Source: Sulfurihydrogenibium sp. (GTDB lineage Bacteria; Aquificota; Aquificia; Aquificales; Hydrogenothermaceae). Taken from it: a stretch of 37,640 nucleotides of DNA. Position 1 is the first letter of the stretch; every line of letters starts with the position of its first letter. Below are positions 1 through 37,640 of this stretch, piece by piece. The stretch is from the NCBI RefSeq assembly GCF_028276765.1, contig NZ_JAPYVU010000012.1, positions 1-37,640 on the forward strand, in the 5' to 3' direction. Under the pieces are notes generated by a model. That model was not told the origin of the DNA, made no database searches, and saw only the letters and a program-made list of their open reading frames with translations. Both the position numbers and the translations under genes were made by a program.

Positions 1-19
1 ATTTTTTAAACAGACAAAA

Positions 20-48
20 ATTCTATCACTTTTTATTTCTTTTGTCAA
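20..48 (-). promoter_or_regulatory. Strong sigma-70 promoter reading off the left edge (proximal)
   Basis: On the minus strand a perfect TTGACA (43-48) is followed after 17 bases by TAGAAT (20-25). The transcript would leave the window on the left, so its gene is not visible. It lies about 70 bp downstream of a second, equally good promoter, so the unseen gene has tandem promoters. Confidence 0.6.
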
Positions 49-93
49 GAGGTTTTTTCTTTCTTCTTATTCGTTTTTCAAATTGGACTAATT

Positions 94-121
94 ATTATAT
101 CCATTTTTTCTTGATTGTCAA
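94..121 (-). promoter_or_regulatory. Strong sigma-70 promoter reading off the left edge (distal)
   Basis: On the minus strand TTGACA (116-121) and TATAAT (94-99) are both perfect consensus hexamers separated by 16 bases. With the second promoter at 20-48 it would drive leftward transcription of a gene outside the window. Such tandem consensus promoters usually serve highly expressed genes. Confidence 0.65.
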
Positions 122-131
122 GGGGGTGTAG

Positions 132-277
132 GAGGGTGTTCTAAAATTTTCTTTCGTAAGCTTATCTTTTCGTGTTATCCTGAGGACCTAAGGCTGAAGG
201 ATCTCTTTCTCTTTTTCGATCTTTTGAAAGTATGAGATTCTTCGCTATCGCTCAGAATGACAACATTTTAGGACTCT
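132..277. repeat. MITE-like palindromic element, copy 1
   Basis: The core (174-261) is a GTTATCCTGAGG...GGATCTC arm facing a GAGATTCTTCGC...CAGAATGAC arm across a short AT-rich spacer. Outside the core are remnants of longer ends, GGGTGTTCTAAAATTTT at about 135 and ATTTTAGGACTCT ending at 277, which are inverted relative to each other. The same ends and core recur at 17072-17256, 19305-19462 and 24167-24312. There is no coding capacity. Confidence 0.7.
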
Positions 278-280
278 ATA

Positions 281-309
281 AAACAAAAAAGGCGGGACTA
301 TGCCCGCCC
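281..309 (-). terminator. Intrinsic terminator of the porin-like gene
   Basis: On the minus strand GGCGGG-CATAGT-CCCGCC forms a perfect 6-bp GC-only stem (291-296 with 303-308) followed directly by a TTTTTT-rich tract (282-290). It lies about 30 bp past the stop codon of the porin-like gene. Confidence 0.9.
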
Positions 310-338
310 TGTGTATGTGATTTTTAGATTTTTACTAA

Positions 339-1643
339 TTAGAACAAGAATCCAAGCTCTACAGCGCCAGTTGTTCTTGAAGTTTTAGCTTCACCTTTGT
401 CGTTAACAAATAAGTATCCAGATGTTCCATTGAAAGCATCACCAGAAGATTTAGCATAAGATACTTCAGCTCTTAAGAATGTGTTTTTAGTTGGGTTGTA
501 AGTTGGAGTAATTGTAAATGTCCACACTTTTTTAGCAGCTGCGTAATTGAATTGGTTTGCAGCGTTTGAAGGTTTCACCAATGTAGCTGCTGCTATTGCA
601 GGAATTAAAATTGTATCTTTGTTATCTGCATATTCAATTCTTACAGGAACTTGAACGCCTGCTACTGGTTTTACGTTAGCACAGAGTGCTGCACCCCATG
701 CGTTTGTAGAAGCAGAGTAGTTAGCAGGAAGAGGACCAATTGGTTTTCTTAAAACACTATTCCAAGCTTTCTTTAAGCCATCATCAGCTTTGAAGTAATC
801 AACTTCCAAGCCAAGAGATACGATTCCTAAATCTCCGCCAACTGTTAAAGCATAGATATCTCTGTTTCCGTTTTCATTGTAAGTATGTAAGCCAACATCA
901 ACCGGTAAGCCAAATTGCTTTAGGTTAGATGTAACACCAGCTTCAATGTAGTTAGAGTAGTTGTTTCCAATAACATTTTTATAAACAGGTCCCATTAATT
1001 GATAGTCTCCAGCTTTACCAGCACCTACGTAAACTTTTGCTACGCCAGCGTCGTATGTACCTCTTGCACCAGTTAATAATACTGGGTTAGCTGTAAATAA
1101 TACTCCTCTTGTGATGTGTGGGTTTAGGATTGTAACCGGTCTTTCACCAAAGTTTGTCCAGAGTAAACCAGCATCCAAGCTTAATCCAGCAACTGGTTTG
1201 TAAGTAACAAAAGCAAGCCATGGTTTGAAATCAGTAGTTTTACCGTAGCCTACAAGCTTATCAGCATTTTTGTTATTTATAGAATTAAATATATTTACAT
1301 TGTTTACAACCGTAGAGCTTGCTACTACCGTTGGAGCTTCCCAATAACCAAACGCTGCTGTAAATCCAATTCCACCATCTTGTGCTGGCTTTGTTAATCC
1401 AATGATTACGTTGTTAACAGAGAATGAGTCTTTCCCTGACCATGTGCCTGCGAGGCTTTGATTAAGCGGGTTGCTGATAAAAATTGCAGCATTTCTTAAT
1501 GCATGGTCATTGTTTTGTCCATTGTAAGATGCTGACACACCACCAAACATTGTGATGTCTGTGTTTGCTACTGTAATTTGTCCTGCGTTTGCTGCAGATA
1601 CTGCAAGCAATCCTGCTGCTGCTAATCCTACTACTTTCTTCAT
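339..1643 (-). CDS. Porin-like outer-membrane beta-barrel protein
   Basis: A 434-residue protein with a classical signal peptide of about 21 residues (MKK, then an Ala/Gly/Leu-rich core, ending near SAANA|GQ). The mature part alternates short hydrophobic and polar stretches with many Gly, Asn and aromatic residues, has no long hydrophobic helix, and ends in ...GFLF with a terminal Phe, the usual insertion signal of outer-membrane barrels. I read it as a general diffusion or substrate porin; the substrate is not deducible. The ATG at 1643 is chosen over an upstream in-frame start because it follows a perfect AAAGGAGG by 7 bases and opens directly into the signal peptide. It is monocistronic, with its own promoter and a strong terminator, which suggests high expression. 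Confidence 0.8.
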   Translation of the reverse strand: MKKVVGLAAAGLLAVSAANAGQITVANTDITMFGGVSASYNGQNNDHALRNAAIFISNPLNQSLAGTWSGKDSFSVNNVIIGLTKPAQDGGIGFTAAFGYWEAPTVVASSTVVNNVNIFNSINNKNADKLVGYGKTTDFKPWLAFVTYKPVAGLSLDAGLLWTNFGERPVTILNPHITRGVLFTANPVLLTGARGTYDAGVAKVYVGAGKAGDYQLMGPVYKNVIGNNYSNYIEAGVTSNLKQFGLPVDVGLHTYNENGNRDIYALTVGGDLGIVSLGLEVDYFKADDGLKKAWNSVLRKPIGPLPANYSASTNAWGAALCANVKPVAGVQVPVRIEYADNKDTILIPAIAAATLVKPSNAANQFNYAAAKKVWTFTITPTYNPTKNTFLRAEVSYAKSSGDAFNGTSGYLFVNDKGEAKTSRTTGAVELGFLF

Positions 1644-1687
1644 CGTAAAACCTCCTTTAATAAAGTTTTTAAAAAATCTGTTAATAA

Positions 1688-1716
1688 AAATTAACACACA
1701 TTATGATTTTTGTCAA
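1688..1716 (-). promoter_or_regulatory. Promoter of the porin-like gene
   Basis: Minus strand: perfect TTGACA (1711-1716), 17-bp spacer, TAATTT (1688-1693). It lies about 45 bp upstream of the porin start codon and just inside the boundary of the repeat unit that begins at 1731. Confidence 0.6.
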
Positions 1717-1730
1717 GCATTTTTTCTTTT

Positions 1731-1814
1731 GTCATCCTGAACGAAGTGAAGGATCTCATGTTTTAATGTCTTTCAAAAACAAAAATGAGATTCTTCGCTT
1801 ACGCTCAGAATGAC
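1731..1814. repeat. Palindromic repeat unit A
   Basis: An 84-bp unit: arm GTCATCCTGA...GAAGGATCTC, a spacer of about 28 bp, then arm GAGATTCTTCGC...CAGAATGAC. The second arm is an imperfect reverse complement of the first. The next unit starts 17 bp later. Confidence 0.8.
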
Positions 1815-1831
1815 ATTATTAGTGGTTTTTC

Positions 1832-1910
1832 GTCATCCTGAACGAAGTGAAGGATCTCCTCTTTTAATGTCTTTAAAAAAATGAGATTCTTCGCTTACGC
1901 TCAGAATGAC
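1832..1910. repeat. Palindromic repeat unit B
   Basis: A 79-bp unit nearly identical to the one at 1731-1814: both arms match almost base for base and only the AT-rich spacer is shorter. An isolated half arm (GTCATCCTGAGG) follows at 1931-1942. The tandem arrangement resembles BIME or REP clusters. Confidence 0.8.
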
Positions 1911-2103
1911 ATAGCCGGTTCGGTGTCTTTGTCATCCTGAGGTTTTTTAACTTATTCAATTTTCATTTTTACTATATACAACTTTCATGCCAATTTTTTA
2001 GTTTTATACTTTCCTGTTATTTACTTATCGTTTATAAACATACTAAACTTTAGTTTTTTGCATTTTGGCAAATTGCAAAAGAAAAGTTAAGAAGTGGGAA
2101 GAT

Positions 2104-2130
2104 GAGATTCTTCGCCGGCTGCAGAATGAC
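2104..2130. repeat. Isolated right arm of the palindromic repeat
   Basis: GAGATTCTTCGCCGGCTGC followed by AGAATGAC, a variant of the right arm with a GCCGGC centre. The same variant occurs, with changes, at 4682-4709. No matching left arm stands directly before it. Confidence 0.6.
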
Positions 2131-2150
2131 ATCATAGAGGCATAAAGGCG

Positions 2151-2255
2151 GAGATTCTTCGCTGACGCTCAGAATGACGAATAAGGTTGCCTTTTCCTGA
2201 TGCTTATCATTCAATCTTTTCCTGTCATTCTGAGGCCGTAAGGCCGAAGGATCTC
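2151..2255. repeat. Direct repeat, left copy flanking the GIY-YIG gene
   Basis: About 105 bp: a right arm (2151-2178), then GACGAATAAGGTTGC and a linker containing TGCTTATCATTCAA, then a left arm (2224-2255, GTCATTCTGAGG...GGATCTC). The whole segment is repeated in the same orientation at 2599-2699 with few differences, so the nuclease gene lies between two direct copies. Confidence 0.75.
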
Positions 2256-2291
2256 ATGATTTGATACTTTCTTAATTATGCTAATTTGAGA

Positions 2292-2297
2292 TATAAT
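2292..2297 (+). promoter_or_regulatory. -10 element giving a possibly leaderless GIY-YIG mRNA
   Basis: A perfect TATAAT ends 6 bases before the ATG at 2304, so transcription would start at or within a base or two of the start codon. No Shine-Dalgarno sequence stands before the ATG. The -35 region is poor (TTCTTA at 2269-2274, 17-bp spacing). Confidence 0.45.
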
Positions 2298-2303
2298 TAT
2301 CAA

Positions 2304-2591
2304 ATGGAACAGTATTTTGTGTATATCTTAACAAACAAATACAATAAAGTACTTTATGTTGGAGTTACTAACAACCTTGTTAGAAGAGTTTATGAACATA
2401 AAAACAAACTTATAAGTGGATTTACTTCAAAATATAACGTTAGTAAACTTGTTTATTATGAGAGTTTTCTTTCTGTTTTTGATGCGATAAAAAGAGAGAA
2501 AGAGATAAAAGGTTGGAGAAGGGAAAAGAAAGTCGCATTGATTAATTCTTTTAATCCTGAATGGAAAGATTTATATGAAGAATTAATTTGA
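2304..2591 (+). CDS. Small GIY-YIG nuclease-family protein inside a repeat element
   Basis: A 95-residue single-domain protein of the short GIY-YIG superfamily (the UPF0213/YhbQ-like size class). The signature is near the N terminus: FVYILTNK, then LYVGVTNNLVRRVYEHK, with the VYI and YVG pair, the Arg of NNLVRR and the catalytic-type EHK. The C terminus keeps the usual REKEIKGWRREKK and NPEWKDLYEE blocks. Family members are Mg-dependent nucleases of often unknown target. The ATG at 2304 is preferred over an in-frame TTG at 2286 because the TTG lies upstream of the perfect -10 box. The gene sits exactly where the short AT spacer lies in the other repeat units, between a left arm at 2224-2255 and a right arm at 2599-2626, which suggests it belongs to the repeat family. 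Confidence 0.85.
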   Translation: MEQYFVYILTNKYNKVLYVGVTNNLVRRVYEHKNKLISGFTSKYNVSKLVYYESFLSVFDAIKREKEIKGWRREKKVALINSFNPEWKDLYEELI

Positions 2592-2598
2592 TAAAAAT

Positions 2599-2699
2599 GA
2601 GATTCTTCGCTATCGCTCAGAATGACGAATAAGGTTGCTTTTTAATGCTTATCATTCAACCTTTCCCTGTCATCCTGAGGCCGAAGGCCGAAGGATCTC
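2599..2699. repeat. Direct repeat, right copy flanking the GIY-YIG gene
   Basis: Same structure and orientation as 2151-2255: right arm (2599-2626), GACGAATAAGGTTGC linker with TGCTTATCATTCAA, left arm (2669-2699). Differences are a handful of substitutions and a 4-bp length change. Confidence 0.75.
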
Positions 2700-2757
2700 T
2701 TCTTTTAATGTCTTATGAAAACAAAAAAGGAGATTCTTCGCTTACGCTCAGAATGAC
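2669..2757. repeat. Palindromic repeat unit C
   Basis: An 89-bp standard unit (left arm 2669-2699, AT spacer, right arm 2730-2757) sharing its left arm with the direct repeat at 2599-2699. It ends 15 bp from the lpxC stop codon and could fold in the 3' end of the lpxC transcript. Confidence 0.75.
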
Positions 2758-2772
2758 ATCATGGTGTTTTAG

Positions 2773-3666
2773 TTAGCCTACCAAAGCCTCTTTATAATTT
2801 AGAATAAAATTTAAAACTTCTGATGCTGGTTTGATTGTAAAAAGAGAGTTTTCTACCAATGTTTTTACAAGCATAGCATTTAATCTGTGTCCGCCTTTAA
2901 AAGAGTAAACTTCTGCAACCAAAGGATAGCCAAGGAGATACAAATCACCGATTAAATCCAATACTTTGTGTCTTACAGGCTCGTCTTCAAATCTTAAACC
3001 CTCTTCGTTTATTACCTGATTGTTATGGAAAACAACAGCATTTTCAAGAGACCCACCCTTGGCAAGACCATTTTTCCTTAAGTACTCTACTTCTTCTAAA
3101 AAGCAATAAGTTCTTGCTGTATAAACGCCTTCATAAGACTCTTTTTCATAAGGTATGTATGTAAAGCTTTTATTTCCAATAATATCATTATTATAATTTG
3201 CTTGATATGTAATTTTTATTTCATTTGATGGCTTCGCCATAATAAATTTATCTTCTATTTCAACCTTTACAGGTTCTTCTAAAACTGCATATAATTTTTC
3301 TTCGTTGAGTGTTTTAATTCCGGCTTCTTTTATCTTTTCAACAAAACCTTTACTGCTTCCATCAAGGATTGGCAACTCCTCGCCTATTAGCTCAATATAG
3401 ACATTGTCAATTCCTGTAAAATAAAGTGCTGCCATTAGGTGTTCTATTGTCCTAACTGATACGCCGTCTTTGTATAAAGTTGTTGAATATTCAAAACTAT
3501 GGGCATGGTCTATCTTTGCAGGTATAACTACATTATTTTTGATAAAATTTATTCCTTCATTTTTATTTGCAGGGAAAAGCTTTATTTTAACATTATCTCC
3601 TGAGTGCAAGCCTATTCCTTCGATGGTTATCGGTTTTTTTATCGTTCTTTGAAATTGGCAGATCAT
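2773..3666 (-). CDS. lpxC: UDP-3-O-acyl-N-acetylglucosamine deacetylase
   Basis: LpxC catalyses the committed, zinc-dependent deacetylation step of lipid A synthesis in the cytoplasm. The 297-residue protein shows the N-terminal GIGLHSG motif, the first zinc His in IEHLMAAL, the zinc His/Asp cluster in RHKVLDLIGDL, and the catalytic His of the C-terminal FKGGHRLN. Length matches the family (about 300). Two ATGs lie 6 bp apart; the inner one (3666) is chosen because GGAG is 7 bases before it, whereas it touches the outer one. The gene is monocistronic here and diverges from the next gene. Its presence supports a Gram-negative, lipopolysaccharide-bearing envelope. Confidence 0.95.
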   Translation of the reverse strand: MICQFQRTIKKPITIEGIGLHSGDNVKIKLFPANKNEGINFIKNNVVIPAKIDHAHSFEYSTTLYKDGVSVRTIEHLMAALYFTGIDNVYIELIGEELPILDGSSKGFVEKIKEAGIKTLNEEKLYAVLEEPVKVEIEDKFIMAKPSNEIKITYQANYNNDIIGNKSFTYIPYEKESYEGVYTARTYCFLEEVEYLRKNGLAKGGSLENAVVFHNNQVINEEGLRFEDEPVRHKVLDLIGDLYLLGYPLVAEVYSFKGGHRLNAMLVKTLVENSLFTIKPASEVLNFILNYKEALVG

Positions 3667-3796
3667 AATCATTCTCCGTATTTTTTTGTTTAAAATTTAT
3701 ATGCAATTTTTATTCCAATCTTTGACATACGATTTAACAATAATTTTGTAATATTATAATTTGAATTTTTGCAAATTTTCAAAAAGGAGTCAAAAG

Positions 3797-4672
3797 ATGT
3801 TGGATGTAGAGTTTTTAAATGAAAAAGCAACAAAGCTAAAATCAGCTTTAAAAAAAATAAAGCAGATAATAGATTTTGGAGAAGATGCATTTTTAAAAAC
3901 TCCGATGTATCCAGATAGAGTTAAATACTATCTTATAATTTTATACGATGAGCTTGAAGCGATAGCTTGTCATATTCTTTCTAATTATTATAATGATAAA
4001 ATAAAAGAAAACTGTATAGAAAAGCTATCAAAAGATACGATTTTCTCAGAAAAGCTTAATAGAATTTTTGCAGATTTTAACGAGTTTAAAAATAAAGTAT
4101 TTCAAGAAAATTTCAGCTACTTGGAAAAACAGCTCTATCGTTTAACAAAAAATATAGTTGAAACCTTAGATGCATTGTTTATAAAAGAACTTTCAGATGT
4201 GGTAAAACAGCTAAAAGAAAAACAGCCAAAGCTTGCAATACCTGTAAATCTTGTAAAAGTCAATCATTATGCTTCTGCTATAAAAGGAGAAGTAAAAAGG
4301 TTAGAGACTTTTTCTAAAATGAGCGAGCAAGAGTTTAAAAATAATAGTTTTGCAATTGATAGAAGCAGGTATTTTATCGTCGTTGCAATAGATGGTGCGT
4401 TATGGATTTGTAGGCATATTTCAAGACAGCTAAAAGTAAAGTCTTCAAAAGACTGCTTTAAATCTTTGGCTGAAAATGGTTGTCTATCTGTGAAGCTTGC
4501 AGAAAATCTTGATAAAATTGCTCAGCTAAGAAATGATTTAGCAGACCCTACAAAAAGCATTGATTTAGATTTTCTGTATAAATTGGTAAAAGGTGATTTT
4601 AAAGCTTTAATGGATAGATTTATTTTAGAAGTTGCTAAGTCTATCAAGGAAGGATGTAAAGGTGAGAGGTAA
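3797..4672 (+). CDS. Tandem HepT-like (DUF86) protein
   Basis: A 291-residue, almost all-helical protein that reads as two DUF86/HepT-like domains in a row (about residues 1-140 and 150-291). Each starts with a helix around a paired D-R-x-x-Y/F block (PDRVKYYLIILYDELEAI and IDRSRYFIVVAIDGALWI). HepT toxins carry R-x(4-6)-H-x-Y; in the second half the position reads LRNDLADPTKSID, keeping Arg-Asn but lacking His-x-Tyr, and the first half has only FKNKVFQEN. No MNT-type nucleotidyltransferase partner is adjacent. I therefore expect a nucleotide-binding or scaffold role rather than an active toxin. The ATG at 3797 follows AAGGAG by 7 bases; a longer in-frame reading from 3761 has no such site. 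A weak promoter (TTAACA, 15 bp, TATAAT at 3755-3760) precedes it. Confidence 0.6.
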   Translation: MLDVEFLNEKATKLKSALKKIKQIIDFGEDAFLKTPMYPDRVKYYLIILYDELEAIACHILSNYYNDKIKENCIEKLSKDTIFSEKLNRIFADFNEFKNKVFQENFSYLEKQLYRLTKNIVETLDALFIKELSDVVKQLKEKQPKLAIPVNLVKVNHYASAIKGEVKRLETFSKMSEQEFKNNSFAIDRSRYFIVVAIDGALWICRHISRQLKVKSSKDCFKSLAENGCLSVKLAENLDKIAQLRNDLADPTKSIDLDFLYKLVKGDFKALMDRFILEVAKSIKEGCKGER

Positions 4673-4681
4673 GAAAAGGAA

Positions 4682-4709
4682 GAGATTCTTTGCCGGCTGC
4701 GGAAATGAC
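4682..4709. repeat. Degenerate right arm of the palindromic repeat
   Basis: GAGATTCTTTGCCGGCTGC followed by GGAAATGAC. It matches the variant arm at 2104-2130 with two or three changes and has no partner arm. It starts 10 bp after the HepT-like gene. Confidence 0.55.
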
Positions 4710-4787
4710 AGACAAGTTAACATCTTTATCAAATTTTTTGAAACAGTTTAATGAATAAAAAATTCACACAAACAGGAAGTCTAGCCA

Positions 4788-5153
4788 ATGGAAATATACA
4801 TAGGAACCGATATAGTAGAAAACAAAAGAATACAACAAGCCTATGAAAAGTACAAAGATAAATTCCTAACAAGAATTTATACACAAAAAGAAATAGAATA
4901 CTGCCTTAATAAAAAAGAATACATACAATGCCTTTCTACAAGATTTGCTGCAAAAGAAGCAACCATTAAAGCATACTACCAAGCCTTTAAAGAAATACTT
5001 ACATTTAAACAAATAGAAATCTTGGGACACAAAAACCAACCTGCAGAAATCTTACTGCATAACATAGAAAACCATTGTAATTTCAAGATAAAACTCTCTC
5101 TATCCCACGAAAAAAATTACTCAATCGCTACAGTAATCATATACACTGCATAA
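4788..5153 (+). CDS. acpS: Holo-[acyl-carrier-protein] synthase
   Basis: AcpS transfers 4'-phosphopantetheine from CoA to the serine of acyl carrier protein. The 121-residue protein has the family's three blocks: IGTDIVENKRI with the Mg-binding Asp, RFAAKEATIKA with the Mg-binding Glu and the CoA-contacting Lys, and the C-terminal SLSHEKNYSIATVI. Length is typical (about 120). AGGAAG stands 8 bases before the ATG. It lies between the HepT-like gene and the FliA gene, both well separated, so it is probably transcribed on its own or from upstream. Confidence 0.93.
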   Translation: MEIYIGTDIVENKRIQQAYEKYKDKFLTRIYTQKEIEYCLNKKEYIQCLSTRFAAKEATIKAYYQAFKEILTFKQIEILGHKNQPAEILLHNIENHCNFKIKLSLSHEKNYSIATVIIYTA

Positions 5154-5203
5154 TTTTAGCTGCAGTCCTTTTCTATTACATCTTGTAATAAAGTCAATTA
5201 AAA

Positions 5204-5221
5204 TTGGCATGAATTTTGCAT
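5204..5221 (+). promoter_or_regulatory. Sigma-54 (RpoN) promoter of the FliA gene
   Basis: TTGGCATGAATTTTGCAT has GG and GC exactly 10 bases apart and matches the consensus TGGCAYG-N4-TTGCW at every position except C to T at one tolerated site. The transcript would start near 5231, about 30 bases before the fliA start codon. A perfect 7-bp inverted repeat (TATTACA-TCT-TGTAATA, 5174-5190) lies just upstream. A sigma-70 reading (TTGGCA, 16 bp, TAATAG) is possible but weaker. Confidence 0.6.
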
Positions 5222-5261
5222 ATACTAATAGTAGAAAAAATTACTCCCTTGGAGGATAGTT

Positions 5262-5999
5262 ATGCAACTAAGAAAAGAGGAAAGAGAAAACATGATTAGA
5301 GAATTCCTACCAAAAATAAATTACATAGTAAAATCATTAAAACATCAAAATTTACCGCCAATAGTAGACGAAGAAGACCTTTTTCAAGTTGGAGTATTAG
5401 GGTTATATGATGCTCTTGAAAAGTTTGACCCATCAAAAGGAGTAAAATTCTCAACCTATGCAGAAATCAGAGTAAGAGGATACATTCTTGACCATCTTAG
5501 GCAGCTTGATTGGGTGCCAAGAAACGTAAGAAATAAAGTAAAAAACCTTGAAAACAAAATCGTAGAACTTGAAACAAAATTAGGAAGAGAAGCAAAGCCA
5601 GAAGAGATAGCAGAATACCTCGGTATGAGTCTTGAAGAGTATATGGCATATGCAGAAAAAACAGTTAATAAAATTCTAATATCCTTAGATTCTGATATTA
5701 GTAAAGATGACGATGAAAGCTTGCACCTTTGGGAAGTAATTTCAACAAATGACGATACACCAGAAAAGTACGTAGAAGAAAAACAGCTTAAAGAAATTCT
5801 TTCTGATATAATAATGAATAAGCTTGATGAAAGGGAAAGATTGATAGTTACTCTTTACTATTATGAAGACTTAAACATGAAAGAGATTGCAGAAATTTTA
5901 GGTTATTCAGAATCAAGAATTTCACAACTTCATACGGCAACTATGTTAAAAATTAGAAGATTAATTGAGGAATATTTAGAGGGAAATGATAAGAGATAA
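5262..5999 (+). CDS. fliA: FliA-type sigma-28 factor
   Basis: A 245-residue sigma factor with region 2 at about residues 12-90 (DLFQVGVLGLYDALEKFDP, then FSTYAEIRVRGYILD), the FliA-specific LRQLDWVPRNVRNKV, region 3 with KPEEIAEYLGMSLEEY, and region 4 at about 180-240 (LYYYEDLNMKEIAEILG, ESRISQLH). It has no region 1, and length matches FliA. It would direct late flagellar or chemotaxis genes. TTGGAGG at 5249-5255 precedes the ATG. The sigma-54 promoter match upstream suggests an RpoN to FliA cascade as in other deep-branching flagellates. No flagellar structural gene is in the window. The downstream gene overlaps its end by 14 bp. Confidence 0.88.
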   Translation: MQLRKEERENMIREFLPKINYIVKSLKHQNLPPIVDEEDLFQVGVLGLYDALEKFDPSKGVKFSTYAEIRVRGYILDHLRQLDWVPRNVRNKVKNLENKIVELETKLGREAKPEEIAEYLGMSLEEYMAYAEKTVNKILISLDSDISKDDDESLHLWEVISTNDDTPEKYVEEKQLKEILSDIIMNKLDERERLIVTLYYYEDLNMKEIAEILGYSESRISQLHTATMLKIRRLIEEYLEGNDKR

Positions 6000-6471
6000 A
6001 ATTGACTTATTGATTTATGATGTTGAATCTTTTATCTACTTTGGACAGAAGAAGATAGATAAGATAGTAAAAGAAGGCAGTGTTATATCCTTAGAAGATT
6101 CAATATTTATTTTAAACAACTTTGCAGAAACTCTAAGCAAAATTTCAGAAATCGTTAATAAAATCCCGGAGATAGAAAGTAAAGAAAAAGCTGAAGATGT
6201 TTGTAATATAACCCTTAGTGCTCTTGCATGGATTATTTTTACAATCCCGTCTTTAGAAGTTTACACTCCATTATTTCCGGAGAATTTTACAATTTATGAA
6301 AAAGATATAATAGACTTTTTAGCTCAAAGTATGATGGAGATTGAAATCTTGAAAGAGGATTTAGAAAATCTAAAATTTTTCTCAGCAGATATTGCTAAAA
6401 ACATCAAAGAAGCTTCTTTATTGTTTGGACATTTATCAAAAACATCGGAAAAAAGCACAGATTTTAATTAA
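5986..6471 (+). CDS. Uncharacterised acidic helical protein coupled to fliA
   Basis: A 161-residue protein that I do not recognise. It is Glu- and Ile-rich, predicted mostly helical, with a moderately hydrophobic stretch near residues 75-95 (LSALAWIIFTIPSLEVYTPLF) too short and polar for a confident membrane helix, and heptad-like spacing in the last 50 residues. There is no signal peptide. The ATG at 5986 lies inside the end of fliA, with GAGGG just upstream, so the two are translationally coupled. Co-expression with a flagellar sigma factor makes a regulatory or flagellar accessory role (for example chaperone-like) possible, but nothing in the sequence proves it. Confidence 0.65.
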   Translation: MIRDKIDLLIYDVESFIYFGQKKIDKIVKEGSVISLEDSIFILNNFAETLSKISEIVNKIPEIESKEKAEDVCNITLSALAWIIFTIPSLEVYTPLFPENFTIYEKDIIDFLAQSMMEIEILKEDLENLKFFSADIAKNIKEASLLFGHLSKTSEKSTDFN

Positions 6472-6486
6472 TATCATTATTCTGCT

Positions 6487-7281
6487 TCATGATATCCAAT
6501 GATTAACTCCCGCCACTCCAATCTCTTTAAAAATCTCATTAGCTTTATCTGAATACTTTTTCTTATTAAGGATACGTCCAAGATGAAAGTAAGCTACAGC
6601 TTCCCAATATTTATCTCCTATTTTCTTTACATGGTTAAGCCCCATCGATAGGTACCTTTTTGCTGCCTCTTTGTTTCCCATTGCACCATAAACGGCTCCA
6701 AGATTTATTTCAGCTACATAAACAATATGATCATTCTCACTAAGATTTCCGAATAAGATCAAGTCCTTAAGAAGGGTTATGGCTTCCTTATAAAAACCTA
6801 ACTCAGCATATATAATACTCATGTCGTTGATAATTTCTGCCATAAACTCTTTACTTGCACCCTCTTCTTCTCCTGCTGTAAATGCAGCATCATAATAATC
6901 TAAAGCTTTATCAAGATCTCCTTTCTTAAAATATATCTCTGCAATAGTTCTAAGTAAAGGTGCTGCTTTGCCACCAATTTCTTTTGTTAATCCTAAAGCT
7001 TTGTTGTAATACGTAAGTGCATCATCTAATTTACCTATAATAGCCAATATTCGCCCTATATATTCGTAAATAGACGCCAGATCTTCTTTGCTACTTGCAA
7101 GCTCTTCTGCTTTTTTGAAGTTTTCGTAAGCAAGTTCTGGCTGTCTCATTCTATGATATGCTTTTCCTAAACAAAAGTAGGAATCAAAATTGTTAGGATA
7201 CATCTCAACCGCCCGCTTGCCATATTCTATAGCCTTTTCTAAATCATCTTTGCGAAGAGCATCTTTGCACTTTTCAATCAC
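6487..7281 (-). CDS. TPR protein lacking a signal peptide
   Basis: A 264-residue protein made of about six tetratricopeptide repeats (for example LEKAIEYGKRAVEMYPNN, LDDALTYYNKALGL, LDKALDYYDAAF). It is a clear paralogue of the exported TPR protein at 15385-16299: both share the order of repeats and a near-identical GDKYWEA block. Homology begins right at its GTG start, so the signal peptide of the paralogue is absent and no in-frame upstream ATG restores it. Repeat debris lies upstream at 7376-7526, so the 5' end may have been lost by rearrangement. It could be a cytoplasmic scaffold or a decaying copy. It is convergent with the gene ending at 6471. Confidence 0.6.
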   Translation of the reverse strand: MIEKCKDALRKDDLEKAIEYGKRAVEMYPNNFDSYFCLGKAYHRMRQPELAYENFKKAEELASSKEDLASIYEYIGRILAIIGKLDDALTYYNKALGLTKEIGGKAAPLLRTIAEIYFKKGDLDKALDYYDAAFTAGEEEGASKEFMAEIINDMSIIYAELGFYKEAITLLKDLILFGNLSENDHIVYVAEINLGAVYGAMGNKEAAKRYLSMGLNHVKKIGDKYWEAVAYFHLGRILNKKKYSDKANEIFKEIGVAGVNHWIS

Positions 7282-7596
7282 TGCAACAACCCTATTACAT
7301 CGATTCTTCTGTATAATTGTACCATATCGTCAACAAGATATAATTTCCTAATCTCTTTTAATAATTTTCAGACACGTTGAGTGAGGAATTCAGTGAAGCT
7401 ACGAGATTCTTTACTTCTCTTAAAATGATGATACAGGTTTGAAAGTGTTTCAAAATTTTGTAAACTTGTCTTTTCCTTAGTGTGGGTTTTTTGGAACAGT
7501 ATTTACAGGTTTTTTACAAGCAGCCTAAAAAGCTCAATTTACATTTCCACATCCTGACATGATAAAATATTATCTTAAAATGATTGAGGTTGTTTA
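7282..7596. other. Intergenic region with repeat debris between the TPR gene and carA
   Basis: No gene was found. Positions about 7376-7430 contain a much decayed repeat arm (ACGAGATTCTTTACTTCTC, AAATGATGA). Positions 7444-7526 contain fragments of MITE-like ends: AGTGTTTCAAAATTTTG with CTTGTCTTTTCC, then TTTTTTGGAACAG, then GGTTTTTTACAAGCAGCC, which match the ends of the elements at 19305-19462 and 17072-17256. The carA promoter follows at 7538. Confidence 0.55.
7538..7566 (+). promoter_or_regulatory. Probable carA promoter
   Basis: TTTACA (7538-7543), 17-bp spacer, GATAAA (7561-7566), about 30 bp before the carA start codon. The -10 region overlaps an inverted repeat, TGATAA-AATA-TTATCT. 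Confidence 0.35.
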
Positions 7597-8727
7597 ATGG
7601 AAAGAGCGATTTTGGCACTTGAAGATGGTCATTTTTTCTACGGTTATGCATTTTCCGGCTATAAATTAAAAGAAACCGGCGGAGAAGTAATCTTTAATAC
7701 ATCAATGACAGGATATCAAGAAATCCTCACAGACCCATCTTACAAAGGTCAGATTGTAGTTATGACAGGTGCAGAAATTGGAAACTATGGGATAAACGAC
7801 GAAGACAGCCAATCTGACAGAATTTGGGTTAACGGCTTTGTTGTAAAAGATGTTCCTGCCACTTATTCAAATTATAGAGCAAAAAAAAGCTTAAAAGAGT
7901 ACTTAGAAGAAAACAACGTAATTGGAATTTTTGGCGTAGATACAAGAGCGGTAGTTAGAGTTTTAAGAGACTATGGAGTAATGAAAGGATACATCGGCAT
8001 TGGTGATATTTCACCCCAAGAAGCGGTAAGAAAAGCAAGAAGTGTTCCGGATATTTCACAGCTAAATTTAGTTAAGGAAGTGTCAACATCAAAAGTTTAT
8101 AGATGGACTCAAAAAAGTTGGAAATGGCCGGAGGGTTATACGGAGCAAACAGAATTTCATTATAAAGTTGCAGTAATAGACTATGGCGTTAAAAAAGATA
8201 TTTTAAGACTTCTTGCTGATAGAAATTTAGAGCTAATATGTTTTCCTCACAACGTTTCAGCAGAAGAGGTGTTAAGCATAAATCCGGATGGAATTTTCTT
8301 ATCAAATGGACCGGGAGACCCGGCAATTTTAACCTATCAGATACAGCAGATAAAGAAACTTATTGCTTCAGAAAAGCCAATCTTTGGTATATGTCTTGGA
8401 CATCAGCTTTTATCTTGGGCTTTTGGAAGTAGAACTTATAAGCTCGAATTTGGTCATCACGGTGGAAACCATCCAGTTAAAAATCTAAAAACAGGAAGAG
8501 TTGAAATTACAGCACAAAACCACAACTACGCAACAGATGAATCTAAACTTCCTCAAGATGTTGAAATTACTCATATTAATTTAAACGATAACACAGTAGA
8601 AGGAATGAGACATAAAAATTATCCTGTATTTTCAATCCAGCATCATCCGGAAGCAGCACCGGGACCTCATGACTCATTTTATATTTTTGATGAATTTTAC
8701 AATTTAATTAAAGCATGTAAGAAATAA
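7597..8727 (+). CDS. carA: Carbamoyl-phosphate synthase small subunit
   Basis: CarA is the glutamine amidotransferase subunit that supplies ammonia to CarB for carbamoyl phosphate, used in pyrimidine and arginine synthesis. The 376-residue protein has the CPSase small-chain N-terminal domain (residues 1-130, with FNTSMTGYQEILTDPSY) and a class I glutaminase domain: oxyanion region LSNGPGDP, nucleophile Cys in FGICLGHQ (about residue 266), and the His-Glu pair in QHHPEAAPGPHDS (about 349-351). Length is typical. carB is not in the window. It leads a rightward gene run. Confidence 0.96.
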   Translation: MERAILALEDGHFFYGYAFSGYKLKETGGEVIFNTSMTGYQEILTDPSYKGQIVVMTGAEIGNYGINDEDSQSDRIWVNGFVVKDVPATYSNYRAKKSLKEYLEENNVIGIFGVDTRAVVRVLRDYGVMKGYIGIGDISPQEAVRKARSVPDISQLNLVKEVSTSKVYRWTQKSWKWPEGYTEQTEFHYKVAVIDYGVKKDILRLLADRNLELICFPHNVSAEEVLSINPDGIFLSNGPGDPAILTYQIQQIKKLIASEKPIFGICLGHQLLSWAFGSRTYKLEFGHHGGNHPVKNLKTGRVEITAQNHNYATDESKLPQDVEITHINLNDNTVEGMRHKNYPVFSIQHHPEAAPGPHDSFYIFDEFYNLIKACKK

Positions 8728-8745
8728 GAGGTAAAAAATTAGAAA

Positions 8746-9942
8746 ATGAATAATAACCATCACCAAACTTTAAAAGAGCGTTGGATACTTGGCTCTCTAA
8801 CTTTAAATCTTTTTTTATCGATTTTAAAACTTGTTGTTGGACTTATTACAAATAGTCTTGGACTTATTGCTGAGGCTATCCACTCCTTTTCTGACCTCAT
8901 AGCATCTGTCATATCATTTATCAGCGTAAAGATTACAGCAAAAAAATCAAAAGATTTTCCCTATGGTCTTTATAAAGTAGAAAACATAGCAGCTGTAATA
9001 ATATCTTTTTTCTTATTCTTTGCAGCTTATGAAATACTTAAAGAAGCATTCTTCTCACATGAAAGCCATCAAGTAAAAAATCCAGAGTATGCAATCTTTG
9101 TTATGTTGATTGCGATGGTTTTAACGTTTTTCTATTCAAGATTTGAGAAAAAAGCCGGTGAAAAACTAAACTCTCCTGTTCTTGTTGCAGATGCTGAGCA
9201 TATTTGGGCTGATTTTCTATCTTCCGTTATAGTTTTGATAGGTCTAATCAGTGTTTATTTTGGTTATAACTTAGATAAGTATGCAGCAGCAATCGTATCT
9301 GTATTTATTTTTAAAAGCGGATTTGAAATTTTAAAAGATTCAATAAAAGTTTTGCTTGATTATTCCTTAGACTTTGATGAGCTTAATAAAATTAAAAATT
9401 TAATTCTTAAAAATCCGGCAGTAGTTGATATAAAAGAAATTAAAGGAAGAACTGCAGGAAGTTATAAATTTGTTGAAGTAGAAATACTTCTCCATAACAT
9501 GTCTCTTAGAGAGGCACACAGAATCGTTGATGAAATTGCAGAGGAGATAAAACAAAAAATACAAAATGTAGAATCTGTCGTAATACATTACGAACCGGCA
9601 AGACAGGAAGGTTTAAGAATAGGCGTTTTATGTGATCAAAATCAAAACATAAGAGATTTTGAAACAGCAAGAGTCGTATGCATTTACGATATTAGCAAAG
9701 ATTTAGAGATTCTTAGCAGTTATTCTATAACCATAGAAGAAAATAATCTATCTAAACTTCTTTCAAAGCTTGGATTGGATGTTTTAGTATCAAAAAACCA
9801 TCCACTTGATTTTAAAGTAAGATTTTTACTATCAAAAAGCAGTATCATGGTATGGGAAACGGAAAAAAATAAAGTAGATGAATCGGTAAATGAAGTGGTA
9901 AAATCTTGGAAAGAATTTACAAAAGGAGAGGTACAATCATGA
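8746..9942 (+). CDS. CDF metal-cation efflux protein with extra NifX-like C-terminal domain
   Basis: A 398-residue cation diffusion facilitator. About six membrane helices span residues 14-210, with the metal-site pairs HSFSD (His46, Asp50) and DAEHIWAD near 152-160. A cytoplasmic dimerisation domain follows (about 210-285, with GRTAGSYKFVEVEILL and VVIHYEP). Residues about 288-398 (starting LRIGVLCDQNQNIRDF, with LSKLGLDVLVSK later) are not part of a standard CDF protein and resemble the dinitrogenase iron-molybdenum cofactor (NifX/NifB C-terminal) fold. Such a fusion could sense or chaperone the metal; the metal itself (Zn, Fe or Mn) cannot be told. Its stop overlaps the start of the next gene as ATGA, so the two are coupled. 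Confidence 0.8.
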   Translation: MNNNHHQTLKERWILGSLTLNLFLSILKLVVGLITNSLGLIAEAIHSFSDLIASVISFISVKITAKKSKDFPYGLYKVENIAAVIISFFLFFAAYEILKEAFFSHESHQVKNPEYAIFVMLIAMVLTFFYSRFEKKAGEKLNSPVLVADAEHIWADFLSSVIVLIGLISVYFGYNLDKYAAAIVSVFIFKSGFEILKDSIKVLLDYSLDFDELNKIKNLILKNPAVVDIKEIKGRTAGSYKFVEVEILLHNMSLREAHRIVDEIAEEIKQKIQNVESVVIHYEPARQEGLRIGVLCDQNQNIRDFETARVVCIYDISKDLEILSSYSITIEENNLSKLLSKLGLDVLVSKNHPLDFKVRFLLSKSSIMVWETEKNKVDESVNEVVKSWKEFTKGEVQS

Positions 9943-10784
9943 TTGGCAGAATTCTTGTAGGATTAGATGGTTCAAAAATTAGTAAAGTAGCAGGAGAATA
10001 TGGAATTTATCTATCAAAAAAATTAAAAAAACCGGTTGTAGGTATTCATATTATTGACATAAGACTATTAGAAGGACCTTTCTTGTCAGACATAGCAGGC
10101 GGTCTTGGTTTTACTGTTTACGGAGATTTAACAGCTAAAATAAAAGAAATTCTTGATGCAAAAGCAGATGCAATTTTAGATGAATTTGCTGTAAGATGTA
10201 GAGAAGAAGGCGGTGATTGTTCTATTGCATCAGCTTATGGCGTGGTTGTAGATGAGCTTATTAACATGGCTGACCCGGAGGATATACTGATAGTTGGAAA
10301 GAAAGGAGAGCATGCAGGATTTGCTCCACTTCTTCTTGGCTCTACTGCCGAAGCAATAGCAAGAAAAGCACACTGTCCGGTGATGGTAACACCACAAGAA
10401 TTTAGAGAAATAAAAACTATTTTACTTGCATTTGATGGAAGGGAAAAATCAGTCCATGCCGCAATCTATGTAAACTATTTAGCAAAAACATTACAAACAA
10501 ATGTAAAAGTCATCTCTGTGTTTAAGGATAAAGTAGAAAACCAACCATTAGCAGAAAGCTATAGAGAAAGACTTAAGTCTATTCTTGAAGTTCCATTTGA
10601 ATTTATTGATAAATACGGCTTACCAGAGGATATATTAGATGAATATATAACCACAAATAAAGACAATATTGACCTTATTGTAATGGGTGCGTTTGGTGAA
10701 AGTATCGTTAAAGAGCTTATTCTTGGAAGTACAACAAACTATATAATGTCAAGGTCTCCTGTTCCTGTATTGCTTGTTAAGTAA
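9939..10784 (+). CDS. Tandem universal stress protein (UspA family)
   Basis: A 281-residue cytoplasmic protein of two UspA domains. The first (residues 1-150) starts RILVGLDGS and has the ATP-binding G-2x-G-9x-G-S pattern in GKKGEHAGFAPLLLGS. The second (about 155-281) starts ILLAFDGR and has GAFGESIVKELILGST. Both patterns predict ATP binding. The ATG at 9939 follows AAGGAGAG and overlaps the CDF stop codon; an upstream in-frame start at 9906 would lie inside the CDF gene and is not needed. Coupling to the metal exporter suggests a shared stress response. Confidence 0.85.
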   Translation: MIGRILVGLDGSKISKVAGEYGIYLSKKLKKPVVGIHIIDIRLLEGPFLSDIAGGLGFTVYGDLTAKIKEILDAKADAILDEFAVRCREEGGDCSIASAYGVVVDELINMADPEDILIVGKKGEHAGFAPLLLGSTAEAIARKAHCPVMVTPQEFREIKTILLAFDGREKSVHAAIYVNYLAKTLQTNVKVISVFKDKVENQPLAESYRERLKSILEVPFEFIDKYGLPEDILDEYITTNKDNIDLIVMGAFGESIVKELILGSTTNYIMSRSPVPVLLVK

Positions 10785-10795
10785 GAGGTGATACA

Positions 10796-11695
10796 GTGGA
10801 GAAAGATTTTGGTGGATTTAAAGGAATTTTAATCATCGGTCTTGGACTAATTGGAGGGTCTTTAGCCTTAGCATTAAGAAAAGAAGGTTATAAAGGCAAA
10901 ATCTACGGGTTTGATTTAAATAAAAACAGAATAGAAAAAGCATTAGAGCTTAAAGCAATCGATGAAGGTTATGATTCTTATGAAAAGATTCCTTGGGTAA
11001 ATAATATAGATTTTGTAGTTTTATCCACACCTGTTAAAACTTTTGAAAGTATAGCATTAAAAATAAAACCTTTTTTGAAAGATGATACAGTTGTAACTGA
11101 TGTTGGCAGTGTAAAAGGTGATTTGGTACTAAGATTGTATGAGATACTAAAGCCACATGTTTTTGTAGGAGTCCATCCAATAGCAGGAACAGAAAAAGAA
11201 GGCATAGAGAATGCAAAGTATGATTTATTTAAAAATGCAAGATTGATATTAACTCCTGTTGGAGATGATAGAGAGAAAATAGAAAAGGTTGAAAAGTTTT
11301 GGAAGGATATTGGCTCAAAAACAGAAATAATGGACCCGCATTTACATGATTTTGTCTTTGCCAGTGTATCACATCTGCCCCATGCAATAGCTTTTGCACT
11401 TGTTGATAGTTTGATAGTTTTATCTAAAGAGACAGGAATTGATTTATTTAAATATCCGGGCGGAGGATTTAAAGACTTTACAAGAATAGCAGCAAGTTCA
11501 CCCACGGTTTGGAAGGATATATTTTTAGAAAATAAAGAAAATGTTTTACATACAATAGATGTTTTTCAAAAATCCTTAGAAAGGCTAAAAGAGGCTATAA
11601 AAAAAGAAGATGAGAAAGAGATTTTAAATATCTTGTCAGAAAGTAGAGAAAAGAGAATGTCGTTGGACGTGTCAAGTGATAAAGTAAGAGAGTGA
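10796..11695 (+). CDS. tyrA: Prephenate dehydrogenase
   Basis: TyrA oxidatively decarboxylates prephenate to 4-hydroxyphenylpyruvate in tyrosine synthesis. The 299-residue protein has the Rossmann motif GLGLIGGS (about residues 16-23), the catalytic-region HPIAGTEKEG, SHLPHAIAFAL, and the family block GGGFKDFTRIAASSP. It is the short monofunctional form: no chorismate mutase and no complete ACT domain. The start is GTG with GAGGTG 4 bases upstream, 11 bp after the stress protein gene, so it belongs to the same run. Confidence 0.92.
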   Translation: MEKDFGGFKGILIIGLGLIGGSLALALRKEGYKGKIYGFDLNKNRIEKALELKAIDEGYDSYEKIPWVNNIDFVVLSTPVKTFESIALKIKPFLKDDTVVTDVGSVKGDLVLRLYEILKPHVFVGVHPIAGTEKEGIENAKYDLFKNARLILTPVGDDREKIEKVEKFWKDIGSKTEIMDPHLHDFVFASVSHLPHAIAFALVDSLIVLSKETGIDLFKYPGGGFKDFTRIAASSPTVWKDIFLENKENVLHTIDVFQKSLERLKEAIKKEDEKEILNILSESREKRMSLDVSSDKVRE

Positions 11696-11798
11696 TTAAG
11701 TAAAGTTTTTTTACTTCCTACCTGTAATGTCTAACATCTTGAAATAACTTAAAATTTGATAAAATTATCATTTCAAAAAATTCTTTAAAGGTGCAGCG

Positions 11799-12908
11799 AT
11801 GATAGTAGAAGAAATAAAGACTAAATGGGAAGAGATAAAAGAGAAATGGGATAATTTAAAAGAGATTTTAAAGCCAGAAAAGTTGGAAGAGGAGATAAAA
11901 CAACTTGACGATTTAATGGCAGACCCTAACTTTTGGAACGATACAAAAAAAGCTCAAGAAATCTCATCAAGGAGAAACTACTTAGGAGAAAAATTAGAAG
12001 AGATTTTAACCGTTGATAAAAAAGTCAATAACATTTTAGACTACATCACACTTCTTGAAATGGAAGAAGACCAAGAGCTTTATAACGAAGTTGAAAAAGA
12101 ATTAAAAGAAATAGAAAAAGAAATCAGCAGATTAGAGCTTGGCAGTCTGTTATCGGATGAGATGGATTCAAAAAATGCAATCCTTACCGTTCAGGCTGGT
12201 TCGGGCGGAGTTGAAGCTTGCGACTGGACAGAGATGCTACTTAGAATGTACACAAGATGGGCAGAAAAGAGAGGTTATCAAGTTGAGCTTGTAGACTTTC
12301 AGCCGGATGATGTGGCAGGTGTTAAAAGTGCAACAGTGATTATTAAAGGACCCTATGCTTATGGATACTTAAAAGGAGAGCAAGGAGTTCATAGACTTGT
12401 AAGAATTTCTCCATTTGATGCAAACAAAAGAAGACATACATCCTTTTCAGCTGTTTCAGTAATTCCGGAAATTGATGAAGATATAAAAGTAGAAATAAAC
12501 GAAGAAGACCTTAGAATAGATACATTCAGAGCAAGCGGTGCAGGCGGTCAGCATGTAAACAAAACAGATTCAGCTGTTAGAATTACACATATTCCAACCG
12601 GTATTGTAGTTACTTGTCAGAGTGAAAGGTCTCAGCTTCAAAACAAACTTAAAGCTATGAATATGCTTAAAGCAAAGCTTTATCAGTTAGAGCTTGAAAA
12701 AAGAAAAGAAAAACAGAAAGAACTTGAAGGTGAGAAAAAAGACATCACATGGGGAAGTCAGATAAGGTCTTATGTTTTCCAACCGTATCAATTGGTTAAA
12801 GATTTAAGAACAGGATTTGAGACTGGAAATATAGAAGCTGTAATGGATGGAGAAATAGATGACTTTATAGAAAGCTATCTAAAATGGAAAGCAAAAGGCG
12901 GACAGTAA
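11799..12908 (+). CDS. prfB: Peptide chain release factor 2, without programmed frameshift
   Basis: RF2 terminates translation at UGA and UAA. The 369-residue protein has a helical N-terminal domain, the stop-codon recognition tripeptide SPF in [12 protein letters not shown] (about 204-206), and the catalytic GGQ in [15 protein letters not shown] (about 249-251). SPF rather than PxT marks RF2, not RF1. In most bacteria prfB carries an in-frame UGA near codon 25 read by +1 frameshifting; here the frame is open across that region and no CUUUGA-like slippery site is present. It is followed after one base by queC. Confidence 0.96.
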
Positions 12909-12909
12909 A

Positions 12910-13578
12910 ATGTTAAAGAAAGAAAATATAATCGTTTTATTATCCGGCGGAATGGATAGTGCTGTTTTGCTTTGGTTGTCAAAAACTATGTTTAAAGATA
13001 TATATGCTATATCTTACTCTTATGGACAAAAACACAGCATAGAGCTTGAATATGCAAAAGAGCTTTCAAAAATTGCAGGCGTAAAGGAGCATTTTATCGT
13101 TGAAGTGCCACACCTAAAACAGCTTAAAGGCAGTGCTTTAACAGATGAGAATTTAGAAATTCCATCAGAAAACTATCCGGATGAACCACCGATAACGACC
13201 GTACCAATGAGAAATTTAATATTTTTGTCAATAGCAGCATCGTTTGCTGATGTTTATGAGATAGAAAACATAGGAATTGGCATACATTCCTTAGACTCAC
13301 CATATCCAGATTGTAGGGCTGAGTTTGCATCATCTGCAGAAGCGGTTATAAATGCAAGTTCTGTAATGGTAGCAAAGAAGAAAAACAGAATAAAGATTTT
13401 TACTCCATTCTTAGGCATGAGTAAAACAGATATTGCAAAACTTGGCAGGGAGCTTGGAGTTCCATTTGAAAAAACATACTCTTGTTATAAAGGAACCGTT
13501 CCACCCTGCGGAGAGTGTGCAACCTGCAGACAGAGAGAAGAAGCTTTAAGAGAAGCTTTTTCAGATTCCACAGCTTAA
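12910..13578 (+). CDS. queC: 7-cyano-7-deazaguanine synthase
   Basis: QueC converts 7-carboxy-7-deazaguanine to preQ0 with ATP and ammonia, on the path to queuosine in tRNA. The 222-residue protein has the PP-loop SGGMDS (residues 12-17), the family block YSYGQKHSIE, and a C-terminal zinc site with four Cys in SCYKGTVPPCGECATC. The start codon is one base after prfB. The last 18 bp overlap the 3' end of the convergent nfeD gene. Confidence 0.95.
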   Translation: MLKKENIIVLLSGGMDSAVLLWLSKTMFKDIYAISYSYGQKHSIELEYAKELSKIAGVKEHFIVEVPHLKQLKGSALTDENLEIPSENYPDEPPITTVPMRNLIFLSIAASFADVYEIENIGIGIHSLDSPYPDCRAEFASSAEAVINASSVMVAKKKNRIKIFTPFLGMSKTDIAKLGRELGVPFEKTYSCYKGTVPPCGECATCRQREEALREAFSDSTA

Positions 13579-14850
13579 CTCATCATTTGGTTTAGCTTTC
13601 CTAACTTTTAGCTTTAAACCCTCTACTTTTTCTATGATTACCGTTTCATCTTTCTTTATTTCTTCATCTGAGTATGCAAACCATAGCTCACCGTGATACA
13701 TCACTTTTCCACATTCTTTATTAATGTCTGTATAAGCCACTGCCTTATCTCCAATCATAGCCTCTGAGCCTGTTTTTGGTTTTTCTCTTTGAATTTTTGC
13801 ACCTTTGTATGCCACTAAAAAGAAAAATACAGCACTAAAAATTACCGTTGGAATGATTACTTGCAATGATATATCACCATAAGCTGAATCGGAAGGGATT
13901 AAAATAATAGAACCAAGAGCTAAGGATATAACGCCGGCAATAGCAAGCCCACCAAACAACGGAGTTATCATCTCTAAAATAAAAAATAAAACACCTAAAC
14001 CTATCAAAATCACACCAAGCCAGTTTGCAGAGATGATATTAAGAGAATATAAAGCCAGTGCAAGAGAGATTGCTCCAACCGTTCCAGGGATGATAGAGCC
14101 GGGATTATAAAGCTCAAAGAAAATTCCATAAAATCCTATCATCAACAAGAAATAAGCAACCGTTGGATTTGATAAAATTGTTAAAAGTTTTTCTTTAAAA
14201 TTAAGCTCTACAAATTCAATCGGCTGATTTTTTAGATTGAGAGTAATCTCTTTATTATTTTTTATAACTTTTTTGCCATCAAGCTTTGAGATTAAATCGT
14301 TCAAATCTTCTGCTAATACGTCAATTACTTTATTTTTTAATGCTTCTTCTGATGTAAGGTTTATGCTTTCTGTAATCATTTTTTCTGCAACTTCTTCATT
14401 TCTTCCTTTTTCTTTAGCAATGCTTTTAACAAATGCTACCATATCGTTCATTACTTTCTTTTTCATTGTCTCTTCTATATCTTTGCCTTCCATAGATACA
14501 GGGGACGCTGAGCCTATGTTAGTTGCCGGAGCCATTGCTGCCACATCTGCCGATATTGTGATAATAGCACCGGCAGATGCCGCCCTTGCACCTTTTGGAT
14601 ACACGTAAACTATAAACGGAATATCTGTTCTTTGGATTTCTTTTATTATTTCCCTCATTGATGTTTCTAATCCACCAGGTGTATCAAGCTGTAAGATTAT
14701 AGCCTTTGCTGATTTTTCTTCTGCTGTATTTACTATTCTATTGACATAATCTACCGTTGTTGGTGTGATTGGGTCATTCCATTTTCCAACTATGATAGTT
14801 GCATATGAGAAGTTAAAAATCATTAACAAAGCTGTTAAAATCTTAACCAT
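13561..14850 (-). CDS. nfeD: NfeD-family membrane serine protease (ClpP class)
   Basis: A 429-residue protein with a signal peptide (residues 1-17), then a ClpP-like protease domain homologous to the archaeal stomatin-specific protease: LQLDTPGG, and the nucleophile Ser92 in ARAASAGA, with the general-base Lys expected in the VKSIAKEKGRN region. Four or five membrane helices follow (about 225-340), then a soluble C-terminal OB-fold NfeD domain (about 365-425, GDKAVAYTDINKECGKV). It would cleave membrane protein tails, classically of stomatin/slipin. The usual stomatin partner gene is not next to it. GGAG 6 bases upstream selects the ATG at 14850 over one 12 bp earlier. Confidence 0.9.
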   Translation of the reverse strand: MVKILTALLMIFNFSYATIIVGKWNDPITPTTVDYVNRIVNTAEEKSAKAIILQLDTPGGLETSMREIIKEIQRTDIPFIVYVYPKGARAASAGAIITISADVAAMAPATNIGSASPVSMEGKDIEETMKKKVMNDMVAFVKSIAKEKGRNEEVAEKMITESINLTSEEALKNKVIDVLAEDLNDLISKLDGKKVIKNNKEITLNLKNQPIEFVELNFKEKLLTILSNPTVAYFLLMIGFYGIFFELYNPGSIIPGTVGAISLALALYSLNIISANWLGVILIGLGVLFFILEMITPLFGGLAIAGVISLALGSIILIPSDSAYGDISLQVIIPTVIFSAVFFFLVAYKGAKIQREKPKTGSEAMIGDKAVAYTDINKECGKVMYHGELWFAYSDEEIKKDETVIIEKVEGLKLKVRKAKPNDELSCGI

Positions 14851-14873
14851 TTTGTTCTCCATGTATTAAGTTA

Positions 14874-14901
14874 TTGGTAATCATACTTTCTAATGTATAA
14901 T
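14874..14901 (+). promoter_or_regulatory. Probable promoter of the lipoprotein-TPR pair
   Basis: TTGGTA (14874-14879), 16-bp spacer, TATAAT (14896-14901). It would give a leader of about 100 bases before the lipoprotein start at 15008. It overlaps the region from which nfeD is transcribed the other way. Confidence 0.4.
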
Positions 14902-15007
14902 ATTTTGAGAAGATAATCAAGGATTTTAGATTTATGTCAGAAAATGGGGGAAATGTAGTTTTTTAAATATAGAAATATAGTAAAAATTTTTTTGAGGGGG
15001 TTGAGCC

Positions 15008-15364
15008 ATGAAAAAATTAATGCTGTTTGCTGTTTGTAGCAGTCTTATTTTAAGCTCTTGCTTTGAGTCTGGGAAAAAGGAATCTAAGAATGAAAATCAA
15101 GAGTCTACGGAAGATAAGTCTGCGTTGTGCGTAATAAAAAATGTAGATGACGATGTAAGTCAGTGTGAAGATGGGCAGTTATTAGTCTTTTTACCAAATA
15201 GCTGGGGAAATGATCAACTGCCAATTATAGTAGCTGCCCTGTATTGTAATTTTGATTATTCTGTTGTCTATAACAACGGCGGTGTTGTTTGCAAGCTTGA
15301 TAAAAAGAGATGGGAAAAGCGTGTAGAAGCAGCTAAGAAAAATCAGCAAAATCAACAAAAATAA
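15008..15364 (+). CDS. Small Cys-containing lipoprotein of unknown function
   Basis: A 118-residue protein with a lipoprotein signal: MKK, hydrophobic core, lipobox LSSC with the lipidated Cys at residue 18. A charged, disordered linker (Lys/Glu/Asn) runs to about residue 37. The folded part (about 38-100) holds four further Cys, which could form disulphides. The C terminus is a Lys/Gln-rich tail. I do not recognise the family. Asp at +2 is absent, so outer-membrane sorting is plausible. GAGGGGG precedes the ATG. The exported TPR protein starts 20 bp downstream, so the two are probably one transcription unit. Confidence 0.7.
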   Translation: MKKLMLFAVCSSLILSSCFESGKKESKNENQESTEDKSALCVIKNVDDDVSQCEDGQLLVFLPNSWGNDQLPIIVAALYCNFDYSVVYNNGGVVCKLDKKRWEKRVEAAKKNQQNQQK

Positions 15365-15384
15365 TTAATCAGGAGGCAAAAACC

Positions 15385-16299
15385 ATGAAAAAAGCTTTAA
15401 GCATTCTTGTTTTATCGCTTAATCTTTTAGTATTTGAAAACATGGCCTTTGCAAAAACACCAATTGATGCGTGCTGGAACTTTATCGATGCCGGAGATTA
15501 TAAAAGAGCTATAGAAGCTGGCAAATTAGCCGTTAAAAAATATCCCAAGAATTCAGACGCATATTATTGCTTGGGAGAAGCTTATTTTAATATTGGAGAG
15601 CTTAAACTTGCTTATGAAAATATGAAAAAAGCAGAGAGTTTAACAAATAACAAAAAAGATTTGATGCGTATTTACAATGAAATTGGGCTGATTTTAAAAA
15701 AAATGGGCTATTTAGATGATGCACTTTTGTATTACAGTAGAAGTTTAAGCTTAGCAAAGGATTTAGGTAATACAGGTATGCAGGCTACTGTATTAAACAA
15801 TATTGCTGGGATATATGATAGTAAAGGAGAATTAGATAAAGCTTTAAGTTATTATGAAGAATCTTTAAGTTTACAAACAAATGAAAAAGAAAAAGCACCT
15901 ACTTATAACAATATTGCTAATATATATTACAAAAAAGGTGATTATCAAAAAGCTGTTGAATACTTACAAAAAGCTATTGAAATAGATGAGAGGTATGGGG
16001 ATTATCATGGTGTTTCTATGTGGAAGTTAAACCTTGGAGATACCTACAGAAATATGAAAGACTATAACAACGCAGAAAAATACTTATCTGAAGGTCTTGA
16101 AGGTGTTAAAAAGGTAGGAGATAAATATTGGGAAGCTACAGGTTATTTGTATTTTGGATGGCTTTATAAAGATAAAGGAGATAAAAAAACAGCAAGAGAT
16201 TACCTTACTCGTGCATATAATCTCTTTAAATCTATTGGGGCAGAAGGATATGCTCAGGTTGCTTTAAATGAAATGAAAGAATTAGATAAATCAAACTAA
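15385..16299 (+). CDS. Exported TPR protein
   Basis: A 304-residue protein with a signal peptide ending near FAKT (about residue 24) followed by about seven tetratricopeptide repeats (for example YKRAIEAGKLAVKKYPKN, LDDALLYYSRSLSL, LDKALSYYEESLSL, YQKAVEYLQKAIEI). It is expected in the periplasm as a protein-protein scaffold. It is a paralogue of the gene at 6487-7281, sharing repeat order and a GDKYWEA block. A perfect AGGAGG precedes the ATG. The partner is unknown; the adjacent lipoprotein is the obvious candidate to test. Confidence 0.8.
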   Translation: MKKALSILVLSLNLLVFENMAFAKTPIDACWNFIDAGDYKRAIEAGKLAVKKYPKNSDAYYCLGEAYFNIGELKLAYENMKKAESLTNNKKDLMRIYNEIGLILKKMGYLDDALLYYSRSLSLAKDLGNTGMQATVLNNIAGIYDSKGELDKALSYYEESLSLQTNEKEKAPTYNNIANIYYKKGDYQKAVEYLQKAIEIDERYGDYHGVSMWKLNLGDTYRNMKDYNNAEKYLSEGLEGVKKVGDKYWEATGYLYFGWLYKDKGDKKTARDYLTRAYNLFKSIGAEGYAQVALNEMKELDKSN

Positions 16300-16308
16300 C
16301 CATTTCAT

Positions 16309-16326
16309 CCCTGCCGACCGGCGGGG
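16309..16326. terminator. GC-rich hairpin between convergent genes
   Basis: CCCTGCC (309-315 of the 16 kb block) pairs with GGCGGGG across a 4-base loop, 7 bp with one G-T pair. It lies between the exported TPR gene and the converging ChaN-like gene and is unusually GC-rich for this region. There is no strong T tract on either side, so its efficiency as a terminator is doubtful. Confidence 0.4.
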
Positions 16327-16333
16327 GACTTTC

Positions 16334-17023
16334 TCAATCATTTACAAAAATTTCTAAATTGCTATCTAAAACATTCAAAAATCTTTTTACAGTTTTTGCA
16401 TGACCTTTGCCAATCAAAACAATGATTTTATAATCAGGATATTTTTTATATGTATCATATATTTTGTATGCCATGCCGTAGTCCCAGGCAAGCTGGATAT
16501 CATAAAAAGCTTGCTTATTTTTAATGTTTTTATGCTCTTTCATTGCTTCATCAATAAACTTTATCTCTTCTGGTGTATGCTTTGGAATTGGCTTTGGCAA
16601 ATATGCAGAATCTATATTTTCTAATCCTTTCTTTCTAATTTCAGACAGTAGCTCAGACGGAATGTTTAAAGCAACGATTTTTATCTTGTTTTCTCTTGCA
16701 AACTCTAAAATATCTTTGTATAGTTTAATATCAAAGCCCCATCTTTTTTTATACTCTGTTTTTTCTACAAGCTGGTTTAAATTTATCTCACCTTGAATAT
16801 ACTTATCCAAATACTCCTGAAAAGGTTGCTGAAACATCTCCATTACAATGATTATTTTTTTATCATATTTATAATAATCTTTGATTACTTCGTGCTGCTT
16901 TTTATGGTCAAGCTCATCTGTGTGATTTTCTCCAACAATGATGATGTTATAGCTTTTAAACGTTGAAAATACTAAAATAAAACCTATCATAAAAACTACT
17001 AATGGAGATAAGTTTAATTTCAT
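16334..17023 (-). CDS. ChaN-like haem-binding-uptake (Tiki superfamily) protein
   Basis: A 229-residue protein of the ChaN/Cofac_haem_bdg family, related to the TIKI/TraB fold. The N terminus (residues 1-24) is a hydrophobic signal or anchor. The conserved blocks are IIIVGENHTDELDHKKQH (GEnH plus downstream His), the Arg/Trp-containing YKKRWGFD, ALNIPSELL, and the C-terminal IGKGHAKT. ChaN of Campylobacter is a haem-binding lipoprotein, while other members of the fold are metalloproteases. Here no lipobox is visible and the protein is shorter than most ChaN (about 280). An extended -10 box lies only a few bases before the ATG, so the mRNA would be nearly leaderless. Confidence 0.75.
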   Translation of the reverse strand: MKLNLSPLVVFMIGFILVFSTFKSYNIIIVGENHTDELDHKKQHEVIKDYYKYDKKIIIVMEMFQQPFQEYLDKYIQGEINLNQLVEKTEYKKRWGFDIKLYKDILEFARENKIKIVALNIPSELLSEIRKKGLENIDSAYLPKPIPKHTPEEIKFIDEAMKEHKNIKNKQAFYDIQLAWDYGMAYKIYDTYKKYPDYKIIVLIGKGHAKTVKRFLNVLDSNLEIFVND

Positions 17024-17032
17024 AGTCCTGAA

Positions 17033-17041
17033 ATTATAGCA
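17033..17041 (-). promoter_or_regulatory. Extended -10 promoter of the ChaN-like gene
   Basis: Minus strand TGCTATAAT is a perfect extended -10 (TGnTATAAT). The start codon is 9 bases past the TATAAT, so the 5' leader would be only a few bases. No good -35 box is visible. Confidence 0.5.
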
Positions 17042-17071
17042 CAGTAAAGATTACAGATATACAGTAATTTA

Positions 17072-17256
17072 GAGAATACAGTAAAAATTTTTGTAAGTTT
17101 ACCTTTTTGCCATCCTGAGGCCGTGAGGCCGAAGGATTACATTTTTTAAATTTTATAAAAAATATGCAAATTTAATATGTCGGGTGAGAAATTCAACAAA
17201 AACATGAGATTCTTCGCTTCGCTCAGAATGACGATGTGGATTTTTGGAACAGCCTC
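17072..17256. repeat. MITE-like palindromic element, copy 2 (long spacer)
   Basis: The left end is decayed (17072-17108). The core arms are at 17109-17140 (GCCATCCTGAGGCCG...) and 17206-17232 (GAGATTCTTCGCTTCGCTC...). The right end GGATTTTTGGAACAGCCTC ends at 17256. The spacer between the arms is about 35 bp longer than in other copies and contains GGGTGAGAAATTCAA, a sequence that also occurs at 37519 downstream of bcsQ. Confidence 0.7.
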
Positions 17257-17272
17257 ATAAAGGAGATATAGA

Positions 17273-17434
17273 TTGAAATTTAGCTTTTTCGGTGGAAAGA
17301 TTAGATTTGGCAGAAGAAATATAAAGGTCTTTAAAAGAATGTCATATAAGCGGTTCTTTTTTTATTCATTTTTAGGCTATGTGTTAAAAACAGCCGTGTT
17401 TGTTGCAGTGATTTATTTAATTAAGCATCATTAA
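17273..17434 (+). CDS. Small basic single-pass membrane protein
   Basis: A 53-codon ORF starting at TTG with AGGAGA 6 bases upstream. The first 27 residues are strongly basic (KIRFGRRNIKVFKRMSYKR) and the rest is one hydrophobic helix (FFFYSFLGYVLKTAVFVAV) ending LIKHH, so it is probably an inner-membrane peptide with a cytoplasmic, positively charged N terminus. I do not recognise a family. It begins 17 bp after the MITE-like element and ends about 105 bp before proS. The good ribosome binding site is the main support. Confidence 0.5.
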   Translation: MKFSFFGGKIRFGRRNIKVFKRMSYKRFFFYSFLGYVLKTAVFVAVIYLIKHH

Positions 17435-17496
17435 GTATTAAATAGCTCTTATTAAAAATTTCATAAAAGATTTTTTCAGACCAAAATCTTGGATAA

Positions 17497-17505
17497 TGGT
17501 ATAAT
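17497..17505 (+). promoter_or_regulatory. Extended -10 promoter of proS
   Basis: TGGTATAAT matches TGnTATAAT perfectly. It lies 33 bp before the proS ATG. No convincing -35 box is present, as expected for extended -10 promoters. Confidence 0.5.
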
Positions 17506-17538
17506 TTCTATTTACATCAATTCCTTATGGAGGAGATA

Positions 17539-19239
17539 ATGTTAGCAAGCAAGTTTTTTATGCCAACTTTAAAAGAAAATCCATCCGACGCAGTTGTTCC
17601 AAGTCATATATATCTTGTTAGAGGTGGTTTTATAAGAAGTTTATCAGCCGGAATATACGAATATTTACCACTTGGATTAAGAGTTTTAAGAAAAATAGAG
17701 AATATAATCAGAAAACATATGGATGATTCAGGAGCCTTAGAGGTATTACTGCCAATTCTTACACCTGCTGAACTTTGGAAAGAAACAGGAAGATGGTATG
17801 TATACGGAAAAGAGCTTTTTAGATTGAAAGACAGAAAAGATGCAGAATTTGCCCTTGGTCCAACTCATGAAGAAACAATTACAGATTTAGTAAGAAAAAA
17901 TGTTAGGTCTTACAAAGATTTGCCGCTAAATTTTTATCAAATACAGACAAAGTTTAGAGATGAAGCAAGACCAAGATATGGCTTGATAAGAGGAAGAGAG
18001 TTTATCATGAAAGATGGATATTCTTTTGATGTCTCAGAAGAAGATGCAAAAAATACTTATGAAGCAATGAAAGAAGCATATCATAAAATCTTTAAAGAGC
18101 TTGGGCTTGATTATCTCATGGTAGAGGCTGATGTTGGAGCTATTGGTGGAAAGTTTTCTCATGAGTTTGTGGTAAAAGTTCCATCAGGTGAGGCACATAT
18201 TGTATACTGTGAAAAGTGTGGATATGCTGCAAACGTTGAAGCTGCAAAATTTCATCATCATAAACTACCACCGGAAGAGCCAAAACCAATAGAAAAAGTT
18301 CATACTCCTGACATAAAATCGGCAGAAGATGTTGCTAACTTTTTAAACGTTCCAATAACAAAGCTTGTTAAGACACTAATATACAAAATAGATGATAAAG
18401 ATTTTGTAGCTGTTTTAATAAGAGGTGATAGAGAGCTTAACGAAACAAAATTAGCAAACTTATTTAAAGCTATTGACGTTAGAATGGCAACAAAGGAAGA
18501 GTTGGAAAATCTTGGAATTCCGGAAGGTTTTGCAGGTCCTATTGGCTTAAATCTTCCAATCTATGCTGATTTTTCTGTTAAAGAGCTTTATAACATAGTT
18601 GTAGGAGCAAACGAAAAAGATTATCATTACATCAATGCAAACATTGATAGAGATTTTAAAGTCATTGGCTTTTATGACCTTGCAACTGCAAAAGAAGGCG
18701 ACCCTTGCCCTGTATGCCACTTTCCATTAAAAGAAACAACAGGTTTAGAAGTTGGTCATATATTCCTTCTTGGAACGAAGTATTCTGAAAGTATGAAAGC
18801 TTACTTTGTAGATAAAGACGGAAAAGAAAAGCCAATCATAATGGGTTGCTATGGTATTGGCGTAAGCAGATTAATATCTGCGATAGTTGAGCAGTATCAT
18901 GATGATAAAGGAATTATTTGGCCTGAAAACGTAGCACCGTTTGATGTTCATATTCTTGTTTTAAATACAAAAGACCAAGAGAGTCTAAACGTAGGATTTG
19001 ATATATACAATAAGTTGAAAGAAAAAGGTTTAGACGTATTACTTGATGAAAGAGATGAATCTGCAGGAGTAAAATTTAAAGATGCCGACCTAATCGGAAT
19101 TCCACATAGAATAGTCATAGGAAAAGCTTTAAAAGAAGGCAAGATAGAGTATCAAAAAAGAGATGGCAGCATCAAAGAGTTAGTAAATACAGAGGCAATA
19201 GTTGATAGATTGATGAGTGAATATCATGGAAGAAGATGA
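17539..19239 (+). CDS. proS: Prolyl-tRNA synthetase
   Basis: ProS charges tRNA-Pro. The 566-residue protein is the bacterial type: class II motif 1 near residues 50-75 (GALEVLLPILTPAELW), motif 2 with TKFRDEARPRYGLIRGREF (about 137-155), an INS editing domain inserted between motifs 2 and 3 (about 220-400), motif 3 with GCYGIGVSRLISAI (about 435-448), and a C-terminal anticodon-binding domain. Length agrees with the E. coli type (about 570). The ATG at 17539 is used because GGAGG overlaps an earlier in-frame ATG at 17527 and is correctly spaced for the second one. Confidence 0.96.
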   Translation: MLASKFFMPTLKENPSDAVVPSHIYLVRGGFIRSLSAGIYEYLPLGLRVLRKIENIIRKHMDDSGALEVLLPILTPAELWKETGRWYVYGKELFRLKDRKDAEFALGPTHEETITDLVRKNVRSYKDLPLNFYQIQTKFRDEARPRYGLIRGREFIMKDGYSFDVSEEDAKNTYEAMKEAYHKIFKELGLDYLMVEADVGAIGGKFSHEFVVKVPSGEAHIVYCEKCGYAANVEAAKFHHHKLPPEEPKPIEKVHTPDIKSAEDVANFLNVPITKLVKTLIYKIDDKDFVAVLIRGDRELNETKLANLFKAIDVRMATKEELENLGIPEGFAGPIGLNLPIYADFSVKELYNIVVGANEKDYHYINANIDRDFKVIGFYDLATAKEGDPCPVCHFPLKETTGLEVGHIFLLGTKYSESMKAYFVDKDGKEKPIIMGCYGIGVSRLISAIVEQYHDDKGIIWPENVAPFDVHILVLNTKDQESLNVGFDIYNKLKEKGLDVLLDERDESAGVKFKDADLIGIPHRIVIGKALKEGKIEYQKRDGSIKELVNTEAIVDRLMSEYHGRR

Positions 19240-19304
19240 AACTTATAAATGCCATGAAGTAGCTATAGAATATTAAGAATGAAAAGGTGAGGCTATAACA
19301 AATT

Positions 19305-19462
19305 GAGCTAGTGTTCCAAAATTTTCGTAAGCTTGCCTTTCCGTGTCATCCTGAGGCTGTAAAGGCTAAGGATCTCTTTTCTTGATTTTTTGACTTGAAA
19401 AGAAAAACATGAGATTCTTCGCTTGCTGCAGAATGACGATTTGGATTTTTGCAAGCAGCCTC
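19305..19462. repeat. MITE-like palindromic element, copy 3
   Basis: Left end GTGTTCCAAAATTTTCGTAA with GCTTGCCTTTCC, core arms 19345-19376 and 19411-19437, right end GGATTTTTGCAAGCAGCCTC ending at 19462. The left end is almost identical to copy 1 (132-277). Total length is about 158 bp with no ORF. Confidence 0.75.
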
Positions 19463-19502
19463 AGCTTTAAATAATCTGTATTCATGAACAGATTCTAAAG
19501 TT

Positions 19503-19590
19503 TTATGTCTATTAAACGAAAAGTAACCTATGAAATATTTTTGTGATATCATGAGCAAAGAGGAGTTTTACCAAAATATCATGACTTTTA
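19503..19590 (+). pseudogene. C-terminal scrap of a DDE transposase
   Basis: Read in frame, positions 19503-19590 give LCLLNEK*PMKYFCDIMS with a later NIMTF. This matches the transposase tail at 26938-27020 (SLNKKSPLQYFCDIMN, later GMTYT). Only about 30 codons remain and one is a stop. The scrap lies between MITE copy 3 and the promoter of the NlpC/P60 gene, and it explains a spurious N-terminal extension of that gene. Confidence 0.6.
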
Positions 19591-19596
19591 AAAAAG

Positions 19597-19625
19597 TTTA
19601 CAAAAAATTTTTTTACTGTTATAAT
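19597..19625 (+). promoter_or_regulatory. Promoter of the NlpC/P60 gene
   Basis: TTTACA (19597-19602), 17-bp spacer, perfect TATAAT (19620-19625). Transcription would start near 19632, about 27 bases before the ATG at 19659. The -35 box directly abuts the transposase scrap. Confidence 0.65.
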
Positions 19626-19658
19626 TTAAATCAGTTTTATAAGAATAGGGGGATGATT

Positions 19659-20414
19659 ATGAAGCTAACCAAGAAAATTATAGGTACGTTTTTAAGTTTG
19701 TCAATTTTTATATTACCGAATATAGCAGAAGCTAAAACTAAAGGTCATTCAACCAAAAAAACAAGCCATCATGCAACAAAAGTATCTAAAAAATCAAACC
19801 ATGTAAAAATATCTAAAAAATCAAGCCATACAAAAATGAGTCATAAATACCTAAAAATAGCTAAAAAAGGTCGTAATCATGTAAAAATAACTAAGGTTTC
19901 TTACTCTTATGGTCAAAGAGTGTATGGTGATTACCTTGAGCCTAACAAGGATATTTATAAGTATGCAATAGGATTACTTGGCACAAAGTACTCTTTCGGT
20001 GGAAACTCTATAAATGGGATAGATTGCTCATCTTTCGTTCAGCATGTTTTTGAGCTTGCAGGATTTAAACTTCCAAGAACTGCAAGAGAACAAGCAAGAT
20101 ACGGATATTTTGTCAGAAAAGAAAACTTAAAACCAGGAGACTTATTATTCTTTGCAACTTATGCAAGCTTTCCTTCACATGTAGGGATTTATATTGGCGA
20201 TGGTAAAATGATTCACGCCTCTTCTAAAGGTGGAAGAGTTGAAATAGCAAATATTAATGAAGATTATTATATGAGAAGATTTTTATTTGCTAAAAGAATT
20301 CCAGCTAACATTAAAGACCTAAAAGAAGTTGAAGATGTTGACCTTATGGAGCAGTATATGAACGATAAAGACCCAATAGCAAAGATAATACAGGAAAAGA
20401 ATGGAAAAAATTAA
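19659..20414 (+). CDS. NlpC/P60 peptidoglycan endopeptidase
   Basis: A 251-residue exported cell-wall hydrolase. A signal peptide ends near AEA|KT (residues 1-23). A Lys/Ser/His-rich low-complexity stretch follows (about 24-85) with repeats of the form K-I-S-K-K-S-x-H, likely a cell-wall or polyanion contact region. The NlpC/P60 domain (about 100-220) has the catalytic Cys in GIDCSSF (about Cys123), the His in PSHVGIYIGDG and the third residue in MIHASS. It would cleave peptide stems of peptidoglycan. AGGGGG 6 bases before ATG 19659 sets the start; an upstream in-frame ATG at 19530 belongs to a transposase remnant. Its end overlaps hslV by 14 bp. Confidence 0.88.
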   Translation: MKLTKKIIGTFLSLSIFILPNIAEAKTKGHSTKKTSHHATKVSKKSNHVKISKKSSHTKMSHKYLKIAKKGRNHVKITKVSYSYGQRVYGDYLEPNKDIYKYAIGLLGTKYSFGGNSINGIDCSSFVQHVFELAGFKLPRTAREQARYGYFVRKENLKPGDLLFFATYASFPSHVGIYIGDGKMIHASSKGGRVEIANINEDYYMRRFLFAKRIPANIKDLKEVEDVDLMEQYMNDKDPIAKIIQEKNGKN

Positions 20415-20937
20415 AAGTACAACAATATTAGCTGTTAGAAGAAATGGAAAAACAGTTATAGCCGGAGATGGTCAGGTAACTCTTGGGTCTGCTGTTGTTA
20501 AGCATACAGCAAAAAAGATAAGAGTTTTAAATGAAGGTAAAGTTGTAGTTGGTTTTGCAGGTAGTGCCGCAGATGGTCTTGCATTAATGGAAAGATTAGA
20601 AGAAAAATTAAACAAGTATAAAGGAAATTTAATCAAATCTGCAGTAGAGCTTGCTAAAGACTGGAGATTGGATAAATATCTAAGAAGATTAGAAGCGGTA
20701 ATGATAGCTGCAGATAAAAACAATATGCTTTTACTCTCTGGAAATGGTGATGTGATAGAACCTGACGAACCTGTTTTAGCTATAGGTTCTGGTGGAGATT
20801 ATGCAAGGTCTGCTGCGTTGGCACTCTATAGAAATACAGATTTTGATGCTCGCAAAATTGTAGAAGAGGCGATGAAGATAGCAGGAGAAGTCTGCATCTA
20901 CACCAACCAAAACTTTGTAATAGAAGAAATTGAATGA
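20401..20937 (+). CDS. hslV: ATP-dependent protease subunit HslV
   Basis: HslV is the proteasome-like peptidase of the HslUV protease. The 178-residue protein has a 6-residue propeptide (MEKIKS) before the catalytic Thr7-Thr8, then ILAVRRNGKTVIAGDGQVTLG, GFAGSAADGLAL and the C-terminal AIGSGGDYARSAALAL block. Length matches the family (about 175). Its start lies inside the NlpC/P60 gene and its end overlaps the PriA-like gene, so the three are translationally coupled. The ATPase partner hslU is not in the window. Confidence 0.95.
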   Translation: MEKIKSTTILAVRRNGKTVIAGDGQVTLGSAVVKHTAKKIRVLNEGKVVVGFAGSAADGLALMERLEEKLNKYKGNLIKSAVELAKDWRLDKYLRRLEAVMIAADKNNMLLLSGNGDVIEPDEPVLAIGSGGDYARSAALALYRNTDFDARKIVEEAMKIAGEVCIYTNQNFVIEEIE

Positions 20938-22915
20938 AATCTTTCTTGAAATAGCTGTTCCTGTACCACTTTATCAAACCTTCTGGTACAGGTTTCAAAC
21001 TAAGTCTTTAGAAAATTTTATAGGCAGAAGAGTAATAGTTCCATTTAAGAGTACTAAATCCTATGGATTAGTCGTTGGAATATCTAACTCTATTGAAAAC
21101 GTTCCTGTAGAATATAGAGACAAACTGAAAGATATCATAAAAATTGATGATTTTCAAGTATTTACAGAAAAAGAAATAAACGTCATTAAAAAAATTTCAG
21201 ATTATTATCTATCTCCGATAGGTTTGACTGTAGATTTTTTCATTCCAAATATCTTGAGAGAAAAAGCCATAAAAGACCCGCTTGCTTTTAAAGTTTTTAA
21301 CATTAATGAAAATGTAGAGCTTAAAAAAATCTCAGAAACAGCTAAAAAAATTATTCAAATCATTCAAGAAAATCAAGAAGTATCTTATGAGGATCTGTTA
21401 TCGCTTGGATTTTCTAAAAGAAGCATTAAAAGTTTGCTTGAAAAAGGTATTCTTATTCCTGTTGAAAGCAGCATAAAAATAAAAACTCCTGTTTTTAAAC
21501 AACCAAAAACATCTGACTATACTCCAAAACTATTAGAAAGTCAGATATATGTTTATGATAGATTTTATTTCAAAGATAGGTTAAAAGCTTACATATCGCT
21601 TATAAAAAAATACGTTAAAACAAATAAAAGTGTGTTAATTGTTGTTCCAAGCATTGCCTTTGGAAATAAACTTTATAAAGATTTATCCCAAAAGTTTGAA
21701 AATGTATATTTTTATCATGATGGAATTAATCCCAAACTTCAATTTGAAATCTTTAAAGAGATAACAAAGAATCCATCTATTGTTATCGGAACTGTATCTT
21801 CTTTGCTTATTCCTATAAAAGACTTAAATCTCATAATTCTTGAGCAAGAACATTCTTCAGCTTATAAAGTTTTAAGGTCTCCAAGGTTTGAGACAAAAAG
21901 GGTTTTATATTACATTCATAAAGAAAAAAATATTCCAATCATCTTAGCATCTTCCATTTTATCCATTGAAAGCTACTTGATTAATGCTACAAATCTAAAA
22001 AAAGATAAAGATGTTATAAAATCTTATGTAGAAATTAATCCTTTTAAGTCTACCAATAAAACTTTAAATAAACTACAGAGCTTGATTTCAGAGAAAGGAA
22101 GAACCCTGATTTTAACTCATAAAAGCTATTACTCTGGATTTATTTACTGTCCAAGATGTGGATGGGAAGCGGTCTGTCCAACCTGTGATGTTCCACTAAA
22201 AACTTACATTCAAAACAGCATTAAAATCTTTAAATGTCCGTCTTGTAAAAAAAGGTTTGAATACTTTAAAACCTGCCCTGAATGTGATTTTAAGCTAAAA
22301 GAGACTGGATTTGGAAAAGAGTTTGTTTTTGAATTTCTTAAAAAAAGTGAAAAACTTAGAAAGCTACTGGATTCTAACAAAATCATTGTAGAATCAAGTT
22401 TAAAAGATATACTGCAGTTTGAAAGCTTTGATATGGTTATAAATCTTTATCCTGATTTTATTTTAGATTTGCCTGATTATAGGTCGAATGAAAAATTTTT
22501 AAGGTCTGTAATATCTCCTTTAACAGTAGCTAAGGATAGTTATATCATTTTTTCTAATACACTGGAGAATTGGCTTGCGGAAAATATAGGGACTAAATCC
22601 TTTGATGTAAATCAAATTTTAGAAAATTTCTATAAAAAAGAAACCGCCTATAGAAAGAAAAATAAACTACCTCCGTTTTTAAAGCTTGTAAGATTTAAAA
22701 TTGTGTTTAAACCAAATCAAAAAGAGTATGTTGAAAAGGTATTGAAAGAAATCTCAAGCTTGAAAGTATATTCTTTCTCTCAAAAATCAAACAGTTTTAT
22801 TTATTATTTTGAGTACAAATCAGAAAAGGAAAAGCAAACGATAAAGGTTTTAGCTGAAAAATTGCTGAAAAAGGATGTGGATGTAATTATAGAAGTAGAT
22901 CCTAAGAGTTTTTAA
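20930..22915 (+). CDS. priA: PriA-like primosomal protein with degenerate ATPase
   Basis: A 661-residue PriA homologue. The N-terminal 3'-DNA-binding domain is well kept (AVPVPLYQTFWYRF, GRRVIVPFKSTKSYGLVVG), a winged helix follows, and the zinc module is intact with four CxxC pairs (CPRC, CPTC, CPSC, CPEC; about residues 407-455). In the helicase part the Walker A GxTGSGKT is missing (the place reads YVYDRFYFKDRLKAY near residue 205), Walker B DEEH is replaced by EQEH (ILEQEHSSAYK, about 303), and the motif VI QVAGRAGR is replaced by SPLTVAKD. It is therefore probably unable to hydrolyse ATP but may still load the replisome. The start is TTG, overlapping hslV by 8 bp; it overlaps hemH by 14 bp at the 3' end. 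Confidence 0.85.
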   Translation: MNEIFLEIAVPVPLYQTFWYRFQTKSLENFIGRRVIVPFKSTKSYGLVVGISNSIENVPVEYRDKLKDIIKIDDFQVFTEKEINVIKKISDYYLSPIGLTVDFFIPNILREKAIKDPLAFKVFNINENVELKKISETAKKIIQIIQENQEVSYEDLLSLGFSKRSIKSLLEKGILIPVESSIKIKTPVFKQPKTSDYTPKLLESQIYVYDRFYFKDRLKAYISLIKKYVKTNKSVLIVVPSIAFGNKLYKDLSQKFENVYFYHDGINPKLQFEIFKEITKNPSIVIGTVSSLLIPIKDLNLIILEQEHSSAYKVLRSPRFETKRVLYYIHKEKNIPIILASSILSIESYLINATNLKKDKDVIKSYVEINPFKSTNKTLNKLQSLISEKGRTLILTHKSYYSGFIYCPRCGWEAVCPTCDVPLKTYIQNSIKIFKCPSCKKRFEYFKTCPECDFKLKETGFGKEFVFEFLKKSEKLRKLLDSNKIIVESSLKDILQFESFDMVINLYPDFILDLPDYRSNEKFLRSVISPLTVAKDSYIIFSNTLENWLAENIGTKSFDVNQILENFYKKETAYRKKNKLPPFLKLVRFKIVFKPNQKEYVEKVLKEISSLKVYSFSQKSNSFIYYFEYKSEKEKQTIKVLAEKLLKKDVDVIIEVDPKSF

Positions 22916-23909
22916 TCACAAGCTCTTTTAGTGTTTCTATAAACATTGGATGAGTTTTTAAAGTCGGTATTCTGATAAAACTTTCAGCTCCAAGCTCTTT
23001 TGCTATGTTGCCATACAGATAATCAAGCTCGTAAAGTGTTTCTGAATGTTCTGAGACAAAGCTAACAGGTATAACTATTAGCTTTTTATATCCTTCTTTT
23101 ATTAATCTTTCAATTTCTTGGTCTGTAAAAGGTTCTAACCACTTTACAGGTCCAACTTTTGATTGATAAGCTAAGGAATGTTTAACATTTGGAAAATGCT
23201 CCATTATTAGCTTAACTGTTGTTTCTGTTTGTTTCTTGTATGGGTCGCCGTCAAGGATGATCTTTTCCGGCAAGCTGTGGGCTGTAAATAAAAAATAATA
23301 ATCTTTATAATCTTCTGGTAGGTTTTCTTTAATGTTTTCTACCATTGCCTTTATGTATAAAGGATTGTCAAAGTAGCAGTTTATTTTTACAATGGGAATG
23401 TCTGAAAAATAGTGGTAGGGTTCTTTTGTTCCTCTTAGTGTAGATAGTATCGCAAATTTACCGGGCTTAATGTATCTTTTAACTTTTCTGTCAAATTCAT
23501 TAAAAGATGAGCCTGTGGTTGTTCTGCTGTAGTGTGGATATAATGGTAGCAAGATTATTTTTTTTATTTTTTCTTGGAAAAGCTGGTTTAAAGCTTCTTC
23601 CGTGAATGGATGCCAATATCTCATTGCAACGACAACTTTATAATCTTCTCCAAGTATTTCTTGGAGTTTTTGGGCTTGCTGGAGTGTTTGTTCTTTTTGT
23701 GGTGATTTTCCACCCATTATTTCGTAGTATTTTTTTGTTTTTTTGGCTCTAAGTCTTGAAATTAAGAATGCTACTGGTTTTTGAATAGGTTTTGGAATTT
23801 GTATGATGTCATGGTCAGAAAATAGGTTGTATAAAAATGGCTGAATCGCATCTAAGGAGTCTGGACCACCCATATTTAAAAGCACAACACCAATTTTTTC
23901 TTTTGTCAT
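22902..23909 (-). CDS. hemH: Ferrochelatase
   Basis: HemH inserts Fe2+ into protoporphyrin IX, the last step of classical haem synthesis. The 335-residue protein starts VVLLNMGGPDS and has the catalytic His in VAMRYWHPFTEEAL, LPLYPHYSRTTTGSS, FTAHSLPEKI, and the metal-site Glu in PVSFVSEHSETLYELD. Length is typical of bacterial enzymes (about 310-340). It is convergent with the PriA-like gene with a 14-bp overlap. No other haem gene is nearby. Confidence 0.96.
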   Translation of the reverse strand: MTKEKIGVVLLNMGGPDSLDAIQPFLYNLFSDHDIIQIPKPIQKPVAFLISRLRAKKTKKYYEIMGGKSPQKEQTLQQAQKLQEILGEDYKVVVAMRYWHPFTEEALNQLFQEKIKKIILLPLYPHYSRTTTGSSFNEFDRKVKRYIKPGKFAILSTLRGTKEPYHYFSDIPIVKINCYFDNPLYIKAMVENIKENLPEDYKDYYFLFTAHSLPEKIILDGDPYKKQTETTVKLIMEHFPNVKHSLAYQSKVGPVKWLEPFTDQEIERLIKEGYKKLIVIPVSFVSEHSETLYELDYLYGNIAKELGAESFIRIPTLKTHPMFIETLKELVIKNS

Positions 23910-24166
23910 TGACTTCTCCTGGGTTTTGTAAGTTTAAATTATACTGGCTATTTTTACTTTGTTCAAGATGAAATAAAATTACTTTGGTGTGAAGTGAAAG
24001 ATTAGGAATGTATAAGGTTTAAAAGAGATGCTTAATGTTGTGAAAGTTATTAACCGTCTGTAAGTAAATCGAACACCTATATGTTTTGTCTCGCTTGGCA
24101 AATGCTTTGTATTTTACGCTTAACAGCTAACATTAAAGTTCATGCTATTTTATAGAGTGTTATAAG

Positions 24167-24312
24167 AGCGTTCCAAAATCCACATCGTCATTCTGAGCGA
24201 AGTAAAGAATCTCTTTTTTCTTTTCAAATCAAAAAATCAAAAGATGAGACCCTTCGGACTTACGTCCTCAGGATGACGGACAAGGTAAACTTATAAAAAT
24301 TTTGGGACACTC
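24167..24312. repeat. MITE-like palindromic element, copy 4 (best preserved ends)
   Basis: Inverse orientation to copies 1-3. It begins GAGCGTTCCAAAAT and ends ATTTTGGGACACTC, inverted repeats matching at 12 of 14 positions. Inside, GTCATTCTGAGCGAAG... (24187) faces ...CAGGATGAC (ending 24277). The first 50 bp match the reverse complement of the right end of copy 2 almost base for base. Length is 146 bp. Confidence 0.8.
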
Positions 24313-24402
24313 TCCATGATGGCTAAGGAAAGTTAATTTTAATATGTATCAATTTTATAGATCCTTTAGACTTGTGTCTTCAAAATAATAGAAAAGATGA
24401 AA

Positions 24403-24430
24403 GTAGAAGCAATTCACGAATTGCCATTAC
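24403..24430. repeat. 28-bp palindrome of a second repeat type
   Basis: GCAATTC-AC-GAATTGC is a perfect 7-bp inverted repeat, extended outward by GTAGAA on the left and CATTAC on the right. It is unrelated to the MITE-like elements. It resembles the widespread dispersed palindromes of the GGGGCAATTC...GAATTGCCCC kind, seen in many bacterial genomes. A single copy is in this window. Confidence 0.45.
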
Positions 24431-24492
24431 AGAGGTTAGAAGTAAAGCATAGACATTATTTTATAGTTGTGCGGAAAATCTCCTATTCATTT

Positions 24493-24517
24493 TAAAAATG
24501 CCAGCCGTTAAGCTGGC
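24493..24517 (-). terminator. Intrinsic terminator of speD
   Basis: Minus strand GCCAGC-TTAACG-GCTGGC (24500-24505 with 24512-24517) followed by ATTTTTAAA. It lies 11 bp past the speD stop codon. Confidence 0.8.
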
Positions 24518-24527
24518 TTTATGTTTA

Positions 24528-24953
24528 TTAATATAATCTTCTTCTTTGAGAAGCTGTAATTGCTCCAGCCATGCCAATATCTCTTGGAAACTCAGTTCCT
24601 CTTGATGTTGTTTGAACTTCAAGGTCTTCTGTACCAAAGAAAGATTTAATTATTTCCAAAGCTGCTGGAATGTCAAAATCCTTACAAGAGAATATATCTA
24701 TTGAAAAGTATCCTTTCTCCGGAAATGTATGGATACTTATGTGGCTTTCCGCTATGATTACAAACCCTGAAATTCCCCAGTCCTCTGGTTTATCTCCGCC
24801 ATCGTACTTAAATACATACGGAGGCATAATTTTTGTCATTCCGATTTCAGCTGGCAATGTGTCTAAAAAGTTAGTAACAGCCTCTACGCTTGCCAAAGCT
24901 TCAAAATTTCCGTTGTAACCATCGACCATTAAATGGGGTCCAAATCCTATCAA
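24528..24953 (-). CDS. speD: S-adenosylmethionine decarboxylase proenzyme
   Basis: SpeD makes decarboxylated SAM, the aminopropyl donor for spermidine and the long polyamines of thermophiles. The 141-residue proenzyme self-cleaves between Glu69 and Ser70 in [14 protein letters not shown], giving a pyruvoyl group from Ser70; His75 and Cys90 (IFSCKDFD) complete the processing and catalytic set seen in the Thermotoga-type enzyme. A TTG at 24953 is taken as the start. The longer reading with a TTG at 24974 would place the start inside the AAGGAGG ribosome binding site (24964-24970). It diverges from the GlcF-like gene and has its own terminator. Confidence 0.9.
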
Positions 24954-25033
24954 CTCTTGTTTTCCTCCTTTCAAATTAAAATTTGTGGTATAAAAGATAT
25001 ATTAAATTTTCAAGAATGTAAATATATTGTTGC

Positions 25034-25052
25034 ACATTTTTTGTGCAATTTT
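25034..25052. promoter_or_regulatory. Inverted repeat in the speD-glcF divergent region
   Basis: TTGCACA-TTTTT-TGTGCAA is a perfect 7-bp inverted repeat midway between the divergent speD and GlcF-like genes. It could be an operator for either promoter, or a hairpin in a leader. Confidence 0.4.
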
Positions 25053-25097
25053 AAATTTTGTTAATATTTTGGCTTTGAGAAAACATGATTTTCATTA

Positions 25098-25124
25098 TTG
25101 TTAATATTTATTAACCAATATAAA
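25098..25124 (+). promoter_or_regulatory. Promoter with embedded operator for the GlcF-like gene
   Basis: TTGTTA (25098-25103), 15-bp spacer, TATAAA (25119-25124). The palindrome GTTAAT-ATTT-ATTAAC (25100-25115) fills the spacer, so a repressor bound there would block RNA polymerase. The regulator is unknown. Confidence 0.4.
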
Positions 25125-25158
25125 TTTTATACACCTTTAAAATTTAAGGAGACAATCA

Positions 25159-26415
25159 ATGAGTGAACTAATAGAGCCAAAATTAACCATAGAGCTTGCA
25201 CATCAATGCGTTAAATGTTCAGCATGCAGACAGGTTTGCCCCACGTATAGCGTCGTAAAAGAAGAACGTTCTTCTCCAAGAGGTAGGCTTGCATTGGCTG
25301 AAGCCGTTGTAGATGGAATCCTGCCACTTACTGAAGAAGTTGCAGCCCAGTGGAATCAGTGTGCAATGTGTCGCCGTTGTGAGTGGATATGTCCTAACGA
25401 AGTTGAATATAAAGAAATCATGTTTAGAGCCAGAAATATGGCAAAGGAAAAATCAAAGAAAGATTACTTTAAGACAGTGGTTTTCAAAGGTCTTGGAATG
25501 ATGGGAAATCTACTTACAAAAATAGGGATGAAGTTTGCACCAACCTTGATGGAAGCTTACGGAAAGCTTGCAGGTAAAGAGGTTCCTGAATACAATGCTG
25601 TTTATATAGATGTTGGTATTCCTAAATATGCTAAACTAATGCCCAAACCATCTGCAAAACCTTTCGGATTGAGAGGTAAAGAAGTAAAAGCTGAAAAATC
25701 TAAAGGAAGATTGTTATTCTTTACAGGTTGTATGATAGATGCTTTTCAAGGTAAGGTGGGAGAAAGCGTTTTAAAACTTATGGAAAAAGCCGGTTATGAT
25801 GTTGTAGTTCCAAAAGATATAAGATGCTGTGGAGCACCACATCTTTACAGCGGAGAGATAGACGCGTTCAATAAACTTATGAAGCATAATAAGAACGAAA
25901 TAGATAAATACGAGTTTGATTATATCGTAGTTGCATGTCCAACATGTGGTGGAGCTTTAAAAGAAGAGTATAAATACCCAGTTAAGGACTTTGCAGAAAT
26001 ACTTAGAGAAGAAGGGTTCTTAGTGTTTAAAGGCAACGGCGAAAAAGTTAGCTTTCATTTTCCTTGCCATTCTTACACTGCAATGAAAACAGACCCTAAC
26101 GTATTTAGAGATGTAATAAAAAATGTAAAAGACACACAATACGTTGAAGGTGAAGAAGCTATGATGTGCTGCGGTTTTGCCGGATACTTCTCTGTGGCTA
26201 ACTATGAAGTAGCTTCTGAACTTCAAAAAAGAAAAATAGAAGATTTAAGAAAAACCCAGGCAACTTACGTTTTAAGCGATTGTCCGGGATGTGTACTAAA
26301 TTTAGCAGACGGTATGTATAAGCATGGTCATTATAAAGAAGTTAAAGTCATGCACTTAGCAGAATACTTAGCAGAAAGACTTGTAGAGGAAGAAAAAAAT
26401 GAAGGTAAATCTTAA
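25159..26415 (+). CDS. GlcF/GlpC-like iron-sulfur oxidoreductase subunit
   Basis: A 418-residue Fe-S protein. Two [4Fe-4S] ferredoxin motifs are in the N terminus ([12 protein letters not shown] and [12 protein letters not shown]), followed by two CCG cysteine-rich domains ([10 protein letters not shown] with [13 protein letters not shown], and FPCHSYTAM with [11 protein letters not shown]). This is the architecture of glycolate oxidase subunit GlcF and anaerobic glycerol-3-phosphate dehydrogenase subunit GlpC. Such subunits pass electrons from a flavin dehydrogenase to the quinone pool. The flavin partner (GlcD or LutC type) is not adjacent, so the substrate stays open. AAGGAGA precedes the ATG. 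It is coupled to rubredoxin by a 17-bp overlap. Confidence 0.85.
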
Positions 26416-26590
26416 AGAAGAAAAAAATCTCAAATACAGATGCAGAGTTTGTGGCTATGTATACGACCCGGAAAAAGGAGATGAGATTAATCTTATCTCT
26501 CCGGGTGTTGAGTTTATAGATTTACCAGATACTTGGAGATGCCCGGTTTGCAATTACTCTAAAAAAGAGTTTAGAGCTGTTAGAAATTAA
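26399..26590 (+). CDS. Rubredoxin
   Basis: A 63-residue one-iron electron carrier. The four iron ligands are Cys15 and Cys18 in [14 protein letters not shown] and Cys48 and Cys51 in WRCPVCNY. The [14 protein letters not shown] segment is typical. The first 12 residues form a charged extension. Its start lies within the end of the GlcF-like gene, so it is co-translated and may accept or donate electrons in that system or act in oxygen or peroxide defence. Confidence 0.93.
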
Positions 26591-26609
26591 TATTACAGGA
26601 GTGAGAAAT

Positions 26610-27050
26610 TACCTCCATATCTAGAATGTCCTTTACTTTTGCATATGACAGGCTAAATAGTAAAAATGCAAAAGACTTTTTAGAGAAATTAATAAACGTA
26701 ATGCCATTTGAGATAAAAGGAATACAGACAGATAATGGAAGTGAATTCTTAAGTGAGTTTACAAAGCATTAAAGAAAAAAGATATAAAACATTATTTTAA
26801 CTATCCAAGATATCCAAAAGGACAAGCATATGTAGAGAGAATGAATATAAAGATTACGAATTAGAAGATATTCATGAGTTTAATAAAAAGATGCTGCAAT
26901 ATATGCTATGGTATAACACAGAAAGACCTCATCATAGTTTAAACAAAAAATCACCTTTACAATACTTTTGTGATATTATGAATTCAAGTAAATCGGAATT
27001 TTCCCAAACTGGTATGACTTATACACGTAAAAATATTTTTCATTTTTACG
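26610..27050 (+). pseudogene. Decayed DDE (rve-type, IS3/IS481-like) transposase
   Basis: From 26620 one frame gives FTFAYDRLNSKNAKDFL and IQTDNGSEFLSEF with the second catalytic Asp, then a stop at about 26770. A one-base shift restores ALKKKDIKHYFNYP and PKGQAYVERMN with the catalytic Glu. A further internal deletion precedes DYELEDIHEF and LWYNTERPHHSLNKK, reading to about 27050. The N-terminal helix-turn-helix half and first Asp are gone. This is the catalytic part of an integrase-core transposase with at least one frameshift, one deletion and missing 5' half. It lies directly between rubredoxin and the cellulose operon. Confidence 0.85.
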
Positions 27051-27051
27051 A

Positions 27052-27074
27052 TAAGATATTATATAAGTATCTTA
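27052..27074. promoter_or_regulatory. Inverted repeat upstream of the cellulose operon
   Basis: TAAGATA-(9 bases)-TATCTTA is a perfect 7-bp inverted repeat ending 21 bp before the first ATG of the operon. The AT-rich centre contains TATATAAG, so it may overlap a -10 box and act as an operator, or form a weak 5' hairpin. No clear -35 box was found. Confidence 0.4.
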
Positions 27075-27095
27075 AAATTTTCTGGGGAGTTAAAT

Positions 27096-27380
27096 ATGGA
27101 CGTAAAAAACATAAAAGAAGTGTTTAAGAAAAACAAAGAAAGTAAAAGTTCTATAGCCAAAAGTGATACAATCATAAATACAAAGGATTATGCGTTAGAA
27201 AATGAATTAAATAAAATTTTGAGAAATTACCCTATCTTAAATTATATTAACCAAAATTTAGGAAGTATGGATATAAAAAACGCACTTAAAGAAATTAAAT
27301 CTAAAAATGAAGATGTTGTATATAGTAGTCAAAATATTAAAAATATACAAATATTAAAAACTTTCTTGTTTAAAAAGTAA
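27096..27380 (+). CDS. Small BcsR-like protein, first gene of the cellulose operon
   Basis: A 94-residue, Lys/Asn/Ser-rich cytoplasmic protein without signal or membrane helix. The N-terminal 30 residues look disordered. Residues 38-56 (LNKILRNYPILNYINQNLG) resemble the conserved C-terminal helix of enterobacterial BcsR, which reads L-x-x-x-L-K-R-W-P-L-L-x-x-F. BcsR forms a complex with BcsQ that binds cyclic-di-GMP and is essential for cellulose secretion. The match is short and from memory, so the identity is tentative; otherwise it is an unknown operon-specific protein. GGGGAG precedes the ATG. The bcsA start follows its stop by 2 bp. Confidence 0.5.
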   Translation: MDVKNIKEVFKKNKESKSSIAKSDTIINTKDYALENELNKILRNYPILNYINQNLGSMDIKNALKEIKSKNEDVVYSSQNIKNIQILKTFLFKK

Positions 27381-27382
27381 AA

Positions 27383-29668
27383 ATGAGAAAATCTAAAAAA
27401 GCGGATATAAATGCTATTTTAATTAAAATAGAAGATTATTTACATAAATATTTATCCGAGAAATGGCTTAAAATTCTTTTCTTTCCTGTCTTTATATCAT
27501 ATATAATCTTTATTACAATACCAACGCCGCTATGGGTTCAGTTCTTATCATTTTTGGTCATCTTTTTCTTAACATTAATTTTCATAAAAAACAGAAAAGA
27601 ATCTATTAAAGTATTTATTATTTTGACAGGGGTTTTTGTCTCTTTAAGATACTTTTATTGGAGAACTTTTAACACCCTCAACTTGGATGACGGAATATTT
27701 AATGCGATAGCATCAATAATTCTATATTTAGCTGAGTTATATTCGATGATTATTCTAATTCTAGGATCTTTTATGTCCTTAAGATTACTGGAAAGAAACC
27801 ATATAAATTTAGAAAAAAAAGAAGACTTTTTAACCGTAGATGTATTTATACCAACATATAATGAACCTGTAGAGATAGTTAAAACAACAGCTTTAGCTGC
27901 TATTTCTATGGATTACCCTCAAGATAAATTTAATGTTTATATATTGGACGACGGCGGAACAACTCAAAAATTAAACGACCCAGACCCTGCTAAAAGAGAA
28001 GAAAACCGACAAAGGTCGCAAGCTTTAAAAGACTTTGTGAATGAAGTTGGTGGAAATTTACATTATATTACAAGAGAAAGAAACCTTCATGCTAAAGCCG
28101 GAAACATAAACGAGGCTTTAAAGAAAACAAATGGTGATTTAATCCTAATTCTTGACTGTGACCACGTTCCTGCGAAAGACTTTTTAAAAAGAACAGTAGG
28201 ATTTTTTAATAAATATCCTAAGTTATTTCTTGTACAAACCCCACACTCTTTTTACAATCCAGACCCACTTGAAAAAAACTTAGGAATTTTCAGGATAGTG
28301 CCTTCAGAAGCTGATATGTTTTATAAACATATTCAAAAAGGTTTAGATTTTTGGAGTGCAACTTTCTTCTGCGGTTCTGCAGCAGTACTGAGAAGAAAAT
28401 ACCTACAGGAAGTTGGCGGAATACAGGGTACAACCATCACGGAAGATGCGGAAACAGCCTTAGAACTGCACTCTCTTGGATATGATAGTGCTTACTATGG
28501 TAGACCAATGGTTTATGGCTTACAACCAGAAACATTTTCCGCTTTTGTAGTCCAAAGGACAAGATGGGCTCAAGGAATGATACAAATATTTTTACTTAAA
28601 AATCCTCTCTTTAAAAAAGGTTTAAAGTGGTACCAAAGATTAGGATATTTAAATGCAAATATTTTTTGGTTTTTTGGATTTGCAAGGTTTGTATTCTTGA
28701 TAGCACCCATACTTTATCCAATGTTTGGTGCTCAAATCTACAGTGCAAATATTCAAGAAGCAGCAAGCTACGCTATACCACACTTTATAATGAGTATAGT
28801 TTTATCTTATTACTTGTATGCAAAAGTTAGATGGAACTTTTTCTCAGAAATATACGAAGCTATCCAGTCCATATTTATTCTTCCAGCTATTATAAGCGTT
28901 ATACTAAGCCCGAGAAAGCCAACATTTAAAGTTACCCCAAAAGGAGAAAACCTTGAAGAAGAATTCTTGTCACCTTTTTATAAGCCTGTATATCTTTTGT
29001 TCAATCTTATTGTAATATCATTTTTCTTTAGTTTTTATAGATGGGTTAACTATCCAGATGAAAGAGGTACCGTATTAGTAGTTTTATTCTGGCAAATTTT
29101 TGACCTATTTATTTTAGGTATTGGAATTAGCGTTCTTCGTGAAAGACCTCAAAGAAGAAGAGCATTTAGAATACCTGCAAAAGATGATGTTATTGTTTAT
29201 ACAAAATCCCAAGTTTTTTCAGGAAAAGTTAGGGATATATCCTTAACAGGTATTTGGGTAGAGACAGACCAAGATATCACAGATTACTTGTCGGAAGTAA
29301 GGGATTATTTAATTGAGTTTGTTATTATGGACGCAAGGGGATTGCCTTTCGTTTTAAAAGGTAGGGTCGTAAATGCAAATTCAAAAAATATTAGAGCTCA
29401 ATTTGAAGCAAATACCTTAGAAGATTATAGAAAATTGACGGAAGTCGTATACGCAGATAGTAGTAGGTGGGAAATTTTTAGAGAAGAAAGAGAAATGAAT
29501 CCTATTCAAACCACAATCTTTCTAACAAAAATATTTATAGAAAACTTTACGAAAGCCTATAAAATGGCAACGGCGGAATTTATCAATGAGATTAAAGGTT
29601 TAACACAAAAATTTATGCTAAAATTAAATAAAAAACTGCTAAGGAGGGAATTAAATGAAACTGTTTAA
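27383..29668 (+). CDS. bcsA: Cellulose synthase catalytic subunit with PilZ domain
   Basis: BcsA polymerises UDP-glucose into beta-1,4-glucan and pushes it across the inner membrane. The 761-residue protein has N-terminal membrane helices (about 30-140), a family 2 glycosyltransferase domain (about 150-420) with VFIPTYNEP, YILDDGG, the DCDH metal site (about 258-261), TED in TITEDAETA (about 353), and QRTRW (about 391, gating QxxRW). More membrane helices follow, then a PilZ domain from about 585 with RPQRRRAFR and DISLTGIWVE, the RxxxR and D/NxSxxG pattern that binds cyclic-di-GMP. The enzyme should therefore be switched on by cyclic-di-GMP. It is tightly packed with both neighbours. Confidence 0.95.
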   Translation: MRKSKKADINAILIKIEDYLHKYLSEKWLKILFFPVFISYIIFITIPTPLWVQFLSFLVIFFLTLIFIKNRKESIKVFIILTGVFVSLRYFYWRTFNTLNLDDGIFNAIASIILYLAELYSMIILILGSFMSLRLLERNHINLEKKEDFLTVDVFIPTYNEPVEIVKTTALAAISMDYPQDKFNVYILDDGGTTQKLNDPDPAKREENRQRSQALKDFVNEVGGNLHYITRERNLHAKAGNINEALKKTNGDLILILDCDHVPAKDFLKRTVGFFNKYPKLFLVQTPHSFYNPDPLEKNLGIFRIVPSEADMFYKHIQKGLDFWSATFFCGSAAVLRRKYLQEVGGIQGTTITEDAETALELHSLGYDSAYYGRPMVYGLQPETFSAFVVQRTRWAQGMIQIFLLKNPLFKKGLKWYQRLGYLNANIFWFFGFARFVFLIAPILYPMFGAQIYSANIQEAASYAIPHFIMSIVLSYYLYAKVRWNFFSEIYEAIQSIFILPAIISVILSPRKPTFKVTPKGENLEEEFLSPFYKPVYLLFNLIVISFFFSFYRWVNYPDERGTVLVVLFWQIFDLFILGIGISVLRERPQRRRAFRIPAKDDVIVYTKSQVFSGKVRDISLTGIWVETDQDITDYLSEVRDYLIEFVIMDARGLPFVLKGRVVNANSKNIRAQFEANTLEDYRKLTEVVYADSSRWEIFREEREMNPIQTTIFLTKIFIENFTKAYKMATAEFINEIKGLTQKFMLKLNKKLLRRELNETV

Positions 29669-30179
29669 AGAGAAGAAAGAAGAAAAACAGGAAATTGTTC
29701 AAAATCAAGGAAATATAATAATTGTCCCAGAAAAGTTAAAAGCTTACAATCTTGATATATTAAACAGTTTTCTTAGCACTTTAATATCTATGGCGGATTC
29801 TGAAGATTATAATTACTTTACATCTCGAGTTGCAAGGAATTTTTATGAACAAAATAAGGCATATTTGGAAAATTTAAATAAAATAGGAAACGAAAATATT
29901 GAGCTAATCTGGGAAAATTTGAATATATTTTTTAATTTAAATAATTTAGGAGTCTCTCAAGTAAAAATCAATTTAGAAAATAAAAGTATTAATATTTTTC
30001 ATTACGATTCTTTGTTTGTTAGATATTTAAAAAGTAAAACAAACTTTAAGTTATGTAATTTCTATGCAAATCTATATTCTCTTATACTTTCTAACATATT
30101 CGAGACAGACATAAAAATAATAGAAGAGGAGTGCAGCAATGAAACCGGCAAGGATTTTTGTTTATTTAATATGGTTTAA
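29655..30179 (+). CDS. BcsD-like cellulose operon protein
   Basis: A 174-residue soluble protein between bcsA and bcsB. After a charged N terminus (1-20) it is mainly helical, then has ENLNIFFNLNNLGVSQVKI, a strand pair NKSINIFHYDSL, and a C-terminal FYANLYSLILSNIFETDIK followed by EEECSNETGKDFCLFNM. The layout fits BcsD of Komagataeibacter, which forms a periplasmic octameric ring that aligns chains. The last segment also recalls the V4R small-molecule-binding fold (E-x-C...G...C-x-F). No signal peptide is seen. The function is thus uncertain. GGAGG precedes the ATG, which lies in the last 14 bp of bcsA; it overlaps bcsB by 41 bp. Confidence 0.5.
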   Translation: MKLFKEKKEEKQEIVQNQGNIIIVPEKLKAYNLDILNSFLSTLISMADSEDYNYFTSRVARNFYEQNKAYLENLNKIGNENIELIWENLNIFFNLNNLGVSQVKINLENKSINIFHYDSLFVRYLKSKTNFKLCNFYANLYSLILSNIFETDIKIIEEECSNETGKDFCLFNMV

Positions 30180-32277
30180 TTTAATCATTGTATATATTTC
30201 AAAAGCAAACGAAATGATTGTTCCATTAAAAGATATCGCATTTCAAAATCCAATGCTAAGAAGCATAGAGGCAGAATATAACATAAAGGTTCCAATTCCT
30301 AATAGATTTATAGTAAAAGATATAACATTGCATATAGAAATAGAGAAATCTCCAGCTCTTTTAAAAGAGAGAAGTCACTTTTCAGTATTTTGGAATAATA
30401 AGCTTGCTTATCAATCTGTATATAATCCTTTGGTTGATATAGTTACTGCAGATATTAAATTGCCAACAAATAATTTAGAACCTTTTAATGATTTAAAAAT
30501 AAGGTCTATTCATCATTACTGCCTTAATTGTTGTGAGTTTGAAGGAAGCCCAGAATTATGGTCAAAGATAGATTTAGAAAATAGTTATATAAAAATAACC
30601 TACGATGAAAAGCCTATACTCCAAGATACATTATTAATTAGAGACTATATCTTGGATATGAAAAACTTTAATCCTGTTAAAATCGGTATGATTACTGAAG
30701 ATACAACTGATAAGTATTTAGAACTTGCATCAAAATTATCCGGATATATAGGCTCTTTTATAAGATACAGAAGAATTTTTATAAGTTATCATAAAGAATT
30801 ACCATCAGACCGAGATGTGTTTATAATTGGAACAAAAAGCTTTATAAAAAATTTTCTAAATTTACAAAATGAGAACTTCCCGGATATCTATATTATCCCA
30901 AATCCAAATAACATAACAAAAGCAGTAGTTCTTATTTCAGGAAATTCTTTAGACCAACTTGAAAAGAACGTTAATAATTTCATAAAAGTAAAAAATGAAC
31001 TTTTCACCGGAAGGTTTTATCAAATTTATCAAGGGAAAAATCCAGAAATAGAAAAATTCGAATCAAATAACTTAATACCCTTGGGTAAAAAGGTTTACTT
31101 TTATGATTTGGGCTATGATGATATAAAAGTATCAGGATTATTCCCGCCCCCTGCAGAAATTGAATTTAATATACCGGTTGGCATATTCGTTCAAGGAAAG
31201 AAAAAAATATTATTCCACTTTGCGTACAACTATGGAGCAGGCGCAAGAGAAGACTCTGTCATCAATATTTATTTAAATGATAAATACGTTACATCTTTAA
31301 AGATGGATAAAAAATATGGTGTAGTTTTAAAAGAAGAGGACATTAAAATACCGGCTTATTTATTGGTTCCCGGGAAAAATAAGCTTAAAATTGAATACGC
31401 TATGATGCCACCCGGCGGGGGCTTTTGTATATCTCCAAACTTATACACTCTCAGGGGAACAATCTTTTCACAGCGTTCATACATTCAAATTCCAGAATTG
31501 CCTTTTTGGTTTGAAATGCCTTATTTAGAATTTTTTGTTTCCGATGCTTTTCCATACTCAATTAATCCAGACCTAAAAGAAACAGCTATATATTTATCCG
31601 AGAAAGATCCAAATAACATAACAGCATTATTAACATTATCAGCTTATATGGGAACTAAAATTGGAATGCCTTTCTTAGGTTTAACCGTTACAAGTGATGT
31701 TTCTAAACTTAAAGATAAAGATATTATTGCCTTAGGCAAAAATCTTCCGCTTGAATTTTATAAAAATTCTAATTTAAAAATATCTGATGCTAATATAGAT
31801 TTAAAGTCTCCGGTTTTAAAACTTGTTAAAGAAAGCCTGAAATCTAAAATTTATGGAAATGAGGAAAAAGAAAATAAATTAGCTAAACTAACTTATCAAA
31901 ATGCTTTAACCAACCAAGTATTTTATATCATGGCACAATCGCCTTATAATAATGACAGAACGATTACAATAATCACATCAGAAAATATACAAAATCTTCC
32001 AAATGCTGCATATAGATTATTCCTTCCAAAATATGCAGGAACTATAAAAGGCAATGTTACAATCTGGGATTTCTATATAAATCAGTACTTCAGTGATAAA
32101 ATCAATCCAACATATTTTATTGGATACATGCCATTTTTTGAAAAACTTTTATACGAATTTGGATATTCTCCAACAAAATTTATACTTGGATTTTTAGCTG
32201 TTGTTGTTATTCTTTCTTTAATCATTAAAAAACTTCTTGATATAAGGGAGAAAAGAAGATTAGGAGGTGAAATCTAA
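30139..32277 (+). CDS. bcsB: Cellulose synthase periplasmic subunit
   Basis: BcsB guides the nascent glucan through the periplasm and anchors to BcsA through its C-terminal helix, which is needed for activity. The 712-residue protein has a signal peptide (about 1-23), two repeats of carbohydrate-binding plus flavodoxin-like domains (for example VFIIGTKSF near 230, and the second half from about 335 with GIFVQGKKKILFHFAYNYG and YVTSLKMDK), and a single C-terminal membrane helix (FILGFLAVVVILSLIIKKLL, about 680-699) followed by basic residues. Length is typical. GAGGAG precedes the ATG; it shares 41 bp with the previous gene. Confidence 0.9.
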   Translation: MKPARIFVYLIWFNLIIVYISKANEMIVPLKDIAFQNPMLRSIEAEYNIKVPIPNRFIVKDITLHIEIEKSPALLKERSHFSVFWNNKLAYQSVYNPLVDIVTADIKLPTNNLEPFNDLKIRSIHHYCLNCCEFEGSPELWSKIDLENSYIKITYDEKPILQDTLLIRDYILDMKNFNPVKIGMITEDTTDKYLELASKLSGYIGSFIRYRRIFISYHKELPSDRDVFIIGTKSFIKNFLNLQNENFPDIYIIPNPNNITKAVVLISGNSLDQLEKNVNNFIKVKNELFTGRFYQIYQGKNPEIEKFESNNLIPLGKKVYFYDLGYDDIKVSGLFPPPAEIEFNIPVGIFVQGKKKILFHFAYNYGAGAREDSVINIYLNDKYVTSLKMDKKYGVVLKEEDIKIPAYLLVPGKNKLKIEYAMMPPGGGFCISPNLYTLRGTIFSQRSYIQIPELPFWFEMPYLEFFVSDAFPYSINPDLKETAIYLSEKDPNNITALLTLSAYMGTKIGMPFLGLTVTSDVSKLKDKDIIALGKNLPLEFYKNSNLKISDANIDLKSPVLKLVKESLKSKIYGNEEKENKLAKLTYQNALTNQVFYIMAQSPYNNDRTITIITSENIQNLPNAAYRLFLPKYAGTIKGNVTIWDFYINQYFSDKINPTYFIGYMPFFEKLLYEFGYSPTKFILGFLAVVVILSLIIKKLLDIREKRRLGGEI

Positions 32278-32278
32278 T

Positions 32279-33253
32279 ATGATTAGGGTTTTTATTGTTG
32301 CAATCTTGTTGTTTGGTTTATTTGGTGTTAAAGCTCAGGAATTATCATGGCAGGAATATAAAAATAAATATTTTAGAAATGACAGTTTTATAATAGACCC
32401 TTATAATAACAATAGAGTAACTTCAGAAAGCCAAGGATACGGAATGATTTTGGCTGTTATGTACAATGATAAAGACACATTTTACAAACTTTGGAAATGG
32501 ACCAAAGTAAATATGCTTAGGGAAGATTATCTTTTTTCTTGGCTTTATAACAATGCAATTGTAGATAGAAATAATGCAACCGATGGAGACTTGCTAATTG
32601 CATATGCTTTAAGACTTGCATACTTAAAGTGGAAAAACGAAGAATATTTAGAATATTACAATAAAATTAAAAATAGTATAAAAAGACTAATAGTTATTGT
32701 TTTAGATGAAAAAGAGAGAAAAAATATACTTCTATTGCCTGGAATATATGGCTTTTCGAATGAAAAGTATGATATACAGATTTTTCCTTCATACTACATT
32801 CCTTTCATTTTAAAGGAATTTAAAGATGATAGATTATTTAAACTTAGTTTAGATTACCTTTTGAATAATATAATAACTTTATCTCCATTAACAAATACAG
32901 TTAGATTTAACTTAATAGAAAAAAAGTTATCCTTAAATTCAGAGATAAACATGGATGTCTACAGACTTATTCCTTACTTTTTATTATCAAACTATGATGT
33001 AAAAATATTAAGAAACTCTTTCAAAACAATAGATGAATTCTTTAAAAAAGAAGGTTACATACCGTTGACTTTTAAGCTAAATGAACAAAATCAGACAAAA
33101 CAAGAATCTCCATTTTGTGTTTATAGATGGTTTTATATTCTGTATAATGACGATAAGTATTTTAAAAAGTATGAAGAGCTAAAAAATATTGATAGGAATA
33201 ATTATTTTTGTGATACTTTTGAGTTATTTTTAAATTCAGGAGTGGAAAGATGA
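32279..33253 (+). CDS. bcsZ: Periplasmic endo-beta-1,4-glucanase, GH8
   Basis: BcsZ is the glycoside hydrolase family 8 cellulase of cellulose operons; it trims mislaid or tangled glucan in the periplasm and is needed for good export. The 324-residue protein has a signal peptide (about 1-19, ending near VKA|QE). The GH8 proton donor Glu lies in VTSESQGYGM (family SEGQSYGM), the substrate-binding block is NNATDGDLLIAYAL, and the second acidic residue is in MDVYRLIPYF. The ATG at 32279 is placed 9 bases after AGGAGGTG; a GTG further upstream overlaps that site. It overlaps bcsC as ATGA. Confidence 0.9.
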   Translation: MIRVFIVAILLFGLFGVKAQELSWQEYKNKYFRNDSFIIDPYNNNRVTSESQGYGMILAVMYNDKDTFYKLWKWTKVNMLREDYLFSWLYNNAIVDRNNATDGDLLIAYALRLAYLKWKNEEYLEYYNKIKNSIKRLIVIVLDEKERKNILLLPGIYGFSNEKYDIQIFPSYYIPFILKEFKDDRLFKLSLDYLLNNIITLSPLTNTVRFNLIEKKLSLNSEINMDVYRLIPYFLLSNYDVKILRNSFKTIDEFFKKEGYIPLTFKLNEQNQTKQESPFCVYRWFYILYNDDKYFKKYEELKNIDRNNYFCDTFELFLNSGVER

Positions 33254-36200
33254 ATAAAAAAATTTTATTACCATTCCTATTTTCCTTCTCTTTAAGTCAT
33301 GCTGAAGAAGTTTATAAGCTAATTGTTATTCCACAGAAAGATTACAAGACTACTATTGAATCATTAAAAAATTACGGATTTAATAAATGTTTTTTAGATA
33401 ATAAAAAAATAATCTGTGCTGAATCTAAAGACTCAGCCTATATCCAGAGATTGAAAGATTACTTATCACAATACGGGTTTAATGTGAAAATTGAGATTGG
33501 AAAAACTTCGGTATCACAAAATGAAAATTTAACACCAACGCAAAATGAAGTTTTAAACGTACTAACAAAAGAAATAAAAGTGGAGCAAGAAGTTAAACCA
33601 TTATCAAGCAGTAATCAAGTTAAACAAATCAAAAATCAACAAGAAAAAACTGTTTCTAAAGAAAACTCACAAAAACAGTCTTCTATAAATACGCCCGTAA
33701 AAATACAGACAAAAGAATCAAAAGTAGATCAAGAGCTAAAAAATAAGCAAATGAAAGAAGAATCGTATAAACAGGAAGAGAAAATCCAAAGTGCAGAAAA
33801 AGATTTAGGTTTAAAAGTTAAACTTATGTATGACTTTTTAAATGCCGATAATTTAGAAAAAGCTAAAGAATTAGCTAATCAACTTTTAAAAACTAAATTT
33901 TCAAAAGATGCCAAGTATGTTATCGGATTGATTGCCATAAAAGAAAAAAAATTTGGCACAGCATGCAGAATATTTGAATCCTTAGAATTTAAAAATTCAA
34001 AAGAATTAGAAAAAGATGCATGCTCTGTAGCATTTATGCAAGAAGGATATGATTATCTTGAAAAAAATTCAAATAAAGCAATTGAATTTTTCCAAAAAAG
34101 CTTAAGATATAAGGATAATATAGAATCTCAAGTCGGATTGTTCTATGCTTACCTAAAAACTGACAAATCAAAAGCAGAGAAAATAATTAAAGAACTATAC
34201 AGTAAATACCCTGAAAACGAATCTGTTAAAAAAGCATACGTCCAATATTTGTTAGATAAAGGTGATTTTGCAAGTCTTGAAAAATTCAAAGAATATTTAA
34301 AAGAAGAGGATTTAAAACTTATTAAAGAATCACAGCTATCAAAAGAAATGGAAAATGCTTTAAGATTAATAAAATCAGGTAATTATTCTGAAGCAGAGAA
34401 TATTTTGCTCAAATTATACAAAGAAAAACCATCAAACATAAATGTTTTACTCCTATTAGGATACCTTTATTTAGAAAAAAATGACATTTTAAAAGCTAAG
34501 AATTTTTATGAAAATGCTTTAATGATTGATGGAAACAATACAGATGCTTTAAAAGGCTTGAAAGCTGTTTATATAAAGCTTGAAGATTATGAAAAAGCAT
34601 TAGAAATCATTAAGAAACTACAGCAGAAAGACATCAAAGATCCAGATTATAACAAAATTTATGCATTATATCTTTCAAACAAAGCCCAAGAGCATCTAAA
34701 AGAAGGGAATATAAGGCTTGCTAAAGAATTGGCAGATCAGATTTTATCTTTAGATAAGAATAATCCAACAGCTTATTTAATTTTAGCAGAGTATTACAAA
34801 CAAACAGGAGATAAAAAGGAATATTTTAAAAATATTTCGAAAGCATATGAATTAAAGCCGGATGATTTTGGAATCAAATTAGCTTTTATTTATGGGCTTA
34901 TTGATCTTGATTTTTACGATCAAGCTGAAAATATCATAAAAACAATAGCTACCAAAAACTTATCTGAAGAAGAAAAGCAGCAATTGAAAGAAGTTTACAA
35001 GGTATTCTATCAAAAACTATCTGCATACTATTTAAGCAATAAAGATTATCTTAATGCTAAAAAAGTTGCCCAGGAAGGTTTAATGTTTTTTAAAAATGAT
35101 CCAGACCTTATGGAAATTTTAGGCTGGTCTTGTTATAATCTAAAAGACTATAAATGCAGTGAAGATACATTTAAATATCTCATTGCCTTAAAACCTTCAG
35201 AAAAAAATAAGGTTGGTCTTGCATTTACGTATATGAATCTAAAAAAGTATGAAGAATTAAATAAACTTCTTAAAGAATTGGAAGATACTAATGACCCTGA
35301 AGTTTTAAAAGAAGTAGCAACAATTTATGCGTCAATTGGCAAATACAAAGAAGCAAAAAATATTATAAGTAAATATGAAACACTCAAAAACAGTGCTGTT
35401 TCTACACAAGCCAAAGCAATTACAAGTGAGCCTTTACAAACACTAAAAGAATCTGAAACGAAAAAGACTATAAAAAAAGATACCATTCTGCCGGATATTT
35501 TTAATACCAACAACGATAATACTTATGATAACTTGATTATAGATTCAGAAAAAAAAACAGAAATTTTAACAAACAATGATTATACAGCTCCATCAATCAT
35601 AAACACAATCATAAATAAGACAGAATCTCCTTCTATTGATCATGAAAGAAAGGAAGAAAGATTGAAGGAAGAAACAGAAGAAATAAAAAAAATAATTTCA
35701 GAAAAAGAACAAGATTATCTAACTAATTTATCCACTGGTTTTAAATACAGAAATAAAAGTGGCGAGAGTGGAAAAAGCAAATTATCAGATTTTTCTCCAT
35801 TTGTAAAATTCACATATTTCTTCAACGAAAAACTTTATGCTTATATAGGAACGTATTTTACAGGGTTAAATTCAGGTGGTTTATCGGATTATGCTCATTA
35901 TGGAAGTGTTGGTAATGGAACTATATTAAGAGAGGTTCCATCGTCATATAGTGGTTTAGAGCCATTTGCAGGCTTTGGTTTAAACACAGATAGATTTATT
36001 CTATCTGGTAATTTTGGATTGACCCCAAGAGTGGGCAATGGAATTAGCTCAAAGCCTATTTGGACGATTGAAGGCAAGATTGTAAATAATGATAAAAAAA
36101 TTGGTTTAGGGTTGTATAGAACTCCAATAAGAGATTCAATCTTATCTTATGTAGGAAGTATTGACCCATATTCTTACAATAGCTGGGGAAGAGTATATGA

Positions 36201-36777
36201 AGAAGGCATAAAAGTTTCTTATGAAAACAAAATAGGAGAGAAAGATTCTTTAATATATAGTGAGGCAAGATTTGGAAAAATAAAGGGAGAATTTACAGAA
36301 GAAAACACAGATACTAATGTTCTCTTAATGCCAAAAGTCTACTATGGAAAATTAATAGGAGATGAAGATTATATCGGTGCATTTTTCTTGTATAACCACT
36401 TTAGTAAGAGACAAGATTGTTATTACTTTGGATGTGGCGGATATTTTTCTCCAAAAAGTTTACTTATAGCTGCACCCATGCTTGAAGGCTTTAAGTTTTT
36501 TGACGATAGAAATGGAATTCATTATAAAGTATTCTTAGGTCCGCTGCTTTGGTCTGACGGTCAAAAAAATAATACAGATATCTCTTTGGATGGTTATATA
36601 TCATATGTTTATTTGTTTAACAAAAACTTAACATTTAACATTGCCGGAGAATACAGAAAAACCCAGAAGTATAATGAACTATTCTTTACAGCCTTTATCA
36701 AATATTTCTTTGGAAATAGAATCAGCATAACAAAACAGGATTTTCTTAATTTGGAAAAGGAGATTTATAAATGGTAA
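33250..36777 (+). CDS. bcsC: Cellulose export TPR scaffold and outer-membrane barrel
   Basis: BcsC carries the glucan across the outer membrane. The 1175-residue protein has a signal peptide (about 1-18), an N-terminal beta-alpha-beta-like module (about 20-80, EVYKLIVIPQKDYKTTIESL... to YGFNVKIEI) that resembles a SPOR domain, a Gln/Lys-rich disordered linker (about 85-190), about 14 TPR motifs (about 195-715), a second low-complexity linker (about 717-825), and the C-terminal BcsC barrel (about 827-1175) with TPIRDSILSYVGSIDPYSYNSWGRV collapsed into the family pattern RDSxLSYxGxxDPY, and GGYFSPKSLL. The SPOR-like part is unusual for BcsC and could bind peptidoglycan. It is coupled to bcsQ by a 7-bp overlap. 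Confidence 0.9.
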   Translation: MNKKILLPFLFSFSLSHAEEVYKLIVIPQKDYKTTIESLKNYGFNKCFLDNKKIICAESKDSAYIQRLKDYLSQYGFNVKIEIGKTSVSQNENLTPTQNEVLNVLTKEIKVEQEVKPLSSSNQVKQIKNQQEKTVSKENSQKQSSINTPVKIQTKESKVDQELKNKQMKEESYKQEEKIQSAEKDLGLKVKLMYDFLNADNLEKAKELANQLLKTKFSKDAKYVIGLIAIKEKKFGTACRIFESLEFKNSKELEKDACSVAFMQEGYDYLEKNSNKAIEFFQKSLRYKDNIESQVGLFYAYLKTDKSKAEKIIKELYSKYPENESVKKAYVQYLLDKGDFASLEKFKEYLKEEDLKLIKESQLSKEMENALRLIKSGNYSEAENILLKLYKEKPSNINVLLLLGYLYLEKNDILKAKNFYENALMIDGNNTDALKGLKAVYIKLEDYEKALEIIKKLQQKDIKDPDYNKIYALYLSNKAQEHLKEGNIRLAKELADQILSLDKNNPTAYLILAEYYKQTGDKKEYFKNISKAYELKPDDFGIKLAFIYGLIDLDFYDQAENIIKTIATKNLSEEEKQQLKEVYKVFYQKLSAYYLSNKDYLNAKKVAQEGLMFFKNDPDLMEILGWSCYNLKDYKCSEDTFKYLIALKPSEKNKVGLAFTYMNLKKYEELNKLLKELEDTNDPEVLKEVATIYASIGKYKEAKNIISKYETLKNSAVSTQAKAITSEPLQTLKESETKKTIKKDTILPDIFNTNNDNTYDNLIIDSEKKTEILTNNDYTAPSIINTIINKTESPSIDHERKEERLKEETEEIKKIISEKEQDYLTNLSTGFKYRNKSGESGKSKLSDFSPFVKFTYFFNEKLYAYIGTYFTGLNSGGLSDYAHYGSVGNGTILREVPSSYSGLEPFAGFGLNTDRFILSGNFGLTPRVGNGISSKPIWTIEGKIVNNDKKIGLGLYRTPIRDSILSYVGSIDPYSYNSWGRVYEEGIKVSYENKIGEKDSLIYSEARFGKIKGEFTEENTDTNVLLMPKVYYGKLIGDEDYIGAFFLYNHFSKRQDCYYFGCGGYFSPKSLLIAAPMLEGFKFFDDRNGIHYKVFLGPLLWSDGQKNNTDISLDGYISYVYLFNKNLTFNIAGEYRKTQKYNELFFTAFIKYFFGNRISITKQDFLNLEKEIYKW

Positions 36778-37508
36778 TTATTCCAGTTATATCATTTAAA
36801 GGGGGTGTTGGAAAATCAACAGTTGCCCTAAATTTTGCTGCAGAATTATCTAAATATTATAAAACTCTATTAGTAGACACAGACCCACAAAATAGTTTGG
36901 CATTTTTTCTTTGTAAAGACTTTAGCAAAGGATTATCAGAAATATTGTTTGAAAATTTGGACCCAGAAAAAGCAATCCATAGAGAAGTAAATAACGAGCC
37001 AAATCTTGATTTTATACCGGCAGGAACTTTTTGTTTAAAAAACCAAACCTTTTACGAAGATAATTTTAATATGGAAAACTTAAAAAAATTTTTAAACAAT
37101 GAGGCTATCAAAAATTACGAATTTGTTATGTTTGATACACCGCCAAGAATTAACCAACATATCGAAACGCTCATAGAAGTCGGTAATTATAGTTTAATGG
37201 TTTTAACACCTGACCCTGCGACATTCTCTTCGTTTGTGATTTTTGAAAAATTTTTTGAAGATAAAGAATACATCGGTAAAATTTTAGCTATAATAAATAA
37301 AACAGAGCCATCAAAAGTTGAAGAAGATTTTGCAAGGATTATCAAGTATAAATTAGGAGAAAAATTTTTGGGTTTTACGCCAAAAGACAATAACGTTGTA
37401 GAATCTCAGGGTAAATGTATCCCTACCGTGTTTTATAGTCCTAACTGTGCTTTTTCTGTTTTCATGAAAAAGATTGTTTTAAAATTTATAGATTTAATAA
37501 AAATATAA
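36771..37508 (+). CDS. bcsQ: BcsQ, ParA/MinD-type ATPase of cellulose synthesis
   Basis: BcsQ is the SIMIBI-class ATPase that localises or assembles the synthase, in E. coli as a complex with BcsR. The 245-residue protein has the deviant Walker A in FKGGVGKST (Lys10 and Lys15), Walker A' VDTDPQNS (Asp36, Asp38), and the FDTPP switch region. Length matches BcsQ (about 245). AAGGAG lies 8 bases before the ATG. In enterobacteria bcsQ precedes bcsA; here it closes the operon. A generic ParA function is possible, but the tight coupling to bcsC makes BcsQ much likelier. Confidence 0.88.
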   Translation: MVIIPVISFKGGVGKSTVALNFAAELSKYYKTLLVDTDPQNSLAFFLCKDFSKGLSEILFENLDPEKAIHREVNNEPNLDFIPAGTFCLKNQTFYEDNFNMENLKKFLNNEAIKNYEFVMFDTPPRINQHIETLIEVGNYSLMVLTPDPATFSSFVIFEKFFEDKEYIGKILAIINKTEPSKVEEDFARIIKYKLGEKFLGFTPKDNNVVESQGKCIPTVFYSPNCAFSVFMKKIVLKFIDLIKI

Positions 37509-37557
37509 AATACACTTTGGGTGAGAAATTCAAATATAAATAAAACATCTAAAAAAA

Positions 37558-37606
37558 CTCCTTGGTGGCAGTTAAAATTGTAATAGCAAAAATTCCACCA
37601 AGGAGG
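37558..37606 (+). promoter_or_regulatory. Hairpin sequestering a ribosome binding site
   Basis: CTCCTTGGTGG (37558-37568) is a perfect reverse complement of CCACCAAGGAG (37595-37605), an 11-bp stem with a 26-base loop. The right arm contains the AAGGAGG ribosome binding site of the ORF starting at 37612, so translation would be blocked when the hairpin forms. IS10 and IS50 use such hairpins to silence read-through transcripts of their transposases. Confidence 0.65.
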
Positions 37607-37611
37607 TAAAA

Positions 37612-37640
37612 ATGCAAAACTCTAATCTTTATTTTACAAT
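37612..37640 (+). CDS. Start of an unidentified ORF cut by the window edge
   Basis: ATG 5 bases after AAGGAGG (37600-37606), then MQNSNLYFT up to the edge. Too short to identify. Its ribosome binding site is covered by an 11-bp stem, and GGGTGAGAAATTCAA stands about 90 bp upstream (37519), also found inside a repeat at 17182. Both features fit an insertion-sequence transposase, but this is only a guess. Confidence 0.4.

Follow-up and report, generated by a model that had tools for sequence, protein, structure and literature searches.

The types of Bcs systems and the roles of BcsD, BcsP, BcsR and BcsQ within them have been described previously, and the N-termini of BcsP proteins were reported to be homologous to BcsR (PMC11470070). 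In cellulose-producing Proteobacteria, BcsD arranges the cellulose synthases. Within the Aquificota, Aquifex aeolicus and Hydrogenothermus were named as cellulose producers in a 2022 review, in which the BcsA of A. aeolicus serves as a reference (PMC10086821). In the V4R sensors PoxR, MopR and DmpR, zinc is held by three cysteines and one glutamate (PMC7264223, PMC10715001). The window, which is the whole stretch of 37,640 nucleotides analyzed here, makes up contig C12 in a genome of 1.75 Mb. From the sequence alone, it had been read as carrying a complete cellulose operon, gated by c-di-GMP, and as coming from a probable Aquificota thermophile. The assignment of the host was confirmed, as the genome falls in the Hydrogenothermaceae and in the same genus as G101 (Sulfurihydrogenibium sp.). 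The claim of a complete, gated operon is supported by the gene set and by the catalytic, gating and PilZ motifs. The operon itself is of a kind known for the phylum, and the V4R zinc signature in its BcsD is the added, less ordinary part.

Gene content and layout of the bcs operon

Seven genes on the plus strand form the operon (27096–37508), with neighbors that overlap or sit 2 bases apart in the list of open reading frames. All seven frames were recovered at the coordinates and on the strand given by the sequence-only reading, which had described them as overlapping or nearly touching. The identities it gave to bcsA, bcsB, bcsZ and bcsC are borne out by Pfam and NCBIfam scores far beyond chance. 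The same gene set and order are found in related genomes by locus comparison; gene set, motifs and conserved order are read directly from the DNA.

The catalytic subunit of the synthase is encoded by bcsA (27383–29668, plus strand). A score of 898 bits was obtained against the TIGR03030 CelA equivalog model, for which the cut-off is 699. The PilZ domain occupies residues 590–690, as the earlier assignment of bcsA with PilZ had proposed. The DDG, DxD, TED and QxxRW motifs and the gating loop FxVTxK are present in an alignment to the R. sphaeroides BcsA (5ej1), and the c-di-GMP site of the PilZ domain (RxxxR and DxSxxG) is kept relative to the same solved structure. Six matches to GGDEF proteins, one of them weak, appear over the cut-off elsewhere in the genome.

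The BcsB, BcsZ and BcsC genes lie in one operon of abutting genes with the BcsA gene, and PF03170, PF01270 and PF05420 are all matched over their cut-offs. The periplasmic co-polymerase gene bcsB (30139–32277, plus strand; PF03170, 327 bits) encodes a protein with a C-terminal membrane anchor, the hydrophobic stretch being residues 676–694; E. coli BcsB matches it over its full length with an E-value of 2e-32. The GH8 endoglucanase gene bcsZ (32267–33253, plus strand; PF01270, 111 bits, E 1e-31) encodes a signal-like N-terminus and conserves the residues aligned with the catalytic E55 and D243 of E. coli BcsZ. The product of bcsC (33250–36777, plus strand) is a TPR protein with an outer-membrane barrel, identified by TPR families and by PF05420 (BCSC_C, 83 bits, E 2.6e-23). 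In one Aquificaceae operon, BcsC has an N-terminal SPOR domain (E 1.1e-4; L048:9702–10061); in another, a SPOR protein of its own (E 9e-13; L047:14221–14895) is encoded next to bcsA. The same N-terminal position in the BcsC of the window (33250–33609) has diverged past detection of SPOR by Pfam.

The last gene, as the sequence-only reading had it, is bcsQ (36771–37508, plus strand), which follows bcsC and encodes a MinD-type ATPase with a KGGVGKS Walker-type loop. Its identity is partly secured: the match to Pfam CBP_BcsQ is over the cut-off (37 bits, cut-off 21, E 3.4e-9), but the match to TIGR03371 is weak and lies under it (74.5 bits, cut-off 157.85, E 8.9e-21).

The first gene, orf1 (27096–27380, plus strand), encodes 94 amino acids and is a possible BcsR/BcsP-type small partner of BcsQ, by its position, its KW/RW helix and hhalign. 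In the Aquificota loci with enough upstream sequence, a small gene with the conserved KW/RW helix precedes bcsA. An hhalign score of 17.1 was obtained for orf1 against BcsR/BcsP, relative to a permutation maximum of 15.0; the score is weak, and the RW helix is aligned at the expected place. No match to PF10945 (BcsR/BcsP) was found in Pfam for five members of the orf1 family at E-values up to 1 or 10. The earlier label of orf1 as BcsR-like is kept as suggestive and was rejected as a proven assignment. The counterpart of orf1 in G079 is broken by an apparent frameshift in an A run (L045:11940–12190, minus strand), possibly an assembly error.

The operon is genuine and, judged by its genes, probably working. 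Taken as a whole, the locus is very likely a functional-looking, type I-like operon for the synthesis and export of cellulose, with both product and export predicted from the genes. The class is given as type I-like, the type I Bcs systems having been defined on a proteobacterial BcsD that does not carry the cysteines discussed below. It is unlikely that the product is a modified or different glucan instead of plain cellulose. Accessory subunits do set the form of the product in known systems (PMC11470070), but the BcsA of this operon scores far over the cellulose synthase cut-off, and a Pfam search of the seven operon genes returned no pEtN transferase-like or acetylation gene. BcsE, BcsF and BcsG were likewise absent among the seven genes in Pfam.

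In a cellulose operon of this type, the GGDEF proteins encoded elsewhere would supply c-di-GMP, and its binding to the PilZ domain of BcsA would release the gating loop. BcsA would then polymerize UDP-glucose to the predicted β-1,4-glucan, and the chain would reach BcsB by way of the membrane channel of BcsA. Export over the outer membrane would be the task of BcsC, and trimming of the glucan that of BcsZ. BcsQ would hold the synthase active, perhaps together with orf1 as a BcsR/BcsP-type partner, and BcsD would act as a cytosolic scaffold that arranges the synthases.

Identity, fold and predicted zinc site of BcsD

A divergent bcsD (29655–30179, plus strand) lies between bcsA and bcsB and encodes a protein of 174 residues with the V4R-type zinc ligands C134, E157, C160 and C169. 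The description of this gene as BcsD-like was upheld by profiles and structure only, since the single-sequence matches are weak and none of them reached the BcsD cut-off. Cellsynth_D matches six of the ten Aquificota BcsD proteins (best E 2.9e-4), and the best score for one member is 20.8 bits, relative to a cut-off of 23. V4R (PF02830) matches nine of the ten (best E 8.7e-8); the BcsD of the window scores 17.5 bits and its relative in G101 34.8 bits, relative to a cut-off of 31. In hhalign comparisons, the Aquificota BcsD family scored 45.6 against V4R (permutation maximum 21.3) and 31.6 against proteobacterial BcsD (permutation maximum 13.2). When the profiles of proteobacterial BcsD and V4R were compared directly, the score was not significant. 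In 10 of the 11 Aquificota BcsB loci, bcsD immediately precedes bcsB; the sole locus with no bcsD before bcsB is that of G006 (L049:2633–2758).

The AlphaFold model of the BcsD of the window has a mean pLDDT of 79. When the model was searched against the PDB, solved BcsD structures occupied ranks 1–12 (E-values 6.5e-5 to 1.7e-4). The sensor domains of the V4R proteins MopR, DmpR and PoxR came next, and H-NOX, Bet3 and MJ1460 after them. The E-values of all these groups are close, which makes the order of the hits modest evidence when taken by itself. As a control, a model of an ordinary Aquificota V4R protein (pLDDT 73) was searched identically. V4R, H-NOX and TRAPP structures appeared in its top 50 PDB fold matches and BcsD did not, so the protein encoded in the operon is specifically BcsD-like. 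A sequence search of the PDB with the BcsD alignment returned nothing relevant, and the fold search alone gave matches. The predicted fold match and the conserved ligand residues are what the sequence shows.

The four ligand residues are invariant in the alignment of ten Aquificota BcsD proteins. The pattern C-x22-E-x2-C-x8-11-C, as read from the alignment, is found in 10 of 10; a version with x7-9 for the last gap picks up 8 of the 10. The C-x22-E-x2-C spacing is identical in PoxR, MopR and DmpR. The zinc-ligand pattern is carried by 24 of 24 Aquificota V4R proteins and by none of the 17 proteobacterial BcsD proteins. The DmpR paper numbers the glutamate as 172, and the aligned sequence implies 174. 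The earlier reading of the gene stands with respect to BcsD, but the V4R-type zinc signature had been missed. The Aquificota BcsD keeps a predicted V4R-type four-ligand zinc site, whose role would most likely be structural, by analogy with the sensors.

The gene could instead encode a V4R-type ligand sensor that was recruited to the operon for small-molecule control of the synthase and is not BcsD. The V4R profile is indeed matched by more members, and more strongly, than Cellsynth_D, the hhalign score to V4R exceeds that to BcsD, all four zinc ligands are retained, and V4R proteins are frequent in the Aquificota. Against this are the top 12 ranks of the solved BcsD structures and their absence from the top 50 of the control. 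In addition, with a profile built from the ten Aquificota BcsD proteins, the only strong hits in the phylum were those ten members themselves, all located in bcs operons, and the next matches were ordinary V4R proteins with E-values of 1e-9 to 1e-4. Recruitment of a sensor is accordingly considered unlikely. As a separate observation, stand-alone V4R proteins are common and highly conserved in the phylum (e.g., L069–L098), and V4R is matched in 79 of the 136 genomes.

The simplest reading of the BcsD results is shared ancestry, with the predicted site retained in the Aquificota BcsD. They suggest that BcsD is a member of the V4R/TRAPP/H-NOX superfamily, with an ancestral metal site kept in the Aquificota. 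A BcsD with V4R ligands and a predicted fold matching BcsD would place BcsD in that superfamily, and the Aquificota protein gives structural studies a BcsD from a thermophile. It is quite unlikely that this BcsD combines the scaffold with a metal-bound V4R-type sensor, whose zinc-cysteine site or pocket would respond to a ligand, metal or redox state and tune cellulose synthesis, and that the proteobacterial BcsD arose from a sensor of this kind by loss of the site. No published link between BcsD and V4R and no statement on the origin of BcsD were found in the literature searched; subscription papers on the BcsD structure, which were outside the search, may hold such a link.

Flanking repeats, BcsA phylogeny and distribution in the Aquificota

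A decayed transposase remnant with an integrase-core fragment (26620–27026, plus strand) is found directly upstream of the operon. Its reading frames are broken, and the rve_3 match (E 6e-5) falls on the tail, which is intact. The same genome has about 29 other matches to this remnant, some full and some partial. A multicopy repeat starts a few bases after the stop codon of bcsQ (37514–37640, plus strand), and the contig ends inside it. About 30 near-identical copies of this repeat are present in the genome, several of them at contig ends. The region upstream of the left repeat (24528–26590) contains genes for an iron–sulfur CCG-domain protein and a rubredoxin, together with a putative SpeD-like gene on the minus strand.

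Of the 136 Aquificota genomes, 11 have a BcsB that is full or near-full; seven of them belong to the Hydrogenothermaceae and the other four to a single genus in a second family. The sequence-only reading had called such an operon unusual for this group. That claim is weakened by the producers already named in the review cited above and by these 11 genomes, although the distribution is patchy. BcsB is found in only three of the seven genomes of the genus of the window, so cellulose cannot serve as the matrix throughout the group. In 41 more genomes, the BcsB matches are weak and cover part of the profile only, and these were not counted as cellulose operons. Two of the weak loci (L050 and L051) were examined and rejected as cellulose operons, as they hold a GT2 protein 23–24% identical to BcsA; they are possibly a different polysaccharide synthase system.

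Recent acquisition of the operon from outside the Aquificota would agree with this patchy distribution, with the repeats on both sides, and with a gene GC of 0.21–0.32 in the operon, which is below the mean of 0.335 for the 12 other genes of the window. It would also agree with the neighbors of the operon, which differ among the genomes with readable flanks (G098, G066, G079, G104, G001 and G004). However, the eight Aquificota BcsA proteins form one clade with an SH-aLRT of 99 in an unrooted tree of 42 rows, in which the outside sample is almost all Pseudomonadota, and their identity to outside proteins is at most 48%. Such an acquisition is left with a slim chance. A recent donor in the Pseudomonadota or Campylobacterota was judged unlikely from the single Aquificota clade and from a clear BcsA in only 1 of 200 Campylobacterota genomes. 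The data fit movement inside the phylum, or many losses, better than they fit recent donation by an outside lineage. The single form of the operon and the single BcsA clade bear on whether cellulose is old in the phylum or has moved within it.

Comparison with described Bcs systems and V4R sensors

The bcs locus of G001 shares with the window the form of BcsD, the order bcsD-bcsB-bcsZ-bcsC-bcsQ and the small KW-helix gene before bcsA. It differs in that bcsA is located beyond bcsQ on the opposite strand and in that BcsC is encoded in two overlapping frames (L047:10505–13497), either by a frameshift or by a true split. The E. coli type II system (bcsRQABZC/bcsEFG) shares BcsA, BcsB, BcsZ, BcsC and a BcsQ-type ATPase with the operon of the window, which has BcsD and no BcsE, BcsF or BcsG among its genes. 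The bcsQ gene is last in the operon of the window and near the start in E. coli.

The V4R/XylR_N sensors PoxR, MopR and DmpR, along with MJ1460, share the predicted fold and the C-x22-E-x2-C spacing with the BcsD of the window. The fold of the latter is closer to BcsD, it has no attached effector domain, its gene sits in a cellulose operon, and the last cysteine is 8–11 residues on in the Aquificota BcsD proteins instead of the 7 found in the sensors. The proteobacterial type I and hybrid bcsPDQ systems share BcsA with PilZ, BcsB, BcsC, the BcsD fold and a BcsQ-type ATPase, and possibly the BcsR/BcsP-type small protein, which in the window does not carry the proline-rich tail of BcsP. Relative to these systems, bcsD is positioned between bcsA and bcsB, bcsQ is last, and the BcsD protein is very divergent and keeps the three cysteines and the glutamate of the V4R zinc site.
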